DNA of 64,000 nt, from positions 252,630 to 316,629 of the forward strand of contig JAZKBR010000002.1 of the NCBI GenBank assembly GCA_040388535.1. The letters run 5' to 3'. This document shows, in pieces, positions 1 through 64,000 of the stretch. A program made the translations under genes and the position numbers. The notes under the pieces are model-generated. The model saw nothing but the letters and a program-made list of their open reading frames with translations. It was not told the DNA's origin and did not search any database. Numbering within the stretch: the stretch's first letter is position 1; each line of letters begins with the position of its first letter. The DNA is from Gemmatimonadota bacterium (GTDB lineage: Bacteria > Gemmatimonadota > Gemmatimonadetes > Gemmatimonadales > GWC2-71-9).

Positions 1-62
1 ATGGATGATGGATGATGGATGATGGATGATGGATGATGGATGATGGATGATGGATGATGGAT
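1..62. repeat. Heptanucleotide tandem array (ATGGATG)n, left arm
   Basis: Nearly nine copies of the 7-bp unit ATGGATG run from the window edge to about base 62, so the array may continue outside. It lies 16 bases before the hairpin at 78-106 and on the 3' side of the minus-strand receptor gene. The inverted counterpart (CATCCAT-type units) is at 2537-2560, beyond a second hairpin copy. The unit length matches four other arrays in the window. Confidence 0.9.
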
Positions 63-77
63 TTCCGAATGTACCAA

Positions 78-106
78 GGGCCGACACCTCACTGAGATGC
101 CGGCCC
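78..106 (-). terminator. Conserved GGGCCGAC-type hairpin, copy 1
   Basis: Two 14-base arms (GGGCCGACACCTCA and TGAGATGCCGGCCC) surround one base. Read as minus-strand RNA all 14 pairs form, two as G-U; read as plus-strand RNA those two become A-C mismatches. The hairpin therefore fits minus-strand transcripts, and it sits 49 bases past the stop of the minus-strand receptor gene. It is identical to the copy at 2499-2527. Terminator function is inferred from position and fold; there is no long U tract. Confidence 0.6.
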
Positions 107-154
107 GTTCCGATTTCCAGTCTCGCGCCCTCCAGCCGGTCGTGGTTTCTGGAG

Positions 155-2365
155 TCAGTATGGTGGTCGGCCGCCGAGTTTGGGCCCGAGGCCGAGCCAA
201 CCCCGAATGAGAATGCTCGGGATGGGCGGCAGCGTTATCAAGGGATTGGAAGTGATATACGGCGTCCTCGAGTAGCTGATCTGCCCTTCACGCGGTGATT
301 GATCACCAATACTCAGGTTGGTGATGCTTGCGCCAAGTTCAAGGTGCGAGCTGCCAGGCCCGCGAACGGCGTACAACAATGATGCGTCAATCCGCGCTCC
401 CCATTTCCCACGAGAGCTGTTCTCTCTCCCATACGCAATGAACGAGGGACCGGGCCCGACGGAAAAGCTCGTGATCGGCGTGAACGGGGCTGCCGACTCG
501 ATGTAGGTACCCGTCGAGAGGATCGTCGAAGAGCCGATGCGTTTCGACGCGAGAACCTTGAAGCGATGGCGCTTGTCGAGATTCGCAGGTACCCAGCCTC
601 CTCCCCAATCGCGGTCAGTCCTCATCAGCGAGTAGGCCGCGTTGAACCCGTTGCCAGACGCGAGATCTCCCGCCCCGGCACTGATTTCGACACCGACGGT
701 CCGGCTTCGCCCGAAGCGGAGAAATGTTGTCTCGCGACCGACCTGCTCCTCAGGGGCGAGATCGACTGAACCGGTGCCCTTCGAACCGAAAATCGAAACA
801 CCCCAACGCACTTTCGATGACCACGCCTGATATCCCATGCTTGCTACCGTGGCCTGCGCGACGGGCGCGCCATCCACCCCACCGTTGAGCCAGTAGTCGT
901 AGTATGCCAGTTTCGGGTCGGTCTTCGCATCCGAGACGATCTGATGCAGTCGTGCGGCTCGCCGCACGCCGAACTCAAATCTGGAGCTATTCGAAACCAC
1001 GCTCGTGATACTCAGCCCGGGTTGCCATCGCGTGACACCGTTCGACCCATCGACACGAAGTCCGAGCTCCACTCCCAGTCCACGGACGCGACGACTCCCA
1101 GCAAGGTGGGCGTCAAATTCCGGCATTGAGCCGCGATAGTCGCGGCCGGGTATGGGGGGAGACCCGCCGACCAGAATCCGGTTGATCACTGCCCGTTTTG
1201 CCAAGCTCCCGCCAAATACCACGTTCGATGATGATTCTCGAGGGGAGTAGGTTCCTGCGACCGCAATACCCGCGAGCTCAAACTGGTTGTCCACGTCGGC
1301 CTCACCATTTCGCGCATCAATTTCAATGGCGCGTTCACTGTGTCGGGAGAGGAATGCCCGGGGCCGAATCGTCAGCGAGGGCAGCGGCTTCAAGTCTGCC
1401 TCGACCCCGAGTATCAGGTTTGACCAGTGCATGAACGCGGTTTCGTCATTGCTGACCAGTTCATCTTTCGAGGCGAAGACCGTACCGCGCAAGGGTGTTG
1501 CGCCAATACGAGAGACGCCATGGAGGTACGCATCGCGAACTGAAAAGTGAAAATCCGCGAGGTCAGCAGCAACGCCGACTGCGGATCCGGCGGCACTGCG
1601 GACGGCGCCCGAGAGACCGATACGACCCGGCAGGGCGCCGGCCAGCGAAGTCATCCCAAGACCATACTGAGCCAAAATGAACGGCTCTTCCTCCGGAACC
1701 AGTCCCTCGATTTCAATCCGGCCGCTCAGAGTGTTCCCCACTTCCATCGCGGCGGGCTGAGCGTTCAACCTGACCTTGCCGACCGCAAGCGGTGGAAACG
1801 CGGAGATGTAGCGCCCAACGTGGAAGAGGTTGATGGCCTCTATCCCATCGACTGTCAGGGACGCGTCGTCAAGGTCGGCACCACGAATCGAGGGGCGGGC
1901 CGAGACAAACGAGGGAAAGGCAAGCTGGGGTGCGCTGGACAGGGCACGGATTGCATCCGGCTCTACCGAAATGGGAGCGGTTGCAACGGCTCTCCCGGCG
2001 AGCTCCGTGACGTTCGTGGTACGTGATCTCTCCGCAGCAACGAGGTCATTCAACCGTTGTGCAGCCCGGCGGAGTTGGAAGGAGACCGGTCCGCGCGGGA
2101 GTACTGAAAATGTCAGGCTATCGGGCTCGGCCCCAATCGCACGTACGATGAGGACCGCAGGAAATCGGGTGATGGAAAGCCGAAACTGACCAGCACTGTC
2201 CGAAGTGACCCTGACCCGGCTTGACCTGGCCTCGACCGAGGCGCCGCGAAGGGGCAAACCGTTGTCGGCCCATACTACTTGTCCAGAGATGTTCGACTGC
2301 GCCGCGACCCACGCATGGGGGAAAAGCAAGAGTCCAGCCGCGAACAACCGTCGTGGGATCACCAC
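155..2365 (-). CDS. TonB-dependent receptor with N-terminal carboxypeptidase-regulatory-like domain
   Basis: This 736-aa protein is probably an outer-membrane receptor that imports a ligand using TonB energy; the ligand is unknown. Residues 1-22 are a signal peptide ending VAAQ. Residues about 26-100 resemble the beta-sandwich carboxypeptidase-regulatory domain common on such receptors. About 110-230 look like the plug, including a PSIRGADLDD segment and a VDGIEAIN segment. The rest is rich in alternating polar and hydrophobic strands and ends in tyrosine, as expected for an outer-membrane barrel. Two GTG codons stand in tandem at the start, preceded by AGAGGTAG. The gene is monocistronic, on the same strand as lon, and lies between two identical hairpins, an unusual setting described under findings. 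The family call is good; the substrate is not assignable. Confidence 0.8.
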   Translation of the reverse strand: MVIPRRLFAAGLLLFPHAWVAAQSNISGQVVWADNGLPLRGASVEARSSRVRVTSDSAGQFRLSITRFPAVLIVRAIGAEPDSLTFSVLPRGPVSFQLRRAAQRLNDLVAAERSRTTNVTELAGRAVATAPISVEPDAIRALSSAPQLAFPSFVSARPSIRGADLDDASLTVDGIEAINLFHVGRYISAFPPLAVGKVRLNAQPAAMEVGNTLSGRIEIEGLVPEEEPFILAQYGLGMTSLAGALPGRIGLSGAVRSAAGSAVGVAADLADFHFSVRDAYLHGVSRIGATPLRGTVFASKDELVSNDETAFMHWSNLILGVEADLKPLPSLTIRPRAFLSRHSERAIEIDARNGEADVDNQFELAGIAVAGTYSPRESSSNVVFGGSLAKRAVINRILVGGSPPIPGRDYRGSMPEFDAHLAGSRRVRGLGVELGLRVDGSNGVTRWQPGLSITSVVSNSSRFEFGVRRAARLHQIVSDAKTDPKLAYYDYWLNGGVDGAPVAQATVASMGYQAWSSKVRWGVSIFGSKGTGSVDLAPEEQVGRETTFLRFGRSRTVGVEISAGAGDLASGNGFNAAYSLMRTDRDWGGGWVPANLDKRHRFKVLASKRIGSSTILSTGTYIESAAPFTPITSFSVGPGPSFIAYGRENSSRGKWGARIDASLLYAVRGPGSSHLELGASITNLSIGDQSPREGQISYSRTPYITSNPLITLPPIPSILIRGWLGLGPKLGGRPPY

Positions 2366-2498
2366 CTACCTCTGAGCCGGGGGCAACTCAAGTACGATCG
2401 GGTTGTGAAGCGCAGGAATCAATGAATAGACCGCGAGGGCGCACCTCGCAAGCTGACTCCAGGAATTGGCGCCGAACGTGTACTTGTAGACAGAGAAC

Positions 2499-2527
2499 GG
2501 GCCGACACCTCACTGAGATGCCGGCCC
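2499..2527 (-). terminator. Conserved GGGCCGAC-type hairpin, copy 2
   Basis: The sequence is identical over at least 31 bases (2499-2529) to the hairpin at 78-106. It lies 39 bases beyond the lon stop on the minus strand and 134 bases upstream of the receptor start, so it probably ends lon transcription. Minus-strand RNA pairs fully with two G-U pairs. Function is inferred. Confidence 0.6.
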
Positions 2528-2536
2528 GTGCTCTTA

Positions 2537-2560
2537 TCCATCATCCATCATCCATCATCC
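2537..2560. repeat. Heptanucleotide array, right arm (CATCCAT-type)
   Basis: About 3.5 copies of a 7-bp unit complementary to the ATGGATG array at 1-62 end five bases from the lon stop codon (lon is read leftward). With the hairpin at 2499-2527 it resembles the right half of the intact repeat-hairpin-repeat element seen at 7454-7554. Confidence 0.85.
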
Positions 2561-2565
2561 TGCAG

Positions 2566-5142
2566 TTAGTGCTTGAACGGCGCACTCAACGCGACCACAT
2601 CTCTCGGGTTCTCGTCACCGAAGAGCAGCTTCCCTTCGGTGTAGCGAACATCACGCAGCGCGAGCGCCAGCACCTCGCCGAGTTCTTCCACCGGGTAGAC
2701 CTCGAGCCGCTTGCGCGCCTCGGCCGGCAGATCGTCGAGATCGGACTCGTTGTCCTTCGGCACGATAATCCGGGTAATGCCCGCACGCAGCGCGCCGAGG
2801 AGCTTCTCCTTCACGCCGCCGATGGGGAGCACCCGACCACGAAGGGTGACTTCACCGGTCATCGCGATGTCGTGACGCACCTCGCGACCTGACAGCGCCG
2901 AGACGAGCGCGGTCGCCATCGTGATACCGGCACTCGGGCCGTCCTTCGGGATGGCGCCGGCCGGCACGTGAATGTGCAGGTCGCGGTCGAACATCTCCTC
3001 GGGAATGTGCAGCGCTGCGGCGTGCGCCTTGGCGTAGGTCCATGCCGCGCGCGCCGACTCCTTCATCACGTCGCCGAGCTGCCCGGTGAGCACCAGCTCA
3101 CCCTTGCCGCGCATTGACGAGGCCTCGACGAACATGATGTCGCCACCCATCGGGGTGTAGTACATCCCGGTCGCGGTCCCGATCTGGTCGACGCCCGACT
3201 TCTGCTCCGGATGGAGCTTGGGTCGGCCGAGGAATTCGCGCACCAGGGCAGGCGTGACCTCTACCACCGTCGCCGCACCATCAGCGATCCGGCGCGCCGC
3301 CTTGCGGGCGACCTTGCCCACTTCACGCTCGAGCTGACGCACACCCGCTTCGCGAGTGTAGCGCTGTACCAGTTCGAGGAGCGCGGGGCCGGTGAACGAA
3401 ATCTCTTCCGTGGTCAGGCCGTTTTCCTCGACCTGCCGCGGTACCAGGTACTTCTCGGCAATGGCGACCTTTTCGGCCTCGATGTAGCCCGAGAATTCCA
3501 CCACTTCCATCCGGTCGAGCAGCGGTCCGGGAATGTTCTGGACGAAGTTCGCCGTCGCCACGAAGAGCACTTCGCTCAGGTCGAAGGGAATCCCGAGGTA
3601 GTGATCAGTGAACGAATCGTTCTGTGCCGGATCGAGCACCTCGAGCAGCGCCGAGGCAGGATCGCCCTGAAACGAGACGCCGAGCTTGTCGATTTCGTCG
3701 AGCAGGAAGACCGGGTTGCGGGTGCCGGCCTGCTTCATCCCCTGGATGATGCGCCCAGGCATCGCACCGACATAGGTGCGGCGGTGGCCGCGAATATCGG
3801 CCTCGTCACGGGCGCCGCCCAGCGAGATGCGGACGTACTTCCGTCCCATCGCACGGGCGATGCTCTTGGCCACCGATGTCTTGCCGACGCCAGGAGGGCC
3901 GACGAAGAGCAGGATGGGCGAGCGCTTGGAGGCTTCTTCGGGGTCGGCCGAATCCGCGGCCGAATCCGCGACTGAAGTCGCGGCTCGGCCGGGCGCCCCA
4001 TCCGTTGGGTCACCACCAGCGCCGCCCGGTGTACTGCTGGGAACGTTCGCGGCTGAAGCCGCGGGCTCCGGGTGGGCTGAAGCCGCGGATTCCGCCGCGG
4101 CCGCAGCATCACGCCGCGCGCGCATGGCACGAACCGCCAGGAATTCGAGGACGCGGTCCTTCACGTCGCCGAGGGCGTAGTGATCGGAGTCGAGAATGCG
4201 ACCGGCCTCGGGAAGATCGAGCCGTTCGTCGGTGCGATCGTTCCAGGGCAGTTCGGCCACGTGCTCGAGGTAGGTCCGGATCACCTGCGACTCCATCGAC
4301 TCGCGGCCGATGCGGCGGAGGCGTCCGAGTTCGCGATCGACTTCCTTGCGCGCGTCCTCGGGGAGGTCGAGTGCTTCGAGACGGAGCTCGAGTTCATCGA
4401 CTTCACCCGCCTCGTCTTCGTCGCCGAGCTCGCGACGAATGGTCTTGAGCTGTTCACGCAGGTAGATCTCGCGCTGACGATCGCCGAGTTCTTCCTGGAC
4501 CTGGGTCTTGATCTCCTCCTGGGCGTCGAGCACCGAGATCTGTCGCTGCACCTGCACGAGGACGCGACGGAGCCGCTCGTCGACGGCGAGGGTTTCAAGG
4601 AGCGACTGCCGCTGCTTGGCCTCGAGGTCGAGGTAGCCGGCCACGAGGTCGGCGAAGCGACCTGGGTCGTCGACACCGTTGAGCACCTGCTGGACCACTT
4701 CTTCCGGCAGGCCCGACTTCTGGCCCAGCTCGGCCGCCCGGGCGCGAAGCTCCTTGTGGAGCGCAATGAAATTCGGGTCGTTGTCGCTCACGGGGGGGAG
4801 ATCGTCCATCGGGACGACTGCTGCCACGAGGTGGCCGTTCTCCTCGGTCATGGTCACGGTCATCCCGCGCCGCTCACCGTGAAGGAGGAGCTGCATCCCC
4901 GACATGCCGCGCTGGAGCTGGCCGATGCGCGCAATAGTGCCGATGGCGTGCAGCCCTTCGGGCGTGACGCCTTCGACGTTTTCGCGCTGGGCGACCGCGA
5001 AGATCAGCTTGTCGGGCGAGGCGAGGGCGGCCTCGATCGCCTTGATGGTCATCGGGCGACCGGCGCCAATCGGCGCGGTAACCCCGGGGAAGAGGACGAC
5101 GTCCCGCAGCGGCAGGACGGGAAGACTCAGACGTTCGGACAC
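2566..5142 (-). CDS. lon: ATP-dependent Lon protease
   Basis: LonA is a cytoplasmic hexameric AAA+ serine protease that degrades misfolded and regulatory proteins. The GTG start at 5142 follows AAGGAG with a 7-base spacer, which gives 858 aa; an upstream in-frame ATG at 5232 lacks such a site. In order: LON N-terminal domain (about 4-200), coiled coil, AAA+ module with Walker A GPPGVGKT at 415-422 and Walker B FLLDEID near 479-485, then the protease domain with catalytic Ser in PKDGPSAG (about 737) and Lys in VKEK (about 780). An Ala/Pro/Ser-rich insert at about 345-405, directly before Walker A, is absent from typical Lon and is encoded by short palindromic repeats. The gene is divergent from the kinase at 5432 and ends at the hairpin at 2499-2527. 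Confidence 0.97.
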   Translation of the reverse strand: MSERLSLPVLPLRDVVLFPGVTAPIGAGRPMTIKAIEAALASPDKLIFAVAQRENVEGVTPEGLHAIGTIARIGQLQRGMSGMQLLLHGERRGMTVTMTEENGHLVAAVVPMDDLPPVSDNDPNFIALHKELRARAAELGQKSGLPEEVVQQVLNGVDDPGRFADLVAGYLDLEAKQRQSLLETLAVDERLRRVLVQVQRQISVLDAQEEIKTQVQEELGDRQREIYLREQLKTIRRELGDEDEAGEVDELELRLEALDLPEDARKEVDRELGRLRRIGRESMESQVIRTYLEHVAELPWNDRTDERLDLPEAGRILDSDHYALGDVKDRVLEFLAVRAMRARRDAAAAAESAASAHPEPAASAANVPSSTPGGAGGDPTDGAPGRAATSVADSAADSADPEEASKRSPILLFVGPPGVGKTSVAKSIARAMGRKYVRISLGGARDEADIRGHRRTYVGAMPGRIIQGMKQAGTRNPVFLLDEIDKLGVSFQGDPASALLEVLDPAQNDSFTDHYLGIPFDLSEVLFVATANFVQNIPGPLLDRMEVVEFSGYIEAEKVAIAEKYLVPRQVEENGLTTEEISFTGPALLELVQRYTREAGVRQLEREVGKVARKAARRIADGAATVVEVTPALVREFLGRPKLHPEQKSGVDQIGTATGMYYTPMGGDIMFVEASSMRGKGELVLTGQLGDVMKESARAAWTYAKAHAAALHIPEEMFDRDLHIHVPAGAIPKDGPSAGITMATALVSALSGREVRHDIAMTGEVTLRGRVLPIGGVKEKLLGALRAGITRIIVPKDNESDLDDLPAEARKRLEVYPVEELGEVLALALRDVRYTEGKLLFGDENPRDVVALSAPFKH
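3928..4110. repeat. Intragenic palindromic repeats within lon
   Basis: This segment holds several short palindromes sharing a CCGCG-(C/A)CTGAAG-GCGG-like core: CGCGGCTGAAGCCGCG at 4048-4063, a related CCGCGACTGAAGTCGCGG at 3966-3983, and another GCTGAAGCCGCGG copy near 4075-4088, plus repeated CCGAATCCGCGG units near 3948-3969. They encode the low-complexity insert before the Lon Walker A motif. The whole segment is in frame. It looks like repeat insertion and expansion in a tolerant linker; that origin is inferred. Confidence 0.75.
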
Positions 5143-5431
5143 GATGTTCTCCTTGCCAGTGGACCGATGGCGCATCCGGGGGCGGATGGCCGATCGGGGC
5201 CGGTGGGGACGGAAGCGCATCCGTCGTGCCACCTTTCAGAGCCAAATACCTGCCGTGGTGGCCGGTTCCCTTCTAGTACGCCCGCCACCGGGACGGAGAT
5301 CCCGCCCGGGAGCCTTGGGGGGCTGTCAGCACGGCAGGCTTCGGGCGGCACATTGCTCGCAGGTGCATCCCTGTGCAAATTCAGGGGTTAGTGCACCTGC
5401 CGCCAACCAGTTCTGCCACCCAAGGTCCTTG
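5143..5431. other. Divergent intergenic region between lon and kinase
   Basis: This 289-bp region should carry promoters for both genes. I find no convincing -35/-10 pair and no CIRCE-like heat-shock operator. The only clear structure is the stem-loop at 5359-5400 described separately. Confidence 0.5.
5359..5400 (+). promoter_or_regulatory. Stem-loop in leader of Ser/Thr kinase gene
   Basis: Perfect 9-base arms GCAGGTGCA (5359-5367) and TGCACCTGC (5392-5400) enclose a second nested pair CCCTG/CAGGG around an A/T-rich loop. The structure ends 31 bases before the kinase ATG. There is no T run, so it is not an obvious intrinsic terminator; an operator or a leader RNA structure is possible. Function is unknown. 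Confidence 0.5.
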
Positions 5432-7450
5432 ATGAGCGATCCTGCCCAGCACGCGCTGCCGACGCTCCTGAAGGAGGCGCTCGGCGACGCCTATACGATC
5501 GAGGGCGAGATCGGCCGGGGCGGCATGGGGGTGGTCTACCGCGCGCGCGACGAACGGTTGCAGCGGCGCGTTGCCGTCAAGGTGCTCCCGCCTGAGCTGG
5601 CCTTCTCCAAGGAAATCCGCGAACGCTTCACCCGTGAAGCGCAGACGGCCGCGAAGCTGGCGCATCCGCACATCGTCCCGATCCACGACGTCGGAGAAGG
5701 TCAGGGTATCGTCTACTTCGTGATGGGACTGATCGAGGGCGAGTCGCTCGCGGCCAGGATTCGTCGTCGCGGTCGCGTGCCTGCCGAAGAAACGCGCAGG
5801 ATCATGAAAGAGACGGCCGACGCACTCTCCGCCGCACATGGGCAGGGCGTGATTCATCGTGACATCAAGCCCGACAACATCCTGCTCGAAGGAACACGTG
5901 GCCGCGTGATGGTGACGGACTTCGGTATCGCGAAGGCGATGTCGGGGACGAGCAACGCGACACTCACGAGTGCTGGCATGGCGATCGGCACGCCGTCGTA
6001 CATGTCGCCGGAGCAGGCGGCGGGCGAGCGCGAGATCGACGGACGGAGCGATCTCTATTCGCTCGGTGTCGTCGCATTCCAGATGCTCTCAGGTGAGTTG
6101 CCGTTCAACGCGCCCACCGTGGCCGGCATCCTGATGAAGCACATCACCGAGCCGGCGGCGCTGCTGCACGAGAAGTACCCGGATATTCCCGAGGATCTTT
6201 CACTCGCGGTCGCGCGCTGCCTCGAGAAGGATCCGACCAATCGCTGGCCCTCGGCCGACGGCCTGCGACGGTCGCTCGAGAGTCGCAATGTCGCGGGTTA
6301 CCGCCCCACCGGGCTTGGGTGGAAGGCCGAGACGCGGCCACAGTCGCCGGCTGGTCGCGGCGCACGGCCAACGCGGCCGCTCGCGGGGGATCGTCCCTCA
6401 CCGCGCTCGCTGGATCGCACTGGCAGCGCGCGTCCGTCGTCGACCCGGCCGTCGTCAACCGCGCGGCCGACGCGTGGCGCAGGTGAACGCCCGGGGTCTG
6501 GCGGGACGCGAGGAAATCTTCCGGCTCGCCCGGGCGAACGCGGCCTCAGTGCGCGTGACGCTGCGAATGCGGCGCGAGAAGCGGCGCGTGCGGCGCGCGA
6601 AGCGCGTCGGCGCGGCAAGAACGAGTTGCCGCTGCCGGAGACTGGTGAGCCAGTCGTCGTGCGTCAGGCCCGCGCCGAGTTCGCACGATTTGCTGCCATC
6701 AACGGCGGCCTCTTCATGCTGAACGTCTTTACCGGGCTGCACTCGCCATGGTTCCTCTTCCCGCTCGCCGGGATGTCGTTCAATCTGTTCAAGCGCTATT
6801 CCGACCTGTGGCAGGCAGGCTACTCGTGGCGCGACGTACTGCATCGCCCGGACGCACCGGACGCGATCAGCGGCGGCGGCTCAATCAAGAAGATCAAGGG
6901 AGTGAAGAGTCTCGCGGCGCCCAGCAAGGCGGAGTTCGGCACGCAGTACGACCGGATGATGCAGATGCACGGCGACCGGATCGCGATCCTCACGCTCTGG
7001 GCCAAGCTCGGTGACGCCGATCGCGAGCTCCTTCCCGAAATGATCCAGACGGTGGAAGGCCTGCACGACCGGGCGGTCGACCTGGCGCAGGCGCTCAACG
7101 CGATGGACGCTGCCGCGCTCGGAGGTGACGAAGGGTTGCGGATCGATGTGCGGCTCGCCGAAGTAAAGGCGCGCCCCGAGAGCGAGGAACGCGATCGCCA
7201 GGTCGCGATGCTCGAACGGCAGCGCCAGGCGCGCACCGATCTCACGACGCGCCGGACCCAGATCTCCGATCGCTTCGAGAGCTGCGTGCTGGCGATGCAG
7301 AACCTGCGCTTCGACATCCTCCGCCTCCGCCAGAGCGGCGTGGGCGCGGTGATCAACGATCTCACCCAGGCCACGCAGCAGGCGCGCGCGCTCAGCCGCG
7401 ATGTCGACAATGCGATTGATGTGGCGACGGAGCTGAGAGAGGCGCTGTAA
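5432..7450 (+). CDS. Ser/Thr protein kinase with C-terminal 2TM domain
   Basis: This 672-aa PknB-type kinase phosphorylates Ser/Thr on unknown targets. The kinase domain runs from about 22 to 290: Gly loop GRGGMG (28-33), catalytic Lys in VAVK (50), HRDIKPDN (142-149), DFG (163-165) and activation-loop GTPSYMSPE (187-195). All key residues are present, so it should be active. A basic Pro/Ser/Thr/Arg-rich linker follows (about 300-400), then two close hydrophobic segments (about 418-470) that fit the small 2TM domain, and a helical charged tail rich in coiled-coil-like heptads. There is no extracellular PASTA domain, so it is not a PknB cell-wall sensor. The start MSDPAQ was chosen because it sits just before the kinase fold; longer readings run into the lon promoter region. 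Confidence 0.93.
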   Translation: MSDPAQHALPTLLKEALGDAYTIEGEIGRGGMGVVYRARDERLQRRVAVKVLPPELAFSKEIRERFTREAQTAAKLAHPHIVPIHDVGEGQGIVYFVMGLIEGESLAARIRRRGRVPAEETRRIMKETADALSAAHGQGVIHRDIKPDNILLEGTRGRVMVTDFGIAKAMSGTSNATLTSAGMAIGTPSYMSPEQAAGEREIDGRSDLYSLGVVAFQMLSGELPFNAPTVAGILMKHITEPAALLHEKYPDIPEDLSLAVARCLEKDPTNRWPSADGLRRSLESRNVAGYRPTGLGWKAETRPQSPAGRGARPTRPLAGDRPSPRSLDRTGSARPSSTRPSSTARPTRGAGERPGSGGTRGNLPARPGERGLSARDAANAAREAARAAREARRRGKNELPLPETGEPVVVRQARAEFARFAAINGGLFMLNVFTGLHSPWFLFPLAGMSFNLFKRYSDLWQAGYSWRDVLHRPDAPDAISGGGSIKKIKGVKSLAAPSKAEFGTQYDRMMQMHGDRIAILTLWAKLGDADRELLPEMIQTVEGLHDRAVDLAQALNAMDAAALGGDEGLRIDVRLAEVKARPESEERDRQVAMLERQRQARTDLTTRRTQISDRFESCVLAMQNLRFDILRLRQSGVGAVINDLTQATQQARALSRDVDNAIDVATELREAL

Positions 7451-7453
7451 GGG

Positions 7454-7554
7454 GATGACAGATGACGGATGACAGATGATGGATAGGCAAAGGGCCGACA
7501 TCTCGATGAGGTGCCGGCCTTTCAGTTTTCATCTGTCATCTGTCATCTGTCATC
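7454..7554. repeat. Intact heptamer-hairpin-heptamer element
   Basis: GATGACA/GATGACG-type 7-bp units (7454-7483) are followed by the conserved hairpin (7490-7523) and then by inverted TGTCATC units (7531-7554). The left array starts four bases after the kinase stop and the right array ends eight bases before the stop of the convergent E1 gene. The whole element is a large imperfect palindrome filling the space between two convergent genes. Confidence 0.9.
7490..7523. terminator. Conserved GGGCCGAC-type hairpin, copy 3 (bidirectional)
   Basis: AAGGGCCGACATCTC pairs with GAGGTGCCGGCCTTT around a 3-base loop, with one A-C mismatch and two G-U pairs in the plus-strand RNA. A TTTCAGTTTTC stretch follows. 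It lies between the convergent kinase and E1 genes, so it probably terminates both. It shares the GGGCCGAC core with hairpins at 78, 2499 and 57683. Confidence 0.7.
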
Positions 7555-7561
7555 CTGCTCT

Positions 7562-9679
7562 TCAGTAGGCGAGGATCTCTTCCATCGCCGCCTTGAGCGT
7601 CGCGGTCTGGGGCAGGATCACGTCCTCGAGTTCGGGCGCATAGGCCACGAAGGTGTCGGTGGCGGCAACGCGGCGGACGGGGGCGTCGAGCCAGTGGAAC
7701 ATTTCATCAGCGATCTTCGCGCTGATCTCCGAGCCGTAGCCCCACGAGAGTGAATCCTCGTAGGCGACGATGACGCGATTGGTCTTCTTCACCGAGTCGG
7801 CGATGGTGTCCCAGTCGACCGGGTTGAGCGAGCGGAGGTCGATGACCTCGACCCGCTTGCCGGTGGCTTCCTCGAGCTCCTTCGCTGCCTGAATCGTGCG
7901 CTGCACCACGGCACCGTAGGTGATCACCGTGGCGTCGGTGCCCTCACGAACGACCTTCGCCTTGCCGAACGGGATCATGAAATTCGGGCCCGGGTAGGAA
8001 CCCTTGTTGTAGGCCTGGCGATAGAGGTGCTTGTGCTCGAGGAAGAGCACCGGATCTTCGCAGCGAATGGCGGTGCGCAGCAAACCGTTCGCATCGAGTG
8101 CCGTGCTCGGGCAGATCACCCGGAGCCCGGGCACACCGGTGAAGATCGCGGCACCCGTCTGCGAGTGATAGACCGCACCGCCCTTGAGGTAGCCGCCGTA
8201 GGTCACGCGAACGACGACGGGCGAGGCGAAGGTGTTGTTGGAGCGCCAGCGCATCAGCGCGAGTTCGTCGCGCAGCTGCATGTACGCCGGCCAGATGTAG
8301 TCGAAGAACTGGATCTCGACGACCGGCTTCATCCCGCGGGTCGCCAGACCAATCGCGCGACCGACGATGTTGGCTTCGGCAAGCGGCGAATTGTAGACGC
8401 GATTGCTGCCGAACTGCTTCTGCAGCCCCCAGGTGACCTTGAATACCCCGCCCTTCCCCTTCACATCCGGCAAGGCCGATTCCTTCGAGGCGTCAGCCAC
8501 ATCCTGTCCGAAGATCAGGATCTTCGGGTCGCGCGCCATCTCGTCCTTGAGGCAGGCATTCAGCAGGTCGACCATCGTGGTCGGGTCACCGCTGAACTGC
8601 GGATCGTCCTCGGTGTCGAACTGTTCGGCTGTGGGGTCGACATCGGGCGAGTAGACGTAGTCGTAGATCGTCGACAGTGCCGGCTGTGGCGCCGCGAGCG
8701 CGATGTCGGTCGCGACATTGACCTCTTCCTCGACCTGAGCACGGATAAGTTCGAGCTCGGCCTCGGTCGCGACGCCCTGCTCGAGCAGATAGCGCGGAAA
8801 GGTGTGGAACGGATCGCGCGCGGCATCGCGATCCCGCTCTTCGAGGGTGCGATAATGCACTTCATCGTCGGAGAGGGAGTGCGAATAGGGGCGGATGACC
8901 TTGGCGTGCACCAGCGCGGGTCCCTTCCGCTGGCGGGCGTAGTCGTGCGCCTTGAGCATCACATCATAGGAAGCGAGCGGGTCGCAGCCATCGACTTCGA
9001 GCACCAGCAGATTCGGAAACGACTGCACCAGCTTCGAGATCGAACCGCCGGCCGTGTTGACCTCGACCGGAACCGAAATCGCGTAGCCGTTGTCTTCGAC
9101 GAGAAAGACCACCGGCAGCTTGAGATTGCAAGCCGAATTCATCGCCTCCCAGAATTCACCCTCGCTGGTGGTGCCGTCGCCCGTGGTGCAGAGGACGACT
9201 TCGTCACCAGGCGTCATCTCCGCGATGGCGGGATTGGCCGAGGCACGGAGCCAGGTCTCTGCGGCACCGACGGCCTGCAGGAACTGGGTACCGGTCGGAC
9301 TCGACACCGAGACGATGTTGAGATCCTTGTGACCCCAGTGCGAGGGCATCTGGCGACCGCCGGAGTTGGGATCGTCGGCGGCGGCCACGGCAGAGAGGAG
9401 TTGTTCCGTCGCCGTCATCCCGAGGCCGAGGCAGATGGCCCGGTCGCGATAGTAGAGGTAGAACCAGTCGTGGGCGGCGCGGAAGACCTTGGCCGCGGCC
9501 ACGAGCACGGCCTCGTGCCCGGCGCCCGAAATCTGGAAGAAGATCCGGTTCTGGCGCTTGAGCTGGATTTCCTTGTCGTCCAGGCGGCGCGAGAGCGTGA
9601 TCAGCCGGAAGAATTCGAGCAGGTCGCCCTTGTCGAGCTTGGTGGCGGCCTTGGGCCGGGACTGCGTGCGAGTTGCCAT
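7562..9679 (-). CDS. Fused 2-oxoacid dehydrogenase E1 (alpha and beta), BCKDH/PDH type
   Basis: This 705-aa thiamine-diphosphate enzyme decarboxylates a 2-oxoacid and passes the acyl group to a lipoyl E2. The N-terminal half is E1-alpha: ThDP/Mg motif from GDG at 167-169 through EDNGYA near 195-200. The C-terminal half, from about 370, is E1-beta ([18 protein letters not shown], then a transketolase-type pyrimidine and C-terminal domain). In many bacteria these are two genes, so this is a fusion. Similarity of motifs favours branched-chain 2-oxoacid or pyruvate substrates, but I cannot decide between them. No E2 or E3 gene adjoins it. Upstream, 49 bases separate it from the amidohydrolase gene on the same strand. 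Confidence 0.85.
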
Positions 9680-9728
9680 CCCGAAAAGATGGCGAGACAG
9701 GGGCCACGAAGTAAGGTGGCCCCGGCGC

Positions 9729-11369
9729 TCAGTAAACGATCTTGCCGCCGACGACCGTGGTCCGGATCCTGGCGACCCGGATGCTGTCGGCGGGCACTTT
9801 ACGGAGGTCTCGATCGATCATCACGAAATCGGCGAGCTTCCCCACCGCCAGCGTTCCACGTCGCGACTCGGCGAAGACACCGTAGGCGTTGTTGGCGGTA
9901 TAGGCACGCAGGGCTTCGTCGACGGTGATCTTCTGTGCCGGGAGCCAGCCTTGCGGATTCTTGCCGTCGAGCGTCTGGCGGGTGACCGCCGTCCAGATTC
10001 CCTGCAGCGGTTCGAGCGTCGCGACGGGCCAATCGGAACCGAAATTGAGGCGCGCCTTCGCGTCGAGCAGCGACCGGAAGGCATAGGTCCCGGCCATCTG
10101 CTCGGGACGGATCCGCTTCCATGCCCAGCGGCCATCGTCGGCGGCGTGATAGGGCTGCATCGAGGGGATCACACCGGTGCGCGCGATGCGACCGATATCC
10201 TCGACTCGCAGATGCTGGGCGTGCTCGATCCGGAATCGGCGATCACGGGCGCCGTGCGCAGCTGCTACTGAGTCGTAGATGTCGAGCAGAAGCGCGTTGG
10301 CGCGATCACCGATGGCATGGACGACGACCTGAAGTCCGGCCGAATCAGCGGAGCCGATCCAGTGCGCCAGCGAATCGAGCGGAGTCGTGAGCAGGCCCGA
10401 CGAGGTCGAATCATCGAGGTACGGCTGAAAGAAGAGCGCGGTCGTCGAACCGAGCGATCCATCGACGAAGCCTTTCACGCCCGCGAGGCGGATCCAGTCG
10501 TCGCCCACTCCGTTTGCACGCATTGTGTCGGCAACGTTGCGCCAGGCGCTGAGTGCGGGGAAGAACGCCACGCGAAGCGAGAGGGTACCGTTGGCCTTGG
10601 CGCGCTTGACTGCCGCGACTTCGCTCCAGGGCGCAGAGACCGCGGCAATCGAGGTGAGACCGTGCGAGTTGGCGTGCCGCATCGCGCGGGCAACCGCCGA
10701 ATCGACCTGTTCCGGAGTCGCGGCGGGAATCACCGCGAACATCGGATTCATCGCTTCGTCCTTGAGGACGCCGGTTGGCTCTCCCGATGCGTCGCGGACG
10801 ATGGTGCCACCGGTGATGTTGGCGGTCGCCGCGGTCACCTTGGCCAAGGCAAGCGCACGCGAATTAGCGAGCCCCATATGGCCATCGAGCCGCTGGATGA
10901 ACACGGGATTGTCGGGCGTTACGGAATCGATCCACTCCTTCCGCGGAAGCGGCGAGCCGTTCCACCGCTCGTGATCCCAATTGCCGCCGAGAATCCATTC
11001 GCCTGGCTTGAGCGTCTGGGCATAGGCCTTGACGCGTCGGGTGAACTCGGCCGGCGTTTCGGCATCGCGCAGTTCGACGTAGCCGAGTTGGGCACCGCCA
11101 TCAGTGAGGTGGACATGATCATCCGCGAAGCCCGGGACGATCATGCCATTGCCGACCAGGAGGATTCGAGTATTGGCCCCGACCATGGCCGCGATCGAGG
11201 CGCTGTCGCCCATCGCGGAGATGGTCTCCCCCCGAACCGCCATGGCGCGGACCTCGGGGGCGGTCGAATCGCCGGTCCAGATGGTGCCGAAAATCGCCAG
11301 GTTGGGGGCGTTGGCGCCCGGTTCGCAGGCGGCCAGCAGCAGAAGAAGCAGCGGAAAGGCGCGGCGCAT
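9729..11369 (-). CDS. YtcJ-like amidohydrolase, lipoprotein
   Basis: This 546-aa metal-dependent hydrolase belongs to the amidohydrolase-3 (YtcJ/LAF3) group, whose members hydrolyse amide or ester bonds of varied small molecules; the substrate here is unknown. The signal peptide ends in a lipobox with Cys15 (LLAAC), so the protein should be lipid-anchored on the periplasmic side. The metal-binding HVH motif is at 85-87 ([10 protein letters not shown]). [11 protein letters not shown] segment and a late [11 protein letters not shown] segment carry further expected metal and catalytic residues. It ends with the typical small beta-strand domain ([11 protein letters not shown]). It lies 14 bases after the 82-aa gene on the same strand and is likely co-transcribed with it. 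Confidence 0.87.
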
Positions 11370-11383
11370 CAGGGCTCCTGGGG

Positions 11384-11632
11384 TCAGCGGCCGGTGAGCC
11401 GGCGGAGGGCGGTGAGCTTCTCGAGGGCACTCTGCCCCGAGGTGGCCGGAGCCGCCGGTGAAACGGCAAAGAGGTCGCGAATATCGAGCAGGATCTCGAG
11501 CATCAACTGGTCACGCATGTAGGAATTGTCGAGGTCGGCCATCCGGACGCCGTTGTCGCCGAGCTTGGCGGCCTCATATGATTCCCGATAGATCTGCTCG
11601 AGGTTATTGAGAATTCGTTCTCTTGTGCGCAT
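11384..11632 (-). CDS. Small hypothetical protein, 82 aa
   Basis: I do not recognise this protein. It is predicted helical and charged in its first half (RTRERILNNLEQIYRESYEA), has no signal or membrane segment, and contains a MRDQLMLEILLDIRDLF stretch followed by an Ala/Pro/Ser linker. It starts with ATG and a weak GAGGCGAG site, is 14 bases upstream of the amidohydrolase gene, and is divergent from the first pseudopilin gene. Codon use matches its neighbours, which supports it as a real gene. Confidence 0.6.
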   Translation of the reverse strand: MRTRERILNNLEQIYRESYEAAKLGDNGVRMADLDNSYMRDQLMLEILLDIRDLFAVSPAAPATSGQSALEKLTALRRLTGR

Positions 11633-11695
11633 CTCGCCTCGGTCTGGTTATTCTGGGCCCGGAAACGGCACGAAAATCGCCCCATACGGTGAGCT

Positions 11696-12181
11696 ATGAC
11701 CTTACAATCTGGTAGTGATTTCTCGCTCAGGCAGGGCCCCCGACGGCGACGGGGCTTCACCCTGATCGAGATGCTGCTGGTGATCGTGATGCTGGGATTG
11801 CTCTCGGCGATGCTGATGCCGCGGGTCTCCCGGATCACCACCCACGCCAAGCTCAACGAGGCCGCGACGATCATCGCCGGCGACATGGAACAGGCGGTGG
11901 GTTTGGCAGCTCGGCTCCGGAAGCCCGTTGTCATCAGCTATGTGTCGGGTGGAAAGTATACAGTGCGCGACCGGGCGACGTCGCCGAACGATACTCTGCG
12001 CCTGAGCCGGGACCTCGGATTCGGCCCCGATCAGGGGGTTGCGGTGGTGGCGTTTACACCGACATCCGTGATCGTCTATCCCAACGGACTGGTGGATGCT
12101 TCCCTGTTGGTGCGGGTCACGGGAGACAATTTTTCGCGGCACGTGACGGTTTCACCCGCGGGTCTGGTGAGGTTGCAGTGA
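11696..12181 (+). CDS. Pseudopilin, FimT/GspH type (cassette 1)
   Basis: A 161-aa type IV pilin-like protein. A basic leader RRRR precedes the prepilin-peptidase site GFTLIEMLLV, with Glu at +5 of the mature protein, followed by a hydrophobic helix. FimT/GspH-like minor pilins have a beta-rich globular head, and the remaining 120 residues fit that. It is first in a run of eight pilin-like genes and is divergent from the 82-aa gene, so a promoter should lie in 11633-11695. Minor pilins prime pilus or type II secretion pseudopilus assembly in the inner membrane and periplasm; which machine is used here cannot be told, since no secretin or ATPase gene is in view. Confidence 0.85.
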   Translation: MTLQSGSDFSLRQGPRRRRGFTLIEMLLVIVMLGLLSAMLMPRVSRITTHAKLNEAATIIAGDMEQAVGLAARLRKPVVISYVSGGKYTVRDRATSPNDTLRLSRDLGFGPDQGVAVVAFTPTSVIVYPNGLVDASLLVRVTGDNFSRHVTVSPAGLVRLQ

Positions 12182-12567
12182 TGCGGAAACGCAACGGTTT
12201 TACGCTGATTGAGGTGCTGATTGCCATCGTCATCCTGGGCGCGATGGCGGGTGGCCTCTCGGCGATGCTGCTGACCAGCGGCCGTCAGGCCCGCGATACC
12301 GGCAAGCTGGCCTACCGGGCGGCGGTGCTGAACGCCGAGGTTTCCCGGGTGACGGCAATCCCGGCAGGCGATATGACCGACGGCACGGTGACCAAGACCG
12401 TCACCTCTCTTCCGCTCGCCTACACCATGACCACGGTGGCAGCGACCTCCAGCGGGACCCAGACTGTGACCATTACCCTGACCCCAACGGGCACCCGGCC
12501 GATCGGGGCGCTCACCCGCGTCATCACCCGCAAGGGTGGTGTCTCCAACCCCTTCTACACGCCATGA
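12181..12567 (+). CDS. Pseudopilin, PilV/GspI type (cassette 1)
   Basis: A 128-aa minor pilin-like protein. The start is ATG at 12181, overlapping the previous stop by one base; an in-frame GTG at 12178 just before it is an alternative. RKRNGFTLIEVLIAIVIL carries the prepilin-peptidase site and Glu5. The short Thr-rich beta-like head fits PilV/GspI. It is the second gene of cassette 1 and the counterpart of the gene at 15189. Confidence 0.82.
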   Translation: MRKRNGFTLIEVLIAIVILGAMAGGLSAMLLTSGRQARDTGKLAYRAAVLNAEVSRVTAIPAGDMTDGTVTKTVTSLPLAYTMTTVAATSSGTQTVTITLTPTGTRPIGALTRVITRKGGVSNPFYTP

Positions 12568-13457
12568 TCCATTCGCGGCGTGGCGTGACGATCATTGAAC
12601 TGCTCATCGCGATGGTGATTGCTGCGATCCTTGGCGCAGCCACACTCTCGCTGATGATGAGCCAGAGCCGTTTCACCGAGCGCGCCGAAGGGCAGCGAGC
12701 CGGTCGACGCGTCGGTCGAAGCGCGATCAACGTGCTCAGCAACGACCTGCGAATGGTCGATCCCGACTGGGGCATCGAAGCCGCCAGCGCGAGCTCGATC
12801 ACGGTCAAGGTTCCGTATGCCCTGGGGGTGGTCTGCTCGGCCGCCTATGTCTCACCCAACACGACGCAGGTGATCGCCCTCCTCCCGGTGGACAGCGTTG
12901 TGCTGAACCTGGGCGGATATTCAGGGTACGCAACGCGAGGCAACACGGGCGTCTATACCGCAGTCGCCGGGGGAACGGTGACTGACAACGGCGCACTGAC
13001 CTCGACCTGCACTAGCGCGCCGGCGAACGTTTTTGCGATCGCGGCGCCGTCGAGTGCTCCGAACCAGAAAACCCGGCAGATCACCATTGTTGTCAACGCG
13101 GGGAGTGATGTGCGTGTGGCGGTCGGGACACCGGTGATGCTCTATCGGCGGACGAACTTCTACTTCGGCAACTCGAACCAGACCGGGCTCAGCGGACGGA
13201 CGGCACTCTGGCGGAATTACCTCGATGGCGGCGGCTCGGCCGTGGAACTTGCGGCGCCATTTGACGCCTCGGCGGCGTTTCGATTCTTCAATCAGGCCGC
13301 CACCGTCTCGCAGACGGCGGTGCCATCACCGCTGACCGACATCAAGGGATTCGAGCTCTTCCTGCCTGGCGAAAGCGATTTGACGGCGCGCAAGGCGAGC
13401 GGACCGGAACAAGCTGATGTGACCACCGCGATTTTTCTCGTGAACCGAGCATCCTGA
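12564..13457 (+). CDS. Pseudopilin, PilW/GspJ type (cassette 1)
   Basis: A 297-aa pilin-like protein with leader SRRGVTIIELLIAMVIAA, giving a G-V cleavage site with Glu at mature position 5, then a large beta-rich head. Size and order fit PilW/GspJ minor pilins. The ATG overlaps the previous stop (ATGA), indicating translational coupling. The head contains a pair of Cys residues (VVCSAAY, STCTSAP) that could form a disulfide. Its counterpart in cassette 2 is at 15566. Confidence 0.8.
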   Translation: MIHSRRGVTIIELLIAMVIAAILGAATLSLMMSQSRFTERAEGQRAGRRVGRSAINVLSNDLRMVDPDWGIEAASASSITVKVPYALGVVCSAAYVSPNTTQVIALLPVDSVVLNLGGYSGYATRGNTGVYTAVAGGTVTDNGALTSTCTSAPANVFAIAAPSSAPNQKTRQITIVVNAGSDVRVAVGTPVMLYRRTNFYFGNSNQTGLSGRTALWRNYLDGGGSAVELAAPFDASAAFRFFNQAATVSQTAVPSPLTDIKGFELFLPGESDLTARKASGPEQADVTTAIFLVNRAS

Positions 13458-14653
13458 TGAAAGCGCGCAAGAGTCGACTCACCGCCAATCGTCGCGGCGC
13501 GGCGTTGATGACCGTGATGCTGCTGGTGCTGCTGTTGCTGGTCGCGATTGTCGGCGCCTGGACCCGAACCACCACCGAGCGACGCACGGCGCTCGATGCG
13601 ACGGCCCAGGTCGACGCGTACACCATGGCGCAGAGCGGCATCGACAAGTACCTGGTGGCGAACCCCAGCCAACCGACCACGCTTCCCGATTCGGTGACGT
13701 ACAACGTCACCGGCGGCAAGGTGACGGTGACGTTGCGCTACTTCCGGCGTTCGCCGGTGACCCCAGTCGACACGATTCTGTTGATTACGTCGCGGGCCGA
13801 GGTCACCAACGACCGTTACAACGCCACGGCGCCACGGGCGACACGCACCGTGAGCCAATTCCTCCGCTTTGCCCCGGCCACGTTCGACGTCGACGCGGGA
13901 TTCTTCGCGCTCGCGGGGTTTGAGAAGAATGGCGCGTCGGGGACCGTCAGCGGCGTAGATCACTGCACCACAGCACCTGCTCCACTGGCAAGCATCCCCG
14001 GCCTGGGGGTGCCGTCGACCAGCGGCAGTCCCACCACCCCCGACCTGACCCAATCCGGGGGTTCGGGGTCAGGCTGGATGGATGGGAACCCGGATAATGC
14101 CCCAGTTATCCTCGGGACCCCAGGTCCCACGGGCACCGCCAAGGACAACCTCTCCTTCGACTGGTACGATCTCTCGCAGCGGACCAACATCACGCCGGAC
14201 TATTACAAGAGGACCGTCTCACCAACGGTCGGCTGGACGCCGAGTACTCCTCCCACCTCGTCGAACGCCAGGCTGTACTTCGTTCAGGGAGACGTCACCC
14301 TGAACGGAGGGGGCGATATGAACAATGGGTATGGCATTCTGATAGTGACTGGAAATTTGACACTGGGCGGAAGTTGGAGCTTTAACGGCATCGTAATGGT
14401 CGGTGGCAAGCTGACATCAAATGGTAACAATACCATCTACGGAGCCACTTATACCGGGCTAAACATCTCCGTTCCGGCCTATAATCCACCAAATGCTGCC
14501 AACCCCTCCTTCCCGATTCCGACTGCATCAGATCTAGGCAACGGCACCAAAACGTACCAGTACGACTCTTGCATGATCAAGAAAGCACTGTCCCAGTATG
14601 GGGACTGGGCTCGCCTCGGCAATGCGTGGACAGACAACTGGCCCTCGTACTGA
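13457..14653 (+). CDS. PilX-like pilus assembly protein (cassette 1)
   Basis: A 398-aa protein with NRRGAALMTVMLLVLLLLVA at the N-terminus, the pattern of PilX/GspK-like proteins lacking Glu5. The mature chain is Ser/Thr/Gly-rich. The C-terminal 120 residues contain repeated short beta strands (LYFVQGDVTLNGGG, GILIVTGNLTLGG, NGIVMVGGKL) and then CMIKKAL, ending in W-x-x-Y. The same C-terminal architecture occurs in the gene at 16459, so the two are paralogues. The stretch 14290-14560 is visibly richer in A/T than its surroundings. It starts one base inside the previous stop. Confidence 0.75.
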   Translation: MKARKSRLTANRRGAALMTVMLLVLLLLVAIVGAWTRTTTERRTALDATAQVDAYTMAQSGIDKYLVANPSQPTTLPDSVTYNVTGGKVTVTLRYFRRSPVTPVDTILLITSRAEVTNDRYNATAPRATRTVSQFLRFAPATFDVDAGFFALAGFEKNGASGTVSGVDHCTTAPAPLASIPGLGVPSTSGSPTTPDLTQSGGSGSGWMDGNPDNAPVILGTPGPTGTAKDNLSFDWYDLSQRTNITPDYYKRTVSPTVGWTPSTPPTSSNARLYFVQGDVTLNGGGDMNNGYGILIVTGNLTLGGSWSFNGIVMVGGKLTSNGNNTIYGATYTGLNISVPAYNPPNAANPSFPIPTASDLGNGTKTYQYDSCMIKKALSQYGDWARLGNAWTDNWPSY

Positions 14654-14736
14654 CCGGGAGCGGGACCATCAGGTAGCTTTTTTCGGGTTGAGGCGGCCAA
14701 GGCGGCCCCCCAACCCCTTGAGGCAGGAGGTTGCAG

Positions 14737-15192
14737 ATGGACCGCGTTACCAACCGTAGAGCCGGAACCCGTCGGGGATTCACCCTGATGGAGCTCCTGC
14801 TGGTTGTTGTCGTCATCGGTATTCTGCTGGCGATGACCGCCCCTTCCATCTCCGCGGCACTCGCCCGGCGCAATGTGCGCGGGGCCACCGCGGGATTCGA
14901 GTCGTTGTTCCGGCGAGCCCGGGCCACGGCGGTCGGATCGCGCCTCCCGGCCACGATAACCTTTGCCAGCGGCATCGCCTCGGTGAGCATCGTCCGGAAC
15001 GGCTCGAGCGTCACCATCGGGCAGAACCTCGACTTCCCCACCCAGTACGGCGTGAGCGTCAGCACGACCTCCGTCACCCTCCAGGTCGAACCGACCGGGC
15101 TGGTCCTGAGCGGGACCCCGTTTGTGGTGATCGCGACCAAGGGTGATGCGGCCGATACTGTCCGGGTGACGGGTTACGGGAGGGTCGAATGA
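14737..15192 (+). CDS. Pseudopilin, FimT/GspH type (cassette 2)
   Basis: A 151-aa pilin-like protein; ATG at 14737 follows AGGAGG with a 6-base spacer, which fixes the start. TRRGFTLMELLLVVVVIG is the processing site with Glu5. The head is beta-rich with a late VEPTGLVLSG motif comparable to the first FimT-like protein (VYPNGLVDAS). It opens the second cassette after an 83-base gap, the only sizeable gap in the pilin block. Confidence 0.85.
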   Translation: MDRVTNRRAGTRRGFTLMELLLVVVVIGILLAMTAPSISAALARRNVRGATAGFESLFRRARATAVGSRLPATITFASGIASVSIVRNGSSVTIGQNLDFPTQYGVSVSTTSVTLQVEPTGLVLSGTPFVVIATKGDAADTVRVTGYGRVE

Positions 15193-15572
15193 GTCTCAAG
15201 CCTCGCCGGGGTGGCTTCACCCTGGTGGAATTGCTGGTCGCCATCGTGATCCTCACGAGCGGCATTCTTGCCGTGGCCGGCGGCTCGATGATGACGACGC
15301 GCAATCTCCAGCGGAGCAAGGTCTCGACCCTCGCCTCCGGGCTGACGACCGCCAAGCTCGATGAGTTGCTGAGCTATGCCAATGCGACCTCGCCGGCATG
15401 CACGGCCGGGACGTTCGCCTCCTCGACGTCGGCACAGGTGAGCAACCGGATCTCGGTGACCTGGAATGTCCCGACGACGGGTGTACTCCGGACGGTGAAG
15501 GTCTTCGCGAGCTACAAGCTCTCCAGAGGTCAGACCAGGGTCGATACCCTCACGGGGCGGGTCGCGTGCTGA
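15189..15572 (+). CDS. Pseudopilin, PilV/GspI type (cassette 2)
   Basis: A 127-aa minor pilin-like protein with PRRGGFTLVELLVAIVIL at the processing site. It overlaps the preceding gene by four bases (ATGA). Two cysteines (SPACTAG and the terminal VAC) may pair. It corresponds in position and size to the gene at 12181. Confidence 0.83.
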   Translation: MSLKPRRGGFTLVELLVAIVILTSGILAVAGGSMMTTRNLQRSKVSTLASGLTTAKLDELLSYANATSPACTAGTFASSTSAQVSNRISVTWNVPTTGVLRTVKVFASYKLSRGQTRVDTLTGRVAC

Positions 15573-16462
15573 ATCGTCGCGGCATTACCCTCGTGGAACT
15601 GCTCATCAGCATGGTCGTGCTCGCGATCATCGGCGTGACCATTACCAAGGTGATGAGCGTGATGCTCAACACTTCCACCGCGCAGATCACCCTGGCCAAC
15701 TCGATGGGCGAAGCGCGCAACGGCACGCTTTCGCTCCCCCAGGAGCTGCGCGAGGTCGGCTACGACACCAACATCACCACGCTTTCGGCCGGGACCGACC
15801 TGATCGCGATCGCCGCCCACCGGATCTCGTTCAAGGCGATGCGCGGGATGGCCATTACCTGCGGCACGCCGACCTTGACCGAATTCAAGATCCGGAAGCC
15901 GGTCACCGGACAGCGGCTTCCGCGTCTGACGGACGAGTTCCTGCTCTTCGTCGAGAATGACCCGAACGCGGCCTTCGATGACCAGTGGTTCCCGATGCTG
16001 GTTACGGCCATCGACCCCAACAGCACCTGCGGCACCGACCCGGCGATGACCCTCACGCTCTCGGTCCCGCCAACCATCGATGGAACGACGGCGATGGCGA
16101 TCCCGCAGCTGCGCGTGGGTGGCCCAATTCGCTGGTATGAACGAGTGGAATACGGCCCGTTCGTCGATGGCACCTCGGGGCAGGCATTCATCGGGGTACG
16201 ATCGATTTCGCTGGGCGAGACCCAGATGAGTCCGGTGATCGGGCCCCTCCCCGACACGACTCATTTCAACCTGACGTATTACAACGCGGCCGGCACCGCG
16301 CTCAATCCGGCCGTCGCCAGTCCCCTGCTGGTGCGCTCGATCGGCGTCGCGATCACCACAATCACCGACCGTTCGAGCTCACTCGCGGGCACCACCAGCC
16401 GCGGCACGAACCAGTATCCGATGTACACCCGCGTCGCGCTTCGCAACGCACTCCGGCCGTGA
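15566..16462 (+). CDS. Pseudopilin, PilW/GspJ type (cassette 2)
   Basis: A 298-aa pilin-like protein. The chosen start is GTG at 15566, inside the last codons of the previous gene, giving VLNRRGITLVELLISMVV with a correct prepilin-peptidase site; longer readings only add out-of-frame sequence of that gene. The head has Cys residues (AITCGTP, NSTCGTD) and fits PilW. Third gene of cassette 2 and counterpart of 12564. Confidence 0.82.
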   Translation: MLNRRGITLVELLISMVVLAIIGVTITKVMSVMLNTSTAQITLANSMGEARNGTLSLPQELREVGYDTNITTLSAGTDLIAIAAHRISFKAMRGMAITCGTPTLTEFKIRKPVTGQRLPRLTDEFLLFVENDPNAAFDDQWFPMLVTAIDPNSTCGTDPAMTLTLSVPPTIDGTTAMAIPQLRVGGPIRWYERVEYGPFVDGTSGQAFIGVRSISLGETQMSPVIGPLPDTTHFNLTYYNAAGTALNPAVASPLLVRSIGVAITTITDRSSSLAGTTSRGTNQYPMYTRVALRNALRP

Positions 16463-17691
16463 CGGCGCGAGGAGATATGACACATTTGAACGGAATGTCG
16501 ACCCGGGCCGACCGGCGAGGCGTCACCCTGCTGCTTTCGCTCTACGCGCTGATCGTGCTTGGGGCGACGATCACCGCCGCCTTCATGGTGGTGCGCTTCG
16601 ACCGCTCGGCCTCTTCAAGCGCCACGGTGGCGGCCGATGCGCAGAACGCCGCCGAGGCGGGCCTTGCCGACGTTTACGCGACCTGGGACCCGACGGTGCA
16701 GGGCGCGCTGGCTGTCTGGACGCCAACCTCGCCGACGCTCTGGTCCGGGGGCACCCGGACGCTGCAGGCAAGCAAGCTCTACTACCTGCCCACGGTTAAG
16801 CGGATCAACACGCAACTCTTCATGGTTGAAGTTACCGGATGGCGCGGGACGAGCAGCAATCGGCTGGCCCAGCTCTCGCTGACCCAGTGGTTCCGCACCG
16901 TGAAGCCGACGATCGGCGTGAACGCCGCCGTCACCGTGAACGATCCGATCAAGTTCAACGGCAACGCTTTCGAGGTGAACGGCTTCAATTCACTGCCCCC
17001 CGAATGGGGCGCCGGTGAATGCGACGCACTCGACGCGGGGAACAGTGACGACGTCGTCGGCGTGCGCAGCGCCACCGGCACCGGCGTGAGCAACCAGGAC
17101 AACGACAACGTCTTCGGCTTTCCGGCGCGCGATGCCCCGAACGACCCGACCGTGACGTCGGCGACCTTCACCAACTTCGTCGACTACACCTTCACGACGC
17201 TGGGCTCCCAGCCCGGGGTGAAGATTCTGCCGAACACGACGCCGTACAACGGCGTCGGCCCGGTGCTCGATGCCGGTCTCGGGATTTGTGACCGCACGGT
17301 GCAGCTGAATTTCGGCGAACCGTGGCGGGCATCGGCGACCGTGCCGCAGTGCCAGGGGTATTTCCCGGTGGTCCACGGCACTGGTGCGCAGACCAAGTTC
17401 GCCGCCGGCAGCCGGGGCCAGGGAACGTTGCTCATCGACGGCGATCTCGAACTCGTCGGCGGCTTCGAATGGACCGGACTGATCATTGTCCGAAACCAGC
17501 TGAAGATTACCGGCAACGGGAACAAGATCTACGGGGCCATCCTGGCCGCCGGTGCCGACGTCGCCACGACGAACGGCTCAGTCGGCGGCAACGTGGACAT
17601 CCACTATTCGGCCTGCGCGATTACCAAGGCGGTCAACGGCGCATCGCTCGCGCGGCCGCTCACCCAGCACGGCTGGGCGCAGGCCTACTAG
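16459..17691 (+). CDS. PilX-like pilus assembly protein (cassette 2)
   Basis: A 410-aa protein with DRRGVTLLLSLYALIVLGA at the N-terminus. The GTG at 16459 overlaps the previous stop (GTGA); ATG codons at 16477 and 16495 are alternatives, both still upstream of the leader. The C-terminal region (LLIDGDLELVGG, GLIIVRNQLKITGNG, CAITKAV, ending GWAQAY) parallels the end of the 13457 gene. It closes the pilin block and is followed by a strong hairpin at 17719. The beta-repeat ending may be a surface-exposed adhesion or assembly domain; that is inference. Confidence 0.75.
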   Translation: MTARGDMTHLNGMSTRADRRGVTLLLSLYALIVLGATITAAFMVVRFDRSASSSATVAADAQNAAEAGLADVYATWDPTVQGALAVWTPTSPTLWSGGTRTLQASKLYYLPTVKRINTQLFMVEVTGWRGTSSNRLAQLSLTQWFRTVKPTIGVNAAVTVNDPIKFNGNAFEVNGFNSLPPEWGAGECDALDAGNSDDVVGVRSATGTGVSNQDNDNVFGFPARDAPNDPTVTSATFTNFVDYTFTTLGSQPGVKILPNTTPYNGVGPVLDAGLGICDRTVQLNFGEPWRASATVPQCQGYFPVVHGTGAQTKFAAGSRGQGTLLIDGDLELVGGFEWTGLIIVRNQLKITGNGNKIYGAILAAGADVATTNGSVGGNVDIHYSACAITKAVNGASLARPLTQHGWAQAY

Positions 17692-17718
17692 CACCGCAGC
17701 CCAGGGGTGCACAGAAGA

Positions 17719-17748
17719 GCGGCCGGCGGGGTCTTCCCCACCGGCCGC
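17719..17748 (+). terminator. Intrinsic terminator after pilin cassettes
   Basis: GCGGCCGG and GGGG pair with CCCC and CCGGCCGC around a TCTT loop, with a single C/A mismatch, followed by TTATCTTT. It starts 28 bases after the last pilin stop and ends 34 bases before the next start. Confidence 0.8.
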
Positions 17749-17781
17749 TTATCTTTGGGCGACCCCGACGGACAGGATCCC

Positions 17782-18288
17782 ATGCCCCGCCGTATTCTCT
17801 TCTTTGTCGCGCCGCTCTATGAGGACCTGGAGCTCTGGTATCCCAAGATCCGCCTCGAGGAGGAGGGATACGAGACGACTGTGGCTGGCATGGGCGAGCG
17901 AACCTACCAGGGGAAGCGCGGCTACCCGATCACCGCGGACACCTCGGTCGACAACATCCGCGCCGAAGAGTTCGATGCCCTGGTGATACCGGGCGGCTAC
18001 GCTCCCGACATCATGCGGCGAAGCGAACAATTGCTCACCATCACGCGGGCGATGCACGAGGCCGGCAAGCCGATCGCGTTCATCTGCCACGCCGGCTGGG
18101 TCCCGATCTCCGCCGGCATCGTCCGCGGTCGACGCGGCACGTCGGTTGGCGCCATCAAGGACGACCTGGTGAACGCCGGCATGCTCTGGGAAGACGCGCC
18201 GGTCGTGGTCGACGGCAACCTGATATCGTCGCGGACGCCGGCGGACCTCGTGCCGTTTACGAAGGCGATTATCGCGGCGTTGAAGTAG
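17782..18288 (+). CDS. DJ-1/PfpI family protein
   Basis: A 168-aa cytoplasmic protein of the class I glutamine-amidotransferase-like superfamily. ATG at 17782 gives MPRRILFFVAP directly at the first strand. The nucleophile elbow is FICHAGW (Cys in ICHAG), and YEDLELWYP supplies the expected early acidic residue. Family members act as protein/nucleotide deglycases, proteases or chaperones, and the exact role here is open. It stands alone between the pilin terminator and the repeat array that begins just after its stop. Confidence 0.88.
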   Translation: MPRRILFFVAPLYEDLELWYPKIRLEEEGYETTVAGMGERTYQGKRGYPITADTSVDNIRAEEFDALVIPGGYAPDIMRRSEQLLTITRAMHEAGKPIAFICHAGWVPISAGIVRGRRGTSVGAIKDDLVNAGMLWEDAPVVVDGNLISSRTPADLVPFTKAIIAALK

Positions 18289-18296
18289 AGACTAGC

Positions 18297-18331
18297 GAAG
18301 GGAGAAGGGAGAAGGGAGAAGGGAGAAGGGA
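18297..18331. repeat. Heptanucleotide array (GAAGGGA)5
   Basis: Five perfect 7-bp units begin nine bases after the DJ-1 gene stop. The linker before it contains AGAGACTAG, matching the unit used at 57631. No GGGCCGAC hairpin follows; instead a different inverted repeat lies at 18347-18395. Confidence 0.9.
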
Positions 18332-18346
18332 GAAGCAATTTGTCGC

Positions 18347-18395
18347 CCTGAGCGAAGCGAGGGGGTGGAGCTCAGGCTCCCTCGCTTCGCTCAGG
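18347..18395. repeat. REP-like inverted repeat
   Basis: Perfect 17-base arms CCTGAGCGAAGCGAGGG and CCCTCGCTTCGCTCAGG surround a 15-base centre that can itself fold (GGAGC/GCTCC). A single arm of nearly the same sequence recurs at 20045-20067, so this is a dispersed REP-type repeat. It abuts the first in-frame ATG of the next gene. Confidence 0.85.
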
Positions 18396-18425
18396 ATGAC
18401 ACTCACGATTCACCGGAACTCCTCT

Positions 18426-18743
18426 ATGCCACTCGCCGATGCTCAACAACGAGTAGACCGCTGGATCTCGCAATTCGAGGAAGGCTACTTCCACCCGCTG
18501 ACGAACATGGCGCGGCTAAGCGAGGAGGTTGGGGAACTCGCTCGCGAGGTCAATCATCGTTTCGGGCAGAAGACCAAGAAGCGCGATGAGGCGGAAGGGG
18601 AGATGGCGATGGAGATGGCTGACATCATCTTCGTGCTGATTTGCATGGCGAACCGGGAAGGGATCGATCTGAACGATGCATTCGACCGGATGATGGCGAA
18701 GGTCGAGCAACGCGACGTCAACCGCTGGACGAGGAAATCATGA
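18426..18743 (+). CDS. MazG-like nucleotide pyrophosphohydrolase
   Basis: A 105-aa all-helical protein. The acidic pattern SEEVGELAREV followed by EMAMEMADIIFVLICMANR matches the EExxE ... ExxD metal site of MazG/MazG-like NTP pyrophosphatases, which hydrolyse NTPs to NMP and pyrophosphate and clear aberrant nucleotides. ATG at 18426 was preferred; the in-frame ATG at 18396 lies at the very end of the REP repeat and has no good ribosome site, though it cannot be excluded. The stop overlaps the next start (ATGA), so the lipoprotein gene is coupled to it. Confidence 0.85.
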   Translation: MPLADAQQRVDRWISQFEEGYFHPLTNMARLSEEVGELAREVNHRFGQKTKKRDEAEGEMAMEMADIIFVLICMANREGIDLNDAFDRMMAKVEQRDVNRWTRKS

Positions 18744-20041
18744 AAGTGCGGGTCCTGCTCCTCCCGGTGTTCCTGCTGGTCAGCGCTGCATGCGCCCAGC
18801 TCGCGCCCAAGCTCAAGCCCGAGGAGCTGACCGCGCGAATGGAGCAGCTGGTGACTTCCGGCGATACCTCTGCACTCGCGAGTCTCGCCGCTCGACAGTG
18901 CCGCGGCGGCGACGCCAATGTTTCGCGGCAGTGCTACGAAGATTATTTCCTCGCGCTGGCGAAGGGGGAGCGGGTCCGGCTGGCACTGGGCGCGCTGGCG
19001 CGACTAGGCAAGGATGATCCCCAGGTCGAACGCGACGGCCACCAGTACACCCACGTGATCGGCATCCGGGCGTGGAAGCCCGGCGACGACGTCTCGGCGC
19101 GATTCCGCAGTTGCAACGGCCTGTTCCAGTCGGGGTGTTACCACGGCGTGATCCAGTCGTGGTTCACCCAGTCGGGCCCAATCGACTCGGCCCGCGCGAA
19201 CGAACTCTGCAACCTCATTGCGCCCGATCCGGCCGATCGCTGGCTCCGGTTCCAGTGTGTTCACGGCCTCGGCCACGGCTTCGAGATGGTGTGGAACTGG
19301 GATTTGCCGAAGGCGCTCACCGGCTGCGACTGGCTGGTCTCCTCGTGGGATCGCGAGTCGTGTTACGGCGGTGCCTTCATGGAGAATGCGGTTGCCGCAG
19401 CGACAGGCCCGCATCACACCTCGGCGCACGCGCTGCAAACCGCCGCCAAGGATGAAATGAAGGGAATGGAGGGGATGGACCACGAGCACACGCCAGACAC
19501 CAAGACCATCACCTTCAAGATGCTCGACTCGACCGATCTGCTTTACCCCTGCACGCTGGTCGAGGCGAAGTATCATCGCTCCTGTTACGAGCTGCAGGGG
19601 GGGATCATCCTCCGTCGCAGTGGACGCGACTGGACCGCGACGGCCGCGACGTGCGACCGGGCGCCTCCGCTGGTTCGTTCGGCGTGCTACCAGAGCATCG
19701 GCACCATGACGGCCGGAATGACGATCGGCGACGACAAGAAGGCCGCCGAGAGTTGCGCGCACGGCGACGTCGGGTACCAGCCGTTCTGCTTCTCGGGTGT
19801 GGTGAAGAACCGGATCGACGTCACGGCCAACCCGAAAGACGGGATCAACTTCTGCCGGGAGATTCCAGAGGGTGCCAACCGGACGCAATGCTATGTCGCC
19901 GTTGGGCAGCAGATTTCAGTCTTGCATTCGGTTGATCTGGATGGTCGTGCGAAGGCGTGCGCGCTCGCAGGAAAGGAAGGGGAAAGCGAATGCCGAGTCG
20001 GGGCCGCACTCGACAACACGGTGAAGCCCGCTACGCCCTGA
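18740..20041 (+). CDS. Cys-rich lipoprotein of unknown function
   Basis: A 433-aa exported lipoprotein: residues 1-18 are a signal peptide with lipobox Cys18 (LVSAAC). I do not recognise the family. The mature part has many cysteines in recurring contexts (SCNGLFQSGCYHGVIQ, FQCVHGLGHGF, SCYGGAFMEN, SCYELQGGI, SACYQSIGTM), each near Gly and aromatic residues, suggesting repeated disulfide-bonded units. A His/Met-rich loop (MEGMDHEH) lies about midway. It is translationally coupled to the MazG-like gene, an odd pairing of a cytoplasmic and a periplasmic protein. It ends before a bidirectional terminator shared with rsgA. Redox or metal roles are possible, but unproven. Confidence 0.7.
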   Translation: MKVRVLLLPVFLLVSAACAQLAPKLKPEELTARMEQLVTSGDTSALASLAARQCRGGDANVSRQCYEDYFLALAKGERVRLALGALARLGKDDPQVERDGHQYTHVIGIRAWKPGDDVSARFRSCNGLFQSGCYHGVIQSWFTQSGPIDSARANELCNLIAPDPADRWLRFQCVHGLGHGFEMVWNWDLPKALTGCDWLVSSWDRESCYGGAFMENAVAAATGPHHTSAHALQTAAKDEMKGMEGMDHEHTPDTKTITFKMLDSTDLLYPCTLVEAKYHRSCYELQGGIILRRSGRDWTATAATCDRAPPLVRSACYQSIGTMTAGMTIGDDKKAAESCAHGDVGYQPFCFSGVVKNRIDVTANPKDGINFCREIPEGANRTQCYVAVGQQISVLHSVDLDGRAKACALAGKEGESECRVGAALDNTVKPATP

Positions 20042-20044
20042 GAG

Positions 20045-20067
20045 ATCCCTCGCTGCGCTCGGGATGA
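20045..20067. repeat. Single arm of the REP-like repeat
   Basis: TCCCTCGCTGCGCTCGGGAT matches the right arm of the 18347-18395 repeat with two substitutions in about 23 bases. It lies just past the lipoprotein stop. Confidence 0.7.
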
Positions 20068-20088
20068 CCGCACCTCTGGTGCGGTCAT
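20064..20088. terminator. Bidirectional terminator between lipoprotein gene and rsgA
   Basis: ATGACCGCACC and GGTGCGGTCAT form a perfect 11-base stem with a TCT loop, flanked by near-complementary GGG and TCCC. It sits between convergent genes, 22 bases after one stop and overlapping the other. Confidence 0.7.
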
Positions 20089-20993
20089 TCCCAGTCTTCG
20101 GGAATCGCCTCGAGTTCGGCGCGGATCGCGAGATACGACGCGTAGCGTTCGGCCGGAACGCCGCCGGCATCGACGAGTGCGCGGACCGCGCACCCCGGCT
20201 CGGTGCGGTGAGTGCAATCGCCAAAGCGACAGTCGCCCAGTACTGCCAGGAATTCGGGGAGGCACTGATCGACCTGGTCGCGGTGCAGCGCCCAGATGCC
20301 GACCTCGCTGAATCCCGGGGTATCGACGACGAAACCGCCCTGCACCAGCGGGATCATCACTGCCGAAACGGTGGTGTGCGTGCCGCGACGCACCTTCTTC
20401 GAGATCTCTCCCACCCGCAGGCCCAGCCCCGGTTCGAGGGCGTTCAGCAGTGAAGACTTCCCCGCGCCGCTCGGCCCGGTGAGCACCGACACCTTGCCCA
20501 CCAGCGCCGCGCGCAGCAACTCCAGCCCTTCACCCGCTTTGGCTGTGGTCGCGATCACCGGATACCCCGCCAGCGCCAAGTGCTCGATAATGCCGGCGGG
20601 CGAACCGAGATCGATCTTGTTGACGATTACCGACGCGGGGAGATCGTTGGCTTCGGCGACCACGAGGAGACGATCGATAAGCTGCAGGATCGGATCGGGG
20701 TCGCGCGCGGCGGTGACCACGAGCACCTGGTCGACATTCGCCGCGACAGGCCGCGTCCCGCGGCCATCGGGCACGCGCCGTTCCATGATCGAGGTTCGCG
20801 GCTCGACGGCATCGATCGCCACGACATCGTCGCCGAGCGTCGCAGGATCGAGACGGACACGATCGCCTGCCACCGCGCGCTCCTCGGCACGCTTGGCCTT
20901 GCCGCGCAGGATGGCGACCCGTTCGATGCCGTCGACCAGCACGCGATAACTGCCACCCTCGCGTTCGAGTACGACTGCCACGACGTCGCTCAA
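20085..20993 (-). CDS. rsgA: Ribosome small-subunit-dependent GTPase A
   Basis: RsgA is a circularly permuted GTPase that helps the last steps of 30S maturation. The 302-aa protein has an N-terminal OB-like domain, then G motifs in permuted order: NKID (G4), GPSGAGKSS (G1), a TTVSA region (G2) and DTPG (G3). The C-terminal zinc knuckle CRFGDCTHRTEPGC carries the C-x4-C-x-H-x5-C ligands. Length and domains are normal. The start codon overlaps the stop of the preceding 105-aa gene, so it is third in a minus-strand operon with proline dehydrogenase. Confidence 0.96.
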   Translation of the reverse strand: MSDVVAVVLEREGGSYRVLVDGIERVAILRGKAKRAEERAVAGDRVRLDPATLGDDVVAIDAVEPRTSIMERRVPDGRGTRPVAANVDQVLVVTAARDPDPILQLIDRLLVVAEANDLPASVIVNKIDLGSPAGIIEHLALAGYPVIATTAKAGEGLELLRAALVGKVSVLTGPSGAGKSSLLNALEPGLGLRVGEISKKVRRGTHTTVSAVMIPLVQGGFVVDTPGFSEVGIWALHRDQVDQCLPEFLAVLGDCRFGDCTHRTEPGCAVRALVDAGGVPAERYASYLAIRAELEAIPEDWE

Positions 20994-21307
20994 AACTCCT
21001 CCGGCCGGCCGTGGGCGACCAGCTCGTCGAGCGCGGCCTTCACATCATAGAGTGAGAGTGCCCCGAGGCGTTCGCGCGCATCATCTGGTGTCTTGCCCCA
21101 GACCAGGAAGTCGGATTCGAGGTGTCCAACCGGTGCATCACCCGACGGTGTCCAGCGGACAAAGAGCAAGGCACCGCCGAAACGTCCACGCTCATCAGGT
21201 TCGTCCTCCACCAGCAGCGCCACCGAATACGGCTGGCCGTCGCTTCCGGAAAATGCGGCGGCGCGATCGTGGGCAGCCATGTAACCGCCCAGGGTGAACT
21301 CGCTCAC
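20990..21307 (-). CDS. Hypothetical protein, 105 aa, in prodh-rsgA operon
   Basis: The GTG at 21307 overlaps the proline dehydrogenase stop (GTGA), and the stop overlaps the rsgA start, so it is tightly coupled on both sides. I do not recognise the family. The protein begins MSEFTLGGYMAAHDRAAAF, has a central strand-rich part (YSVALLVEDEP, GGALLFVRWTP) and an acidic helical end. There is no signal or membrane segment. A longer in-frame reading upstream lies inside the dehydrogenase gene and is unlikely. Confidence 0.75.
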   Translation of the reverse strand: MSEFTLGGYMAAHDRAAAFSGSDGQPYSVALLVEDEPDERGRFGGALLFVRWTPSGDAPVGHLESDFLVWGKTPDDARERLGALSLYDVKAALDELVAHGRPEEF

Positions 21308-22236
21308 GAGCGGCGCATCGCTTCCTTGACGACGTTGCCGAAGATGAAGACGATGTTGGCGGGGCGTTCGGCGAGGCGACGCATCAGGTAGGGATACCAC
21401 TGGGTCCCGAACGGGATGTAGACCCGGATCCGGTAGCCTTCCTTGACGAGCGCCTCCTGCAGGTCGCGCCGGACGCCATACAGCATCTGGAACTCGAAGC
21501 GGTCGCGCGGGATGTTGTTGGCGGTGACGAACTGCTTGGCGTGCGCGATAATCGTTTCGTCGTGGGTCGCGATGCCGGGATAGTTGCCGCTGGTAAGCAA
21601 CGATTCCATCAGCCGGACGTAGTGCGCGTCGACATCCTTCTTGTCAGGATACGCCACATCCGCGGCCTCGAGATAGGCGCCCTTGCAGAGTCGGACGCGG
21701 GCGCCGAGCTGGATCAGGGAGGCGACGTCGTCGGTCGAGCGGCGGAGCGCGGCCTGGATCACGACGCCGGTATGCTTGCCGTAATCAGCAAAAAGCTTCT
21801 GCCCGAAGAAATCGAGGGTCCGCTGGGTGTAGGCGGAGCCCTCCATATCGAGCCGCACAAAGGCCGACGTTTGCTTCGCGACATCGAGCACGGCGCGCAC
21901 GTTCTGTTCGCAGAGCTGTTCGTCGATGTCGAGCCCCATCTGCGTGGGCTTCATCGAGGCATTGACCTCGAGCCCCGCCGCCTGCATCCGGCGCAGGATG
22001 GTGATGTACATATCCCGCGCCTGCCCGGCCTCGGCGGGGTTGTGCACGCTCTCGCCCAGCAGGTCGAGGGAGACGGTGATCCCCTTGGCCCGCAGCTCTT
22101 CGGCAGCCCGGACGGCCGTGTCGATCGTCTCGCCGGCGACAAATCGCGCTGCAAACTTGTTGGCCAGCCCGTTGCTGCGGACAAAGTTGAAGATCGACTG
22201 GCGCTGGGAGAGCCAGAGCAGTGTGGAACGCATCAT
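21304..22236 (-). CDS. Proline dehydrogenase (monofunctional)
   Basis: This 310-aa FAD enzyme oxidises proline to pyrroline-5-carboxylate and passes electrons to the quinone pool. It is a TIM barrel with characteristic segments: VSLDLLGESV, the LCKGAYLEAADVAYPDK loop, FEFQMLYGVR and the substrate-binding YPYLMRRLAERPAN, whose paired Arg residues bind the proline carboxylate. It lacks the P5C dehydrogenase domain of PutA, and no P5C dehydrogenase gene lies nearby. Two ATG codons stand in tandem at the start. It is divergent from a permease gene that could supply substrate, which is only suggestive. Confidence 0.94.
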   Translation of the reverse strand: MMRSTLLWLSQRQSIFNFVRSNGLANKFAARFVAGETIDTAVRAAEELRAKGITVSLDLLGESVHNPAEAGQARDMYITILRRMQAAGLEVNASMKPTQMGLDIDEQLCEQNVRAVLDVAKQTSAFVRLDMEGSAYTQRTLDFFGQKLFADYGKHTGVVIQAALRRSTDDVASLIQLGARVRLCKGAYLEAADVAYPDKKDVDAHYVRLMESLLTSGNYPGIATHDETIIAHAKQFVTANNIPRDRFEFQMLYGVRRDLQEALVKEGYRIRVYIPFGTQWYPYLMRRLAERPANIVFIFGNVVKEAMRRS

Positions 22237-22408
22237 CGGACGGCATCACCTGGGCCAGGGTTTGGAACGCACCGCCCAGCGGGCAGCGGAACGGCGGGAA
22301 TAGTAGCGCGGCGGGAGGCGGGGGGGAGGGGCCGCGCTTGCGCCCGGGAAACCGTATTGCGACACTCCGGGGCGGCACACTGCCCGCATCTCTCCCGGAG
22401 CACAGCTG

Positions 22409-23734
22409 ATGACCACACCGAAGGACGTCGGGTACGCCAGACAACTGGGACTCTTCTCGGCGACCATGATGGTCATCGGCGGGATCATCGGCTCGGGCAT
22501 CTTCCGGAATCCCGCCGAGGTGGCGCGGATCGTCCGGACTCCCGAGCTGGTCTATCTGGCGTGGGGGCTGGGGGCGGTGATCGCCCTGATTGGGGCATTC
22601 GTCTTTGCCGAACTGGGGCAGCGGCGGCCGCGGGCGGGCGGTGGCTATGCCTACCTGCGCGAGGCCTTCGGCCCACTCGCAGGATTCATGTATGCCTGGG
22701 CGCTCCTGCTGGTGATGGCGACCGGAGCGATCGCCGCCGTGGCGATGACCTTCGCCGGGTATGCCGCGACCCTGTTCGGGTGGCCGGAGTCGGCCCAGCA
22801 ACCGCTGGCCGCCGGGGCGATTGTCCTGTTGACAGTGATCAACGTCCGGGGTGTCCGCCCTGCTGCCTGGACCCAGAACCTCTTTACCATCCTGAAGCTC
22901 ACGGCCATCGCCGTGCTGGTGTTGGCCGCCCTGGCGGCCCCGCAGGGGATACAGGCCGCGATGGCGGCACCGACACTTCCCCAGACCGGGATCGTGCTCA
23001 CCCTCGGCGCGGCGCTGGTCCCGGTGCTCTTTGCCTTCGGTGGCTGGCAACAGACGAATTTCGTGGCCGAAGAGATGGTGGCCCCCGAGCGCGACCTGCC
23101 CCGGGCACTCGTGGTTGGGGTGCTGGTGGTGGTGGCGGCCTACCTGCTCGTGAACGTGGCGTATCTTCGCTCACTGGGCATCAGCGGCCTTGCCGCGAGC
23201 AGCGCCCCGGCAGCCGAGACGATGGGTGCCATTGCCGGCGAGGCGGGCCGGCGGTTGATCGCCGCCGGAATTGTTGCTTCGACCTTCGGCTTCCTGAATC
23301 TGGTCATCCTCGTCTCGCCGCGGGTCTATCAGGCGATGGCACGTGATGGACTCTTCTTCGCTTCATTTGCGAAGTTGCACCCGACCTGGCGCACGCCGGT
23401 CGCCGCGATCGCCTTGCAGGGTGCCTGGGCGATCGGGCTGCTCTTCTCGAAGCACTACGGCGAGCTGCTCGATTATGTCGTGTTCGGCGACTGGATCTTC
23501 TTCGGGCTCACGGCCGCTTCACTCTTCGTGCTGCGACGCCGTGACGGCGGCATCCCGGTGAAAGCGGCGACACCGCTGCACCCGGTGAGTACCCTGATCT
23601 TCATCGCTTCGGCGGTGTACGTTGTCGTCGGGTCGGTGACATCCAACCCGCAGAACGCCATCCGCGGCGCCGCGCTGCTGCTGCTCGGCGTGCCGGTCTT
23701 CCTTTTCTGGCGCCGACGCGCCGCGACGAGCTGA
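22409..23734 (+). CDS. APC-family amino-acid permease
   Basis: A 441-aa inner-membrane protein with about 12 hydrophobic helices. The first carries the APC signature (GGIIGSGIF), followed by an FVFAELGQ segment; such proteins cotransport or exchange amino acids. The stop is immediately followed by the tryptophanase start at 23735 with no gap, so tryptophan is a reasonable but unproven substrate. It is not of the TnaB/Mtr family that usually accompanies tryptophanase. I see no TnaC-like leader peptide in the 172-bp divergent region upstream. Confidence 0.88.
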   Translation: MTTPKDVGYARQLGLFSATMMVIGGIIGSGIFRNPAEVARIVRTPELVYLAWGLGAVIALIGAFVFAELGQRRPRAGGGYAYLREAFGPLAGFMYAWALLLVMATGAIAAVAMTFAGYAATLFGWPESAQQPLAAGAIVLLTVINVRGVRPAAWTQNLFTILKLTAIAVLVLAALAAPQGIQAAMAAPTLPQTGIVLTLGAALVPVLFAFGGWQQTNFVAEEMVAPERDLPRALVVGVLVVVAAYLLVNVAYLRSLGISGLAASSAPAAETMGAIAGEAGRRLIAAGIVASTFGFLNLVILVSPRVYQAMARDGLFFASFAKLHPTWRTPVAAIALQGAWAIGLLFSKHYGELLDYVVFGDWIFFGLTAASLFVLRRRDGGIPVKAATPLHPVSTLIFIASAVYVVVGSVTSNPQNAIRGAALLLLGVPVFLFWRRRAATS

Positions 23735-25132
23735 ATGTTCGAGCCCCGCACCATCATCGAGCCGTTCCGGATCAAGAGCGTCGAGCCGATCCGGCAGACT
23801 ACTCCCGCCGAGCGGGACGTGGCACTTCGGGCCGCGCACTACAACCTCTTCCTCTTGCGTGCGCAGGACGTGTTGATCGATCTGCTCACCGACTCGGGGA
23901 CCGGCGCGATGTCATCGCGGCAGTGGGCCGGCATGATGATGGGGGATGAGAGCTACGCCGGCGCCGATTCCTGGTATCGCTTCGAAGCGGCGGTGCAACG
24001 GATCACCCGGCTGCGTCACGTGATCCCCACGCACCAGGGCCGCGCCGCTGAACGGATCCTCTTCGGCACGGCGGTGCAGGCCGGCGAAATCGTGCCAAAC
24101 AACACGCACTTCGACACCACGCGCGCCAACATCGAGGCGCGCGGCGCCACGGCGCTTGATCTTCCGAGCATCCAGGGACGCGAACCCGGCGTCTCGCATC
24201 CATTCAAGGGAGATATGGATCTCGAGGCACTCGAGCGAGTGCTGCAGGAGAATCCCGGAAAGGTGCCGCTGGTGATGATGACGGTGACCAACAACTCCGG
24301 CGGCGGGCAGCCGGTGTCGCTCGCCAACCTTCGCGGCGCCAGCGCCATCTGCCGGCGCCACGGTGTGCCCTTCATTCTCGACGCCTGTCGCTTCGCCGAG
24401 AACGCCTGGTTCATCAAGCAGCGCGAGGCAGGGTGGGCCGACAAGACGCCGCGCGAGATCGCCGAGGCGATGTTCGCGGAAGTTGATGGTGCCACGATGA
24501 GTGCGAAGAAGGACGGGATGGCCAACATCGGCGGCTTCCTTGCACTCAACAACGATGACCTCGCGCGGCAGTGCAAGAACAACCTGATTCTCACCGAAGG
24601 GTTCGTGACGTATGGCGGGCTCGCGGGATACGACCTCGAGGCCATCGCCATCGGACTCGACGAGGCGCTCGACGAGGACTATCTCCGCTACCGCATCCGG
24701 TCGGTAGAGTATCTCGCGGAGCGCCTCGCGAAGGCCGGCATTCCGATGGTCACGCCATCAGGCGGTCACGCGCTCTACATCGATGCCAAGGCAATGTTGC
24801 CACACATCCCCGTGACCGAATATCCGGCGTGGGCGCTCTCCTGCGCGCTCTATCTCGTCGGTGGTATCCGGTCGGTCGAGATCGGTTCGGTGATGTTCGG
24901 CCAGCAGCCTGATGGCAGCGAGAAGCCCGCCGCGATGGAGCTGGTGCGGCTGGCATTTCCCCGTCGCGTCTACACCCAGAGTCACGTCGACTATCTCGCG
25001 GAAGTGCTGCTGCACGTTCACGAACGTCGAGAGCAGGTGCAGGGGATGCGCATCACCGAACAGCCCACGGCACTGCGGCACTTCACTGCCCGGCTCGAGC
25101 CGGCGCACGGGGCCGTGTTCCCGCCACAATGA
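23735..25132 (+). CDS. tnaA: Tryptophanase
   Basis: A 465-aa PLP enzyme of the beta-eliminating lyase family that splits tryptophan to indole, pyruvate and ammonia. The PLP lysine lies in MSAKKDG (about 259). Tyrosine phenol-lyase is the close alternative, and the discriminating residues favour tryptophanase: the segment reads VEIGSV where TPL has an Arg (MERG), and the C-terminal motif is LRHFTARL with His where TPL has Phe. The N-terminal PFRIKSVEPI and the VTNNSGGGQPVS segment are typical of both. It follows the permease without a gap, and its stop overlaps the kinase start (ATGA). Confidence 0.9.
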   Translation: MFEPRTIIEPFRIKSVEPIRQTTPAERDVALRAAHYNLFLLRAQDVLIDLLTDSGTGAMSSRQWAGMMMGDESYAGADSWYRFEAAVQRITRLRHVIPTHQGRAAERILFGTAVQAGEIVPNNTHFDTTRANIEARGATALDLPSIQGREPGVSHPFKGDMDLEALERVLQENPGKVPLVMMTVTNNSGGGQPVSLANLRGASAICRRHGVPFILDACRFAENAWFIKQREAGWADKTPREIAEAMFAEVDGATMSAKKDGMANIGGFLALNNDDLARQCKNNLILTEGFVTYGGLAGYDLEAIAIGLDEALDEDYLRYRIRSVEYLAERLAKAGIPMVTPSGGHALYIDAKAMLPHIPVTEYPAWALSCALYLVGGIRSVEIGSVMFGQQPDGSEKPAAMELVRLAFPRRVYTQSHVDYLAEVLLHVHERREQVQGMRITEQPTALRHFTARLEPAHGAVFPPQ

Positions 25133-27666
25133 CCCACCCCGCGCCACGGGTCAGCGCGCCCCTCGTCTTCGCCGGAAGCTACGCGCTGGTCTTTGGCGCG
25201 TGCCTGCTTCTCCCGACAGCGATTCCCGCGGCTATCAGCGATGTGGTCCGGAAGGATCTGGCCTACCTGCCACTCGTCGGCACCGGCATCTGGCTCTTCC
25301 TTCGCGCGGCGATGGCCGCGCACCAGGATCACGACACGCGCCGCGCGCTCCGGATCCTCGCGGCCGCATTCGCCGGGATGGCCGCGGGGATGGCGATCTA
25401 TCTCTACGTCCACAAAGTGCTGCAGGTCCCCGAAGGGGCGGCGAACCTCGGCGATCCAGTTTACATCCTGGCCTATATCGGAATCGCCGCGGGACTCTGG
25501 CAGCTGCCGCGCCGGCAGGGTGCCACGTATCAGCGATGGAAACTGATCGTGGACAGCGCCACTGCGTTCGTCGCCGCGACGATTCTCATCTGGCTCTTCG
25601 TCATCGTGCCGACCACGCGCACGGCAAAACCGGCGCTCGATTTTGTGGTGACGGTGGTGTATCCGTTTCTTGATCTCCTCCTGCTGATCACGCTCAACAC
25701 GATTGTCCTCGCCGGCGGGCCGGCGGGCCATCGGCGCGCGTTCCGCCTGCTGAGCGCGGCCGTGGTGACGTACGTCATCGCCGATTCGCTGTATCAGCTG
25801 GCGTATTACGGCTCTGGCGAAACCGGGCTGCAGGCAATTTCCGAGTTCGCCTACGTCATCGCGTATACCCTCTTCGCCGTCGCCGGCTTCGCTTACAGCC
25901 GGCCGGGGCCGCAGGTCGACGCCAGGCCGGACACCGATATCGCCGAGCCGTTCTCGCCACTTCCCCTGGTAGCAGCCGGTGGGGTGACGCTGGTGTTGCT
26001 GGTGAGTTCGATTCGCCATTCGACCACCATTCCCTCGCCACTCGCCTTCGCCGTGATCGGCCTTACCGTGCTGCTGCTGGTCCGCCAGACGCTTACCGCC
26101 CGGCAGAACCGGACGCTGCTCGCCGAACAGGCAGAGCGGCGTGGAGAGGCCCGCGTCGCAGCACTGGTGCGGCACTCGTCCGACATGATCCTGGTCTGCG
26201 ACGGCGATCTGCAGATCTCGTTCGTCTCGCCGAGCGTCTTCGCGGTCCTCGGTACCCCTGCTCAATCGGTGCTCGGCAAGCCGCTCAGCATCCTGTTGCA
26301 CCCCGAGGATTTCGACGGGGCCCGGTCGTTCGTGGCCCGAGTCGAGGCCGGCAAGGGATCGCTGACCCAGATGTGGCGCATGCTGCATACGGATGGCTCG
26401 TGGCGACCGATGGAAAGCGTGGCGACGGATCTGCGGGCCGAGCCAGGTGTCGGCGGCATCGTCCTGTCGACCCGCGATCTCACAGAGCGGACGCATCTTG
26501 AACTGCAGTTGCGGCAGGCGCAGAAGATGGAAGTCGTGGGCCGGCTCGCCGGCGGAGTGGCGCACGATTTCAACAATCTGCTGACGACGATTCTGGCGTC
26601 CACCGAAATGCTGCTCGACTCGTCACGCGAAGGGCACGAGAATCATGAGGATCTGCTCACGATTCGGCAGGCTGCGGGCCGGGCGGCCGGGCTCACCGGC
26701 CAGCTGCTGGCTTTCTCTCGGCAACAGGTGCTCGCCCCACGGCCGGTCGATCTTGAGCTGCTCTTGCGAGAAACGCTGCGGATGTTCGAGCGCCTCGCCG
26801 AGGGGGCGATCCGGGTGGAACTCCGGAGCGAGGGATCGATTCCCCGGGTCCTGGGAGATCCCAATCAACTGACGCAGGTGATTCTCAACCTCGCGCTCAA
26901 TGCCCGCGATGCGATGCCGCGCGGCGGAACGCTGGTGCTCACCCTGCGCAGCGAGTCGATCACGAGCCCGCTGAATTCACCGTACCTCGCGGCCCCGGCC
27001 GGAGCCTACGTGGTGCTCGAGTTTGCCGACAGCGGCGCGGGAATGGATGAGGCCACGCGCGCGCGACTCTTCGAACCGTTCTTCACGACCAAACCGGCTG
27101 GCAAAGGCACCGGCCTCGGCCTGGCCACGACCTTGAGCATTCTGGAGCAGCATCGCGGCGGCATCACGGTGGCGTCGCAGCCGGAGGGTGGCACCAGAAT
27201 GACAATCTGGCTACCGGCCACTGACCGCGTTGTTGTCGAATCACAGTCGGCCACGCCATCGGCGCTCTCGGAGAGCCCCGGCGGGCGTGAGCGGGTGCTC
27301 GTGGTGGAAGACGAACCGGCACTGCGCGATGTGGCCAGGCGGATTCTGGAACGGCTCGGCTACCAGATCGAGACGGCCGCCGATGCCCAGCAGGCGCGCC
27401 GAGCGATCAACGTTGGCGGCGCACCGGCGCTGCTGGTGACGGATGTGATCATGCCCGGCGAAAGCGGGCCACAACTCGCCGAAGCGATGCGCCGGACGTA
27501 TCCTCATATGCGGGTGCTGTTCATCTCGGGATACACCGGTGACGAGCTCAATCGCTTCGGCCTTCGCGGCGGCGAACTCGCATTCCTGCAGAAGCCGTTC
27601 ACCCCGCGAGAACTCGCGGAACGAGTCAGGGAGGTTCTGGATGCGCCATCGTCGGTGGGATTGTAG
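25129..27666 (+). CDS. Hybrid sensor histidine kinase with PAS and receiver domains
   Basis: An 845-aa membrane sensor. About ten hydrophobic segments (residues 12-325) form an integral sensory region like MASE domains, then a PAS domain (about 345-455), HisKA with phospho-acceptor His479 in AHDFNN, HATPase (NARDAMPRGG, DSGAGM, GKGTGLGLAT) and a C-terminal receiver with VVEDE and Asp772 in TDVIMPG. No output domain is attached, so the phosphate must go to another protein or the receiver tunes the kinase. It overlaps tnaA by four bases and the following hydrolase gene by 26, placing signal transduction inside a catabolic operon. Confidence 0.93.
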   Translation: MTHPAPRVSAPLVFAGSYALVFGACLLLPTAIPAAISDVVRKDLAYLPLVGTGIWLFLRAAMAAHQDHDTRRALRILAAAFAGMAAGMAIYLYVHKVLQVPEGAANLGDPVYILAYIGIAAGLWQLPRRQGATYQRWKLIVDSATAFVAATILIWLFVIVPTTRTAKPALDFVVTVVYPFLDLLLLITLNTIVLAGGPAGHRRAFRLLSAAVVTYVIADSLYQLAYYGSGETGLQAISEFAYVIAYTLFAVAGFAYSRPGPQVDARPDTDIAEPFSPLPLVAAGGVTLVLLVSSIRHSTTIPSPLAFAVIGLTVLLLVRQTLTARQNRTLLAEQAERRGEARVAALVRHSSDMILVCDGDLQISFVSPSVFAVLGTPAQSVLGKPLSILLHPEDFDGARSFVARVEAGKGSLTQMWRMLHTDGSWRPMESVATDLRAEPGVGGIVLSTRDLTERTHLELQLRQAQKMEVVGRLAGGVAHDFNNLLTTILASTEMLLDSSREGHENHEDLLTIRQAAGRAAGLTGQLLAFSRQQVLAPRPVDLELLLRETLRMFERLAEGAIRVELRSEGSIPRVLGDPNQLTQVILNLALNARDAMPRGGTLVLTLRSESITSPLNSPYLAAPAGAYVVLEFADSGAGMDEATRARLFEPFFTTKPAGKGTGLGLATTLSILEQHRGGITVASQPEGGTRMTIWLPATDRVVVESQSATPSALSESPGGRERVLVVEDEPALRDVARRILERLGYQIETAADAQQARRAINVGGAPALLVTDVIMPGESGPQLAEAMRRTYPHMRVLFISGYTGDELNRFGLRGGELAFLQKPFTPRELAERVREVLDAPSSVGL

Positions 27667-29488
27667 CGCGAGCCTGATACTCATTGCATTGCTGCTGGGC
27701 CCGTGGCAGGTGGCGCGCGGTCAGACCGCGCCGGCCGCCCCACGCTACGTCAAGCTGGTCGATACCCTCATCGCGATGCGTGACGGCATCCGATTGCACA
27801 CCTCGATCTGGGTGCCGGAGCAGAGCAGTGGGAAGCTCCCGATCATCCTCACCCGCACGCCGTATGGCATCGATGGCGCCGATGGCAGATTCCGTGGTTC
27901 GTATCGCGAGCTCGCCGCCGACGGCTACGCTTTCGCCTTCCAGGACCTGCGCGGTCACTACGGCAGCGAAGGCGTCTTCGTGATGCAGCGCCCGCCGCGC
28001 GATCGGAAGGATCCCAAGGCCATCGATGAAGGAAGCGATGCCTGGGACACGATGGAATGGCTCATTCATCGCACCCCGAACAACAACGGCCGGGTGGGCA
28101 TGCTGGGCGTGTCGTATGATGGCTGGACCACGGTGCAGGCCCTGATGGATCCGCATCCCGCCTTCCGCGCCGCGTCACCACAGGCGTCGCCGGCGGATAT
28201 GTGGATGGGTGACGACTTCCATCATCAGGGTGCGTTCCGCCTGGCCTACGGCTTCGAGTACGCTTACATGATGGAATCGGGGAAGGAATCGCAGCAGTTC
28301 CCCTTCAACCGCGCCGACACCTACAGCTGGTACCTCGACCTCGGGCCGCTGTCGCGGGTGCAGCCGGAGTTCTTCAAGGGGAAGATCCCGACCTGGACCG
28401 ACTACGCCGCGCATCCGGACTACGACGCCTTCTGGCAGAAGCAGGCGGCCGTGCCGTATCTCAATCATCCGGTCACCGTCCCGACGCTGAATGTGGCGGG
28501 GTGGTGGGACCAGGAAGACTTCTACGGACCAGTCGCCATCTATCGCGAGATGGAAAGGCACGACAGCAAGAATCTCAACTTCCTGGTGGTGGGGCCGTGG
28601 AACCACGGTGGCTGGGGCGGCACCGGCCAGAAACTCGGCGCGATCGATTTCGGCGCCGCGACGGGCGACTGGTATCGCAACGAGGTGCAGCGCCCGTTCT
28701 TCGCCTGCCACCTCAAGGAGAGCGGCATCGGCTGCACGCCGGCCGAGGCGACGCTGTTCCGGAGCGGCGTGAATCGCTGGGAGACGAGCGCCACTTTCCC
28801 GCGGAAGGAGGGCGTGACCGCGACGCCGCTCTACCTCGGCCCGCACGGCACCCTCACCTTCACACGGCCGACAGCCGCCGCTGCAGCGGACTCGTTCGTC
28901 TCGGATCCGGCGAATCCGGTCCCGTATCGGAAGCGGCCGATCCAGCCGACCTACGGCCCCGGCTCGCTCTGGCGGACCTGGCTCCTTGAGGATCAGCGCT
29001 TCGTCGAGGGGCGCCCGGATGTGCTCACCTGGCAGACCGGGGTCCTCGATCGGGAGATCACCATCAGCGGCGAGATTGCGGCGAAGCTCTTCGCCTCGAC
29101 TTCCGGCAGCGATGCCGACTGGATCGTGAAGCTCATCGACGTCTACCCTGACTCGCTCGGCCCCCAGATGGGCGGCTTCCAGCTCATGGTCGCCAATGAT
29201 GCGCTGCGTGGTCGCTACCTGGAGTCGTTCTCGAAACCGCGTGCGCTGGTACCCAACAAGGTCGAGAAGTTCACCGTCGACCTGCACACGCAGGAGTACA
29301 CTTTCGGGAAGGGCCACCGGATCATGGTCCAGATCCAGAGCAGCTGGTTCCCGGTGATCGACCGGAATCCGCAACGCTACGTCCCCAATATCTTCGCGGC
29401 CACGGCGGCTGATTTCCGGAAGGCGACCCACGCGATCCAGCGGAGCGCGGCGAGTCCGACGCATATTGTGATGCCGATCGTGAACTGA
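27641..29488 (+). CDS. CocE/NonD-type (S15-like) exported hydrolase
   Basis: A 615-aa alpha/beta hydrolase of the X-Pro dipeptidyl-peptidase S15 / cocaine-esterase family, which cleaves esters, acylated amino compounds or N-terminal dipeptides. ATG at 27641 follows GGGAGG with good spacing and overlaps the kinase end. A signal peptide (about 1-28, ending ARGQ) sends it to the periplasm or outside. The nucleophile is Ser in MLGVSYDG. An oxyanion-type TRTPYG segment precedes it, and the C-terminal PepX_C jelly-roll includes GHRIMVQIQSSWFP. Substrate is not predictable. Its stop is followed at once by heptamer repeats. Confidence 0.9.
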   Translation: MRHRRWDCSASLILIALLLGPWQVARGQTAPAAPRYVKLVDTLIAMRDGIRLHTSIWVPEQSSGKLPIILTRTPYGIDGADGRFRGSYRELAADGYAFAFQDLRGHYGSEGVFVMQRPPRDRKDPKAIDEGSDAWDTMEWLIHRTPNNNGRVGMLGVSYDGWTTVQALMDPHPAFRAASPQASPADMWMGDDFHHQGAFRLAYGFEYAYMMESGKESQQFPFNRADTYSWYLDLGPLSRVQPEFFKGKIPTWTDYAAHPDYDAFWQKQAAVPYLNHPVTVPTLNVAGWWDQEDFYGPVAIYREMERHDSKNLNFLVVGPWNHGGWGGTGQKLGAIDFGAATGDWYRNEVQRPFFACHLKESGIGCTPAEATLFRSGVNRWETSATFPRKEGVTATPLYLGPHGTLTFTRPTAAAAADSFVSDPANPVPYRKRPIQPTYGPGSLWRTWLLEDQRFVEGRPDVLTWQTGVLDREITISGEIAAKLFASTSGSDADWIVKLIDVYPDSLGPQMGGFQLMVANDALRGRYLESFSKPRALVPNKVEKFTVDLHTQEYTFGKGHRIMVQIQSSWFPVIDRNPQRYVPNIFAATAADFRKATHAIQRSAASPTHIVMPIVN

Positions 29489-29662
29489 CGGATGACAGAT
29501 GACAGATGACGGATGACGGATGATGGATGACGGATGGTGGATGATGGATGATGGGTGATGGGTGATGGATCATGGATGATGGATGGGGGATGGGGGGTAT
29601 GGGTCGGGGGTTCGAGGGTGCCGGGTTCAGATCCGTCAGCCGTCATCCATCATCCGTCATCC
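29489..29662. repeat. Heptamer arrays without conserved hairpin
   Basis: Degenerate 7-bp units (GATGACA, GATGACG, GATGATG, GATGGGT) run from the first base after the hydrolase stop to about 29600. After a G-rich centre, inverted units (CGTCATC, CATCATC) occupy about 29639-29662. The two arms could pair. No GGGCCGAC hairpin is present. The rest of the gap up to 29748 shows nothing recognisable. Confidence 0.85.
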
Positions 29663-29748
29663 CTTTGGCCCCCTAGCGCATTTCCGCCCATCGTGCGTTC
29701 TTATTTGCAGTCGCGCCCGTCGGCGCCGCTTCCCCTACACCGGTTTGC

Positions 29749-30318
29749 ATGTTCGACGACCTGCTCGACGCGTGTCGGCGGAATGATTTGGAGCGTGTGC
29801 GTTCGCTCGTCGCCGCCGACCCCACATTGCTGATGCACCAGGCGCCCACCGGCGAAACGCCCCTGCTCGCGGCCCTCTATGCGGGAAGCGGCGAGACGAC
29901 CGGGTGGCTGCGGGAACAACACTGGCCGCGAAACGCCTTTGAGGCGGCGGCCGTAGATGATGTCGCACGACTTCAGGAATTGCTCGACTCTGACCCGCAG
30001 GTCGCCGATACCTTCTCGGCAGACGGCTGGTCTCCCTTGCACCTTGCCGCCTTCTTCGGCGCCCGCCTCACGGCGGAGCTCCTGCTGGCGCGTGGTGCCG
30101 ACCACCGACTCCTTTCAAGAAACCACATGGCCAATACCCCGCTCCACGCTGCCCTCGCTGCCAAGCGCCTCTCCCTCGCCGAGCTCCTGCTCGCGGCAGG
30201 GGCCGACCCCTCGATCTCAGCGGCAGGCTGGACGCCGCTCGCCCTCGCCGAAGGGAATCACTTCGAAGCGGGGGCAGCACTGGTCCGGGACGCCCTGCGC
30301 GCACGGGGGATGATGTGA
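29749..30318 (+). CDS. Ankyrin repeat protein
   Basis: A 189-aa protein made of ankyrin-type helix pairs, with consensus-like GWSPLHLAAFFG, MANTPLHAALAAKRLSLAELLLAAGAD and ETPLLAALYAG. No signal or membrane segment is seen, so it should act in the cytoplasm as a protein-binding scaffold; the partner is unknown. Its stop overlaps the GTG of rho (GTGA), so both are translationally coupled. Whether it touches Rho function is speculation. Confidence 0.85.
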   Translation: MFDDLLDACRRNDLERVRSLVAADPTLLMHQAPTGETPLLAALYAGSGETTGWLREQHWPRNAFEAAAVDDVARLQELLDSDPQVADTFSADGWSPLHLAAFFGARLTAELLLARGADHRLLSRNHMANTPLHAALAAKRLSLAELLLAAGADPSISAAGWTPLALAEGNHFEAGAALVRDALRARGMM

Positions 30319-31562
30319 GCGATCCTCGCGGGAAGCCGCCGCGGCGGCGGGGTGGTCGTGGTCGGGGGCGTCGGACCGGGCAGACGGGCGAGCATCCGAT
30401 CCAGAACGGCGGCGGAGCGGGCGCGGCACTCGAGACGCCGCGAGGCGGCAACGGAGGCAATGGGGGCGCCCGAATCGAGGTGAGCGGCGTACTCGAGTTC
30501 ACCGAGAAGGGCGGTGGTTTCCTGCGGCAGCGTTCCGCCTCCTACCTGCCCTCACCGGGCGACGTCTTCGTACCACAGTCGATCATCCAGCGCCACAAAC
30601 TCCGCCCAGGCGACGAGGTCGCCGGTGAAGCGATCCCGCAGAACGGCCGGGCACCAGCGCTGGCGAGTGTCACGACGATCTTCGGATTCGATCCCGTCAC
30701 GCTGGAGGGTCGCCAGGATTTCGGCCGGCTCCCGGCGATTCACCCCACGCAACAGCTCAAGCTCTCCCCCAAGGAAGGGATCAAGCGGGGTGGCGATCTG
30801 ACCGCACCGTTGATCGACCTGCTCGCCCCCCTTGGCAAGGGACAGCGCTGCCTCGTGGTCGCGCCTGCGAAGGCCGGCAAGACGACGCTGCTCACCACCA
30901 TCGCCCGCGGCATCGTCACCAACTATCCCGATGCCACGGTCTACATCCTCCTCGCCGATGAACGGCCCGAGGAAGTGACCGAAATGGAGATGGCGGGTGC
31001 TGGCGAAGTGATCGCATCATCGTTCGACCACGGCGCCTCGCGACACGTTGCGATGGCCGAGATGACCCTCGAGCGTGCGCGGCGCCGAGTCGAGCTGGGG
31101 CAGGATGTCGTCATCATCCTGGATTCGCTGACCCGTCTCGCGCGCGCTTACAACAACATTGATCGGGGCTCAGGGCGCACGCTCTCTGGCGGTATCGGTG
31201 CCGAAGCGATGGAACGCCCGAAGAAGTTCTTCGGCAGCGCCCGGATGGTGGAACCGTCGAAGGGTGGTGGTTCGCTCACGATCATTGCGACCGCGCTGAT
31301 CGATACCGGTTCACGCGGCGACGAAGTGATCTTCGAGGAATTCAAGGGGACCGGCAATTCCGAAATCGTGCTGAGCCGTGAACTGGCCGAGCGACGGATC
31401 TTCCCGGCGATCGACGTGGCGGCGAGCGGGACGCGGCGCGAGGAATTGCTGCTGCCGAAGGATCAGCTGGAGCGTTCGCACCAGATGCGGCAGGCCGTGG
31501 CGGATCTTTCGCCCAACAAGGCGGTCGAGACGGTGCGGGAGCTGATCGCGCGAGGGATCTGA
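30315..31562 (+). CDS. rho: Transcription termination factor Rho
   Basis: Rho is a hexameric RNA-dependent ATPase that ends transcription. The 415-aa protein starts with GTG overlapping the ankyrin gene. Residues 1-55 are a Gly/Arg-rich basic tail, after which the cold-shock-like RNA-binding domain begins (EVSGVLEFTEKGGGFLRQ). The helical Rho_N segment seen in many Rho proteins is missing. The ATPase core has APAKAGKTT (about 183-191, where E. coli Rho has APPKAGKT), VYILLADERPEEVTEM, and the conserved ILDSLTRLARAYN and SGGIGAEAMERPKKFFGSAR segments. It seems complete and functional. Confidence 0.97.
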   Translation: MSDPRGKPPRRRGGRGRGRRTGQTGEHPIQNGGGAGAALETPRGGNGGNGGARIEVSGVLEFTEKGGGFLRQRSASYLPSPGDVFVPQSIIQRHKLRPGDEVAGEAIPQNGRAPALASVTTIFGFDPVTLEGRQDFGRLPAIHPTQQLKLSPKEGIKRGGDLTAPLIDLLAPLGKGQRCLVVAPAKAGKTTLLTTIARGIVTNYPDATVYILLADERPEEVTEMEMAGAGEVIASSFDHGASRHVAMAEMTLERARRRVELGQDVVIILDSLTRLARAYNNIDRGSGRTLSGGIGAEAMERPKKFFGSARMVEPSKGGGSLTIIATALIDTGSRGDEVIFEEFKGTGNSEIVLSRELAERRIFPAIDVAASGTRREELLLPKDQLERSHQMRQAVADLSPNKAVETVRELIARGI

Positions 31563-31583
31563 CGCGTCAGCGCGGCGCGAGAC

Positions 31584-31760
31584 TCAGAACTCGCGCCGCT
31601 TCATCTCCTTGAACATGTGCAGCCGGTCGTTGTCTTCTGCCTGCTCGGGCCGCTTGGTGGCCTCGAGCGTCGGGTCGACGAAGCGCGCCTTGCGCCCCTT
31701 CTCCGACGTCGCCTGCGCTGCTGCCTTCTTGATCAATGCTTCGAGTTGCTTGTTCTTCAC
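31584..31760 (-). CDS. Small basic protein, 58 aa
   Basis: A short gene on the strand opposite rho, starting with GTG at 31760 behind GGGAGGT with a 7-base spacer. The product begins MKNKQLEALIKKAAAQ, continues with a basic stretch and ends MFKEMKRREF; it is charged, probably helical, with no signal or membrane part. I do not recognise a family. A strong ribosome site and sensible composition support it. It lies 77 bases downstream of the large BNR gene on the same strand and is convergent with rho. An overlapping longer frame (31567-31809) is judged to be its shadow. Confidence 0.65.
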   Translation of the reverse strand: MKNKQLEALIKKAAAQATSEKGRKARFVDPTLEATKRPEQAEDNDRLHMFKEMKRREF

Positions 31761-31791
31761 CGCGTGACCTCCCGGGTCGTAGGGTGACGTG

Positions 31792-31821
31792 CGGGGTACC
31801 AGCCTGCAAGCTAGTACCCCG
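31792..31821. terminator. Hairpin after sortilin/BNR gene
   Basis: CGGGGTAC and GTACCCCG form a perfect 8-base stem around a 14-base loop. It lies between the BNR gene stop (31838) and the 58-aa gene start (31760). No T run is evident, so it may be a weak terminator or an operator. Confidence 0.4.
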
Positions 31822-31837
31822 ACCGGGCCCGCTCCAG

Positions 31838-34800
31838 TCAGGGGAGGGCCGGAATCCGGCCCGGCGTCGGCGGCGCCCCGAGACGTTCCAATTCGGCCTC
31901 GATTGCCGGGATTTCCGTGACCAGGATCGGCTTCAGCCTGGCGTACTCGGCGGTGAAGTCGGCCGCGGCGATGTCGTACTGCTCCCGATTGGTGGTCGTG
32001 GGTGCCGCAAGCATCCCGTCGGGCGAGGCATTCCCGGCGTGCGCCTGGATCGAGACCGGCACCTGCTCGCCCCGGGCCGAGTTGATGGCGTCGCCACGCA
32101 GCGCGCGCAAGGAGAGGGTCAGCCGCCGATTGATGTCCCGCGCTCGCTCGGCGAGTGCTCGGGGCGCCTGTGGCATCTGATCGATCACGCGCACGATGGC
32201 ATCCATCTTGGTCTTCGCGGTGCTGGCGGCATCGACCGCCGACGAAATCTGCCGGGTGAGCTTCTGCGCCTGCGCCCGGAAGGCGAGGTTGGCCTCGCGA
32301 TCGGCGACGGTCGTGGTCGCTGCCGGATCGTGGAGCACGTTGAACGAGACCGGTCCCGCGAGCGGAGTGGTCACTCCCTTCTCGCGCCGCACCAGCGTCA
32401 CGGTGTACTTGCCCGGGGGAACCGGAGCGCCACCAGCACCGCCGCCGAATCCACCACCGCCACCACCACCACCACCACCACCGCCGCCACCGCCGCCACC
32501 GCCGCCACCACCGCTGGTCTGGCCATCACCAGGCGCATCGAGCGCGCCACGCATGTCCCAGGTGACGCGATGCATTCCGCGAGAGCCAGAGAGCGTCAGC
32601 ACGCGCCAGACTCTGCCTGATGCATCCGCAATCGAGGCGCCGAGTACCACCGGCTCCTCTTCAGCTTCGGCAATGAAATCCTCCGCCGACGGGTAGCTGA
32701 TCGGCTTGCCGGCGCGTTCCGCGGCACGCTGCGCCTCGAGCCGCTTGTCTTTCTTCGAGGTCCAGAGGGTTTCCTTGAGCGAGTAGGTGAGCTGGACGCC
32801 GTAGTCCTTGTTGTTGGCGGTGTAGAGCCCTTCTCCCTGCGAGCCCTTGCCGCCACCACCGAAGGGGCCGCGCCGCACGAATGACGTCGCATCCTTCACC
32901 GGATAGAGTGACGCCGCGGCCGCGAGCGATTCGGTCGTGACATCGCGCACGCGCGAGTAGTCATCGACGACATAGATCCCGCGCCCGAAGGTGCCGAGCA
33001 CGAGATCGTCTTCGCTGCGCTGGATCACCATGTCGCGCACCTGAATCGTCGGCAGTCCGGGAATCTTGTTCCAGTGCGCGCCGCCGTCCCGGCTGATCCA
33101 GGCACCGAACTCGGTCCCCGCGAAGAGCAGCTTCGGATCGACGTGATCTTCGGCCATGGTGTAGACCGTGCCGCGCTTCGGCAGGTCGCCGGCGATGGAG
33201 ACCCAGCTGCGTCCCGCGTCGGTGCTCTTGAGCAGATACGGATTGAAATCGCCGTTCTGATGGTTGTTCACGGCGACGAAGACGGTCTTCGCATCGTGAC
33301 GCGAAGTGATCAGGCGCTGGATGTACGCGTTGGACGGCACGCCGGGAATCGAGTCGGCCTTGCGCCAGTTGGTGCCGCCATCCTCCGAGACCTGAATGAG
33401 GCCGTCATCGGTACCGACGTAGAGCAGCCCTTCCTGCTTCTGCGACTCCGCGATCTGGCTGATGTTGCTGTAGAACGCGGTGGACTGGTTCTTCGCGACG
33501 GCATCGGGGCCCCACACCTTCCCCATCACCGGCAACTTGTTGCGATCGAGCGCGCGCGTGAGATCGGCGCTCACAGGCTTCCAGCTGTTGCCGCGATCAT
33601 CACTGCGATAGAGCCGCTGCGAGGCGGTATAGAGCCGTGTGTGCGAGTGCGGCGAGATGATGATGGGGGTGTCCCAATTCCACCGGCTCGGGGCCTCACC
33701 GCGCGCCTCCGATGGCTGGATGCCGATCGCCTCGCCGGTGCGCAGGTCGAAGCGGACCATCCCGGCGTTCTGGCTCTCGGCGTACACGGTGTTGGGATCC
33801 TGAGGATCGATGCGCGAGACGAAACCATCGCCACCGTTGGTGACAAACCAGTCGCTGTTGAGGATGCCGCTGGTATTGCGGCTGGCGGCCGGCCCGCAGA
33901 GCGAGTTGTTGTCCTGAGTGCCTCCACACACCATGTAGAACGGGCCATTGGTGCTGACGTCGACATCGTACATCTGGGTGATCGGCAGGTTCGCGAAGAA
34001 GATCCAGCTCTTGCCACCGTCCCAGGTCTGATAGAGCCCGCCGTCATTGCCGTTGAGGTAATGCTCCGGCAAGCGCGGATCGACCCAGAGCGAGTGATTG
34101 TCGGAGTGCTTCGAGCGCTCGCCCAGCGTGCGCCAGTTCGCACCGCCATCGTCGGAGACCTGCGTCTGCACGTCCATCGAGTAGAGCCGCTGACTGTTGA
34201 ACGGATCGGCGAAGAGTGTGGCGTAGTACATCGGCTGGGCCGTATACGATGAGCGCTTCTCCCAGGTGATTCCGCCGTCGTTCGAACGGAAGATCCCGCC
34301 ATCGCCCGGCGCCGATTCCACGGTGGCGTAGACCACCGACGGATCCTTGGGCGAGATGGCAAGGCCGATCCGGCCCAGTGTTCCCGACGGCAGTCCGCTG
34401 GTGAGCTTCTTCCAACTCTTGCCCGCATCAGTGGAGCGATAGAGCGCGCTCTCCGGACCGCCATTGATCAGGGTGTAGAAGTGGCGGCGACGCTGCCAGG
34501 TCGCGGCAATCAGTACATCCGGATTCCGCGGATCCATGACCACATCGGTGACGCCAGTGCGCTCGCTCACGGTGATGAGGGAGCTCCACGTCTTGCCGCC
34601 ATCGGTGGTCTTGTAGAGGCCGCGTTCGCCACCGTCGGCCCAGAGCGGCCCCTGCGCCGCGACGTAGACCACGTCGCTGTTGCGCGGATCGATCACGATC
34701 CTGGCAATGTGTTCCGACTTCTCGAGCCCCATCCGCTTCCAGCTCTTGCCGGCATCATCGGAGCGATAGACGCCGTCGCCATAGGCGACGCTGCGCTGCG

Positions 34801-35332
34801 AATTATTCTCGCCGGTGCCGACCCAGACGGTGCTGGGATTCTTCGGATCGACGACTACGGCGCCAATGCTGTACGAGGCCTGGCGATCGAAGATCGGGCT
34901 CCAGGTGGCCCCGCCGTTGTCGGTCTTGAAGACGCCGCCCGATGCGACGCCGATGTAGATGATCCCGGGATTCTCCGGGTGCACCGAGATCGCCGAGATC
35001 CGGCCCCCAGTGGTCGCCGGGCCAATGAGCCGCGGCTTGAGCAAGGCGGCGAGCGCCCCTGCGATCCCCCGGCCCGGCGTGGTGTCGCTGCCCTCGGCGC
35101 GGGTCGAGTCGCTGCGAGGTGCACGTGTGGAGTCGCGCCGGGTGGTATCCGGGCGCGCGGCGCCTGCCGGCCGTTTCATCGAGTCTGTGGGGGTCTTCCG
35201 GGGTGCAACCACCGGTGCCGTCTGACCGCGCCGGGGTGGTGACGCCGGCTGCTGGGCCGAGAGTGTCGCGCCATCAAAGGAAAGGAGGGCGGCAGTCGCG
35301 ACAACGCGGACGATCACTTGGGAACGTTGCAT
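31838..35332 (-). CDS. Exported sortilin/VPS10-like BNR-repeat protein
   Basis: A 1164-aa secreted protein. Residues 1-26 are a signal peptide ending LSAQ, followed by a Pro/Thr/Arg/Asp-rich linker. A large beta-propeller region contains at least eleven Asp-box (S-x-D-x-G-x-x-W) motifs such as TDNGGATW, SDDAGKSW, TTDGGKTW, STDAGKSW, SNDGGITW and SRDGGAHW, the hallmark of sortilin-type or sialidase-type propellers. No sialidase catalytic set is evident, so hydrolase activity is uncertain despite common labels for this family. Near residue 960 a run of about 21 glycines precedes a beta-sandwich (PPGKYTVTLVRR) and a helical C-terminus. ATG at 35332 was chosen over the TTG just before it. Confidence 0.85.
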   Translation of the reverse strand: MQRSQVIVRVVATAALLSFDGATLSAQQPASPPRRGQTAPVVAPRKTPTDSMKRPAGAARPDTTRRDSTRAPRSDSTRAEGSDTTPGRGIAGALAALLKPRLIGPATTGGRISAISVHPENPGIIYIGVASGGVFKTDNGGATWSPIFDRQASYSIGAVVVDPKNPSTVWVGTGENNSQRSVAYGDGVYRSDDAGKSWKRMGLEKSEHIARIVIDPRNSDVVYVAAQGPLWADGGERGLYKTTDGGKTWSSLITVSERTGVTDVVMDPRNPDVLIAATWQRRRHFYTLINGGPESALYRSTDAGKSWKKLTSGLPSGTLGRIGLAISPKDPSVVYATVESAPGDGGIFRSNDGGITWEKRSSYTAQPMYYATLFADPFNSQRLYSMDVQTQVSDDGGANWRTLGERSKHSDNHSLWVDPRLPEHYLNGNDGGLYQTWDGGKSWIFFANLPITQMYDVDVSTNGPFYMVCGGTQDNNSLCGPAASRNTSGILNSDWFVTNGGDGFVSRIDPQDPNTVYAESQNAGMVRFDLRTGEAIGIQPSEARGEAPSRWNWDTPIIISPHSHTRLYTASQRLYRSDDRGNSWKPVSADLTRALDRNKLPVMGKVWGPDAVAKNQSTAFYSNISQIAESQKQEGLLYVGTDDGLIQVSEDGGTNWRKADSIPGVPSNAYIQRLITSRHDAKTVFVAVNNHQNGDFNPYLLKSTDAGRSWVSIAGDLPKRGTVYTMAEDHVDPKLLFAGTEFGAWISRDGGAHWNKIPGLPTIQVRDMVIQRSEDDLVLGTFGRGIYVVDDYSRVRDVTTESLAAAASLYPVKDATSFVRRGPFGGGGKGSQGEGLYTANNKDYGVQLTYSLKETLWTSKKDKRLEAQRAAERAGKPISYPSAEDFIAEAEEEPVVLGASIADASGRVWRVLTLSGSRGMHRVTWDMRGALDAPGDGQTSGGGGGGGGGGGGGGGGGGGGGFGGGAGGAPVPPGKYTVTLVRREKGVTTPLAGPVSFNVLHDPAATTTVADREANLAFRAQAQKLTRQISSAVDAASTAKTKMDAIVRVIDQMPQAPRALAERARDINRRLTLSLRALRGDAINSARGEQVPVSIQAHAGNASPDGMLAAPTTTNREQYDIAAADFTAEYARLKPILVTEIPAIEAELERLGAPPTPGRIPALP
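32450..32512. repeat. Trinucleotide (CCA/CCG) repeat encoding polyglycine
   Basis: Twenty-one consecutive glycine codons (GGN, mostly GGT and GGC on the coding strand) form a microsatellite inside the sortilin/BNR gene. Because the unit is three bases, length changes would alter a flexible linker but not the frame. Confidence 0.9.
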
Positions 35333-35411
35333 CAACGGGGACTCCGGGTGGACGGAAGCTGGGTAGGTAAGCGCTCAACAATCACCCGACCCCGGAGTTC
35401 GCGCCAGAGGA

Positions 35412-36728
35412 TCAGTCGCGGGTAGCGGGCGCGGCCCCGCGGAAGAAGCGGATCCAGACGAGATAAACGGGAATCCCCAGCAGCGTCGCGCCCATGCTGA
35501 ACGCAAATGATTGGGGATCGCCCAGGAGCGAGAAGCCGCTCACCACTGCGACGGTGGCGACAAAAATCAGCAGCGGCAGCGGATAGAGCGGCATGCTCCA
35601 ACTCGGTGGCCCTTGCCGTTGCCTGAGCCGCACGGTGCAGTAGACGGTGACCGCGGTCAGCGGATAGATGGCGAGCACCGCCAGCCGGATCAGGGAGGCG
35701 TAGCTCCCCGAAAGCACCAGGCCGGCCGACATGACGCCGACGAGGAGCACCGCCTGCCAGGGCGTCTGCCAGCGTGAGAGCGACGCAAACCGGGCGAAGA
35801 AGAGTCGCTCCTCGGCCATCGCGAAGGCGAGCCGCGGGAAGCCCAGCATCTGCGCACTCACGGTACCGAAGGTCGCGGTGAGCACCAGCACGGCGACGAA
35901 CCGGGCGCCGTTCGGCCCGAGCACGCCGTGCATGGCGTCGGCAGCGACTGCGGTCGAGGCGCGGACGCCCTCGAAACCGAGGACACGCAGGAACGCCCCG
36001 TTGAGCAGGAGGTATGCAATGGCGACCAGACCGGTGCCGCCGAGGAGTCCAAGGGGCAGCGAACGCTGGGGATCGCGCACTTCGCCGCCGAGCAGGGCGA
36101 TGCTCTGGAAGCCCTTGTACGCGAAGATGATGGCGGTGAATCCGAGGGCGAGATTGGTGGCCGACGGGACGGCGCGCGAGACATCGGGCAGGGGCGCAAC
36201 CTGTACCGGTAGCAGGAAGGCCGCCAGCACCACGACACCGATCGCGAGAATCTTTCCGGTCGTGGCGATGCTCATCACCCGCGCCCCCGCGCGGGTCGAG
36301 CGAATGGCGATCAGGGTATGTACCAGAATGAGCGATGCCGCGACAGCGCGTCGAGCCCACTCGGTCATCGGAACCAGCGTCGCGCCGTAGTCGGCGAAGG
36401 TGCGTGAGACGGCCGCGATCGAGGCTGGCCCGGCGAAGACCAGATTGCACCAGCCGAAGAGGAAGGCGAGCCCGGGGCCGAAGCCGGCGTTGAGGTAGAC
36501 GAATTCGCCCCCGGAGCGGGGCAACCGCGTCCCCAGTTCGGCGTAGCAGAACGCGCCGGCCAGGGCGAAAACGCCGCCAAGGGCCCACCAGAGCAGCGTC
36601 ACGCCCGCAGAGCCGGTGCGCGCGGCGACCTCGGCGGGGAGGCGGAAGATGCCGCTGCCAATGATCCAGCCGACGACGAAGAGCACAGTGGTGGCGGGGC
36701 CGACAACACGCGGCAGGCGATCTGTCAC
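35412..36728 (-). CDS. APC-family amino-acid permease
   Basis: A 438-aa inner-membrane transporter with about 12 helices and the APC signature GWIIGSGIFRLPAEVAA in helix 1, FCYAELGTRLPRSGGEFVYL in helix 2-3, and the FAYKGFQSIALLGGEVRDPQR loop. It is related to, but clearly distinct from, the permease at 22409. The start is GTG at 36728. It lies on the minus strand downstream of the divergent gnd region and upstream of the BNR gene (76-base gap). Substrate unknown; an amino acid is likely. Confidence 0.88.
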   Translation of the reverse strand: MTDRLPRVVGPATTVLFVVGWIIGSGIFRLPAEVAARTGSAGVTLLWWALGGVFALAGAFCYAELGTRLPRSGGEFVYLNAGFGPGLAFLFGWCNLVFAGPASIAAVSRTFADYGATLVPMTEWARRAVAASLILVHTLIAIRSTRAGARVMSIATTGKILAIGVVVLAAFLLPVQVAPLPDVSRAVPSATNLALGFTAIIFAYKGFQSIALLGGEVRDPQRSLPLGLLGGTGLVAIAYLLLNGAFLRVLGFEGVRASTAVAADAMHGVLGPNGARFVAVLVLTATFGTVSAQMLGFPRLAFAMAEERLFFARFASLSRWQTPWQAVLLVGVMSAGLVLSGSYASLIRLAVLAIYPLTAVTVYCTVRLRQRQGPPSWSMPLYPLPLLIFVATVAVVSGFSLLGDPQSFAFSMGATLLGIPVYLVWIRFFRGAAPATRD

Positions 36729-36750
36729 CGAAAAACTCGTGTCGGGGTTG

Positions 36751-36824
36751 CTGGAGAACCGCGGGCGGGCGTGATTGCATCATCGTACCCGCGGCCCGAA
36801 TTCGCCAGCCGCCGGGTTCTCCAG
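36751..36824. promoter_or_regulatory. Paired 10-mer (GGTTCTCCAG) in divergent promoter region
   Basis: CTGGAGAACC at 36751-36760 and its exact complement GGTTCTCCAG at 36815-36824 lie in the 107-bp gap between the permease and gnd. Thus the same 10-mer precedes both genes in the direction of transcription, 11 bases before the gnd ATG and 23 before the permease GTG. It may be a shared operator or a stem that hides the gnd ribosome site (GGGAGG). Confidence 0.45.
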
Positions 36825-36835
36825 GGAGGCAGCAG

Positions 36836-37861
36836 ATGGAAATCGGCATGATCGGGCTCGGTCGCATGGGGGCGAACATGGTTCGTCGCCTGATGCGCTC
36901 GGGTCATCGCTGCGTTGTCTACGACGTCAACGCCGCTGCGGTGACCGGACTCGCGGGGGAAGGGGCGGTGGCTGCGACCTCACGGGCCGACCTGGTGTCG
37001 AAGCTCAGCGCGCCGCGCGCGATCTGGCTGATGTTGCCGGCAGCGATCGTCGACACGGAAATCGACGCGCTCACGCCGCTCCTCGCCGCGGGTGACGCCA
37101 TCATCGACGGTGGTAACTCGCACTATCAGGATGGCGTCCGCCGCGCAGCAGCACTGGCTACCCGCGGCATCGACGCGGTCGACGTCGGGACGTCGGGAGG
37201 CGTGTGGGGACTCGAGCGCGGCTACTGTCTGATGATTGGCGGTGAAGCCGCCACGGTTGCGCGCCTCGATCCGATATTCGCCTCGCTCGCGCCCGGCCTC
37301 GCCGCGGCCCCACCCACCAGCGGACGCACACCGGGGAGCGGCACCGCGGATCAGGGCTACCTGCATTGTGGCGGCGCTGGCGCGGGTCACTTCGTCAAGA
37401 TGGTGCACAACGGGATCGAGTACGGGTTGATGGCGGCGTACGCCGAGGGGTTCAACATCCTGCGACACGCCGACGCCGGACTGCACCAGAAGGACGCCGA
37501 CGCCGAAACGACACCACTGCGCCAGCCGGAGATGTTCGGCTACACGATGAATGTGGCCGAGATTGCCGAATTGTGGCGTCGCGGCAGTGTGGTCCAGTCG
37601 TGGCTGCTCGATCTCACAGCGCTCGCGCTCCACCAGAGTCCGCAGCTCGAAGGGTTTGCCGGGCGTGTGTCGGACTCCGGAGAGGGGCGCTGGACCCTCG
37701 AAGCCGCGATTGAAGAAGGTGTGCCGGCGCCAGTACTCAGTGCCGCACTCTTTGCGCGGTTTTCCTCGCGCGGCGCCGCCAGCTTCGGCGATCAGTTGCT
37801 GTCCGCGATGCGATTCCAGTTCGGCGGCCACCACGAGAAGCCCGCCGGAGGCCACGGATGA
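36836..37861 (+). CDS. gnd: 6-phosphogluconate dehydrogenase (short, probably NAD-type)
   Basis: A 341-aa enzyme that oxidatively decarboxylates 6-phosphogluconate to ribulose 5-phosphate. It shows the Rossmann motif GLGRMGANM, the GGNSHYQD substrate loop, GTSGGVWG, and [10 protein letters not shown] with the catalytic Lys. The chain is shorter than the 470-aa dimeric class and matches the shorter class. Strand beta-2 ends in YDVN: an acidic residue there usually indicates NAD rather than NADP. ATG follows GGGAGG. It is the first gene of an operon with zwf and pgl, overlapping zwf by four bases (ATGA). Confidence 0.95.
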
Positions 37862-39237
37862 GCCCGCAGTCGGACGCCCTGGTCTTTTTCGGGGCCAGTG
37901 GCGACCTCGCGTACAAGCAGATCTTCCCCGCCCTGCAATCGATGATGCAGCACGGCCACCTCGACGTGCCGGTGATCGGCGTCGCACGTTCGGAATGGAG
38001 TATCGACGATTTTCGCGCGCGCGCCCGGCAAAGTATCGCCGAACACGGCGGCGTCGATGAAGCGGCGTTTGCGAAACTCTCGGAGCTGATGCGCTACGTG
38101 CAAGGCGAATACACCGACGCCGACACCTATACCCGGCTGCGCGCGGAAATGGGCGAGCGATCGCACCCGTTGTTCTATCTCGCGATTCCGCCGTCACTCT
38201 TTGATGACGTGGCAAGTGGCCTCGCGGCCTCGGGGTGCTCCACCACCGGACGGCTCGTGGTCGAAAAGCCGTTCGGGCGTGATCTCGCTTCGGCCCTCGA
38301 GCTCAATACCACGCTGCACAACTACTTCCAGGAATCCGACATCTTCCGGATCGATCACTTTCTCGGCAAGGAGCCGGTCCAGAACCTGATCTACTTCCGC
38401 TTTGCGAACACCTTTCTCGAACCACTCTGGCACCGCAACTACATCGAGCGTGTCCAGATCACGATGGCCGAGTCGTTCGGCGTGAAGGGGCGCGGGAAGT
38501 TCTATGAAGAAGCCGGCGCCATCCGAGACGTAGTCCAGAATCATCTGCTGCAGATCGTCTCACTGCTCGCGATGGAGCCACCGGTCGCCCACGGACCCGA
38601 TGCCATCCGCGACGCCCAGGTGGAGGCCTTTCGCTCGATCCGTGCGCTCACACCAGATGATGTCATTCGCGGCCAGTTCGATGGTTATCGCGACGAGGAA
38701 GGGGTGGCTCCCGAGTCGAATGTCGAGACCTATGCGGCGGTGCGACTCTGGCTCGATTCGTGGCGGTGGTCTGGCGTTCCCTTCTACATCCGCGCCGGGA
38801 AGAACCTCCCGGTGACCGTGACCGAAGTAGTGGTCGAACTCAAGCGGCCACCGCAGATCCACCTGGGAGATACCGGCCAGGCGAGTCCGAACCGCTTCCG
38901 CTTCCGTCTGAGTCCGGATGTCTCGCTGGCGCTGGAGGCGCGCGCCAAGGTCGCCGGTGAGGAAATGGTCGGCGAAGATGTCGAGCTGCTGGCAACGCGA
39001 CGGCCTGGTGCGGGGCCCACCCCGTACGAGCGCCTGCTCCACGAGGCGATGGATGGCGATCAGACGCTCTTCGCGCGGCAGGACATGGTCGAAGAGGAAT
39101 GGCGTATCGTCAACGGCGTCCTCGGCGACTGCTCGCCGCTTCACTCCTATGCCGTGGGGAGTTGGGGGCCCGCCGATGCCACCAATTTCATTGAAGGCGG
39201 AAGCTGGCACGACCCGATCCCGGATACGGCCGGATGA
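37858..39237 (+). CDS. zwf: Glucose-6-phosphate 1-dehydrogenase
   Basis: A 459-aa enzyme converting glucose 6-phosphate to 6-phosphogluconolactone with NAD(P). The coenzyme motif [10 protein letters not shown] is near the N-terminus, and [13 protein letters not shown] carries the substrate-binding and catalytic His region. EKPFGRDL and [13 protein letters not shown] are further family signatures. Length is slightly below the usual 480-500 aa. It overlaps gnd and pgl by four bases on each side, so all three are translationally coupled. Confidence 0.96.
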
Positions 39238-39941
39238 TCGAAGTCGCGCCCGACCCGGCCGGACTCGCGAATCGCGCGGCCACGCGCATCGTCGCCACGG
39301 CGCGACGCGCGATTGCCGACCGCGGCGAATGCGTGCTGTTGCTGTCGGGCGGGACGACACCGCAGGCAACGTACGCCCGACTGGCCTCGCCCGAGTTCGC
39401 GGGCCAGGTCGATTGGTCGCGGGTCCACATCGCCCTCGGCGATGAGCGCTACGTTCCGGCGGACGACCCGCGAAGCAATTTCCGGATGATCCGCGAGATC
39501 CTGACCTCGCGGGTGCCGATTCCCGTTGCGAACGTGCATCCGGTCGACGTGGCGCGGCCGCCGATCGAGGCGGCCCTCGCCTACGAGCGCACGTTGCGCA
39601 CTCTGCTCGGCAGTGGCCGCCCCGATCTGGTCCTCCTCGGCCTCGGCGACGATGGTCACACCGCGTCGCTCTTTCCCGGGCACGCCGCGGTCCGCGAGCA
39701 GGTACGCTGGGTTGTGGCCGAGGAAATCGCCGAGCAGGTGATGTGGCGGATCACGGTGACGCCGCCGCTTCTCAATGCCGCGCGCGAAGTCATCTTTCTG
39801 GTGAGCGGCGCGGCCAAGGCCGATGTGCTGCGCAGCGTCCTGGAACCGCCACGCGACCCCGATTCACTGCCGGCCCAGGTGATCCATCCGGGTAGCGGTC
39901 GCCTGGACTGGCTGGTGGACGAGGCCGCTGCGGGACGGTAG
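39234..39941 (+). CDS. pgl: 6-phosphogluconolactonase
   Basis: A 235-aa NagB-like hydrolase that opens 6-phosphogluconolactone. It has [15 protein letters not shown], the [15 protein letters not shown] loop and [16 protein letters not shown] with the catalytic His. Its ATG overlaps the zwf stop (ATGA). With gnd and zwf it completes the oxidative branch of the pentose phosphate pathway in three genes. Confidence 0.95.
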
Positions 39942-39981
39942 CCTTTAGCATATGGGCCGAATGCACCTGTCAGGAGGACGT

Positions 39982-41895
39982 GTGAGTTACCAACCAGATC
40001 GCCGTGAATTCCTCGCGACCACCGCGGCGATGGGCGCCATGCTCGCCCTCCCTGGTGCGTCACCGGAGAGCACGGCGGCGCCGGTCCGGCGGGTCACCTT
40101 TGCGGCGCGGCCCTTCGACCTGAAGGCAGTGCGGCTCCGGCCTGGAATCTTTCGCGACGCCCTCGATGTCAATCGCCGCTACCTGATGTCGCTCGATCCC
40201 GATCGGCTGTTGCACTCCTTCCGCACGACCGCCGGGCTCCCGTCCACGGCCGAGCCGTACTACGGCTGGGAAGCGCCCAATAACGAATTGCGTGGACATT
40301 TTGTGGGCCACTATCTCAGTGGCTGCGCGCTGATGGGGGCACAACTCGGAGATGGCGAAGTCCGCCGCCGCGGCGACCTGATCGTCGATGGCCTCGCCGC
40401 GTGCCAGCGTGCGGATGGGTACCTCAGTGCCTTCCCCGATGAACTCTTCCAGCGACTTCGCGATGGCAAGTCGGTCTGGGCGCCGTTCTACACCCTCCAC
40501 AAGATCATGGCCGGGCTGCTCGACAGTTACACGCTGAGCGGCAACGCGCGGGCGCTCGAGATGGTCACGAAGATGGCGGAATGGACACGGACGTGGGCCG
40601 AGCCGCTGGATGCCGCCCGCATGGCGCGGGTGCTGAACAACGAGCATGGCGGAATGGCCGACACGCTGTACCAGCTTGCGACCGCGACCGGGAACAGCGC
40701 CTGGTCGACGCTGGCGCAGCGCTTCCATCACGAGCGGATCCTCACGCCGCTGGCCGAGCAACGCGACACCCTCACCAAGGTGCACTCCAACACTACCATC
40801 CCGAAGATTCTCGGCGCTGCGCGGCACTACAACCTCACTGGCGAGCAGCGTTCGCGCGACATCGCGGAGTTCTTCTGGAAGACGGTAACGCAGCGACGCT
40901 CCTACGTGACGGGAGGCTCGAGCAGCGGCGAGCTCTGGCTGGGTGAACCGGGGAACCTGACGAACACGCTGTCGTGGGACACCGAAGAGAGCTGCGTCAC
41001 CTACAACATGCTCAAGCTCACGCGTGATATCATGGCGTGGAACGCGGACGCGCAGGCCGCGGACTACTACGAGCGCGCGTTGTTCAACGGCATGCTCGGC
41101 ACCCAGCATCCGCGCGACGGCGAGAAGCTGTACTATCTCGCGCTGGCCTCGGGTTTCTGGCGCTACTTCGGAACACCCGACAAGGGCTTCTGGTGCTGTC
41201 ACGGATCGGGAGTCGAATCGTTCTCGAAGTTCGGTGACAGCATCTACTTCCGCAGTGATGACGGCCTCTACGTCAATCAGTTCATCGCCTCGGAGCTCGA
41301 TTGGCCCGAACGCGGGCTGCGGATTGTTCAGGACACAACCTTCCCGCACGAAGCCACGACCCGACTCCGGATTTCGGCGAAGCACGGCGTATCGATGGCG
41401 CTGCGCCTGCGCGTCCCGAGCTGGACCACCGGCGCGACCGTGAAGGTGAACGGCTTGAAGGTCAAGAACGCGGTGGCCACGCCGGGCCAATGGCTCACCC
41501 TCAAGCGGACCTGGCGCGATACCGACCTGGTGGAGTTCACGACGCCGATGTCGCTCCACACCGAGGCGCTACCTGGCGAGCCCACCCAGCAAGCCGTGAT
41601 GTTCGGACCACTGGTCCTCGCTGGCAGGCTGGGTGCCGAAGGGCTGACCCCCGACGTGCTTCGCGCGCCGCCGACACCGGTACGGATGTCCCCCGACAAT
41701 CCTGCCAAGCCGATTGCGGTGGCACCGATCCGGGCGTCGGGCGACGTGACGAACTGGGTCACCCCGGTCGCGGGGAAGACGCTCGAATTCCAGACCAAAG
41801 GGCAGAGTGAGCCGATTACCCTGGTCCCGTTCAACTCGATCATGGACGAACGATTCGTGGTCTACTGGCAGGTCAACCCGCCAGGGGCGGGCTGA
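39982..41895 (+). CDS. GH127-type exported glycosidase (beta-L-arabinofuranosidase-like)
   Basis: A 637-aa protein of the former DUF1680 family, whose characterised members remove beta-L-arabinofuranose. GTG at 39982 follows AGGAGG closely and gives a Tat signal (DRREFLATTAAMGAMLALPG). Longer in-frame ATG starts at 39952 and 39961 lack such a site. The zinc/catalytic set is visible: TEESCVTYNM (Glu and Cys) and FWCCHGSGVES, whose double Cys matches the nucleophile and ligand pair of the characterised enzyme. An alpha/alpha barrel is followed by a beta-sandwich. Substrate could be arabinosides or related sugars. It lies 40 bases after pgl. Confidence 0.88.
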   Translation: MSYQPDRREFLATTAAMGAMLALPGASPESTAAPVRRVTFAARPFDLKAVRLRPGIFRDALDVNRRYLMSLDPDRLLHSFRTTAGLPSTAEPYYGWEAPNNELRGHFVGHYLSGCALMGAQLGDGEVRRRGDLIVDGLAACQRADGYLSAFPDELFQRLRDGKSVWAPFYTLHKIMAGLLDSYTLSGNARALEMVTKMAEWTRTWAEPLDAARMARVLNNEHGGMADTLYQLATATGNSAWSTLAQRFHHERILTPLAEQRDTLTKVHSNTTIPKILGAARHYNLTGEQRSRDIAEFFWKTVTQRRSYVTGGSSSGELWLGEPGNLTNTLSWDTEESCVTYNMLKLTRDIMAWNADAQAADYYERALFNGMLGTQHPRDGEKLYYLALASGFWRYFGTPDKGFWCCHGSGVESFSKFGDSIYFRSDDGLYVNQFIASELDWPERGLRIVQDTTFPHEATTRLRISAKHGVSMALRLRVPSWTTGATVKVNGLKVKNAVATPGQWLTLKRTWRDTDLVEFTTPMSLHTEALPGEPTQQAVMFGPLVLAGRLGAEGLTPDVLRAPPTPVRMSPDNPAKPIAVAPIRASGDVTNWVTPVAGKTLEFQTKGQSEPITLVPFNSIMDERFVVYWQVNPPGAG

Positions 41896-41945
41896 TAGCT
41901 GGCACCGCGTTCCCAATCGGAACATTGCAAGAGTTCTCTAGCGCC

Positions 41946-41960
41946 AGGCGTCAGACGCCT
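41946..41960. repeat. Short palindrome AGGCGTC-A-GACGCCT
   Basis: Perfect 7-base arms around one base, followed by TTTA. It lies 50 bases after the GH127 stop and 15 before the next start. It may be a weak terminator or a small dispersed palindrome. Confidence 0.45.
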
Positions 41961-41975
41961 TTAGGCTTACCAATC

Positions 41976-42359
41976 ATGGGCAGCTTCAGGCGGGGTGGCT
42001 TGGCATTGACGATTCGTCGCGCGCTTTCAGGCGTTGCGACGGTTGCGCAGTTGCTGCTGCTCATCATGCCGCTGGTCGACCGCAACGAGAACGGCAGCGC
42101 TCCCGTCTCGATCCAGTCGCTGGTCGCCGGCTCCGGCAGCTCGATGGGCGCGGCAACGCCGACGAGCACGACGCATCACGACGCGACCACCTGCCCTGCC
42201 TGTATCGCCCAGACCCTCTTCGCGCACGTCGCCTTTGGCGTCCGTCTGCCGACCAGCATCGTGTCGGAACGCGCGCCTGCCGATGTCCGACCGCTTCTCC
42301 TCCCGCATCACGATCCGCCCTCCAGCCATCAGTCGCGCGCACCACCTGCTGTCAGCTGA
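41976..42359 (+). CDS. Small His/Cys protein preceding metal-efflux genes
   Basis: A 127-aa protein of unrecognised family. ATG at 41976 gives a short basic start, one hydrophobic helix (about 22-35, VATVAQLLLLIMPLV) and a periplasmic-looking part with HHDATTCPACIAQTLFAH, a His-His-x(4)-Cys-x2-Cys site suited to metal binding, and a Pro/His-rich tail. It is 63 bases upstream of the efflux genes on the same strand, so a metal-sensing, chaperone or delivery role is plausible but inferred. The ribosome site is poor and the exact start uncertain. Confidence 0.6.
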   Translation: MGSFRRGGLALTIRRALSGVATVAQLLLLIMPLVDRNENGSAPVSIQSLVAGSGSSMGAATPTSTTHHDATTCPACIAQTLFAHVAFGVRLPTSIVSERAPADVRPLLLPHHDPPSSHQSRAPPAVS

Positions 42360-42422
42360 CGCGTAGTCGGTAGTCGAGTCGCGCCCATCAGGGCCGATTC
42401 GCGTCTCTCACGGCAGGGAAAC

Positions 42423-43778
42423 ATGCGAACTTTTCTTGGCGCGCTCGCGCTGGCAGCCCATGCCAGCGCCGGGCTCGGTCAACAGGCAACAGGTACAACC
42501 GCTACCGGCGCGACGGCGCCGATCATCGGACCGGAATGCGCCCTGGCGCAGTCCGCGGCTGGTGCGCGACCCGATGGCCCACTCTGCCTCTCGCGGGCCG
42601 GAGCGATTGCCGGTGCGCTGATCGCGAATCCGCAGTTGCAGGTTGCCGGCGCCGTGGCGCAGCAGGCACGCGCCGGGAAGGTGATGGGTGCCGCGCTCCC
42701 CGACCCAGTCTTCGGCGCCGAGTGGGACAACTCGAAGGGCCCGTTCGGCCTCGGCGGCCACGACAGCAAAGTCGTCGGCGCCTCGATCACCATCCCGTTC
42801 GTCAACAAGTTCCGGCTCAACTCCAGGATCGGCACGGCGGGGATCCGGCAGAGCGAATCGGATTCGGTAACAGTGCGGCAGGCGATCGCGGCGCAGACTT
42901 CCCAGACCTACGACGCGTTGCTCGCGGCGCTGCGGCACCAGGCCAACCTGCGACAGGCCGACTCCCTCGCGGTGGAGTTTCTGGCCAGGACGCAGTCGCG
43001 CTTCGAGGCCGGCACAGTGGCGCGTCTCGATGTCGTGAACGCGCAGGTGGGCGTGGCTCAGGCCCGCAACGACCTGATGGCCAACGAGCCCGACATTGCC
43101 AATGCGCGGGCCTCGCTCAACCGGTTGCTCGGCCGACCGCTTGGCGCACCGCTGGTTACCGCAGACACGCTGATGGTTCCGGAGACGCTTCCCGGGATTG
43201 ATGCCCTCGAAGCCGCGGCCCTGCACCAGCGCCCCGAGCTGCGATCGCTGCAACATCAGCGCGACGGCGCCCGGGCCGCGACCACACTGTCACGCGAGTT
43301 CTGGCTCCCCGATCTCACCATCGGCATCGCCAAGGATTACGACGCCGCCCCAACGCCAGGCTACCTCACCACGGCGATCTCGTTTCCGATTCCGATCCTC
43401 TATCGCAATCACTCGAAGGGTGAGATCGCCTTGGCGAAATCGCGCGAGGACGAACTCGCCGCGAGCTACCGCGACCTCACGGCCGCGGTGAGTGAAGAGG
43501 TGCGCCAGAGTTACGCTGCAGCGGCCACCGCCCAGCGCCAGGCCGTGTTCATCCGCGACGAACTGCTGCCGGCCGCACGCCAGGCCTATCGCATCGCCGC
43601 TGCGAGCTACGCCCTCGGCGGCTCGTCGGCGCTCGAGGTCAACGCTGCACGGGTGGCGCTGGTCGCTGCCGAAAGTCAGTACACCGATGCCCTCGCCGCT
43701 TCGAACACGGCGCGGGCCGACCTCGAGCGCGCGGTGGCCTCACCGCTCGCGACGTTTGGAACGGGAGTCTCCCAATGA
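42423..43778 (+). CDS. Outer-membrane efflux protein, CzcC/TolC family
   Basis: A 451-aa protein with signal peptide (about 1-19), then the helical repeats of outer-membrane factors. Typical conserved spots include LALLAALRHQANLRQAD-like coiled-coil parts, RFEAGTVARLDVVNAQVGVAQ and, in the second repeat, AYRIAAASYALGGSSALEVNAARVALV. It forms the outer-membrane channel of the tripartite RND pump encoded with the next two genes, and overlaps the adaptor gene by four bases. Confidence 0.9.
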   Translation: MRTFLGALALAAHASAGLGQQATGTTATGATAPIIGPECALAQSAAGARPDGPLCLSRAGAIAGALIANPQLQVAGAVAQQARAGKVMGAALPDPVFGAEWDNSKGPFGLGGHDSKVVGASITIPFVNKFRLNSRIGTAGIRQSESDSVTVRQAIAAQTSQTYDALLAALRHQANLRQADSLAVEFLARTQSRFEAGTVARLDVVNAQVGVAQARNDLMANEPDIANARASLNRLLGRPLGAPLVTADTLMVPETLPGIDALEAAALHQRPELRSLQHQRDGARAATTLSREFWLPDLTIGIAKDYDAAPTPGYLTTAISFPIPILYRNHSKGEIALAKSREDELAASYRDLTAAVSEEVRQSYAAAATAQRQAVFIRDELLPAARQAYRIAAASYALGGSSALEVNAARVALVAAESQYTDALAASNTARADLERAVASPLATFGTGVSQ

Positions 43779-44929
43779 TCGGCAGCCCGGCACGCAATGC
43801 GCTCGCGCTCATCTTTGGCATCACCCTGGCCATCGCAGGGTGCGGCCGCAGCAAGGCACCCGACACGACCACCGTCACCACCAGCAGCGATGGCGGCACG
43901 GTCGTGACGCCGGAGCAGCGCAAGCAGATCCTGACCACGCCGGTGGAACGGAAGGCGTTCTCGCCCACGATCCTCACCACCGGAACGGTGCAGTTCAACG
44001 GCGACAAGTCGACCCAGATGCTGGCGACGATTTCCGGGCCGGTCTCGCGGTTGCTCGTGAACACGGGGGATGTGGTCCATCCGGGACAGCAGCTCGCTAC
44101 GGTCGCATCACCCGACTTCGCCAGCACCGTCGCCGACTATCGCAAGGCCGAGGCGTCTCTCCGGAATGCCCAGCGCATTGCGACTCTCGATGAGAAGCTT
44201 TACGCCAATGACGCACTGGCGCGCGCCGAACTCGATCAGGCCCATAGCGACCTCGCCGCCGCTGAAGCAGATCGCGACGCTGCCCTGCAGCAGGTGGCCG
44301 CGCTCGGAGTGGACTCGGTATCGATCGAAGCCATCCGCCAGGGGAAGGCGCTTGCGAGCGGACAATCGGCGCTGCGTGCGCCCATTGCAGGCGTCGTCGT
44401 CGAACGGCTGATCACGCAGGGGCAGTTGCTCGAGGCCGGAGCGACGCCGACCTTCACGATCGCGGACCTCAGCTCGGTGTGGGTGATGGGGCAGGTCTTC
44501 GAGAGCGATGCGGGTTCAGTGTATCGCGGCGAGCAGGTGATGATCAGGATCGATGGCGTCGCGGATTCGTTCCCGGGGCGAATCGACTACGTGGGCGCCC
44601 TCGTCGACCCCGACAGCAAGGCGCTCGGCGTCCGGATCCTGGTGCCGAACCTCAAGCAGCGCCTCAAGCAGAACATGCTGGTCCGCGTCGAAATCCGCGG
44701 TTCGCGTGCGCGCGAGGGGATCGTGATTCCGGTCGCGGCAGTGCTGCGCGACGACGACAATCTCCCCTTCGTCTATGTCGATGCCGGCAAGGACCATTTC
44801 AGTCGCCGGCGCATCGGACTCGGTGGCCGGACCGGCGATGTGTACGAGGTCACCAGCGGTCTTGCCGCGGGTGAACAGGTCGTGATCCAGGGCGCGCTCT
44901 TCCTCCAGCAGGCCGCCGGTTCCCAGTGA
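43775..44929 (+). CDS. RND efflux periplasmic adaptor (CzcB/CusB type), lipoprotein
   Basis: A 384-aa membrane-fusion protein. The signal peptide ends in lipobox Cys23 (LAIAGC), so it is anchored by lipid. The chain has the barrel-sandwich (lipoyl-like) halves (ISGPVSRLLVNTGDVVHPGQ and APIAGVVVERLITQGQLLEAG), an alpha-helical hairpin between them, a beta-barrel (VWVMGQVFESDAGSV) and a membrane-proximal domain. It links the inner-membrane pump to the outer-membrane factor. It overlaps both neighbours by four bases. Confidence 0.93.
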   Translation: MIGSPARNALALIFGITLAIAGCGRSKAPDTTTVTTSSDGGTVVTPEQRKQILTTPVERKAFSPTILTTGTVQFNGDKSTQMLATISGPVSRLLVNTGDVVHPGQQLATVASPDFASTVADYRKAEASLRNAQRIATLDEKLYANDALARAELDQAHSDLAAAEADRDAALQQVAALGVDSVSIEAIRQGKALASGQSALRAPIAGVVVERLITQGQLLEAGATPTFTIADLSSVWVMGQVFESDAGSVYRGEQVMIRIDGVADSFPGRIDYVGALVDPDSKALGVRILVPNLKQRLKQNMLVRVEIRGSRAREGIVIPVAAVLRDDDNLPFVYVDAGKDHFSRRRIGLGGRTGDVYEVTSGLAAGEQVVIQGALFLQQAAGSQ

Positions 44930-47900
44930 CCGAGCCGCACAGCAGCCACGGCCATCTGCCGTCGGCCGACACCTCGACCACCAAGCTGTCGGTGATTCAC
45001 CGCATAGTGGCCACCGCACTCGCGCAGCCGATCCTCGTCCTGCTCGCGAGTGTGGCACTGGTGGCCGTCGGCATCTGGTCATTTTCCCGGCTGCCGATTG
45101 ACGCTTACCCCGACCTCTCCCCGCCGATCGTGAGCATCTCGACGCAGTGGGCCGGGCAGGCGGCCGAGGAGATCGAGCGCGAGATCACGGTGCCGATCGA
45201 GACCGAACTCAACGGCATTCCTGGCGTGCACGTGCTGCGCTCGGTGTCGTTCTTCGGACTCTCGTCGGTCGACCTCACGTTCGACGACGGCGTCGATCCG
45301 TATTTCGCGCGCCAGCAGGTATTCGAGCGACTCGCCGATGTTGAACTCCCCGACGGCGTCAGCGCCGGCGTGGAACCGCTCTTCTCGCCGTCCGGTCTCG
45401 TCTACCGCTATGTGCTGGAAAGCCCCGACCGATCGCCGATGGAACTCAAGACGATCAACGACTGGCTTATTGCCAAGGCTTACAAGTCGGTGAAGGGCGT
45501 GGCGGATATGTCGGGGTTCGGCGGCCCGACGATGGAATACCACGTGGTGCTCGATCCGACCCGGCTCGCCGGCGCGGGGCTGGCGGTGTCCGACGTGGTG
45601 GATGCCCTCGACAAAAACAACAGCAACGCCGGCGGCGGCTTCTACTCCGAGGGCGGGCAGTTCTACTACGTCCGCGGACTCGGTCGCCTGCAGACGCCCG
45701 AGGACATCGGCAACGTGGTGCTCGCCGTGCGTGGCGGCACACCCATCCTGATTCGCAACGTCGGTCAGGTCGAGATTGGGAACGCGCCCCGCACCGGGCT
45801 GTTCGGCTTCAACAAGAACAGTGACGCCGTCGAAGGCGTCATCCTGATGCGCACCGGCGAGCAGGCGCAGACCGTCCTGAAGGGGGTGCAGGCCAAGACG
45901 GCGGAGCTGAACAGCTCGGTGCTCCCCAAGGATATCCGGATTAAGCCGTACTACGACCGCAGCAATCTCATCGAGCTGACTACGCGCACGGTCGCGGAAA
46001 ATCTCGGCCGCGGCATCTTTCTCGTGGTGGCGGTGCTGATCTTCTTCCTCTTCGATGTTCGCTCGGGGCTGATTGTCGCGGCGACCATTCCGCTGGCCCT
46101 GCTCTTCGCCTTCATCTGCCTCGACCTCAAGCACATTCCGGCGAACCTGCTGTCTATCGGTGCCATCGACTTCGGCATCCTGGTCGATGGCGCAGTGGTG
46201 ATGGTCGAGAATATCCACCGGACGCTCGCCCGAAAACACGGCACGGTGTATTCCATCCGGGAAGTGATCGCCGAGGCGGCCGCGGAGGTCGATCGACCGA
46301 TCGTGTATGCCGTCGCGATCATCGTGGCAGGGTTCCTCCCGATCTACGTGCTCACCGGCCCGTCAGGGCGGCTCTTCACGCCGATGGCCGACACCACGAT
46401 CTTCGCGCTCATCGGTTCGTTGATCCTCGCACTCACGGTCCTGCCGGTGCTTTGCGCCGTGGTGCTTCGGAAGGGCGTGCAGGAGCGGCGCAACGGTGCC
46501 TTCGAGTGGGTTCGCGAGCGCTACGTCCGCGCGCTCGACTGGTGCCTGGCGCGGCCGCGTCTCACGGTGGGCGGGTCGACCGCGATCTTTGCCGCCGCAC
46601 TGCTGCTCGCGACCCGCCTGGGTGCGGAGTTCATGCCGCACCTTGATGAAGGGGCGCTCTGGGTCCGGGCCACGATGCCCGCGACCATCTCGCTGGACGA
46701 ATCGGCGCGGCTGGTGCCGCAGATCCGCGAGATTCTGAGCACCTTTCCCGAGGTCACCGATGTGGCCTCGGAGCACGGCCGCCCCGATGACGGCAGCGAT
46801 GCCACCGGGTTCTTCAACGCCGAATTCTTCGTCGGACTCAAGCCGTACGCCGACTGGAAGGGCCCCTATCACACCAAGGCCGGCTTGATTGACGAGGTCA
46901 ACAAGAAACTCGCCCGATTCCCCGGCGTGGAATTCAACTACACTCAGCCCGCAGAAGATGCCGTCGACGAGGCCGAGACCGGGCTCAAGAGCTCGCTCGC
47001 GGTGAAGGTCTTCGGGAGTGATCTCAAGGTACTGGAGCAGAAGGCCTTCGAGATTGAAGCGGTACTGGCGCAGGTCCGCGGCATCACCCGGATCACTCAG
47101 GTTCACGAACTCGGCCAGCCCTCGCTCAACATCAAGGTCGATCGGGCCCGGGTCGCGCAGTACGGTATCAATGCGGGGGACGTCAACACCCTGATCGCGG
47201 CGGCTGTGGGCGGCGCGGCGGCCACCAAGGTGGTGCAGGGCGAACGAAGCTTTGATGTGGTGGTGCGATTGCAGGAAGAATCCCGGCGCACGCCGGAGCA
47301 GATCGGCGCGATCCTGATGGCGACCCCGAGCGGCAAGCAGGTACCGCTCCGCGAGCTCGCCGACATCCAGGTCTCGAGCGGCGCATCCTACATCTACCGC
47401 GAGAACAATTCGCGCTATATCGGGGTCCAGTTCGCGGTGGTCGGTCGCGATCTCGCGGGTGCAGTTCAGGATGCCCAGAAGCAGGTTGCGGCGAAGGTGA
47501 AGCTCCCCGGCGGCTATCGTGCCGACTGGGGCGGCGAGTACGAGGACTATACCGCGTCGCGCGGGCAGCTCGCGTTCGTGTTACCGCTCACCATCATCCT
47601 GATTTTCGTGCTGCTCTTCGCGCTGTACCGCAACTTCTCGTTTCCGCTGATTACCGTGGTGGGTGTCGTGCTTTCGGCGCCGGTAGGAGGGCTGCTCGCA
47701 CTTGCGGCCACCGGCACACCACTCTCCGTCTCGTCGGGGATCGGCTTCCTCGCGCTCTTCGGCGTCTCGGTGCAGACCGCCGTGGTCTACATCTCCTACG
47801 TCAACGAATTGCGCTTGCGAGGGATGGGCATCGCCTCGGCCGCACGCGAAGCGGCCTCGCACCGACTCCGACCGATCATGATGACGGCGCTGGTCGCCGC

Positions 47901-48069
47901 GCTCGGCCTGTTGCCTGCGGCCTTTTCGACCGGAGTCGGTTCCGACTCGCAGAAGCCGTTCGCGCTGGTGATTGTGGGGGGACTCTTCTCGCGATTGCTG
48001 ATCTCGGTCTTCCTGATGCCGGTGCTCTATGTCGGCACGGCGCGCGAGGGCGACCGACTCGAGGTCTAG
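44926..48069 (+). CDS. Heavy-metal efflux RND transporter (CzcA family)
   Basis: A 1047-aa inner-membrane proton/metal antiporter with 12 transmembrane helices and two large periplasmic loops. Helix 4 contains DFGILVDGAVVMVEN, with Asp415, Asp421 and Glu428 spaced as in CzcA. This pattern typifies divalent-cation pumps (Co, Zn, Cd or Ni) rather than Cu/Ag pumps, which lack the first Asp. GTG start overlaps the adaptor stop. It ends seven bases from the convergent SUI1 gene stop. Metal specificity is a prediction only. Confidence 0.93.
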   Translation: MTEPHSSHGHLPSADTSTTKLSVIHRIVATALAQPILVLLASVALVAVGIWSFSRLPIDAYPDLSPPIVSISTQWAGQAAEEIEREITVPIETELNGIPGVHVLRSVSFFGLSSVDLTFDDGVDPYFARQQVFERLADVELPDGVSAGVEPLFSPSGLVYRYVLESPDRSPMELKTINDWLIAKAYKSVKGVADMSGFGGPTMEYHVVLDPTRLAGAGLAVSDVVDALDKNNSNAGGGFYSEGGQFYYVRGLGRLQTPEDIGNVVLAVRGGTPILIRNVGQVEIGNAPRTGLFGFNKNSDAVEGVILMRTGEQAQTVLKGVQAKTAELNSSVLPKDIRIKPYYDRSNLIELTTRTVAENLGRGIFLVVAVLIFFLFDVRSGLIVAATIPLALLFAFICLDLKHIPANLLSIGAIDFGILVDGAVVMVENIHRTLARKHGTVYSIREVIAEAAAEVDRPIVYAVAIIVAGFLPIYVLTGPSGRLFTPMADTTIFALIGSLILALTVLPVLCAVVLRKGVQERRNGAFEWVRERYVRALDWCLARPRLTVGGSTAIFAAALLLATRLGAEFMPHLDEGALWVRATMPATISLDESARLVPQIREILSTFPEVTDVASEHGRPDDGSDATGFFNAEFFVGLKPYADWKGPYHTKAGLIDEVNKKLARFPGVEFNYTQPAEDAVDEAETGLKSSLAVKVFGSDLKVLEQKAFEIEAVLAQVRGITRITQVHELGQPSLNIKVDRARVAQYGINAGDVNTLIAAAVGGAAATKVVQGERSFDVVVRLQEESRRTPEQIGAILMATPSGKQVPLRELADIQVSSGASYIYRENNSRYIGVQFAVVGRDLAGAVQDAQKQVAAKVKLPGGYRADWGGEYEDYTASRGQLAFVLPLTIILIFVLLFALYRNFSFPLITVVGVVLSAPVGGLLALAATGTPLSVSSGIGFLALFGVSVQTAVVYISYVNELRLRGMGIASAAREAASHRLRPIMMTALVAALGLLPAAFSTGVGSDSQKPFALVIVGGLFSRLLISVFLMPVLYVGTAREGDRLEV

Positions 48070-48075
48070 CGCGGA

Positions 48076-48444
48076 TCAGCCGCCGACACGCTTCACCTTC
48101 ATCCCGCGCACGGTCAGCTCGGCGATCACCACATCCCGGTGATCGCCCTGAATCTCGATGACGCCGTCCTTCACGGTGCCGCCGGAACCACAGCGCTTCT
48201 TGAGCTGAGTGCCCAGCTGTTCGAGGTCGGCGGGAGAAAGGGGGACACCACGGATCACCGTGACGCCCTTCCCTTTCCGGCCACTCGTTTCGCGACCGAC
48301 GCGCACGATGCCATCGCCAGCGGGCACGGCCGTCGAGTGGCGGCAGCGACACTGGTTGATCTGCTGACGACAATCGGGGCAGGTTCGCCCCAGCTCGGTA
48401 GAGTAGACCAGGCCGCCGCGTGGCGGGCGGGGTCGCGATGGCAT
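48076..48444 (-). CDS. SUI1/YciH family translation factor
   Basis: A 122-aa protein with the SUI1 (eIF1-like) fold: KGKGVTVIRGVPLSPADLEQLGTQLKKRCGSGGTVKDGVIEIQGDHRD, conserved in YciH. ATG at 48444 follows AGGAG with a 6-base spacer. An N-terminal CPDCRQQINQCRC segment has four Cys in two C-x(2-3)-C pairs and may bind zinc. In E. coli, YciH influences start-site fidelity under stress; the role here is inferred. It is last in a run of minus-strand genes. Confidence 0.9.
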   Translation of the reverse strand: MPSRPRPPRGGLVYSTELGRTCPDCRQQINQCRCRHSTAVPAGDGIVRVGRETSGRKGKGVTVIRGVPLSPADLEQLGTQLKKRCGSGGTVKDGVIEIQGDHRDVVIAELTVRGMKVKRVGG

Positions 48445-48502
48445 CACTGCTCCTGAACCTTCGGGATCGGATACGAACGGCGCAGCAAAGTAACGCGGGG
48501 CC

Positions 48503-48802
48503 TCACCGCCGTCGCAGCAATCCCCAGACAACCAGGATCACGCCTGCCGTCGAGATGGCGAGCGCCATCAGGGCCATTCGTCGGGCGCGGGCCACCGCAG
48601 CAAAGGCATCCTCGTCGAGGTAGAGTCGGCCGAGTTCGCCGTCGCGGAGAATGCCCCGGCTGCGGAGCGACTGCAGGGCGCTGATCTCGAGGCCGAGTTC
48701 GGATGGGGCCCGCGCCGTGGCACGACCGATGGCGTGAGCATGGCGGAACACGTCGGCCACGCCACGTTCGCGAAAGGCGATCATCTCGCCAAAGCCACTC
48801 AT
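48503..48802 (-). CDS. Hypothetical membrane protein, 99 aa
   Basis: The ATG at 48802 follows GGAGG with a 7-base spacer. The N-terminal 75 residues are soluble, helical and charged (MSGFGEMIAFRERGVADVF); one C-terminal transmembrane helix (ALMALAISTAGVILVVWGLL) ends in RRR, which suggests tail-anchoring with most of the protein in the cytoplasm. No family recognised. It lies 58 bases from the lipoprotein gene and 58 from the SUI1 gene. Confidence 0.7.
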   Translation of the reverse strand: MSGFGEMIAFRERGVADVFRHAHAIGRATARAPSELGLEISALQSLRSRGILRDGELGRLYLDEDAFAAVARARRMALMALAISTAGVILVVWGLLRRR

Positions 48803-48860
48803 TGCGGCACCTCCTGCAGGAACGTTCCCTGCTAACGCTACCGCGCGGTGCAGCTCCCGG

Positions 48861-49073
48861 CTATGGCTCCTGCGCCAGGGAATCGCGGAGGGCGTTGCGC
48901 GCCACCGCCGTATCGCCAGCGCGGGTGGCTCCGCGAACACCGCCGGCGCCGGGCAGTTTCGACTGTCCGATGATTGAATCCCGCTCGCGTTCGGTGCGCG
49001 CAGGCGGTGGCGCCGACTTGCAGGCAGCGAGGAGAAGCAGGCCACAGGCGATGCATCGCAATGAAACGCTCAT
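48861..49073 (-). CDS. Small lipoprotein, 70 aa
   Basis: A 70-aa protein starting MSVSLRCIACGLLLLAAC: a short signal peptide with a lipobox ending in Cys18. The rest is Arg/Pro/Asp-rich and probably unstructured. The ATG overlaps the GNAT gene stop (ATGA), which supports expression. Function unknown. Confidence 0.65.
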   Translation of the reverse strand: MSVSLRCIACGLLLLAACKSAPPPARTERERDSIIGQSKLPGAGGVRGATRAGDTAVARNALRDSLAQEP

Positions 49074-49570
49074 ACTCCCTCCGATCGCACCGCGAGCGCA
49101 TCGAGCGCGCTCCCGGTGACACGAAAGATGGTCCATTCCGACATCGGCACGGCGCCAAGCGACTCATAGAAGCGGATGGCGTCGGCGTTCCAGTCGAGCA
49201 CCGACCACTCGAGTCGGCCACAGTTCCGTTCGAGGGCAATCGCCGCGAGCCGTACCAGGAGTCTGGTACCGATGCCCAGACCACGAAATGCCGGGAAGAC
49301 GAAGAGATCTTCGAGGTAGAGGCCGCGCTGGGCGAGGAAGGTCGAATAGTTGTGGAAGAAGAGGGCAAAGCCGGCGGGGGCTCCGTCGACTTCGGCGATG
49401 ATCACCTCTGCATCTGGTCGGGAACCGAAGAGCGACGCGTGGATCAGCGGTTCCGTCGCCACCACCGAATCGGCGAGGCGTTCATACTCCGCCAGTCCCT
49501 TGATGAGGGTGAGGATCAACGGCGTATCCTCGGGCACGGCGGCGCGGATCTCGATCGTCGGCATCGTCAT
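49070..49570 (-). CDS. GNAT-family N-acetyltransferase
   Basis: A 166-aa acetyl-CoA-dependent acyltransferase. The acetyl-CoA motif A region reads LEDLFVFPAFRGLGIGTRLL (R-G-x-G-x-G), followed by RLEWSVLDWNADAIRFYESLGA, a pattern close to spermidine/diamine and thialysine acetyltransferases. Polyamines or amines are possible substrates; not proven. ATG at 49570 overlaps the stop of the membrane-protein gene; longer in-frame readings lie inside that gene. Confidence 0.88.
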   Translation of the reverse strand: MTMPTIEIRAAVPEDTPLILTLIKGLAEYERLADSVVATEPLIHASLFGSRPDAEVIIAEVDGAPAGFALFFHNYSTFLAQRGLYLEDLFVFPAFRGLGIGTRLLVRLAAIALERNCGRLEWSVLDWNADAIRFYESLGAVPMSEWTIFRVTGSALDALAVRSEGV

Positions 49571-50517
49571 CCCCGGATGGCCGCCTGGGCCCATCCCAGG
49601 ATCAGCACCAGCGCCGCCAGCTTGCCGACCCGAGGCCAGCGCGGCCACAACACGCCAATACTCGCGGCCACCACCAGCATCGCGACCACCACCAGCGGGA
49701 AGACCGCCGCGAGATCGGGTGCAGCAGCCCCCGTCAGTAGCAGCGAGTGCGCCGCGAGCCCGGCCGCGTAGGCGAGCGCGATCACGCCGGCCGCCGGGTA
49801 GAGGCGTCGCAGGAAGGCACCTTCGGGGCGTCGACGCGCTTCGCGGCGCCACGCCACCACGACAATCGCGATGAGCAGCAGCGAGATGTCGGCGATCGCA
49901 AACCAGCGGAGCGTCGGATTCCCAATACCCGGGGCAAGCTGCTCGCCAATGATGCTCCCCGCAGCGCGTAACATCCGATCGAGCCCACCGCGCCAGAGCA
50001 CGCTTCCAGCGATCGGCCAGCCATCACCGGTCCAGTGCGAGAGGGCGAGCAACAGCAGCAGGGGAACCAGTGCGAAGGCGACTCGACGAATCGGCGAACG
50101 CGATCGGCCGCTTCCCGAGAGATACGCCCACGCGACGGCCGCGGCGGGCAAGCCAATGCCCGCAGGCGCCACATAGACCGCGACGACCGCCGCGAGGGTG
50201 CCATACGCCAGCGAGAAGCGCGGCGCGTGCAGCATCACCGCGAGCGTCGCCAGCATCAGCGTGAGAAGCGGTGGGCCGATCAGTGAAGCACTGTGCAGCG
50301 GAATGAAACCGGGAAGCACGACCACCATCAGCGCCGCGCCCACACCGGCCACTGGCCCCGCCGCGGCGTCCACGATCGAGAGCGTGAGAGCGGCACTGAT
50401 GCCGCCGCAGATCGCCGGCAGCAGCGGACCGAGCGAGGCGGACCAGGCCCCCTCCATCCCCACGATGTAGAATGACCCTCCTGCACGGGCGCGCCACCAG
50501 ATCACGGCCGCCGCCAC
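49567..50517 (-). CDS. Multispanning membrane protein
   Basis: A 316-aa polytopic protein with eight or nine hydrophobic helices and Ala/Leu/Val-rich composition. No catalytic motif or family is recognised. The GTG at 50517 is the first usual start; in-frame CTG at 50556 overlaps the fadJ stop and could be the true, coupled start, adding 13 residues. It sits between fadJ and the acetyltransferase gene, all on one strand. Confidence 0.7.
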   Translation of the reverse strand: MAAAVIWWRARAGGSFYIVGMEGAWSASLGPLLPAICGGISAALTLSIVDAAAGPVAGVGAALMVVVLPGFIPLHSASLIGPPLLTLMLATLAVMLHAPRFSLAYGTLAAVVAVYVAPAGIGLPAAAVAWAYLSGSGRSRSPIRRVAFALVPLLLLLALSHWTGDGWPIAGSVLWRGGLDRMLRAAGSIIGEQLAPGIGNPTLRWFAIADISLLLIAIVVVAWRREARRRPEGAFLRRLYPAAGVIALAYAAGLAAHSLLLTGAAAPDLAAVFPLVVVAMLVVAASIGVLWPRWPRVGKLAALVLILGWAQAAIRG

Positions 50518-50552
50518 AAGCCAGGCGAGGATCGCCCGTCGACGCGGGGGAG

Positions 50553-52691
50553 TCAGCGGCCGCCGCCCGCCGGATACCAGCGGCCTCCGGTGCGCGCCAT
50601 TTCCTCCAGCACCGGGGCCGGGTGAAAGCGTGGTCCGTGCGCTGCCTCGAGCCGTTCGAGCCGGGCAACAGCCTCGGCCGCTCCCATCGCGTCGAGGGTG
50701 CGCAACGGGCCGCCACGGAATGGCGGATAGCCGATACCGTAGATCGCTCCGACGTCGGCATCGCGCGGCATCCGCACGACACCTTCGCCCATCGCCATGG
50801 CCGCTTCGTTGAGCATCGCGAACACCAGGCGATCCTCGACGCGTTGCCGATCGACCTCACCCTGCGGGCGAACACCAAGCAGCTGGAAGACGCTGCCATC
50901 GGCGCCGGTCTTGTGGCCATCCTTGTAGAAATAGAAGCCGCGCTCGTTCTTCCGGCCGAGTCGATCATCGGCGCGCATCACGCCGATTACGCGCGACGGT
51001 GTCAGGCGATCGCCAAAGCTCTGATGCATCACCTTGCCGGCCTTCTCGCCAACATCGAGCCCGACTTCATCGAGCAGGGCAATCGGCCCAACCGGGAAAC
51101 CCCATTGCGTCATCACCGAGTCGATCACCTCGATCGGGGTCCCTTCTTCGAGCAGATACCCGGCCTCGTTGACGTAGGGCGAGAGGATGCGATTGACCCA
51201 GAAGCCAGGCGAATCGGCGACGACGATCACCGTCTTCCCCATCCGTCGACCAAACTGCACTGCCGTCACGATGGCATCGGCGCTGGTGCTGCCCGTGGGA
51301 ATGACTTCGAGCAGCGGCATCTTCTCGACCGGCGAGAAGAAGTGCATGCCGAGGATCCGTTCCGGATGATGTGATTCCGCAGCGATGTCGTGAATCGGAA
51401 TCGTCGAGGTGTTGGTGGCGATGATGGTGGTAGTCGGCACCGAAGCTTCGATGTCGGCAATGACCTGGCGCTTGACCGCGACATCTTCGAAGACCGCCTC
51501 GATGATGATCTGCGCCCCACCAAAGCCCGAGAAATCGCCGGTGCCCGAGAGCAATGCGCGCTGACGCTCGTATTCGAAACGCGTGAGCCGGCGGCGCTTC
51601 AGTCGTTCGGTGAGCAGGTCAGTCGCCGCCTTGATCCCCTTCCCCACCCGCACCAGATCGGCATCCTTGAGACGCACCTCGACATTCGCCTGCAGCACCG
51701 CGGTGCCAGCGATCCCCGAGCCCATGAAACCACTGCCGATGACACCGATCCGCCGAACCGGTCTCGCGCGTCCCATTCCGGCCGGCACGCCATCGTCCTT
51801 CTTGAGTGCCGTCGTGGCAAAGAAGATCTCGACCAGTCGGCGCGACACGTCGGTCATCGCCAGTTCGCCAAACGCCTGTGCTTCGGCCTCGAGACCCTTG
51901 GTCATGCCGCTCTCGAGCGAGGTGCGGATCACGTCGATCGCACGCAACGGCGCGGGATAGTTGCCACCGGTCTTCTTCTCGACCATCTCCTTCGCCTTGG
52001 AGTACACCACGAGTCGGCCGAGTGGTGTGCCATCGAGCACGGCGCCACCAATACCACGTCCCTTGCGACTCGGCTTCCAGCCGCGAGCGAGACGTTCGGC
52101 CGCGGCAATCGCCGTCTCCAGCAGTATCGCCTCGGGCACCAGCTCATCGACGAGACCGATCTGGAACGCCTTCTTCGCGCGTTCACTCTTGCCGGCGAGG
52201 ATGATGTCGAACGCCGCGCGAACGCCGATGAGCCGTGGCAGGCGATTGGAGCCGCCGGCGCCCGGAATCAGGCCAAGCTGAGTTTCGGGCAGGCCGAGCT
52301 GCGTCTTCGGATGATCTGATGCGACGCGGTAGCGACAGGCGAGAGCGAGTTCGAGCCCGCCACCGAGACAGGCCCCGTGAATCGCCACCACGACAGGCTT
52401 GCTGGAATCGGCAACGCGTTGCATCAACAGCTGGCCGTCCCGCGAGAGGCGCACCGCTTCTTCAACGGAGCGCAGCTGTACAAACTCTTCGATGTCGGCA
52501 CCGGCAATGAACGAGTCGGGCTTTCCCGAGCGAAGCACGATTGCCTTGGTTGGTTCGTCGGAGGCCAGGCGCGACAGCACTTCGTCGAGTTCCCAGCCGA
52601 CCGCCTTGCTGATGGTGTTGACCGGCTCGTTCGGCACGTTGAACGTGACGATCGCGACATTGCCGCGCCGCTCCACCACGAACGCGCTCAC
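50553..52691 (-). CDS. fadJ: Multifunctional beta-oxidation enzyme (enoyl-CoA hydratase/3-hydroxyacyl-CoA dehydrogenase)
   Basis: A 712-aa bifunctional enzyme. The N-terminal crotonase domain (1-190) has IAGADIEEF and GGGLELALACRYRVA, with catalytic Glu residues in the latter and in GLPETQLGLIPG. The dehydrogenase part starts near 310 with the NAD motif GSGFMGSGIA and contains MHFFSPVEKMPLLEVI with the catalytic His. The C-terminal helical domain is complete. GTG at 52691 overlaps the fadI stop (GTGA). Length and organisation match FadJ/FadB; the fadI-fadJ order favours FadJ. Confidence 0.95.
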   Translation of the reverse strand: MSAFVVERRGNVAIVTFNVPNEPVNTISKAVGWELDEVLSRLASDEPTKAIVLRSGKPDSFIAGADIEEFVQLRSVEEAVRLSRDGQLLMQRVADSSKPVVVAIHGACLGGGLELALACRYRVASDHPKTQLGLPETQLGLIPGAGGSNRLPRLIGVRAAFDIILAGKSERAKKAFQIGLVDELVPEAILLETAIAAAERLARGWKPSRKGRGIGGAVLDGTPLGRLVVYSKAKEMVEKKTGGNYPAPLRAIDVIRTSLESGMTKGLEAEAQAFGELAMTDVSRRLVEIFFATTALKKDDGVPAGMGRARPVRRIGVIGSGFMGSGIAGTAVLQANVEVRLKDADLVRVGKGIKAATDLLTERLKRRRLTRFEYERQRALLSGTGDFSGFGGAQIIIEAVFEDVAVKRQVIADIEASVPTTTIIATNTSTIPIHDIAAESHHPERILGMHFFSPVEKMPLLEVIPTGSTSADAIVTAVQFGRRMGKTVIVVADSPGFWVNRILSPYVNEAGYLLEEGTPIEVIDSVMTQWGFPVGPIALLDEVGLDVGEKAGKVMHQSFGDRLTPSRVIGVMRADDRLGRKNERGFYFYKDGHKTGADGSVFQLLGVRPQGEVDRQRVEDRLVFAMLNEAAMAMGEGVVRMPRDADVGAIYGIGYPPFRGGPLRTLDAMGAAEAVARLERLEAAHGPRFHPAPVLEEMARTGGRWYPAGGGR

Positions 52692-53986
52692 GACACACGC
52701 TCCAGGACCATCGCGAACCCCATCCCGCCTTGTGCACAAATCGAAATGAGGCCGAACTGCACATCGCGACGCACCATCTCGTTGGAGAGCGTCGTCACCA
52801 GTCTCGCACCAGTGGCCGCAAACGGGTGACCGATCGCGATCGACCCGCCCGAGACATTGGTCCGGCTCCAGTCCACTTCGCCGGTCACGCCCGGGAGTCC
52901 GAGGCGCGCCGACCACTCGGGCGAACCCCACGCCTGAATATTCGAGAGCACCTGTGACGCGAACGCCTCGTGGATCTCGACCAAACCGAGGTGCTGCCAG
53001 GTGATCCCCGCGCGCTTGAGTGCTAGCGGCACCGCATAGGCCGGCCCCATCAGTAATTGCCAGCCCGGGTCGACGGCGGCCACCGCATACGATCGAATCG
53101 CGGTGAGCGGACGGTAACCCATCGACTTGGCCTTTTCCTCGCTCATGATCAGCGTGGTTGCGGCCCCGTCGGTGAGTGGCGATGCGTTGCCTGCGGTGAC
53201 CGAGCCGTAATTGCGGTCGAACACCGGCCGCAGCTTGGCGAGGGCATCGAGGGTGGAGTCGGCGCGCACGGTGTTGTCGGCCGCGATGACCTGATCCATG
53301 CCACGCCCCGCGAACCACGGCGCAATTTCGGCGGTGAGCCGGCCATCGGCAGTGGCGGCGGCCGCGCGCTGGTGACTCATCAGGGCGAGTTCGTCCTGCG
53401 CCTCGCGCGTGATGTGATTCTCCTTCGCCATCTTCTCTGCCGACTGCCCCATGCTCTCACCGGTGCTCGGCTCGGCGATGGCGGGTGAGACGGGCACCAG
53501 GTCGCGAGGCCGGACCTGCGCGAAGAGGCCAAGCCGCTCACCGAGTGAACGCGCCTTGCTCGCCGACACCAGCACCTGGGAAAACTTCCGGGTATGCAGG
53601 ATCGGCACATCGGAAAACGTCTCGACCCCGCCAGCCAGGATCACATCGGCGTGCCCGGCCATGATCTGGTCGGCGGCGTTGCAGATGGCCTGGGCCCCCG
53701 AGGCGCAGGCGCGATTCAGGGTGTATGCCGGGACGGTGCGGGGGAGCTGCGGCAGCAAGGATACTTCGCGCGCCACATTCGGAAGCAGTGGCGACGGCAC
53801 CACCTGGCCGTAGATGACCTCATCGACCTCCGACCCGGGAAGTTCGGTTCGATAGAGGAGTTCGCGGGTGCAGTGGCGGGCCAGATCGGCGGCCGAAGCG
53901 TCGCGCAGCACCGTACCGGCCTTTGCGAACGGCGTCCGGACCCCGGCAATGACAACTGCGCGGCGTCCGGGAGATGGAGTGAGCAT
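52688..53986 (-). CDS. fadI: Acetyl-CoA acyltransferase (3-ketoacyl-CoA thiolase)
   Basis: A 432-aa thiolase that releases acetyl-CoA from 3-ketoacyl-CoA, completing beta-oxidation. The acyl-accepting Cys is in NRACASG, the catalytic His in EIHEAFA, and the second Cys in ISICAQGGMG. ATG at 53986 starts the minus-strand operon that includes fadJ. It is divergent from the 2-oxoglutarate dehydrogenase gene, with about 60 bp between. Confidence 0.95.
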   Translation of the reverse strand: MLTPSPGRRAVVIAGVRTPFAKAGTVLRDASAADLARHCTRELLYRTELPGSEVDEVIYGQVVPSPLLPNVAREVSLLPQLPRTVPAYTLNRACASGAQAICNAADQIMAGHADVILAGGVETFSDVPILHTRKFSQVLVSASKARSLGERLGLFAQVRPRDLVPVSPAIAEPSTGESMGQSAEKMAKENHITREAQDELALMSHQRAAAATADGRLTAEIAPWFAGRGMDQVIAADNTVRADSTLDALAKLRPVFDRNYGSVTAGNASPLTDGAATTLIMSEEKAKSMGYRPLTAIRSYAVAAVDPGWQLLMGPAYAVPLALKRAGITWQHLGLVEIHEAFASQVLSNIQAWGSPEWSARLGLPGVTGEVDWSRTNVSGGSIAIGHPFAATGARLVTTLSNEMVRRDVQFGLISICAQGGMGFAMVLERVS

Positions 53987-54046
53987 GGCCGAAAGGTAAG
54001 CGAAAGCTGCTTATGTTTAGGGGTTACCTACTTGTCGGAGCCAAGC

Positions 54047-57000
54047 GTGTCGTCGACCCAACCCGAGCAGCCTGAAGTCGCCCTTCCCGCCGAAGCCATC
54101 TTCACGGCGCTGCTCGAGAGCCAGAATACCGTTCCTTTCCAGCCCGCGACCAACGGACATGGGCCCGCGCCGACCCCCGCCGCGCCCGCGACCCCGGTGG
54201 CCGCCACGGTCACGGTACCCGCTAATGCGGTACAGCTGAGGGGCCCGGCCCTCAAGCTGGCCCAGAACATGGAGGCGTCGCTGGCCCTGCCGGTCGCGAC
54301 CACCTTCCGCGAGCTCCCGGTCCGGACCCTCGAGCTGCGCCGTGCCGACCTCAATGCCAAGCTCAAGGCGGCTGGGCGGAGCGAGAAGCTCTCGTTCACC
54401 CACCTGATCGCCTGGGCCCTCGTGCAGGCAACCAAGGAATTCCCCTCGATGGGGATCAGCGTCCTCAAGAGCGGCGCCGACACCTTCAAGGTGGTCCCCG
54501 AGCACGTCAATCTCGGGCTGGCAGTTGATGCCCAGCGCAAGGATGGCACCCGCGGCCTCGTCGTGCCGGTGCTCAAGCAGGCCGACACCATGGAGTTCGC
54601 GGCCTTCCTCGCCACCTATGAAGCGCTGGTCGAGAAGGCGCGCACCAACAAGCTGATGCCCGACGATTTCGCGGGTGCCACGATGACGCTCACGAACCCC
54701 GGCGGGCTCGGGACGGTGGCGTCGGTTCCGCGGCTGATGCCAGGTCAGGGCACCATCATCGCGACGGGCGCGATTGCCTACCCGCCCGAGTTCGCGGCGA
54801 TGGACCAGGCGACGATCAAGCAGCTCGGGCTCTCCAAGGTGATGATGATCACCAGCACCTACGATCACCGGGTGATCCAGGGCGCCGAGTCGGGGAGCTT
54901 CCTGCGCGCGGTCGATCAGATGCTGCAGGGTGAGCACAACTTCTACGAGACGATCTTCTCGGGCCTCGGTGTCGCCGCCCCTGCGGCCATCGCCGCGCCG
55001 GCCGCTGCTTCCGTCGATGCGCCGCGCCCCGCGCGCGTGGACGAGGCGATGTCGCCAGCCTCGCCGGTGCAGCTGCATCACGTTGCCGGCGCGATGGCGC
55101 TGGTGAAGGCGTTCCGCACCCACGGCCATCTCGCGGCGCATCTCGACCCGCTCGGCAGCACTCCCGTGGGCGACCCGGCCCTCGATCCGGCCGAGGTGGG
55201 CCTCACCGCGCAGGACATGGCGACCATTCCGACCGACGTGCTGCGCATTGCCGTTCCGGGCAACACACTCGCCGAGGCGCTGCCGCACTTGCAGGCAACG
55301 TACTGCGGCACGATTGCCTATGAGGTCGAGCATATCGCGTCGCACGAACGGCGCGTCTGGCTGCGTGAGCAGATCGAGTCGGGCGTGCATCGCGTGCCAC
55401 TCACCGTCACGCAGAAGCGGGCATTGCTGGAGCGGCTGTCGCAGGTCGAGGGGATGGAGCGCTTCCTTCACAACGCCTACATCGGCGCCAAGCGCTTCTC
55501 CATTGAAGGCGTCGACATCATGATCCCGATGCTCGACCTCGTGAACGAGCTCGCGGCTGATGCCGGGGTGCGCGAAGTGGTTCTCGGCATGGCGCATCGT
55601 GGCCGGCTCAACGCGCTGGCTCACACGGTGAATCTGCCGTACGCCACCATCTTCGCCGAGTTCGAGGGTGGCAAGGCAGCCGAATCGGGGATGATTCCCG
55701 AGGGCGGCACCGGCGACGTGAAATACCATCTCGGTGCGACCGGAGCCTTTGTCGCACCGAGTGGCAAGGAAACGTCGGTGACGCTGCTGCCGAATCCGAG
55801 TCATCTCGAGTTCGTCGGTGCGGTCGTCATTGGTCATGCGCGAGCCCGGCAGACCGATCGCAGCACCCGGGAGCTGAGCTACAACTCCGATGCCTCGATG
55901 CCCGTCACCATCCACGGCGATGCTGCGTTCCCTGGTCAGGGCGTGGTTGCCGAGACGCTCAACCTCGGCGGACTCACGGGATACCGGACCGGTGGCACGA
56001 TTCACCTCATCGCGAACAATCAGGTCGGCTTCACCACCGACCCGATCGATGCGCGCTCCACGCGCTACTCGTCGGACCTTGCGAAGGGATTCGACATTCC
56101 GATCATCCACGTCAATGCCGATGATCCGGAGGCCTGTCTTTCCGCCGTGCGGCTCGCCGTGGCGTACCGGATGAAGTTCCGCGGCGACGTGCTGATCGAC
56201 CTCGTTGGCTATCGTCGCCACGGCCACAACGAGGGCGACGAGGCCTCGTACACGCAGCCGACGATGTACGCACTGATCAAGGCACTGCCCACGGTGCGGG
56301 CACAATACGCCGAGGCGCTCACGCGCGAAGGCGCCATCGCGCCGGGTGAAGCCGAGACAATCGTGACGCGGACGTACGACAACTTCATCGCGGTACAGAC
56401 GGCGTTCAGGGCGTCCATGGCGACGGCAGAGCCGAAGCCATCGCACGGCGGCGCAGGAGCGCCTCCGATCGAGGTGAAGTCGGTCAATGCGACGATGCTC
56501 ACGGCGCTCAACGAACAGTTGCTGACCTGGCCCGAGGGATTCACGCCGAATCCGAAGCTTGCGAAGACGCTTGAGCGGCGGCGGGCCGGGCTCACCGCTC
56601 CCAAGGGAATTGATTGGGGCCACGCGGAGGCGCTCGCGTTCGCGTCACTGCTCGTGGACGGCGTGCCGCTCCGGTTGACGGGCCAGGACGTTGGCCGCGC
56701 GACCTTTGCGCAGCGGCACATCGTACTGCACGACACCAACACCGGCGCCGAAGTGATCACGATGCAGCGCTTGCCCGAAGCCACGGCAACGGTCGAGGTG
56801 CATAACTCGCCGCTCTCCGAACTCGCCTGCATCGGATTCGAGTACGGCTATGCCACCACCGCACCCGAAGCCCTGGTGCTTTGGGAGGCACAGTACGGTG
56901 ACTTTGCCAACGGCGCGCAGGTGATGATCGACCAGTTCATCACCTCGAGCCTGAGTAAGTGGGGCGTCACCTCGCGGCTCACCTTCCTGCTGCCGCACGG

Positions 57001-57628
57001 CTATGAGGGTGGCGGACCGGAACACTCGAGCGCACGTCTTGAGCGCTATCTGCAGGCCTGCGCCGAAGGAAATATCCGCGTGGCGAACCCCACGACGGCA
57101 GCGCAGTACTACCACCTGCTGCGCCGTCAGGCACTCACCAGCGAGTTGCGCCCTCTCGTCGTGATGACGCCGAAGTCGCTGCTGCGGCTCCCGGCCGCCG
57201 GCTCATCGCTCGACGATCTCACTGCCGGCCGCTTTCAGCCGGTGCTCGGCGATGCACCGTCGGGCGAAGCAAAGCGGTTGCTGCTCTGCAGCGGCAAGGT
57301 GTATTACGACCTGCTCAAGGGCGCAGGAGATCAGGCCCGGCCGCCGATCGGTCGCGTCGAACAGCTCTATCCGTTCGCCGACAAGGAACTCGCCGCACTC
57401 TTCGCCGGCTATCCCGCGCTCACCGAGATCGTCTGGGTGCAGGAAGAGCCGCAGAACATGGGAGCGTGGAGTTACATCGCTCCGCGCCTCACGGCGATTC
57501 TCCCCAAGGGCGTCACGCTGCGGTACGTCGGGCGGCCTGAGCGCGCGTCGCCGTCCGAGGGATACTCGTCGCAGCATGATGTGGAGCAGAAGCGGATTGT
57601 TGCGGAGGCGATCAGCGCGCAGAGATGA
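54047..57628 (+). CDS. 2-oxoglutarate dehydrogenase, fused E2 catalytic domain and E1 (Kgd/OdhA type)
   Basis: This 1193-aa enzyme works in the TCA cycle. In ordinary bacteria E1 (SucA) and E2 (SucB) are separate. Here residues about 65-300 form an acyltransferase (E2-like) domain with VPVLKQADTM, GTIIATGAI and the STYDHRVIQGAESGSFL motif containing the catalytic His, and about 330-1193 is SucA: GMAHRGRLNAL, HLGATGA, SHLEFVGAV, RHGHNEGDE and GGPEHSSARLERYLQ. There is no lipoyl domain, as in actinobacterial Kgd/OdhA. GTG at 54047 follows GGAG at 6 bases; TTG at 54032 is an alternative. It ends in the heptamer-hairpin element. Confidence 0.93.
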   Translation: MSSTQPEQPEVALPAEAIFTALLESQNTVPFQPATNGHGPAPTPAAPATPVAATVTVPANAVQLRGPALKLAQNMEASLALPVATTFRELPVRTLELRRADLNAKLKAAGRSEKLSFTHLIAWALVQATKEFPSMGISVLKSGADTFKVVPEHVNLGLAVDAQRKDGTRGLVVPVLKQADTMEFAAFLATYEALVEKARTNKLMPDDFAGATMTLTNPGGLGTVASVPRLMPGQGTIIATGAIAYPPEFAAMDQATIKQLGLSKVMMITSTYDHRVIQGAESGSFLRAVDQMLQGEHNFYETIFSGLGVAAPAAIAAPAAASVDAPRPARVDEAMSPASPVQLHHVAGAMALVKAFRTHGHLAAHLDPLGSTPVGDPALDPAEVGLTAQDMATIPTDVLRIAVPGNTLAEALPHLQATYCGTIAYEVEHIASHERRVWLREQIESGVHRVPLTVTQKRALLERLSQVEGMERFLHNAYIGAKRFSIEGVDIMIPMLDLVNELAADAGVREVVLGMAHRGRLNALAHTVNLPYATIFAEFEGGKAAESGMIPEGGTGDVKYHLGATGAFVAPSGKETSVTLLPNPSHLEFVGAVVIGHARARQTDRSTRELSYNSDASMPVTIHGDAAFPGQGVVAETLNLGGLTGYRTGGTIHLIANNQVGFTTDPIDARSTRYSSDLAKGFDIPIIHVNADDPEACLSAVRLAVAYRMKFRGDVLIDLVGYRRHGHNEGDEASYTQPTMYALIKALPTVRAQYAEALTREGAIAPGEAETIVTRTYDNFIAVQTAFRASMATAEPKPSHGGAGAPPIEVKSVNATMLTALNEQLLTWPEGFTPNPKLAKTLERRRAGLTAPKGIDWGHAEALAFASLLVDGVPLRLTGQDVGRATFAQRHIVLHDTNTGAEVITMQRLPEATATVEVHNSPLSELACIGFEYGYATTAPEALVLWEAQYGDFANGAQVMIDQFITSSLSKWGVTSRLTFLLPHGYEGGGPEHSSARLERYLQACAEGNIRVANPTTAAQYYHLLRRQALTSELRPLVVMTPKSLLRLPAAGSSLDDLTAGRFQPVLGDAPSGEAKRLLLCSGKVYYDLLKGAGDQARPPIGRVEQLYPFADKELAALFAGYPALTEIVWVQEEPQNMGAWSYIAPRLTAILPKGVTLRYVGRPERASPSEGYSSQHDVEQKRIVAEAISAQR

Positions 57629-57630
57629 GA

Positions 57631-57742
57631 GACTAGAGACTAGAGACTAGAGACTAGAGACTAGAGGACTGCACCAACACGAAGGGCCGATATCTCATTG
57701 AGATGTCGGCCCTCTCTAGTCTCTAGTCACTAGTCTCTATTC
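57631..57742. repeat. Intact heptamer-hairpin-heptamer element, GAGACTA type
   Basis: Five perfect GACTAGA units (57631-57665) begin three bases after the dehydrogenase stop. The conserved hairpin lies at 57683-57713, and inverted TAGTCTC-like units (57715-57742) end eight bases before the convergent HNH gene stop. It has the same layout as 7454-7554 but a different 7-bp unit. Confidence 0.92.
57683..57713. terminator. Conserved GGGCCGA-type hairpin, copy 4 (bidirectional)
   Basis: AGGGCCGATATCTCA pairs with TGAGATGTCGGCCCT at all 15 positions (one G-U) around a single base, so the inner pairs must open. The A-C mismatch seen in other copies is here A-T, a compensatory change. It lies between convergent genes. 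Confidence 0.7.
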
Positions 57743-57749
57743 TCTTGCT

Positions 57750-58178
57750 TCAGTCCGGCGGCAGCAACGGCCGCTCACTCGCATTCTTCGCAAGCGACTT
57801 GAGCGGCTCGGAGAGATGCTCGCCGTAGTGCAGCAGGAAGACGCCGCGCGCGCGCTTCGCCATCAGGAAGGCGAGGAGCGGGGTGTCGGCCTTGGCCGCA
57901 TTACAGGGCCGGCACGCGAGCACGAGGTTGTCCGGACGATCGTAGGCCGACTGGCCGCGCCGCGGACGGACGTGATCGAGCGTGATGGTGTCGGGAGGTA
58001 CCCGGGTGCCGCAGTACGCGCACACCGAGCCGTGGTGTGCCAGCAGCCATTCGCGATGGGAGCCGTAGGAGCGTCCAGGAGACTTGCGAAGTCGGGAGCC
58101 GGTGCTGCCGTTGGTGGTTTCCAGCTCTTCGGCTGGTGGGGCGACGTTGGTACCGCCGCGTCGTCGAGTTCGTGCCAC
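57750..58178 (-). CDS. HNH endonuclease
   Basis: A 142-aa McrA-like HNH nuclease. The zinc/metal finger is intact: CAYCGTRVP (C-x2-C), TITLDHVRPRRGQSAYDRPDNLVLACRPCNAAK, with His and Asn of the HNH motif and a second C-x2-C. The N-terminus (about 1-40) is basic and unstructured. It stands alone, convergent with the dehydrogenase gene, with no intron, intein or phage gene next to it, so its role (defence, repair or selfish) is open. Confidence 0.9.
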   Translation of the reverse strand: MARTRRRGGTNVAPPAEELETTNGSTGSRLRKSPGRSYGSHREWLLAHHGSVCAYCGTRVPPDTITLDHVRPRRGQSAYDRPDNLVLACRPCNAAKADTPLLAFLMAKRARGVFLLHYGEHLSEPLKSLAKNASERPLLPPD

Positions 58179-58253
58179 GAAAATCCTTTTGAGGTTCAGT
58201 TCTACAGTCCGGTAACGCTAACGGCCCGACCCCGGTTCCGCGAGGGCGGGCGC

Positions 58254-59093
58254 TCAGTGGCTCAGGACGAGCGACGAGACCAGCACCGAGAGCCCCACCA
58301 GCACCAGCAAGAGCACGGCTTCGCGTGCCCTGGGAGTCCGTGTCCCCCGCCCCGCGCCCTCAAGGAACGAGGAGATCGGCGACGGCTGGGGCGTCGGAAA
58401 GGCATCGAGGACCCCGAGCACCGCCTCGGCCCTGGTCGGTCGCAGCGCAGGATCGGCCGCGAGCAGCGATGCGACCAGCGTGTCGAGAGCGGCAGGAATT
58501 CCGCGGCGATGATCGCTCAACTTGCCGACCGCGCCATCGGGGAGGTCGCCCGTGAAGAAGGCCCAGGCGAGCGGCCCGAGGGCATCCAGATCGGCTCGCG
58601 CATTGTTGCCCGTTGTCGCCGCGAAGCCGCTGATCTGGACGTCGGTTGGCGTGAGATGCACGGCATCGAGGTCGAGCGCGCCATGTGCCAGGCCGGCCCG
58701 GTGGAGCGACGCAATCGCGCGAGTCAATCCGCGCAGCGCGAGAATTCCCTGCCGGACACCCAGCGCCCCGCCATCGCCCAACCGCTGCATTGCCGTCGGC
58801 GCCCGCAAGACCAGCTCGGCGACCCAGGGTCGCCCATCGAGATCTCCCACGCCTACGGGCAGGGCAAGCGCCGGATGCGCCAGCTGGCGCAGCCGCACGA
58901 CCCGATCACGCATTGCTGCTGGGCTTGGCCCCTCGGGCGGTGCTGGGTGGAGGATGATTCGCAATTCGGCGCCGGATTCGCGACAGGAGGCCGCAAAGAG
59001 GCGCCGCCCACCCAACGACGGCAACTCCTCGCCCAACAGCGCGAGAGCGCCGAGGGAGAGTTGCAGTCGGGGGCGGATGGTATTGCTGCTCAT
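58254..59093 (-). CDS. Protein-kinase-like pseudokinase with C-terminal transmembrane helix
   Basis: A 279-aa protein that keeps the outline of a Ser/Thr kinase fold but lost catalysis. The catalytic loop, normally HRDxKPxN, reads HGALDLDAVHL (no catalytic Asp at the right place and no Asn), and DFG is replaced by ISGFAAT. A Gly-rich loop is not evident. The C-lobe signatures (DLDALGPLAWAFFTGDLP and LLAADPALRPTRAEAVLGVLD) are still recognisable. One transmembrane helix (VLLLVLVGLSVLVSSLVL) ends the chain. It probably scaffolds or senses ligands. ATG at 59093 (MSSNTIRPR) was preferred. Divergent from tkt. Confidence 0.75.
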   Translation of the reverse strand: MSSNTIRPRLQLSLGALALLGEELPSLGGRRLFAASCRESGAELRIILHPAPPEGPSPAAMRDRVVRLRQLAHPALALPVGVGDLDGRPWVAELVLRAPTAMQRLGDGGALGVRQGILALRGLTRAIASLHRAGLAHGALDLDAVHLTPTDVQISGFAATTGNNARADLDALGPLAWAFFTGDLPDGAVGKLSDHRRGIPAALDTLVASLLAADPALRPTRAEAVLGVLDAFPTPQPSPISSFLEGAGRGTRTPRAREAVLLLVLVGLSVLVSSLVLSH

Positions 59094-59164
59094 CGAAGTC
59101 GCGTCCTCATTCCCGAACCAATTGCACCGGTTGTGCCACCGGCCGGAGGCGGCGGCCGGCAAAG

Positions 59165-59181
59165 TGACTGAAAATCAGTCA
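59165..59181. promoter_or_regulatory. Operator-like palindrome TGACTGA-AAA-TCAGTCA
   Basis: Perfect 7-base arms around AAA in the 231-bp divergent region between the pseudokinase and tkt. The form (short symmetric, A-rich centre) is that of a dimeric regulator site. No regulator gene is adjacent. Confidence 0.5.
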
Positions 59182-59239
59182 GTGGCTCGAACGTAAAGCA
59201 TTGCAGCGCATTGATTTGGACGATAATTCCCGCCCTGTT

Positions 59240-59268
59240 TTGAGCACGCACCCGGGGTCCCGGATTAT
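59240..59268 (+). promoter_or_regulatory. Possible promoter of tkt
   Basis: TTGAGC (59240-59245) and GATTAT (59263-59268) are separated by 17 bases and match the sigma-70 hexamers at four of six positions each. They lie 57 bases before the tkt start. A chance match is possible in this GC-rich genome, though the A/T content is locally unusual. Confidence 0.35.
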
Positions 59269-59324
59269 CTTGATGCGGCCTCGGGACATCCTCGGGCCTC
59301 ACCACCCCGAGCCCCGAACATCCC

Positions 59325-61316
59325 GTGACCGCTGCGACCCGCCCGTCCGTCGATACCCCCGAAGCGTGGCTCACCATCAACTCCATTCGCGTGCTCGCGA
59401 TGGATGGTGTGGAGCAGGCCAACTCTGGCCATCCTGGCACTCCGATGGCACTGGCGCCGGTTGCCTACGTGCTCTGGAGCCGCCACCTCAAACACGCGCC
59501 GCACGAGCCGCACTGGGCCGATCGCGATCGCTTCGTGTTGTCGTGTGGCCACGCGTCGATGCTGATCTACAGTCTGCTGCACCTCGCGGGATACGACCTT
59601 TCGCTCGACGACATCAAGCAGTTCCGGCAGTGGGGATCGAAGACGCCGGGGCATCCCGAGCGTGGCCACACGGTCGGGATCGAGACCACCACCGGCCCGC
59701 TCGGTCAGGGGATCGGCAATGCCGTCGGGATGGCGATCGCGGAGCGCCTGCTGGCGTCGCAGTTCAATCGCGGCGACAACGAGCTGATCAATCATCGCAC
59801 CTGGGTGCTCGCCTCCGACGGTGACATGATGGAAGGCGTCGCCAGCGAAGCGGCGTCACTCGCGGGGCATCTCGCGCTCGGCAAGCTCAAGGTGATCTAC
59901 GACGACAACCGGATCACCATCGACGGCCGCACCGACATTGCCTTTACTGAAGATGTCGGCGCCCGCTACGCGGCCTACGGCTGGCACGTGCTGCACGTGG
60001 CCAACGGCAACGATCTGGTCGCGATCGATGAAGCACTCACGCAGGCCGCGGCGGTCGACGACAAGCCGACCCTGATCGTGCTGCGCACCATCATCGGTGA
60101 CCCGGCACCCACCAAGCGCGATTCGCCGAAGGCCCACGGCGAGCCGCTCGGCAAGGACGAGATCGCCAAGACCAAGGCGATCCTCAACTGGTCGACCGAA
60201 CCGTTTTACGTTGCCCCTGAGGCCTACGCGGAAATGCGGCCCTTGGCCGAGAGGGGCAACGGAATGGTCAGCGACTGGAAGTCGCTGCTCGGCAAGCATC
60301 CCGATGGTGCCGCGTTCACCGCGCAGATGGCGGGCGAGCTTCCGGCGGGCTGGGATGCCGCGCTCCCCGACCTCGGTGCCGAATCGCTGGCGAGCCGCCA
60401 GGCGTCACAGAAGGCGCTCACCGTGCTCGCGGCGTCAGTTCCTGGAATGGCCGGCGGCTCGGCCGATCTTGGCGGCAGCAACGGTACCAACATCAATGTC
60501 GGTGAAGCGTTCGAACCGGGTCGTGCCGGCACTCGCATCCACTGGGGCGTTCGCGAGCACGGGATGTGTGCGGCACTCAACGGCATGGCGGCGCACGGTG
60601 GCGTTCGCCCGTACGGCGCGACTTTCCTGGTCTTCAGCGATTACTGCAAGCCGTCGATCCGGCTCGCGGCACTGATGGGCCTGCCGACGCTCTACATCTT
60701 CACCCACGATTCCATCGGACTCGGCGAAGACGGCCCGACCCACCAGCCGATCGAACATCTCGCCATGCTTCGCGCGATTCCTGGCATGACAACGCTGCGG
60801 CCGGCCGATGCCGCCGAGACCGTGGCGGCGTGGCGCGCGGCGATCAACCATCGCTCCGGCCCAGTGGCGCTGGTGCTCACGCGCCAGAAGCTTCCTGCCC
60901 TCGCACGCACGGCCGACGCAGTGAGCGAGACGGCGCGCGGCGGCTACATCCTGCACGAGCCGGCAACGGCACCGCGCGCGATCGTGATCGCGACCGGCTC
61001 CGAAGTTTCCGTTGCAGTGGCTGCCGCCGAGACGCTTGATGCTAGCGGCGTCCCGACGCGCGTGGTGTCCATGCCCTCGTGGGAACTCTTCGCGGCGCAG
61101 GATGCGGCGTGGCGCGATCGCGTCCTCCCGCCCGCGATCACCGCGCGTGTCTCGATCGAAGCAGCGACGACCTTCGGCTGGATGCAGTTTGTCGGGACCC
61201 GCGGGATCAGCATCGGCATCAATCACTTCGGCGCCTCGGCCCCGGCCGAGACGCTGTTCAAGGAATTCGGCTTCACCGCCGACCACGTGGCGCAGGCCGT
61301 CCGTTCGCTTGTCTGA
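59325..61316 (+). CDS. tkt: Transketolase
   Basis: A 663-aa thiamine-diphosphate enzyme exchanging C2 units between sugar phosphates. Motifs: [54 protein letters not shown] (ThDP/Mg site), the central [32 protein letters not shown] with the catalytic His, and [19 protein letters not shown] at the end. Length is standard. GTG start. It is followed after 15 bases by transaldolase, linking both to the non-oxidative pentose phosphate pathway, whose oxidative genes lie at 36836-39941. Confidence 0.96.
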
Positions 61317-61331
61317 CCTGATGAGGTTGTC

Positions 61332-62441
61332 ATGCCCAATCCAATGACTCGTCTCGGTACCATCGGCCAGAGCCCCTGGTACGACTTCATCACGCGCGAC
61401 CTGGTACACTCGGGGGAGCTGGCGCGATTGATCCGCGAGGAAGGACTGCGCGGCATGACCTCCAATCCCACGATCTTCGAGAAGGCGATTGCCGGCAGCA
61501 GTGATTACGACGCCGATATCCGCGCCCTCGCGGCCAAGGGTGCGACGCCGGCCGAAATCGTCGAAGCGTGCATGGTCGCCGACGTTCAGGCCGCGTGTGA
61601 TGTCTTCCGGCCGGTCTATGACGCCAGCGGCCACGGCGATGGCACAGTGTCGATCGAAGTGGCGCCGACACTCGCGAACGACACGGCCGGCACGATCGCC
61701 GAGGCCGAGCGTCTCTGGGCGCGCGTCGCGCGGCCGAATGTGATGATCAAGATTCCTGGCACCCTCGCAGGATTGCCGGCGATCACCCACTGCCTGGCGC
61801 AGGGGATCAACATCAACGTCACGCTGCTCTTCTCGGTCGAGCGCTATCGGCAGGTGGTTGATGCCTTCCTCAGCGGCCTCGAGCAGCGTGCGGCCGCCGG
61901 TGGCCAGATCAATGCACTCCACTCGGTCGCGTCGTTTTTCGTGAGCCGGGTCGATGGTCTCACCGACACCTCGCTTGCCACCCTTGGAGAGGCCGGCGCG
62001 CAGTATCACGCGAAGATCGCCATCGCGAATGCGATCGTCGCCTACGCCGCTTTCGGCGAGACGCTGCTGACGCCGCGCTGGCAGGCACTCGCCGGCCGTG
62101 GCGCCAAGGCGCAGCGCCCGCTCTGGGCCTCGACCAGCACCAAGGATCCGAAGCTTTCCGATACGCTGTACATCGAATCGCTGATCGCGCCCGACACCGT
62201 CAATACCATCCCGCCCGACACCTACAAGGCCTACCTCGACCACGGCGACCCGCACGTGCGGATCACGCCACAGACCGAAGTCGAGGCGGCCGAGACGCTG
62301 ACCGGCTATGCCCGCATCGGTGGTCGTCCGCTGACCGAAATTACCGCATTTCTGGAAGTCGACGGTGTGGCGAAGTTCGCGGCATCGTGGCATTCCCTGC
62401 TGGATCGTGTGCAACAGAAGGCCGGCGCCCTCGTCGGCTGA
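61332..62441 (+). CDS. tal: Transaldolase
   Basis: A 369-aa TIM-barrel enzyme transferring C3 units between sugar phosphates. GMTSNPTIFEKAI is the N-terminal signature and VMIKIPGTLAGLPA carries the Schiff-base Lys. NINVTLLFSVERYRQVVDAF and VASFFVSRVDGLTD follow, and a late LWASTSTKDP segment is typical of the long bacterial class (TalB/Tal type 2). It is in operon with tkt and, 21 bases on, with a symporter gene. Confidence 0.95.
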   Translation: MPNPMTRLGTIGQSPWYDFITRDLVHSGELARLIREEGLRGMTSNPTIFEKAIAGSSDYDADIRALAAKGATPAEIVEACMVADVQAACDVFRPVYDASGHGDGTVSIEVAPTLANDTAGTIAEAERLWARVARPNVMIKIPGTLAGLPAITHCLAQGININVTLLFSVERYRQVVDAFLSGLEQRAAAGGQINALHSVASFFVSRVDGLTDTSLATLGEAGAQYHAKIAIANAIVAYAAFGETLLTPRWQALAGRGAKAQRPLWASTSTKDPKLSDTLYIESLIAPDTVNTIPPDTYKAYLDHGDPHVRITPQTEVEAAETLTGYARIGGRPLTEITAFLEVDGVAKFAASWHSLLDRVQQKAGALVG

Positions 62442-62462
62442 TCCTCACCCGAAGGAGTTGGC

Positions 62463-63713
62463 ATGCTGAGTGGCCTGCGAAAGATTTCGCTGACCCGCTG
62501 GATCATCATTTCAATGATCGTCGGCGTCACGATCGGCTATCTCGACAACGCAGTCTGGACCGAGACCGACGTCGCGTCGTACCTCGCGCCGGTTTCGTCA
62601 ATCTTCCTCCGGATGATCAAGTCGATCGTGGTACCGCTGATCTTCGGGTCACTGGTCGTGGGCATTGCCGGTCACGGCGACGATCTCAAGCGCGTGGGTC
62701 GCCTCGCGTTGCGCAGCATCATCTATTTCGAGATCGTGACCACACTGGCTCTGGTAATTGGCCTGGCCGCAGTGAACCTCACCAAGCCGGGCGTCGGCGT
62801 CGTGCTCAACGCTCCCGCCGATACGGGCCAGCAGCTCGCCCAGACCAAGACCACCCTTGCCGGCGTGCTCGAGCACACGGTGCCAGCATCGTTCTTCGAT
62901 GCCGCAGCCAAGAACGAAGTACTGCAGGTCGTCTTCTTCTCGCTGATCTTCGCGATCGCCCTGGCACAGGTGAAGGGGAAGCCGAAGGAGATGATGCTCG
63001 GCTTCTGCGAGTCGCTCTCCGAAGTGATGTTCAAGTTCACTGGCATCGTGATGATGTTCGCACCCTTCGGCATCGGCGCCGCCATCGCCATCACCATCGG
63101 ACATAGCGGCCTCGGCGTGCTGCGAAACCTTGGCGCACTCGTGCTCACGCTCTACGGCGCGCTGGCCGTTTTCGTCCTGCTGGTGCTGATTCCGATTGCC
63201 CTGGTGGCGAAGGTCCCGCTGCGGCACTTCTGGAAGTGGGTCAAGGAGCCGTACCTCATTGCCTTCTCGACGGCATCCTCAGAAGCGGCGCTCCCGCTGG
63301 CGATGGAGAATCTCGAGAAGATGGGCGTCCCCAAGCGGATCGTCGCCTTCGTGCTGCCCACCGGCTACTCGTTCAACCTCGATGGCTCGACGCTCTACCT
63401 CGCGGTGGCGTCGGTGTTCGTGGCGCAGGCCGCCGGTATCGACATGACACTGGGCAATCAGATCGTGATGATGCTGACGCTGATGCTCACCTCGAAGGGC
63501 GTTGCCGCCGTTCCGCGTGCCTCGCTGGTGATCCTCTCCGGCGCGCTCGCCACCTTCGGCCTGCCGCTCGAAGGCGTTGCCGTCATCCTCGGTGTCGACG
63601 CGGTGATGGATATGGCGCGCACTTCGATCAACCTGCTCGGCAATTGCCTCGCCTCGGTGGTGATGGCGCGCTGGGAAGGGGATTTCCACCCGGTGCTCGA
63701 CGCCGAGGCCTGA
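62463..63713 (+). CDS. Dicarboxylate/amino acid:cation symporter (DAACS/GltP-DctA family)
   Basis: A 416-aa inner-membrane symporter. ATG follows AAGGAG with good spacing. It has the helical-hairpin SSEAALPLAMENL motif, the LPTGYSFNLDGSTLYL segment of helix 7, and MLTSKGVAAVPRASLVIL of hairpin 2. Substrates in this family are C4-dicarboxylates, glutamate or aspartate; not resolvable here. It is downstream of transaldolase with a small gap, so it may be co-transcribed. Confidence 0.93.
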   Translation: MLSGLRKISLTRWIIISMIVGVTIGYLDNAVWTETDVASYLAPVSSIFLRMIKSIVVPLIFGSLVVGIAGHGDDLKRVGRLALRSIIYFEIVTTLALVIGLAAVNLTKPGVGVVLNAPADTGQQLAQTKTTLAGVLEHTVPASFFDAAAKNEVLQVVFFSLIFAIALAQVKGKPKEMMLGFCESLSEVMFKFTGIVMMFAPFGIGAAIAITIGHSGLGVLRNLGALVLTLYGALAVFVLLVLIPIALVAKVPLRHFWKWVKEPYLIAFSTASSEAALPLAMENLEKMGVPKRIVAFVLPTGYSFNLDGSTLYLAVASVFVAQAAGIDMTLGNQIVMMLTLMLTSKGVAAVPRASLVILSGALATFGLPLEGVAVILGVDAVMDMARTSINLLGNCLASVVMARWEGDFHPVLDAEA

Positions 63714-63727
63714 AAGGCAGCCAGTAT

Positions 63728-63754
63728 GCGCCGGTGAGAGTCCTCAGCCGGCGC
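63728..63754. terminator. Bidirectional terminator after symporter gene
   Basis: GCGCCGG-TGAG pairs with CTCA-(G)-CCGGCGC around an AGTC loop, with one bulged G. It lies 15 bases after the symporter stop and overlaps the end of the convergent partial gene. Confidence 0.6.
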
Positions 63755-64000
63755 GGCGACAGGTCAGTGAATCACCAATGGCCCAGACGCCGCCCGGTCG
63801 CGGGAGTTCCCACGCGAACCAGTAGGTCGAATCCGACGTGCGCCGGTAAGTGAAGCGATCCGGCGCACCAACCGGTGCCCCCGGAATCCGGAGCATGCTG
63901 GTATCCTTGACGAACACGAGCGCCTCATCGCGCCACCCTTCGCTGCGATAGGCACGCACGGAACTATTGTCGTGCAGTAGCGAGACAATCCCCGAATCCC
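63744..64000 (-). CDS. Partial hypothetical protein, C-terminal 85 residues
   Basis: The minus-strand frame stays open from the stop at 63744 to the window edge, so the gene continues outside and only its C-terminus is visible. The visible part begins DSGIVSLLHDNSSVRAYRSE and contains RFTYRRTSDSTYWFAWELP and a terminal WAIGDSLTCRRAG; it looks beta-rich. No family is recognised. A GTG at 63959 is an internal possibility but not needed. Confidence 0.6.
   Translation of the reverse strand, partial: DSGIVSLLHDNSSVRAYRSEGWRDEALVFVKDTSMLRIPGAPVGAPDRFTYRRTSDSTYWFAWELPRPGGVWAIGDSLTCRRAG

Follow-up and report, generated by a model that had tools for sequence, protein, structure and literature searches.

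Why bacteria retain several sets of minor pilins for one pilus is an open question in the field, and it is posed by a stretch of 64,000 nucleotides from a Gemmatimonadota bacterium (the window). Positions 11696-17691 carry coupled genes in the order H-I-J-X followed by H-I-J-X again, all on the forward strand. Did one cassette give rise to the other at this site, and what might a genome do with both?

Eight coupled pilin-like genes

All eight open reading frames are intact by inspection of the sequence. The class 1 cassette consists of minor pilins H1 in the FimT/FimU/GspH position (11696-12181, 161 residues), I1 in the PilV/GspI position (12178-12567, 129 residues) and J1 in the PilW/GspJ position (12564-13457, 297 residues), and a putative tip pilin, X1, in the PilX/GspK position (13457-14653, 398 residues). 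The class 2 cassette has the corresponding genes H2 (14737-15192, 151 residues from an ATG, with a TTG option at 14731), I2 (15189-15572, 127 residues), J2 (15566-16462, 298 residues, with a GTG start within the 3′ end of I2) and X2 (16459-17691, 410 residues). Neighbouring genes overlap by 1-7 nt within both cassettes, and the only gap, 83 nt at 14654-14736, is the junction of class 1 with class 2; terminator-like and promoter-like sites were looked for in this gap and none was found, and folding of 14630-14745 gave a z of -1.12. The earlier note, which had described the same four-gene order twice over, coupled and with this sole gap, is borne out by the sequence and by the pairing of counterparts described below. 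In G+C content the class 2 genes fit the rest of the window.

H, I and J of both cassettes possess a prepilin signal with Glu5, and six of the eight proteins match the Pfam model N_methyl above its cut-off (33.7 bits for H1, 38.1 for I1, 27.2 for J1, 27.0 for H2, 31.7 for I2, and 25.5 for J2 as measured on the longer ORF 15398-16462). The helices of X1 and X2 lack Glu5 and neither matches N_methyl; the Pfam model PilX_N matches X1 below threshold (21.0 bits versus a cut-off of 25.5) and X2 not at all. Tip pseudopilins typically lack Glu5, as does GspK, the last of the tip pseudopilins GspH-I-J-K of type II secretion, with which the cassettes share the order of the four pilin classes. H1 matches PF12019 (GspH) with 21.1 bits versus a cut-off of 21, and I2 matches type_IV_pilV with 33.8 bits, below the cut-off of 52.2; the names PilV/GspI and PilW/GspJ are based on gene position and on weak, mostly N-terminal matches under the cut-offs. 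Each block is a minor-pilin cassette in the sense of four consecutive pilin-like genes in FimU-PilV-PilW-PilX order, the first three with Glu5. Another pilin-like gene cassette, Verru_Chthon, resembles these in that its proteins C and D (TIGR02599, TIGR02596) give N-terminal matches with H1, H2, J1 and J2, all below cut-offs, but the matches span only about 50-95 N-terminal residues. A search of the literature found nothing on the Verru_Chthon cassette, on minor pilins of Gemmatimonas, or on a Gemmatimonadota pilus together with natural transformation.

Descent and joining of the cassettes

When profiles were compared with each other after the signal helix, H1 paired with H2 (E 7e-9), J1 with J2 (1e-12) and X1 with X2 (8e-35), while I1 paired weakly, and with I2 only (E 5e-4, probability 33); the 12 cross-pairs of non-counterparts gave E values of 0.08 or worse. 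The full-length profiles of X1 and X2 match with an E value of 2.6e-41. Because each gene is akin only to its counterpart after the helix (I weakly), the comparison supports the descent of both blocks from one four-gene cassette.

The X, J and H trees, which are quick ones with SH-aLRT supports, without bootstrap and with some long rows included, separate class 1 from class 2 with supports of 100, 99 and 100, respectively, and with several families on each side; their rows were collected by profiles of the two classes, and intermediates may therefore be missing. Each class is spread across three families of the order. H1 and J1 fall in the class 1 clade and H2 on the class 2 side, although H2 of this genome and of a congener (G004) falls outside the group of other class 2 H proteins. 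J2 of the same two genomes nests with J proteins from the pilM loci L234 and L240 (support 98), whereas J′ of this genome's own pil locus nests with its own genus (99). In AU tests, trees forcing the two copies of this genome together were rejected (p-AU 0.019 for X and 1.6e-46 for J). The division of the trees into two classes, each present in three families, argues against a local tandem duplication.

The congener G004 has the identical tandem, H1 I1 J1 X1 H2 I2 J2 X2. At the equivalent chromosomal site of other relatives, class 1 is present and class 2 is absent: MazG-RsgA-ProDH follows X1 directly in G018 (contig C67), two class 1 cassettes lie between the amidohydrolase and MazG in G007, and class 1 adjoins the amidohydrolase and PDH in G134 (contig C66), where the other flank lies past the contig end. 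Class 2 typically resides elsewhere, a short way upstream of pilM in the type IVa pilus locus. Of 80 named pilM loci, the 58 with at least 2.9 kb upstream were kept. Among these, 35 have a class 2 X of at least 200 bits within the 7.5 kb that precede pilM and 23 have none, and 25 have H, J and X of class 2 all within that distance; class 1 lies within it in none of the 58, a limit that misses G034 (its contig is also L247), whose class 1 set begins farther out. That set stands 2.8 kb before class 2, and in G206 class 1 directly precedes PilM, positions that tie class 1 to the same pilus machine. The link of the cassettes to pilMNOPQ is seen in relatives only; within the window, neither is linked to pil genes. 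The class 2 cassette lies directly behind class 1 and 870 kb from the type IVa pilus locus of its own genome.

Since relatives carry only class 1 at this site, and class 2 branches from within the cassettes of the pilM locus, the two cassettes are, on the evidence of trees and synteny, ancient paralogues that were later brought side by side, with a common origin far older than local duplication implies. Class 1 would be the old resident of this chromosomal site, and class 2 would once have been part of a pilA-pilMNOPQ locus before being placed directly behind class 1 in the lineage to which this genome and G004 belong.

The earlier note had proposed instead a duplication of the block followed by divergence. 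Its shared descent stands on the homology of counterparts, but duplication at this site, despite the identical gene order and a perhaps related event in G007 with its two class 1 cassettes, is contradicted by the deep split in three gene trees, by the AU tests and by the position of class 2 before pilM in relatives; it was rejected on trees and synteny and is very improbable. The X, J and H trees set the cassettes far apart, the very outcome that the earlier note had named as refuting its proposal; the cassettes do have a common origin, but one of far greater age. How class 2 arrived is a finer question. It might have been transferred from a different genome in the family, as opposed to having moved within this one, given that its nearest kin are cassettes at the pilM loci of related genera (L234, L240; G026, G035) and that eight of the nine congeners searched, 80-99% complete, showed no class 2 X. 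Against this, the class 2 genes do not stand out from the window in G+C content, and the pil loci of G026/L240 and of L234 hold a full set alongside a reduced one, an arrangement that a simple move would turn into the state observed here. Transfer is rather unlikely, though either route fits these observations.

A predicted solenoid in the X proteins

In the predicted structures of X1 and X2, a pilin fold is interrupted ahead of its last strand by a beta-solenoid resembling those of ice-binding proteins. The solenoid occupies model residues 130-360 of X1 (13877-14569; mean pLDDT of the model, 84) and 130-367 of X2 (16900-17613; mean pLDDT 87), and the C-terminal beta-region that the earlier note had seen in both proteins is confirmed by the profile match and by the predicted models. 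VIA-align scored the models against ice-binding proteins with Z 11.5-12.4 for X1 and 13.5-15.2 for X2, and against ComZ of Thermus thermophilus (6qvi) with Z 9.3 for both (rmsd 10.4 over 254 residues of X1 and 3.8 over 185 residues of X2). The program cautions that for repeats a Z below about 13 may reflect a common arrangement only, and this applies to every match of X1 and to ComZ with either model. The likeness to ice-binding protein (DUF3494) is of predicted fold only. On the same predicted models, a minor pilin (7o5y) aligned past the end of the solenoid, with residues 31-387 of X1 (Z 10.6) and 32-392 of X2 (Z 8.7). Foldseek alone found no match to either model at E < 0.001, the X1 and X2 profiles did not retrieve ComZ from all PDB chains at E values up to 10, and a scan of contigs with X2 gave 43 stretches, none of which was confirmed. 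Four cysteines of X2 are invariant in an alignment of 36 sequences.

In ComZ, according to the structural report, the solenoid is located between the penultimate and last strands, and its authors compare it with the ice-binding protein FfIBP (PMC6561018). The insertion point in X1 and X2 agrees, on predicted models only, and ComZ with PilA1-4 likewise combines a large pilin that lacks the usual signature with small pilin genes alongside. In contrast to ComZ, the X proteins have no sequence match to it, a solenoid of about 235 residues instead of about 380, and a gene order of H-I-J-X. GspK differs in another way, having according to the same text a helical insert (PMC6561018) in place of the beta-solenoid predicted for X. 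The findings suggest that, across much of the Gemmatimonadales, the fourth gene of a minor-pilin cassette ordinarily encodes a protein of this ComZ-like build, in which a pilin bears a solenoid like that of ice-binding proteins.

Inserted in the pilin head as in ComZ, the solenoid would touch an external ligand, which might be a surface, a polysaccharide or DNA. Most of the X parts are acidic, with median pI values of 5.2 and 5.5 (range 4.1-9.7), and the C-terminal GRxR motif described for the DNA-uptake pilin FimT (PMC8897410) has a counterpart of the type G[RK]x[RK] among the 22 C-terminal residues of only one of 36 H1 and one of 26 H2 proteins; for these reasons a DNA receptor was not adopted as a firm function. 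The ComEC family is present in this genome, which is permissive only as to transformation.

A probable single pilus machine and its possible tips

The pil locus of this genome encodes PilA-like pilins (below cut-off), I′ (93 residues), J′ (235 residues), X′ (149 residues), PilM (named by its position), PilN and PilO. The reduced I′-J′-X′ set stands before pilM, and X′ is too short for a beta-solenoid. The assembly, which is 98% complete, contains one secretin, just beyond the genes of the pil locus, and no separate GspL, the sole GspL-like match being inside PilM and below cut-off. On this basis a single type IVa pilus is most likely the machine that both cassettes serve. The GspG/H/I/J family names among the weak matches might suggest type II secretion pseudopilins instead, but these would call for a second secretin and a GspL of their own, and cassettes of both classes sit with pil genes in relatives; that identity was rejected as scarcely credible.

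Several FimU-PilV-PilW-PilX cassettes on one type IVa pilus machine are also found in Myxococcus xanthus, where minor-pilin/PilY1 clusters 1-3 are described and cluster 1 or 3 alone is reported to be enough for motility (PMC7541494). Each Myxococcus cluster includes PilY1 and the cassettes here do not, and a beta-solenoid is predicted in the X proteins here. The PilY1 model (PF05567) matched none of the 61 genomes and also none of 14 control genomes, so this result does not speak for a loss of PilY1; some Gemmatimonadota sequences are placed among PilY1 homologues in another study (PMC13190605).

The cassettes are probably two ancient paralogous minor-pilin sets of one type IVa pilus, joined by relocation or transfer and giving it alternative tips. 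Two alternative tip complexes, which the earlier note had raised as a possibility, are the best functional reading: each cassette would probably build its own, with H, I and J stacked beneath an X that, lacking Glu5, would cap the filament. The eight pilins might instead assemble into a single tip or work one after another, and their overlaps of a few nucleotides and a gap devoid of any terminator-like site would perhaps allow one transcription unit. This is unlikely, considering that neither cassette lacks any member of the H-I-J-X set and that each class is found without the other: among the 61 genomes, many of them incomplete assemblies, 15 have class 1 only and 18 have class 2 only, in a count that left out X2 matches below about 61 bits and X1 matches below about 43 bits and that took G038, whose class 1 cassette is on L179, to have both.

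If alternative tips are indeed what the cassettes provide, a single machine might be fitted with different ones. Nature has sorted the sets: either class can occur alone, the two can occur at separate places or joined, and a solenoid-free set can stand before pilM, which makes interchangeable pilus tips testable with defined cassettes. A further H-I-J-X set, with an X of 661 residues, is located on contig C1 of this genome. Tentatively, at least four sets (class 1, class 2, the contig C1 set and the reduced set before pilM) might be interchangeable on one type IVa machine, the solenoid sets having been detached from the locus of the machine itself and gathered here as a tip-exchange locus with solenoids for different ligands. 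In this picture the second slot of the site is taken by class 2 in two species and by another class 1 set in a further one, while one more species leaves it empty.

Two tandem minor-pilin cassettes and their ancestry

Eight intact genes occupy 11696-17691 of the window (contig C2 positions 252630-316629; the assembly comprises 3.7 Mb in 11 contigs) in the order H1 I1 J1 X1 H2 I2 J2 X2, where H, I, J and X are minor-pilin genes in the FimT/FimU/GspH, PilV/GspI, PilW/GspJ and PilX/GspK positions. Adjacent genes overlap by 1-7 nt and the sole gap is 14654-14736, which bears out the tandem, same-order cassettes with one gap described in the earlier note. Prepilin signals score above the Pfam cut-off in H, I and J of each cassette; the helix starts AALMT in X1 and VTLLL in X2, both without Glu5. 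As minor-pilin cassettes they are ordinary in kind; what is unusual is the arrangement and the resemblance of the fourth protein's predicted build to ComZ. No description of these Gemmatimonadota cassettes was found in the titles and abstract openings of the open-access papers listed by literature searches. Between the amidohydrolase gene and H1, a minus-strand stretch at about 11382-11630 is conserved at the protein level in relatives G004 and G007 (40-44% over 78-83 residues) and is, judging from sequence, probably a small gene missing from the annotation. A short tandem repeat of GAGAAGG lies beside a 23-nt inverted repeat (18288-18336 and 18341-18401) in the interval that separates the DJ-1/PfpI and MazG-like genes.

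When profiles built from homologues were compared with each other after removal of the helix (about the first 32 mature residues), counterparts matched for H (E 7e-9), J (E 1e-12) and X (E 8e-35) and weakly for I (E 5e-4), while none of the 12 cross-pairs of non-counterparts (E at least 0.08) or the 12 within-cassette pairs (E at least 0.03) did. The X1 profile (37 rows) and X2 profile (36 rows) match over nearly their full length (hhalign probability 100, E 2.6e-41). This counterpart-only pairing argues that both cassettes descend from one four-gene ancestor, although the case for I is the least secure.

The split is deep. In quick trees (82 rows for X, 81 for J and 66 for H), made from rows collected with the two class profiles, a single branch separates the H1 I1 J1 X1 type (class 1) from the H2 I2 J2 X2 type (class 2), with SH-aLRT of 100, 99 and 100, respectively. 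Class 1 is spread over the window's family, two more families of the order and G206, a genome from another family of the class; class 2 is spread over three families of the order. Constraining the window genome's own pair together was rejected for X (p-AU 0.019) and J (p-AU 1.6e-46; 37 rows each). In the H tree, its H2 and that of the congener G004 do not group with the remaining class 2 rows: at a fork with support 81 they fall to the class 1 side, yet outside the class 1 clade. The block duplication proposed in the earlier note is thus half right: the shared four-gene ancestor stands by profile pairing, but local duplication is contradicted by the trees and AU tests, in which the two cassettes are not close together.

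The class 1 site and the pilM locus

Counts from hit lists over 61 genomes gave class 1 in 31, class 2 in 35, both in 16 and neither in 11; correction of G038, which also holds class 1, gives class 1 in 32, class 2 in 35 and both in 17. The classes are adjacent in two of these 17 (the window genome and G004), 2.8 kb apart in G034, and at least 0.2 Mb apart on the same contig in G025, G027, G029 and G051; in the other 10 they are on different contigs of the assembly.

The class 1 site is kept within the family, with amidohydrolase and/or PDH on one side and MazG, RsgA and ProDH on the other. The window genome, G004 and G007 show both flanks, G018 (contig C67) the right one and G134 (contig C66) the left one. 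Across the order, class 1 has no widely shared neighbour among the families listed (those in at least 4 genomes, with up to 26 places each). The second slot holds class 2 in the window genome and G004, whereas in G018 MazG directly follows X1. Behind X1 of G134, at the contig end, another class 1 I gene starts. At this site G007 (locus L053, 5841-13049) carries two class 1 sets in tandem, with two X genes in the second; here the duplication idea may hold.

In relatives, class 2 is typically at home before pilM. PilM lies at most 0.6 kb downstream of cassettes in 20 genomes of the cassette-neighbour set. The named pilM loci are 80 kept out of 214 confirmed PilM matches (61-85% identity to the window genome's PilM); 79 of the 80 bear the name Gemmatimonadetes, Gemmatimonadota, Gemmatimonadales, Gemmatimonadaceae or Gemmatimonas, which places the window in Gemmatimonadota. 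Among the 58 with at least 2.9 kb upstream, searched over 7.5 kb, a J protein (at least 45 bits) precedes pilM in all 58, a class 2 X (at least 200 bits) in 35 and H, J and X together in 25, with class 1 in none. Several loci, e.g., L234, L238 and L240, have two sets in tandem before pilM. In G206 (locus L164, 3347-8889), a divergent cassette and then class 1 stand directly before PilM.

The window genome's own pil locus (C2:1137-1145 kb) encodes PilA-like pilins (matches below the cut-off), a reduced set I'-J'-X' (93, 235 and 149 aa), PilM (identified from its position and similarity), PilN and PilO. The reduced set lies before pilM at C2:1139127-1140549 (locus L048, 7128-8550); X' is too short for a solenoid, so a fourth pilin without one exists. 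Eight congeners (G001, G003-G009) have the same set in their pil loci, where X matches do not exceed 23 bits. It also occurs in five named loci of four congeners, these genomes partly overlapping the eight. J' clusters with its genus (SH-aLRT 99), while J2 of the window genome and G004 cluster with J from the full sets before pilM in L234 and L240 (SH-aLRT 98); L240 retains a reduced as well as a full set there. The simplest history is that the pil locus lost its full set to the class 1 site: an ancestral pil locus would have held two sets, and the full one would have departed to join class 1, 870 kb away. Transfer of class 2 to the class 1 site from a relative would leave an identical pattern.

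Predicted build of the X proteins

AlphaFold models from the class alignments have mean pLDDT of 84 (X1) and 87 (X2). The top VIA-align matches of these predicted models are ice-binding proteins (Z up to 12.4 for X1 and 15.2 for X2), followed for X1 by the S. sanguinis minor pilin 7o5y (Z 10.6) and ComZ 6qvi (Z 9.3, rmsd 10.4 over 254 residues), and for X2 by ComZ (Z 9.3, rmsd 3.8 over 185 residues) and 7o5y (Z 8.7). The pilin alignment extends past the solenoid to the last residues of the models, and the solenoid therefore appears to be inserted before the final strand. ComZ has the same insertion point, and its solenoid has been likened to the ice-binding protein FfIBP (PMC6561018). VIA-align warns that repeats with Z under about 13 may reflect just a common arrangement, Foldseek by itself yielded nothing at E under 0.001 for either model, and the sequence profiles of X1 and X2 did not retrieve ComZ; these results point to a likeness of build, not to proven kinship. 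The class 2 X alignment contains four invariant cysteines. The G+C minimum of the window (0.497 in 300 bases from 14301; mean 0.654) falls in the stretch 14200-14600, within the predicted X1 solenoid, and the dip is weaker or missing in the X1 genes of four congeners compared; local exchange of this receptor part is possible.

Pilus machine and proposed tip function

There is apparently one type IVa machine. PilB (above the cut-off), a second T2SSE-family ATPase in the PilT position and a PilC/GspF-family protein are encoded at C2:1075 kb, and PilM-N-O with, just downstream, the sole secretin found in the genome at C2:1140-1145 kb; PilM was the only match of the GspL model in this genome. Three more strong T2SSE-family ATPases are present (C8:69838, C4:217510 and C7:261772) despite the single secretin found. 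Myxococcus xanthus has several minor-pilin sets for one machine: of its three clusters, cluster 1 or 3 alone is enough for motility (PMC7541494). By analogy, each cassette would prime pili and remain at the tip, with X outermost and presenting its solenoid. As for DNA as a possible ligand, the genome has a ComEC-family gene, but the X parts are mostly acidic and the GRxR motif through which FimT binds DNA (PMC8897410) is missing from H. A third H-I-J-X set on contig C1 (232398-236684; locus L047, 4399-8685) includes a 661-residue X, which the class 2 profile matches at the N-terminus (residues 5-75, E 8.8e-7). On the opposite strand, some 1.5 kb away from this set, is a T2SSE-family ATPase gene.
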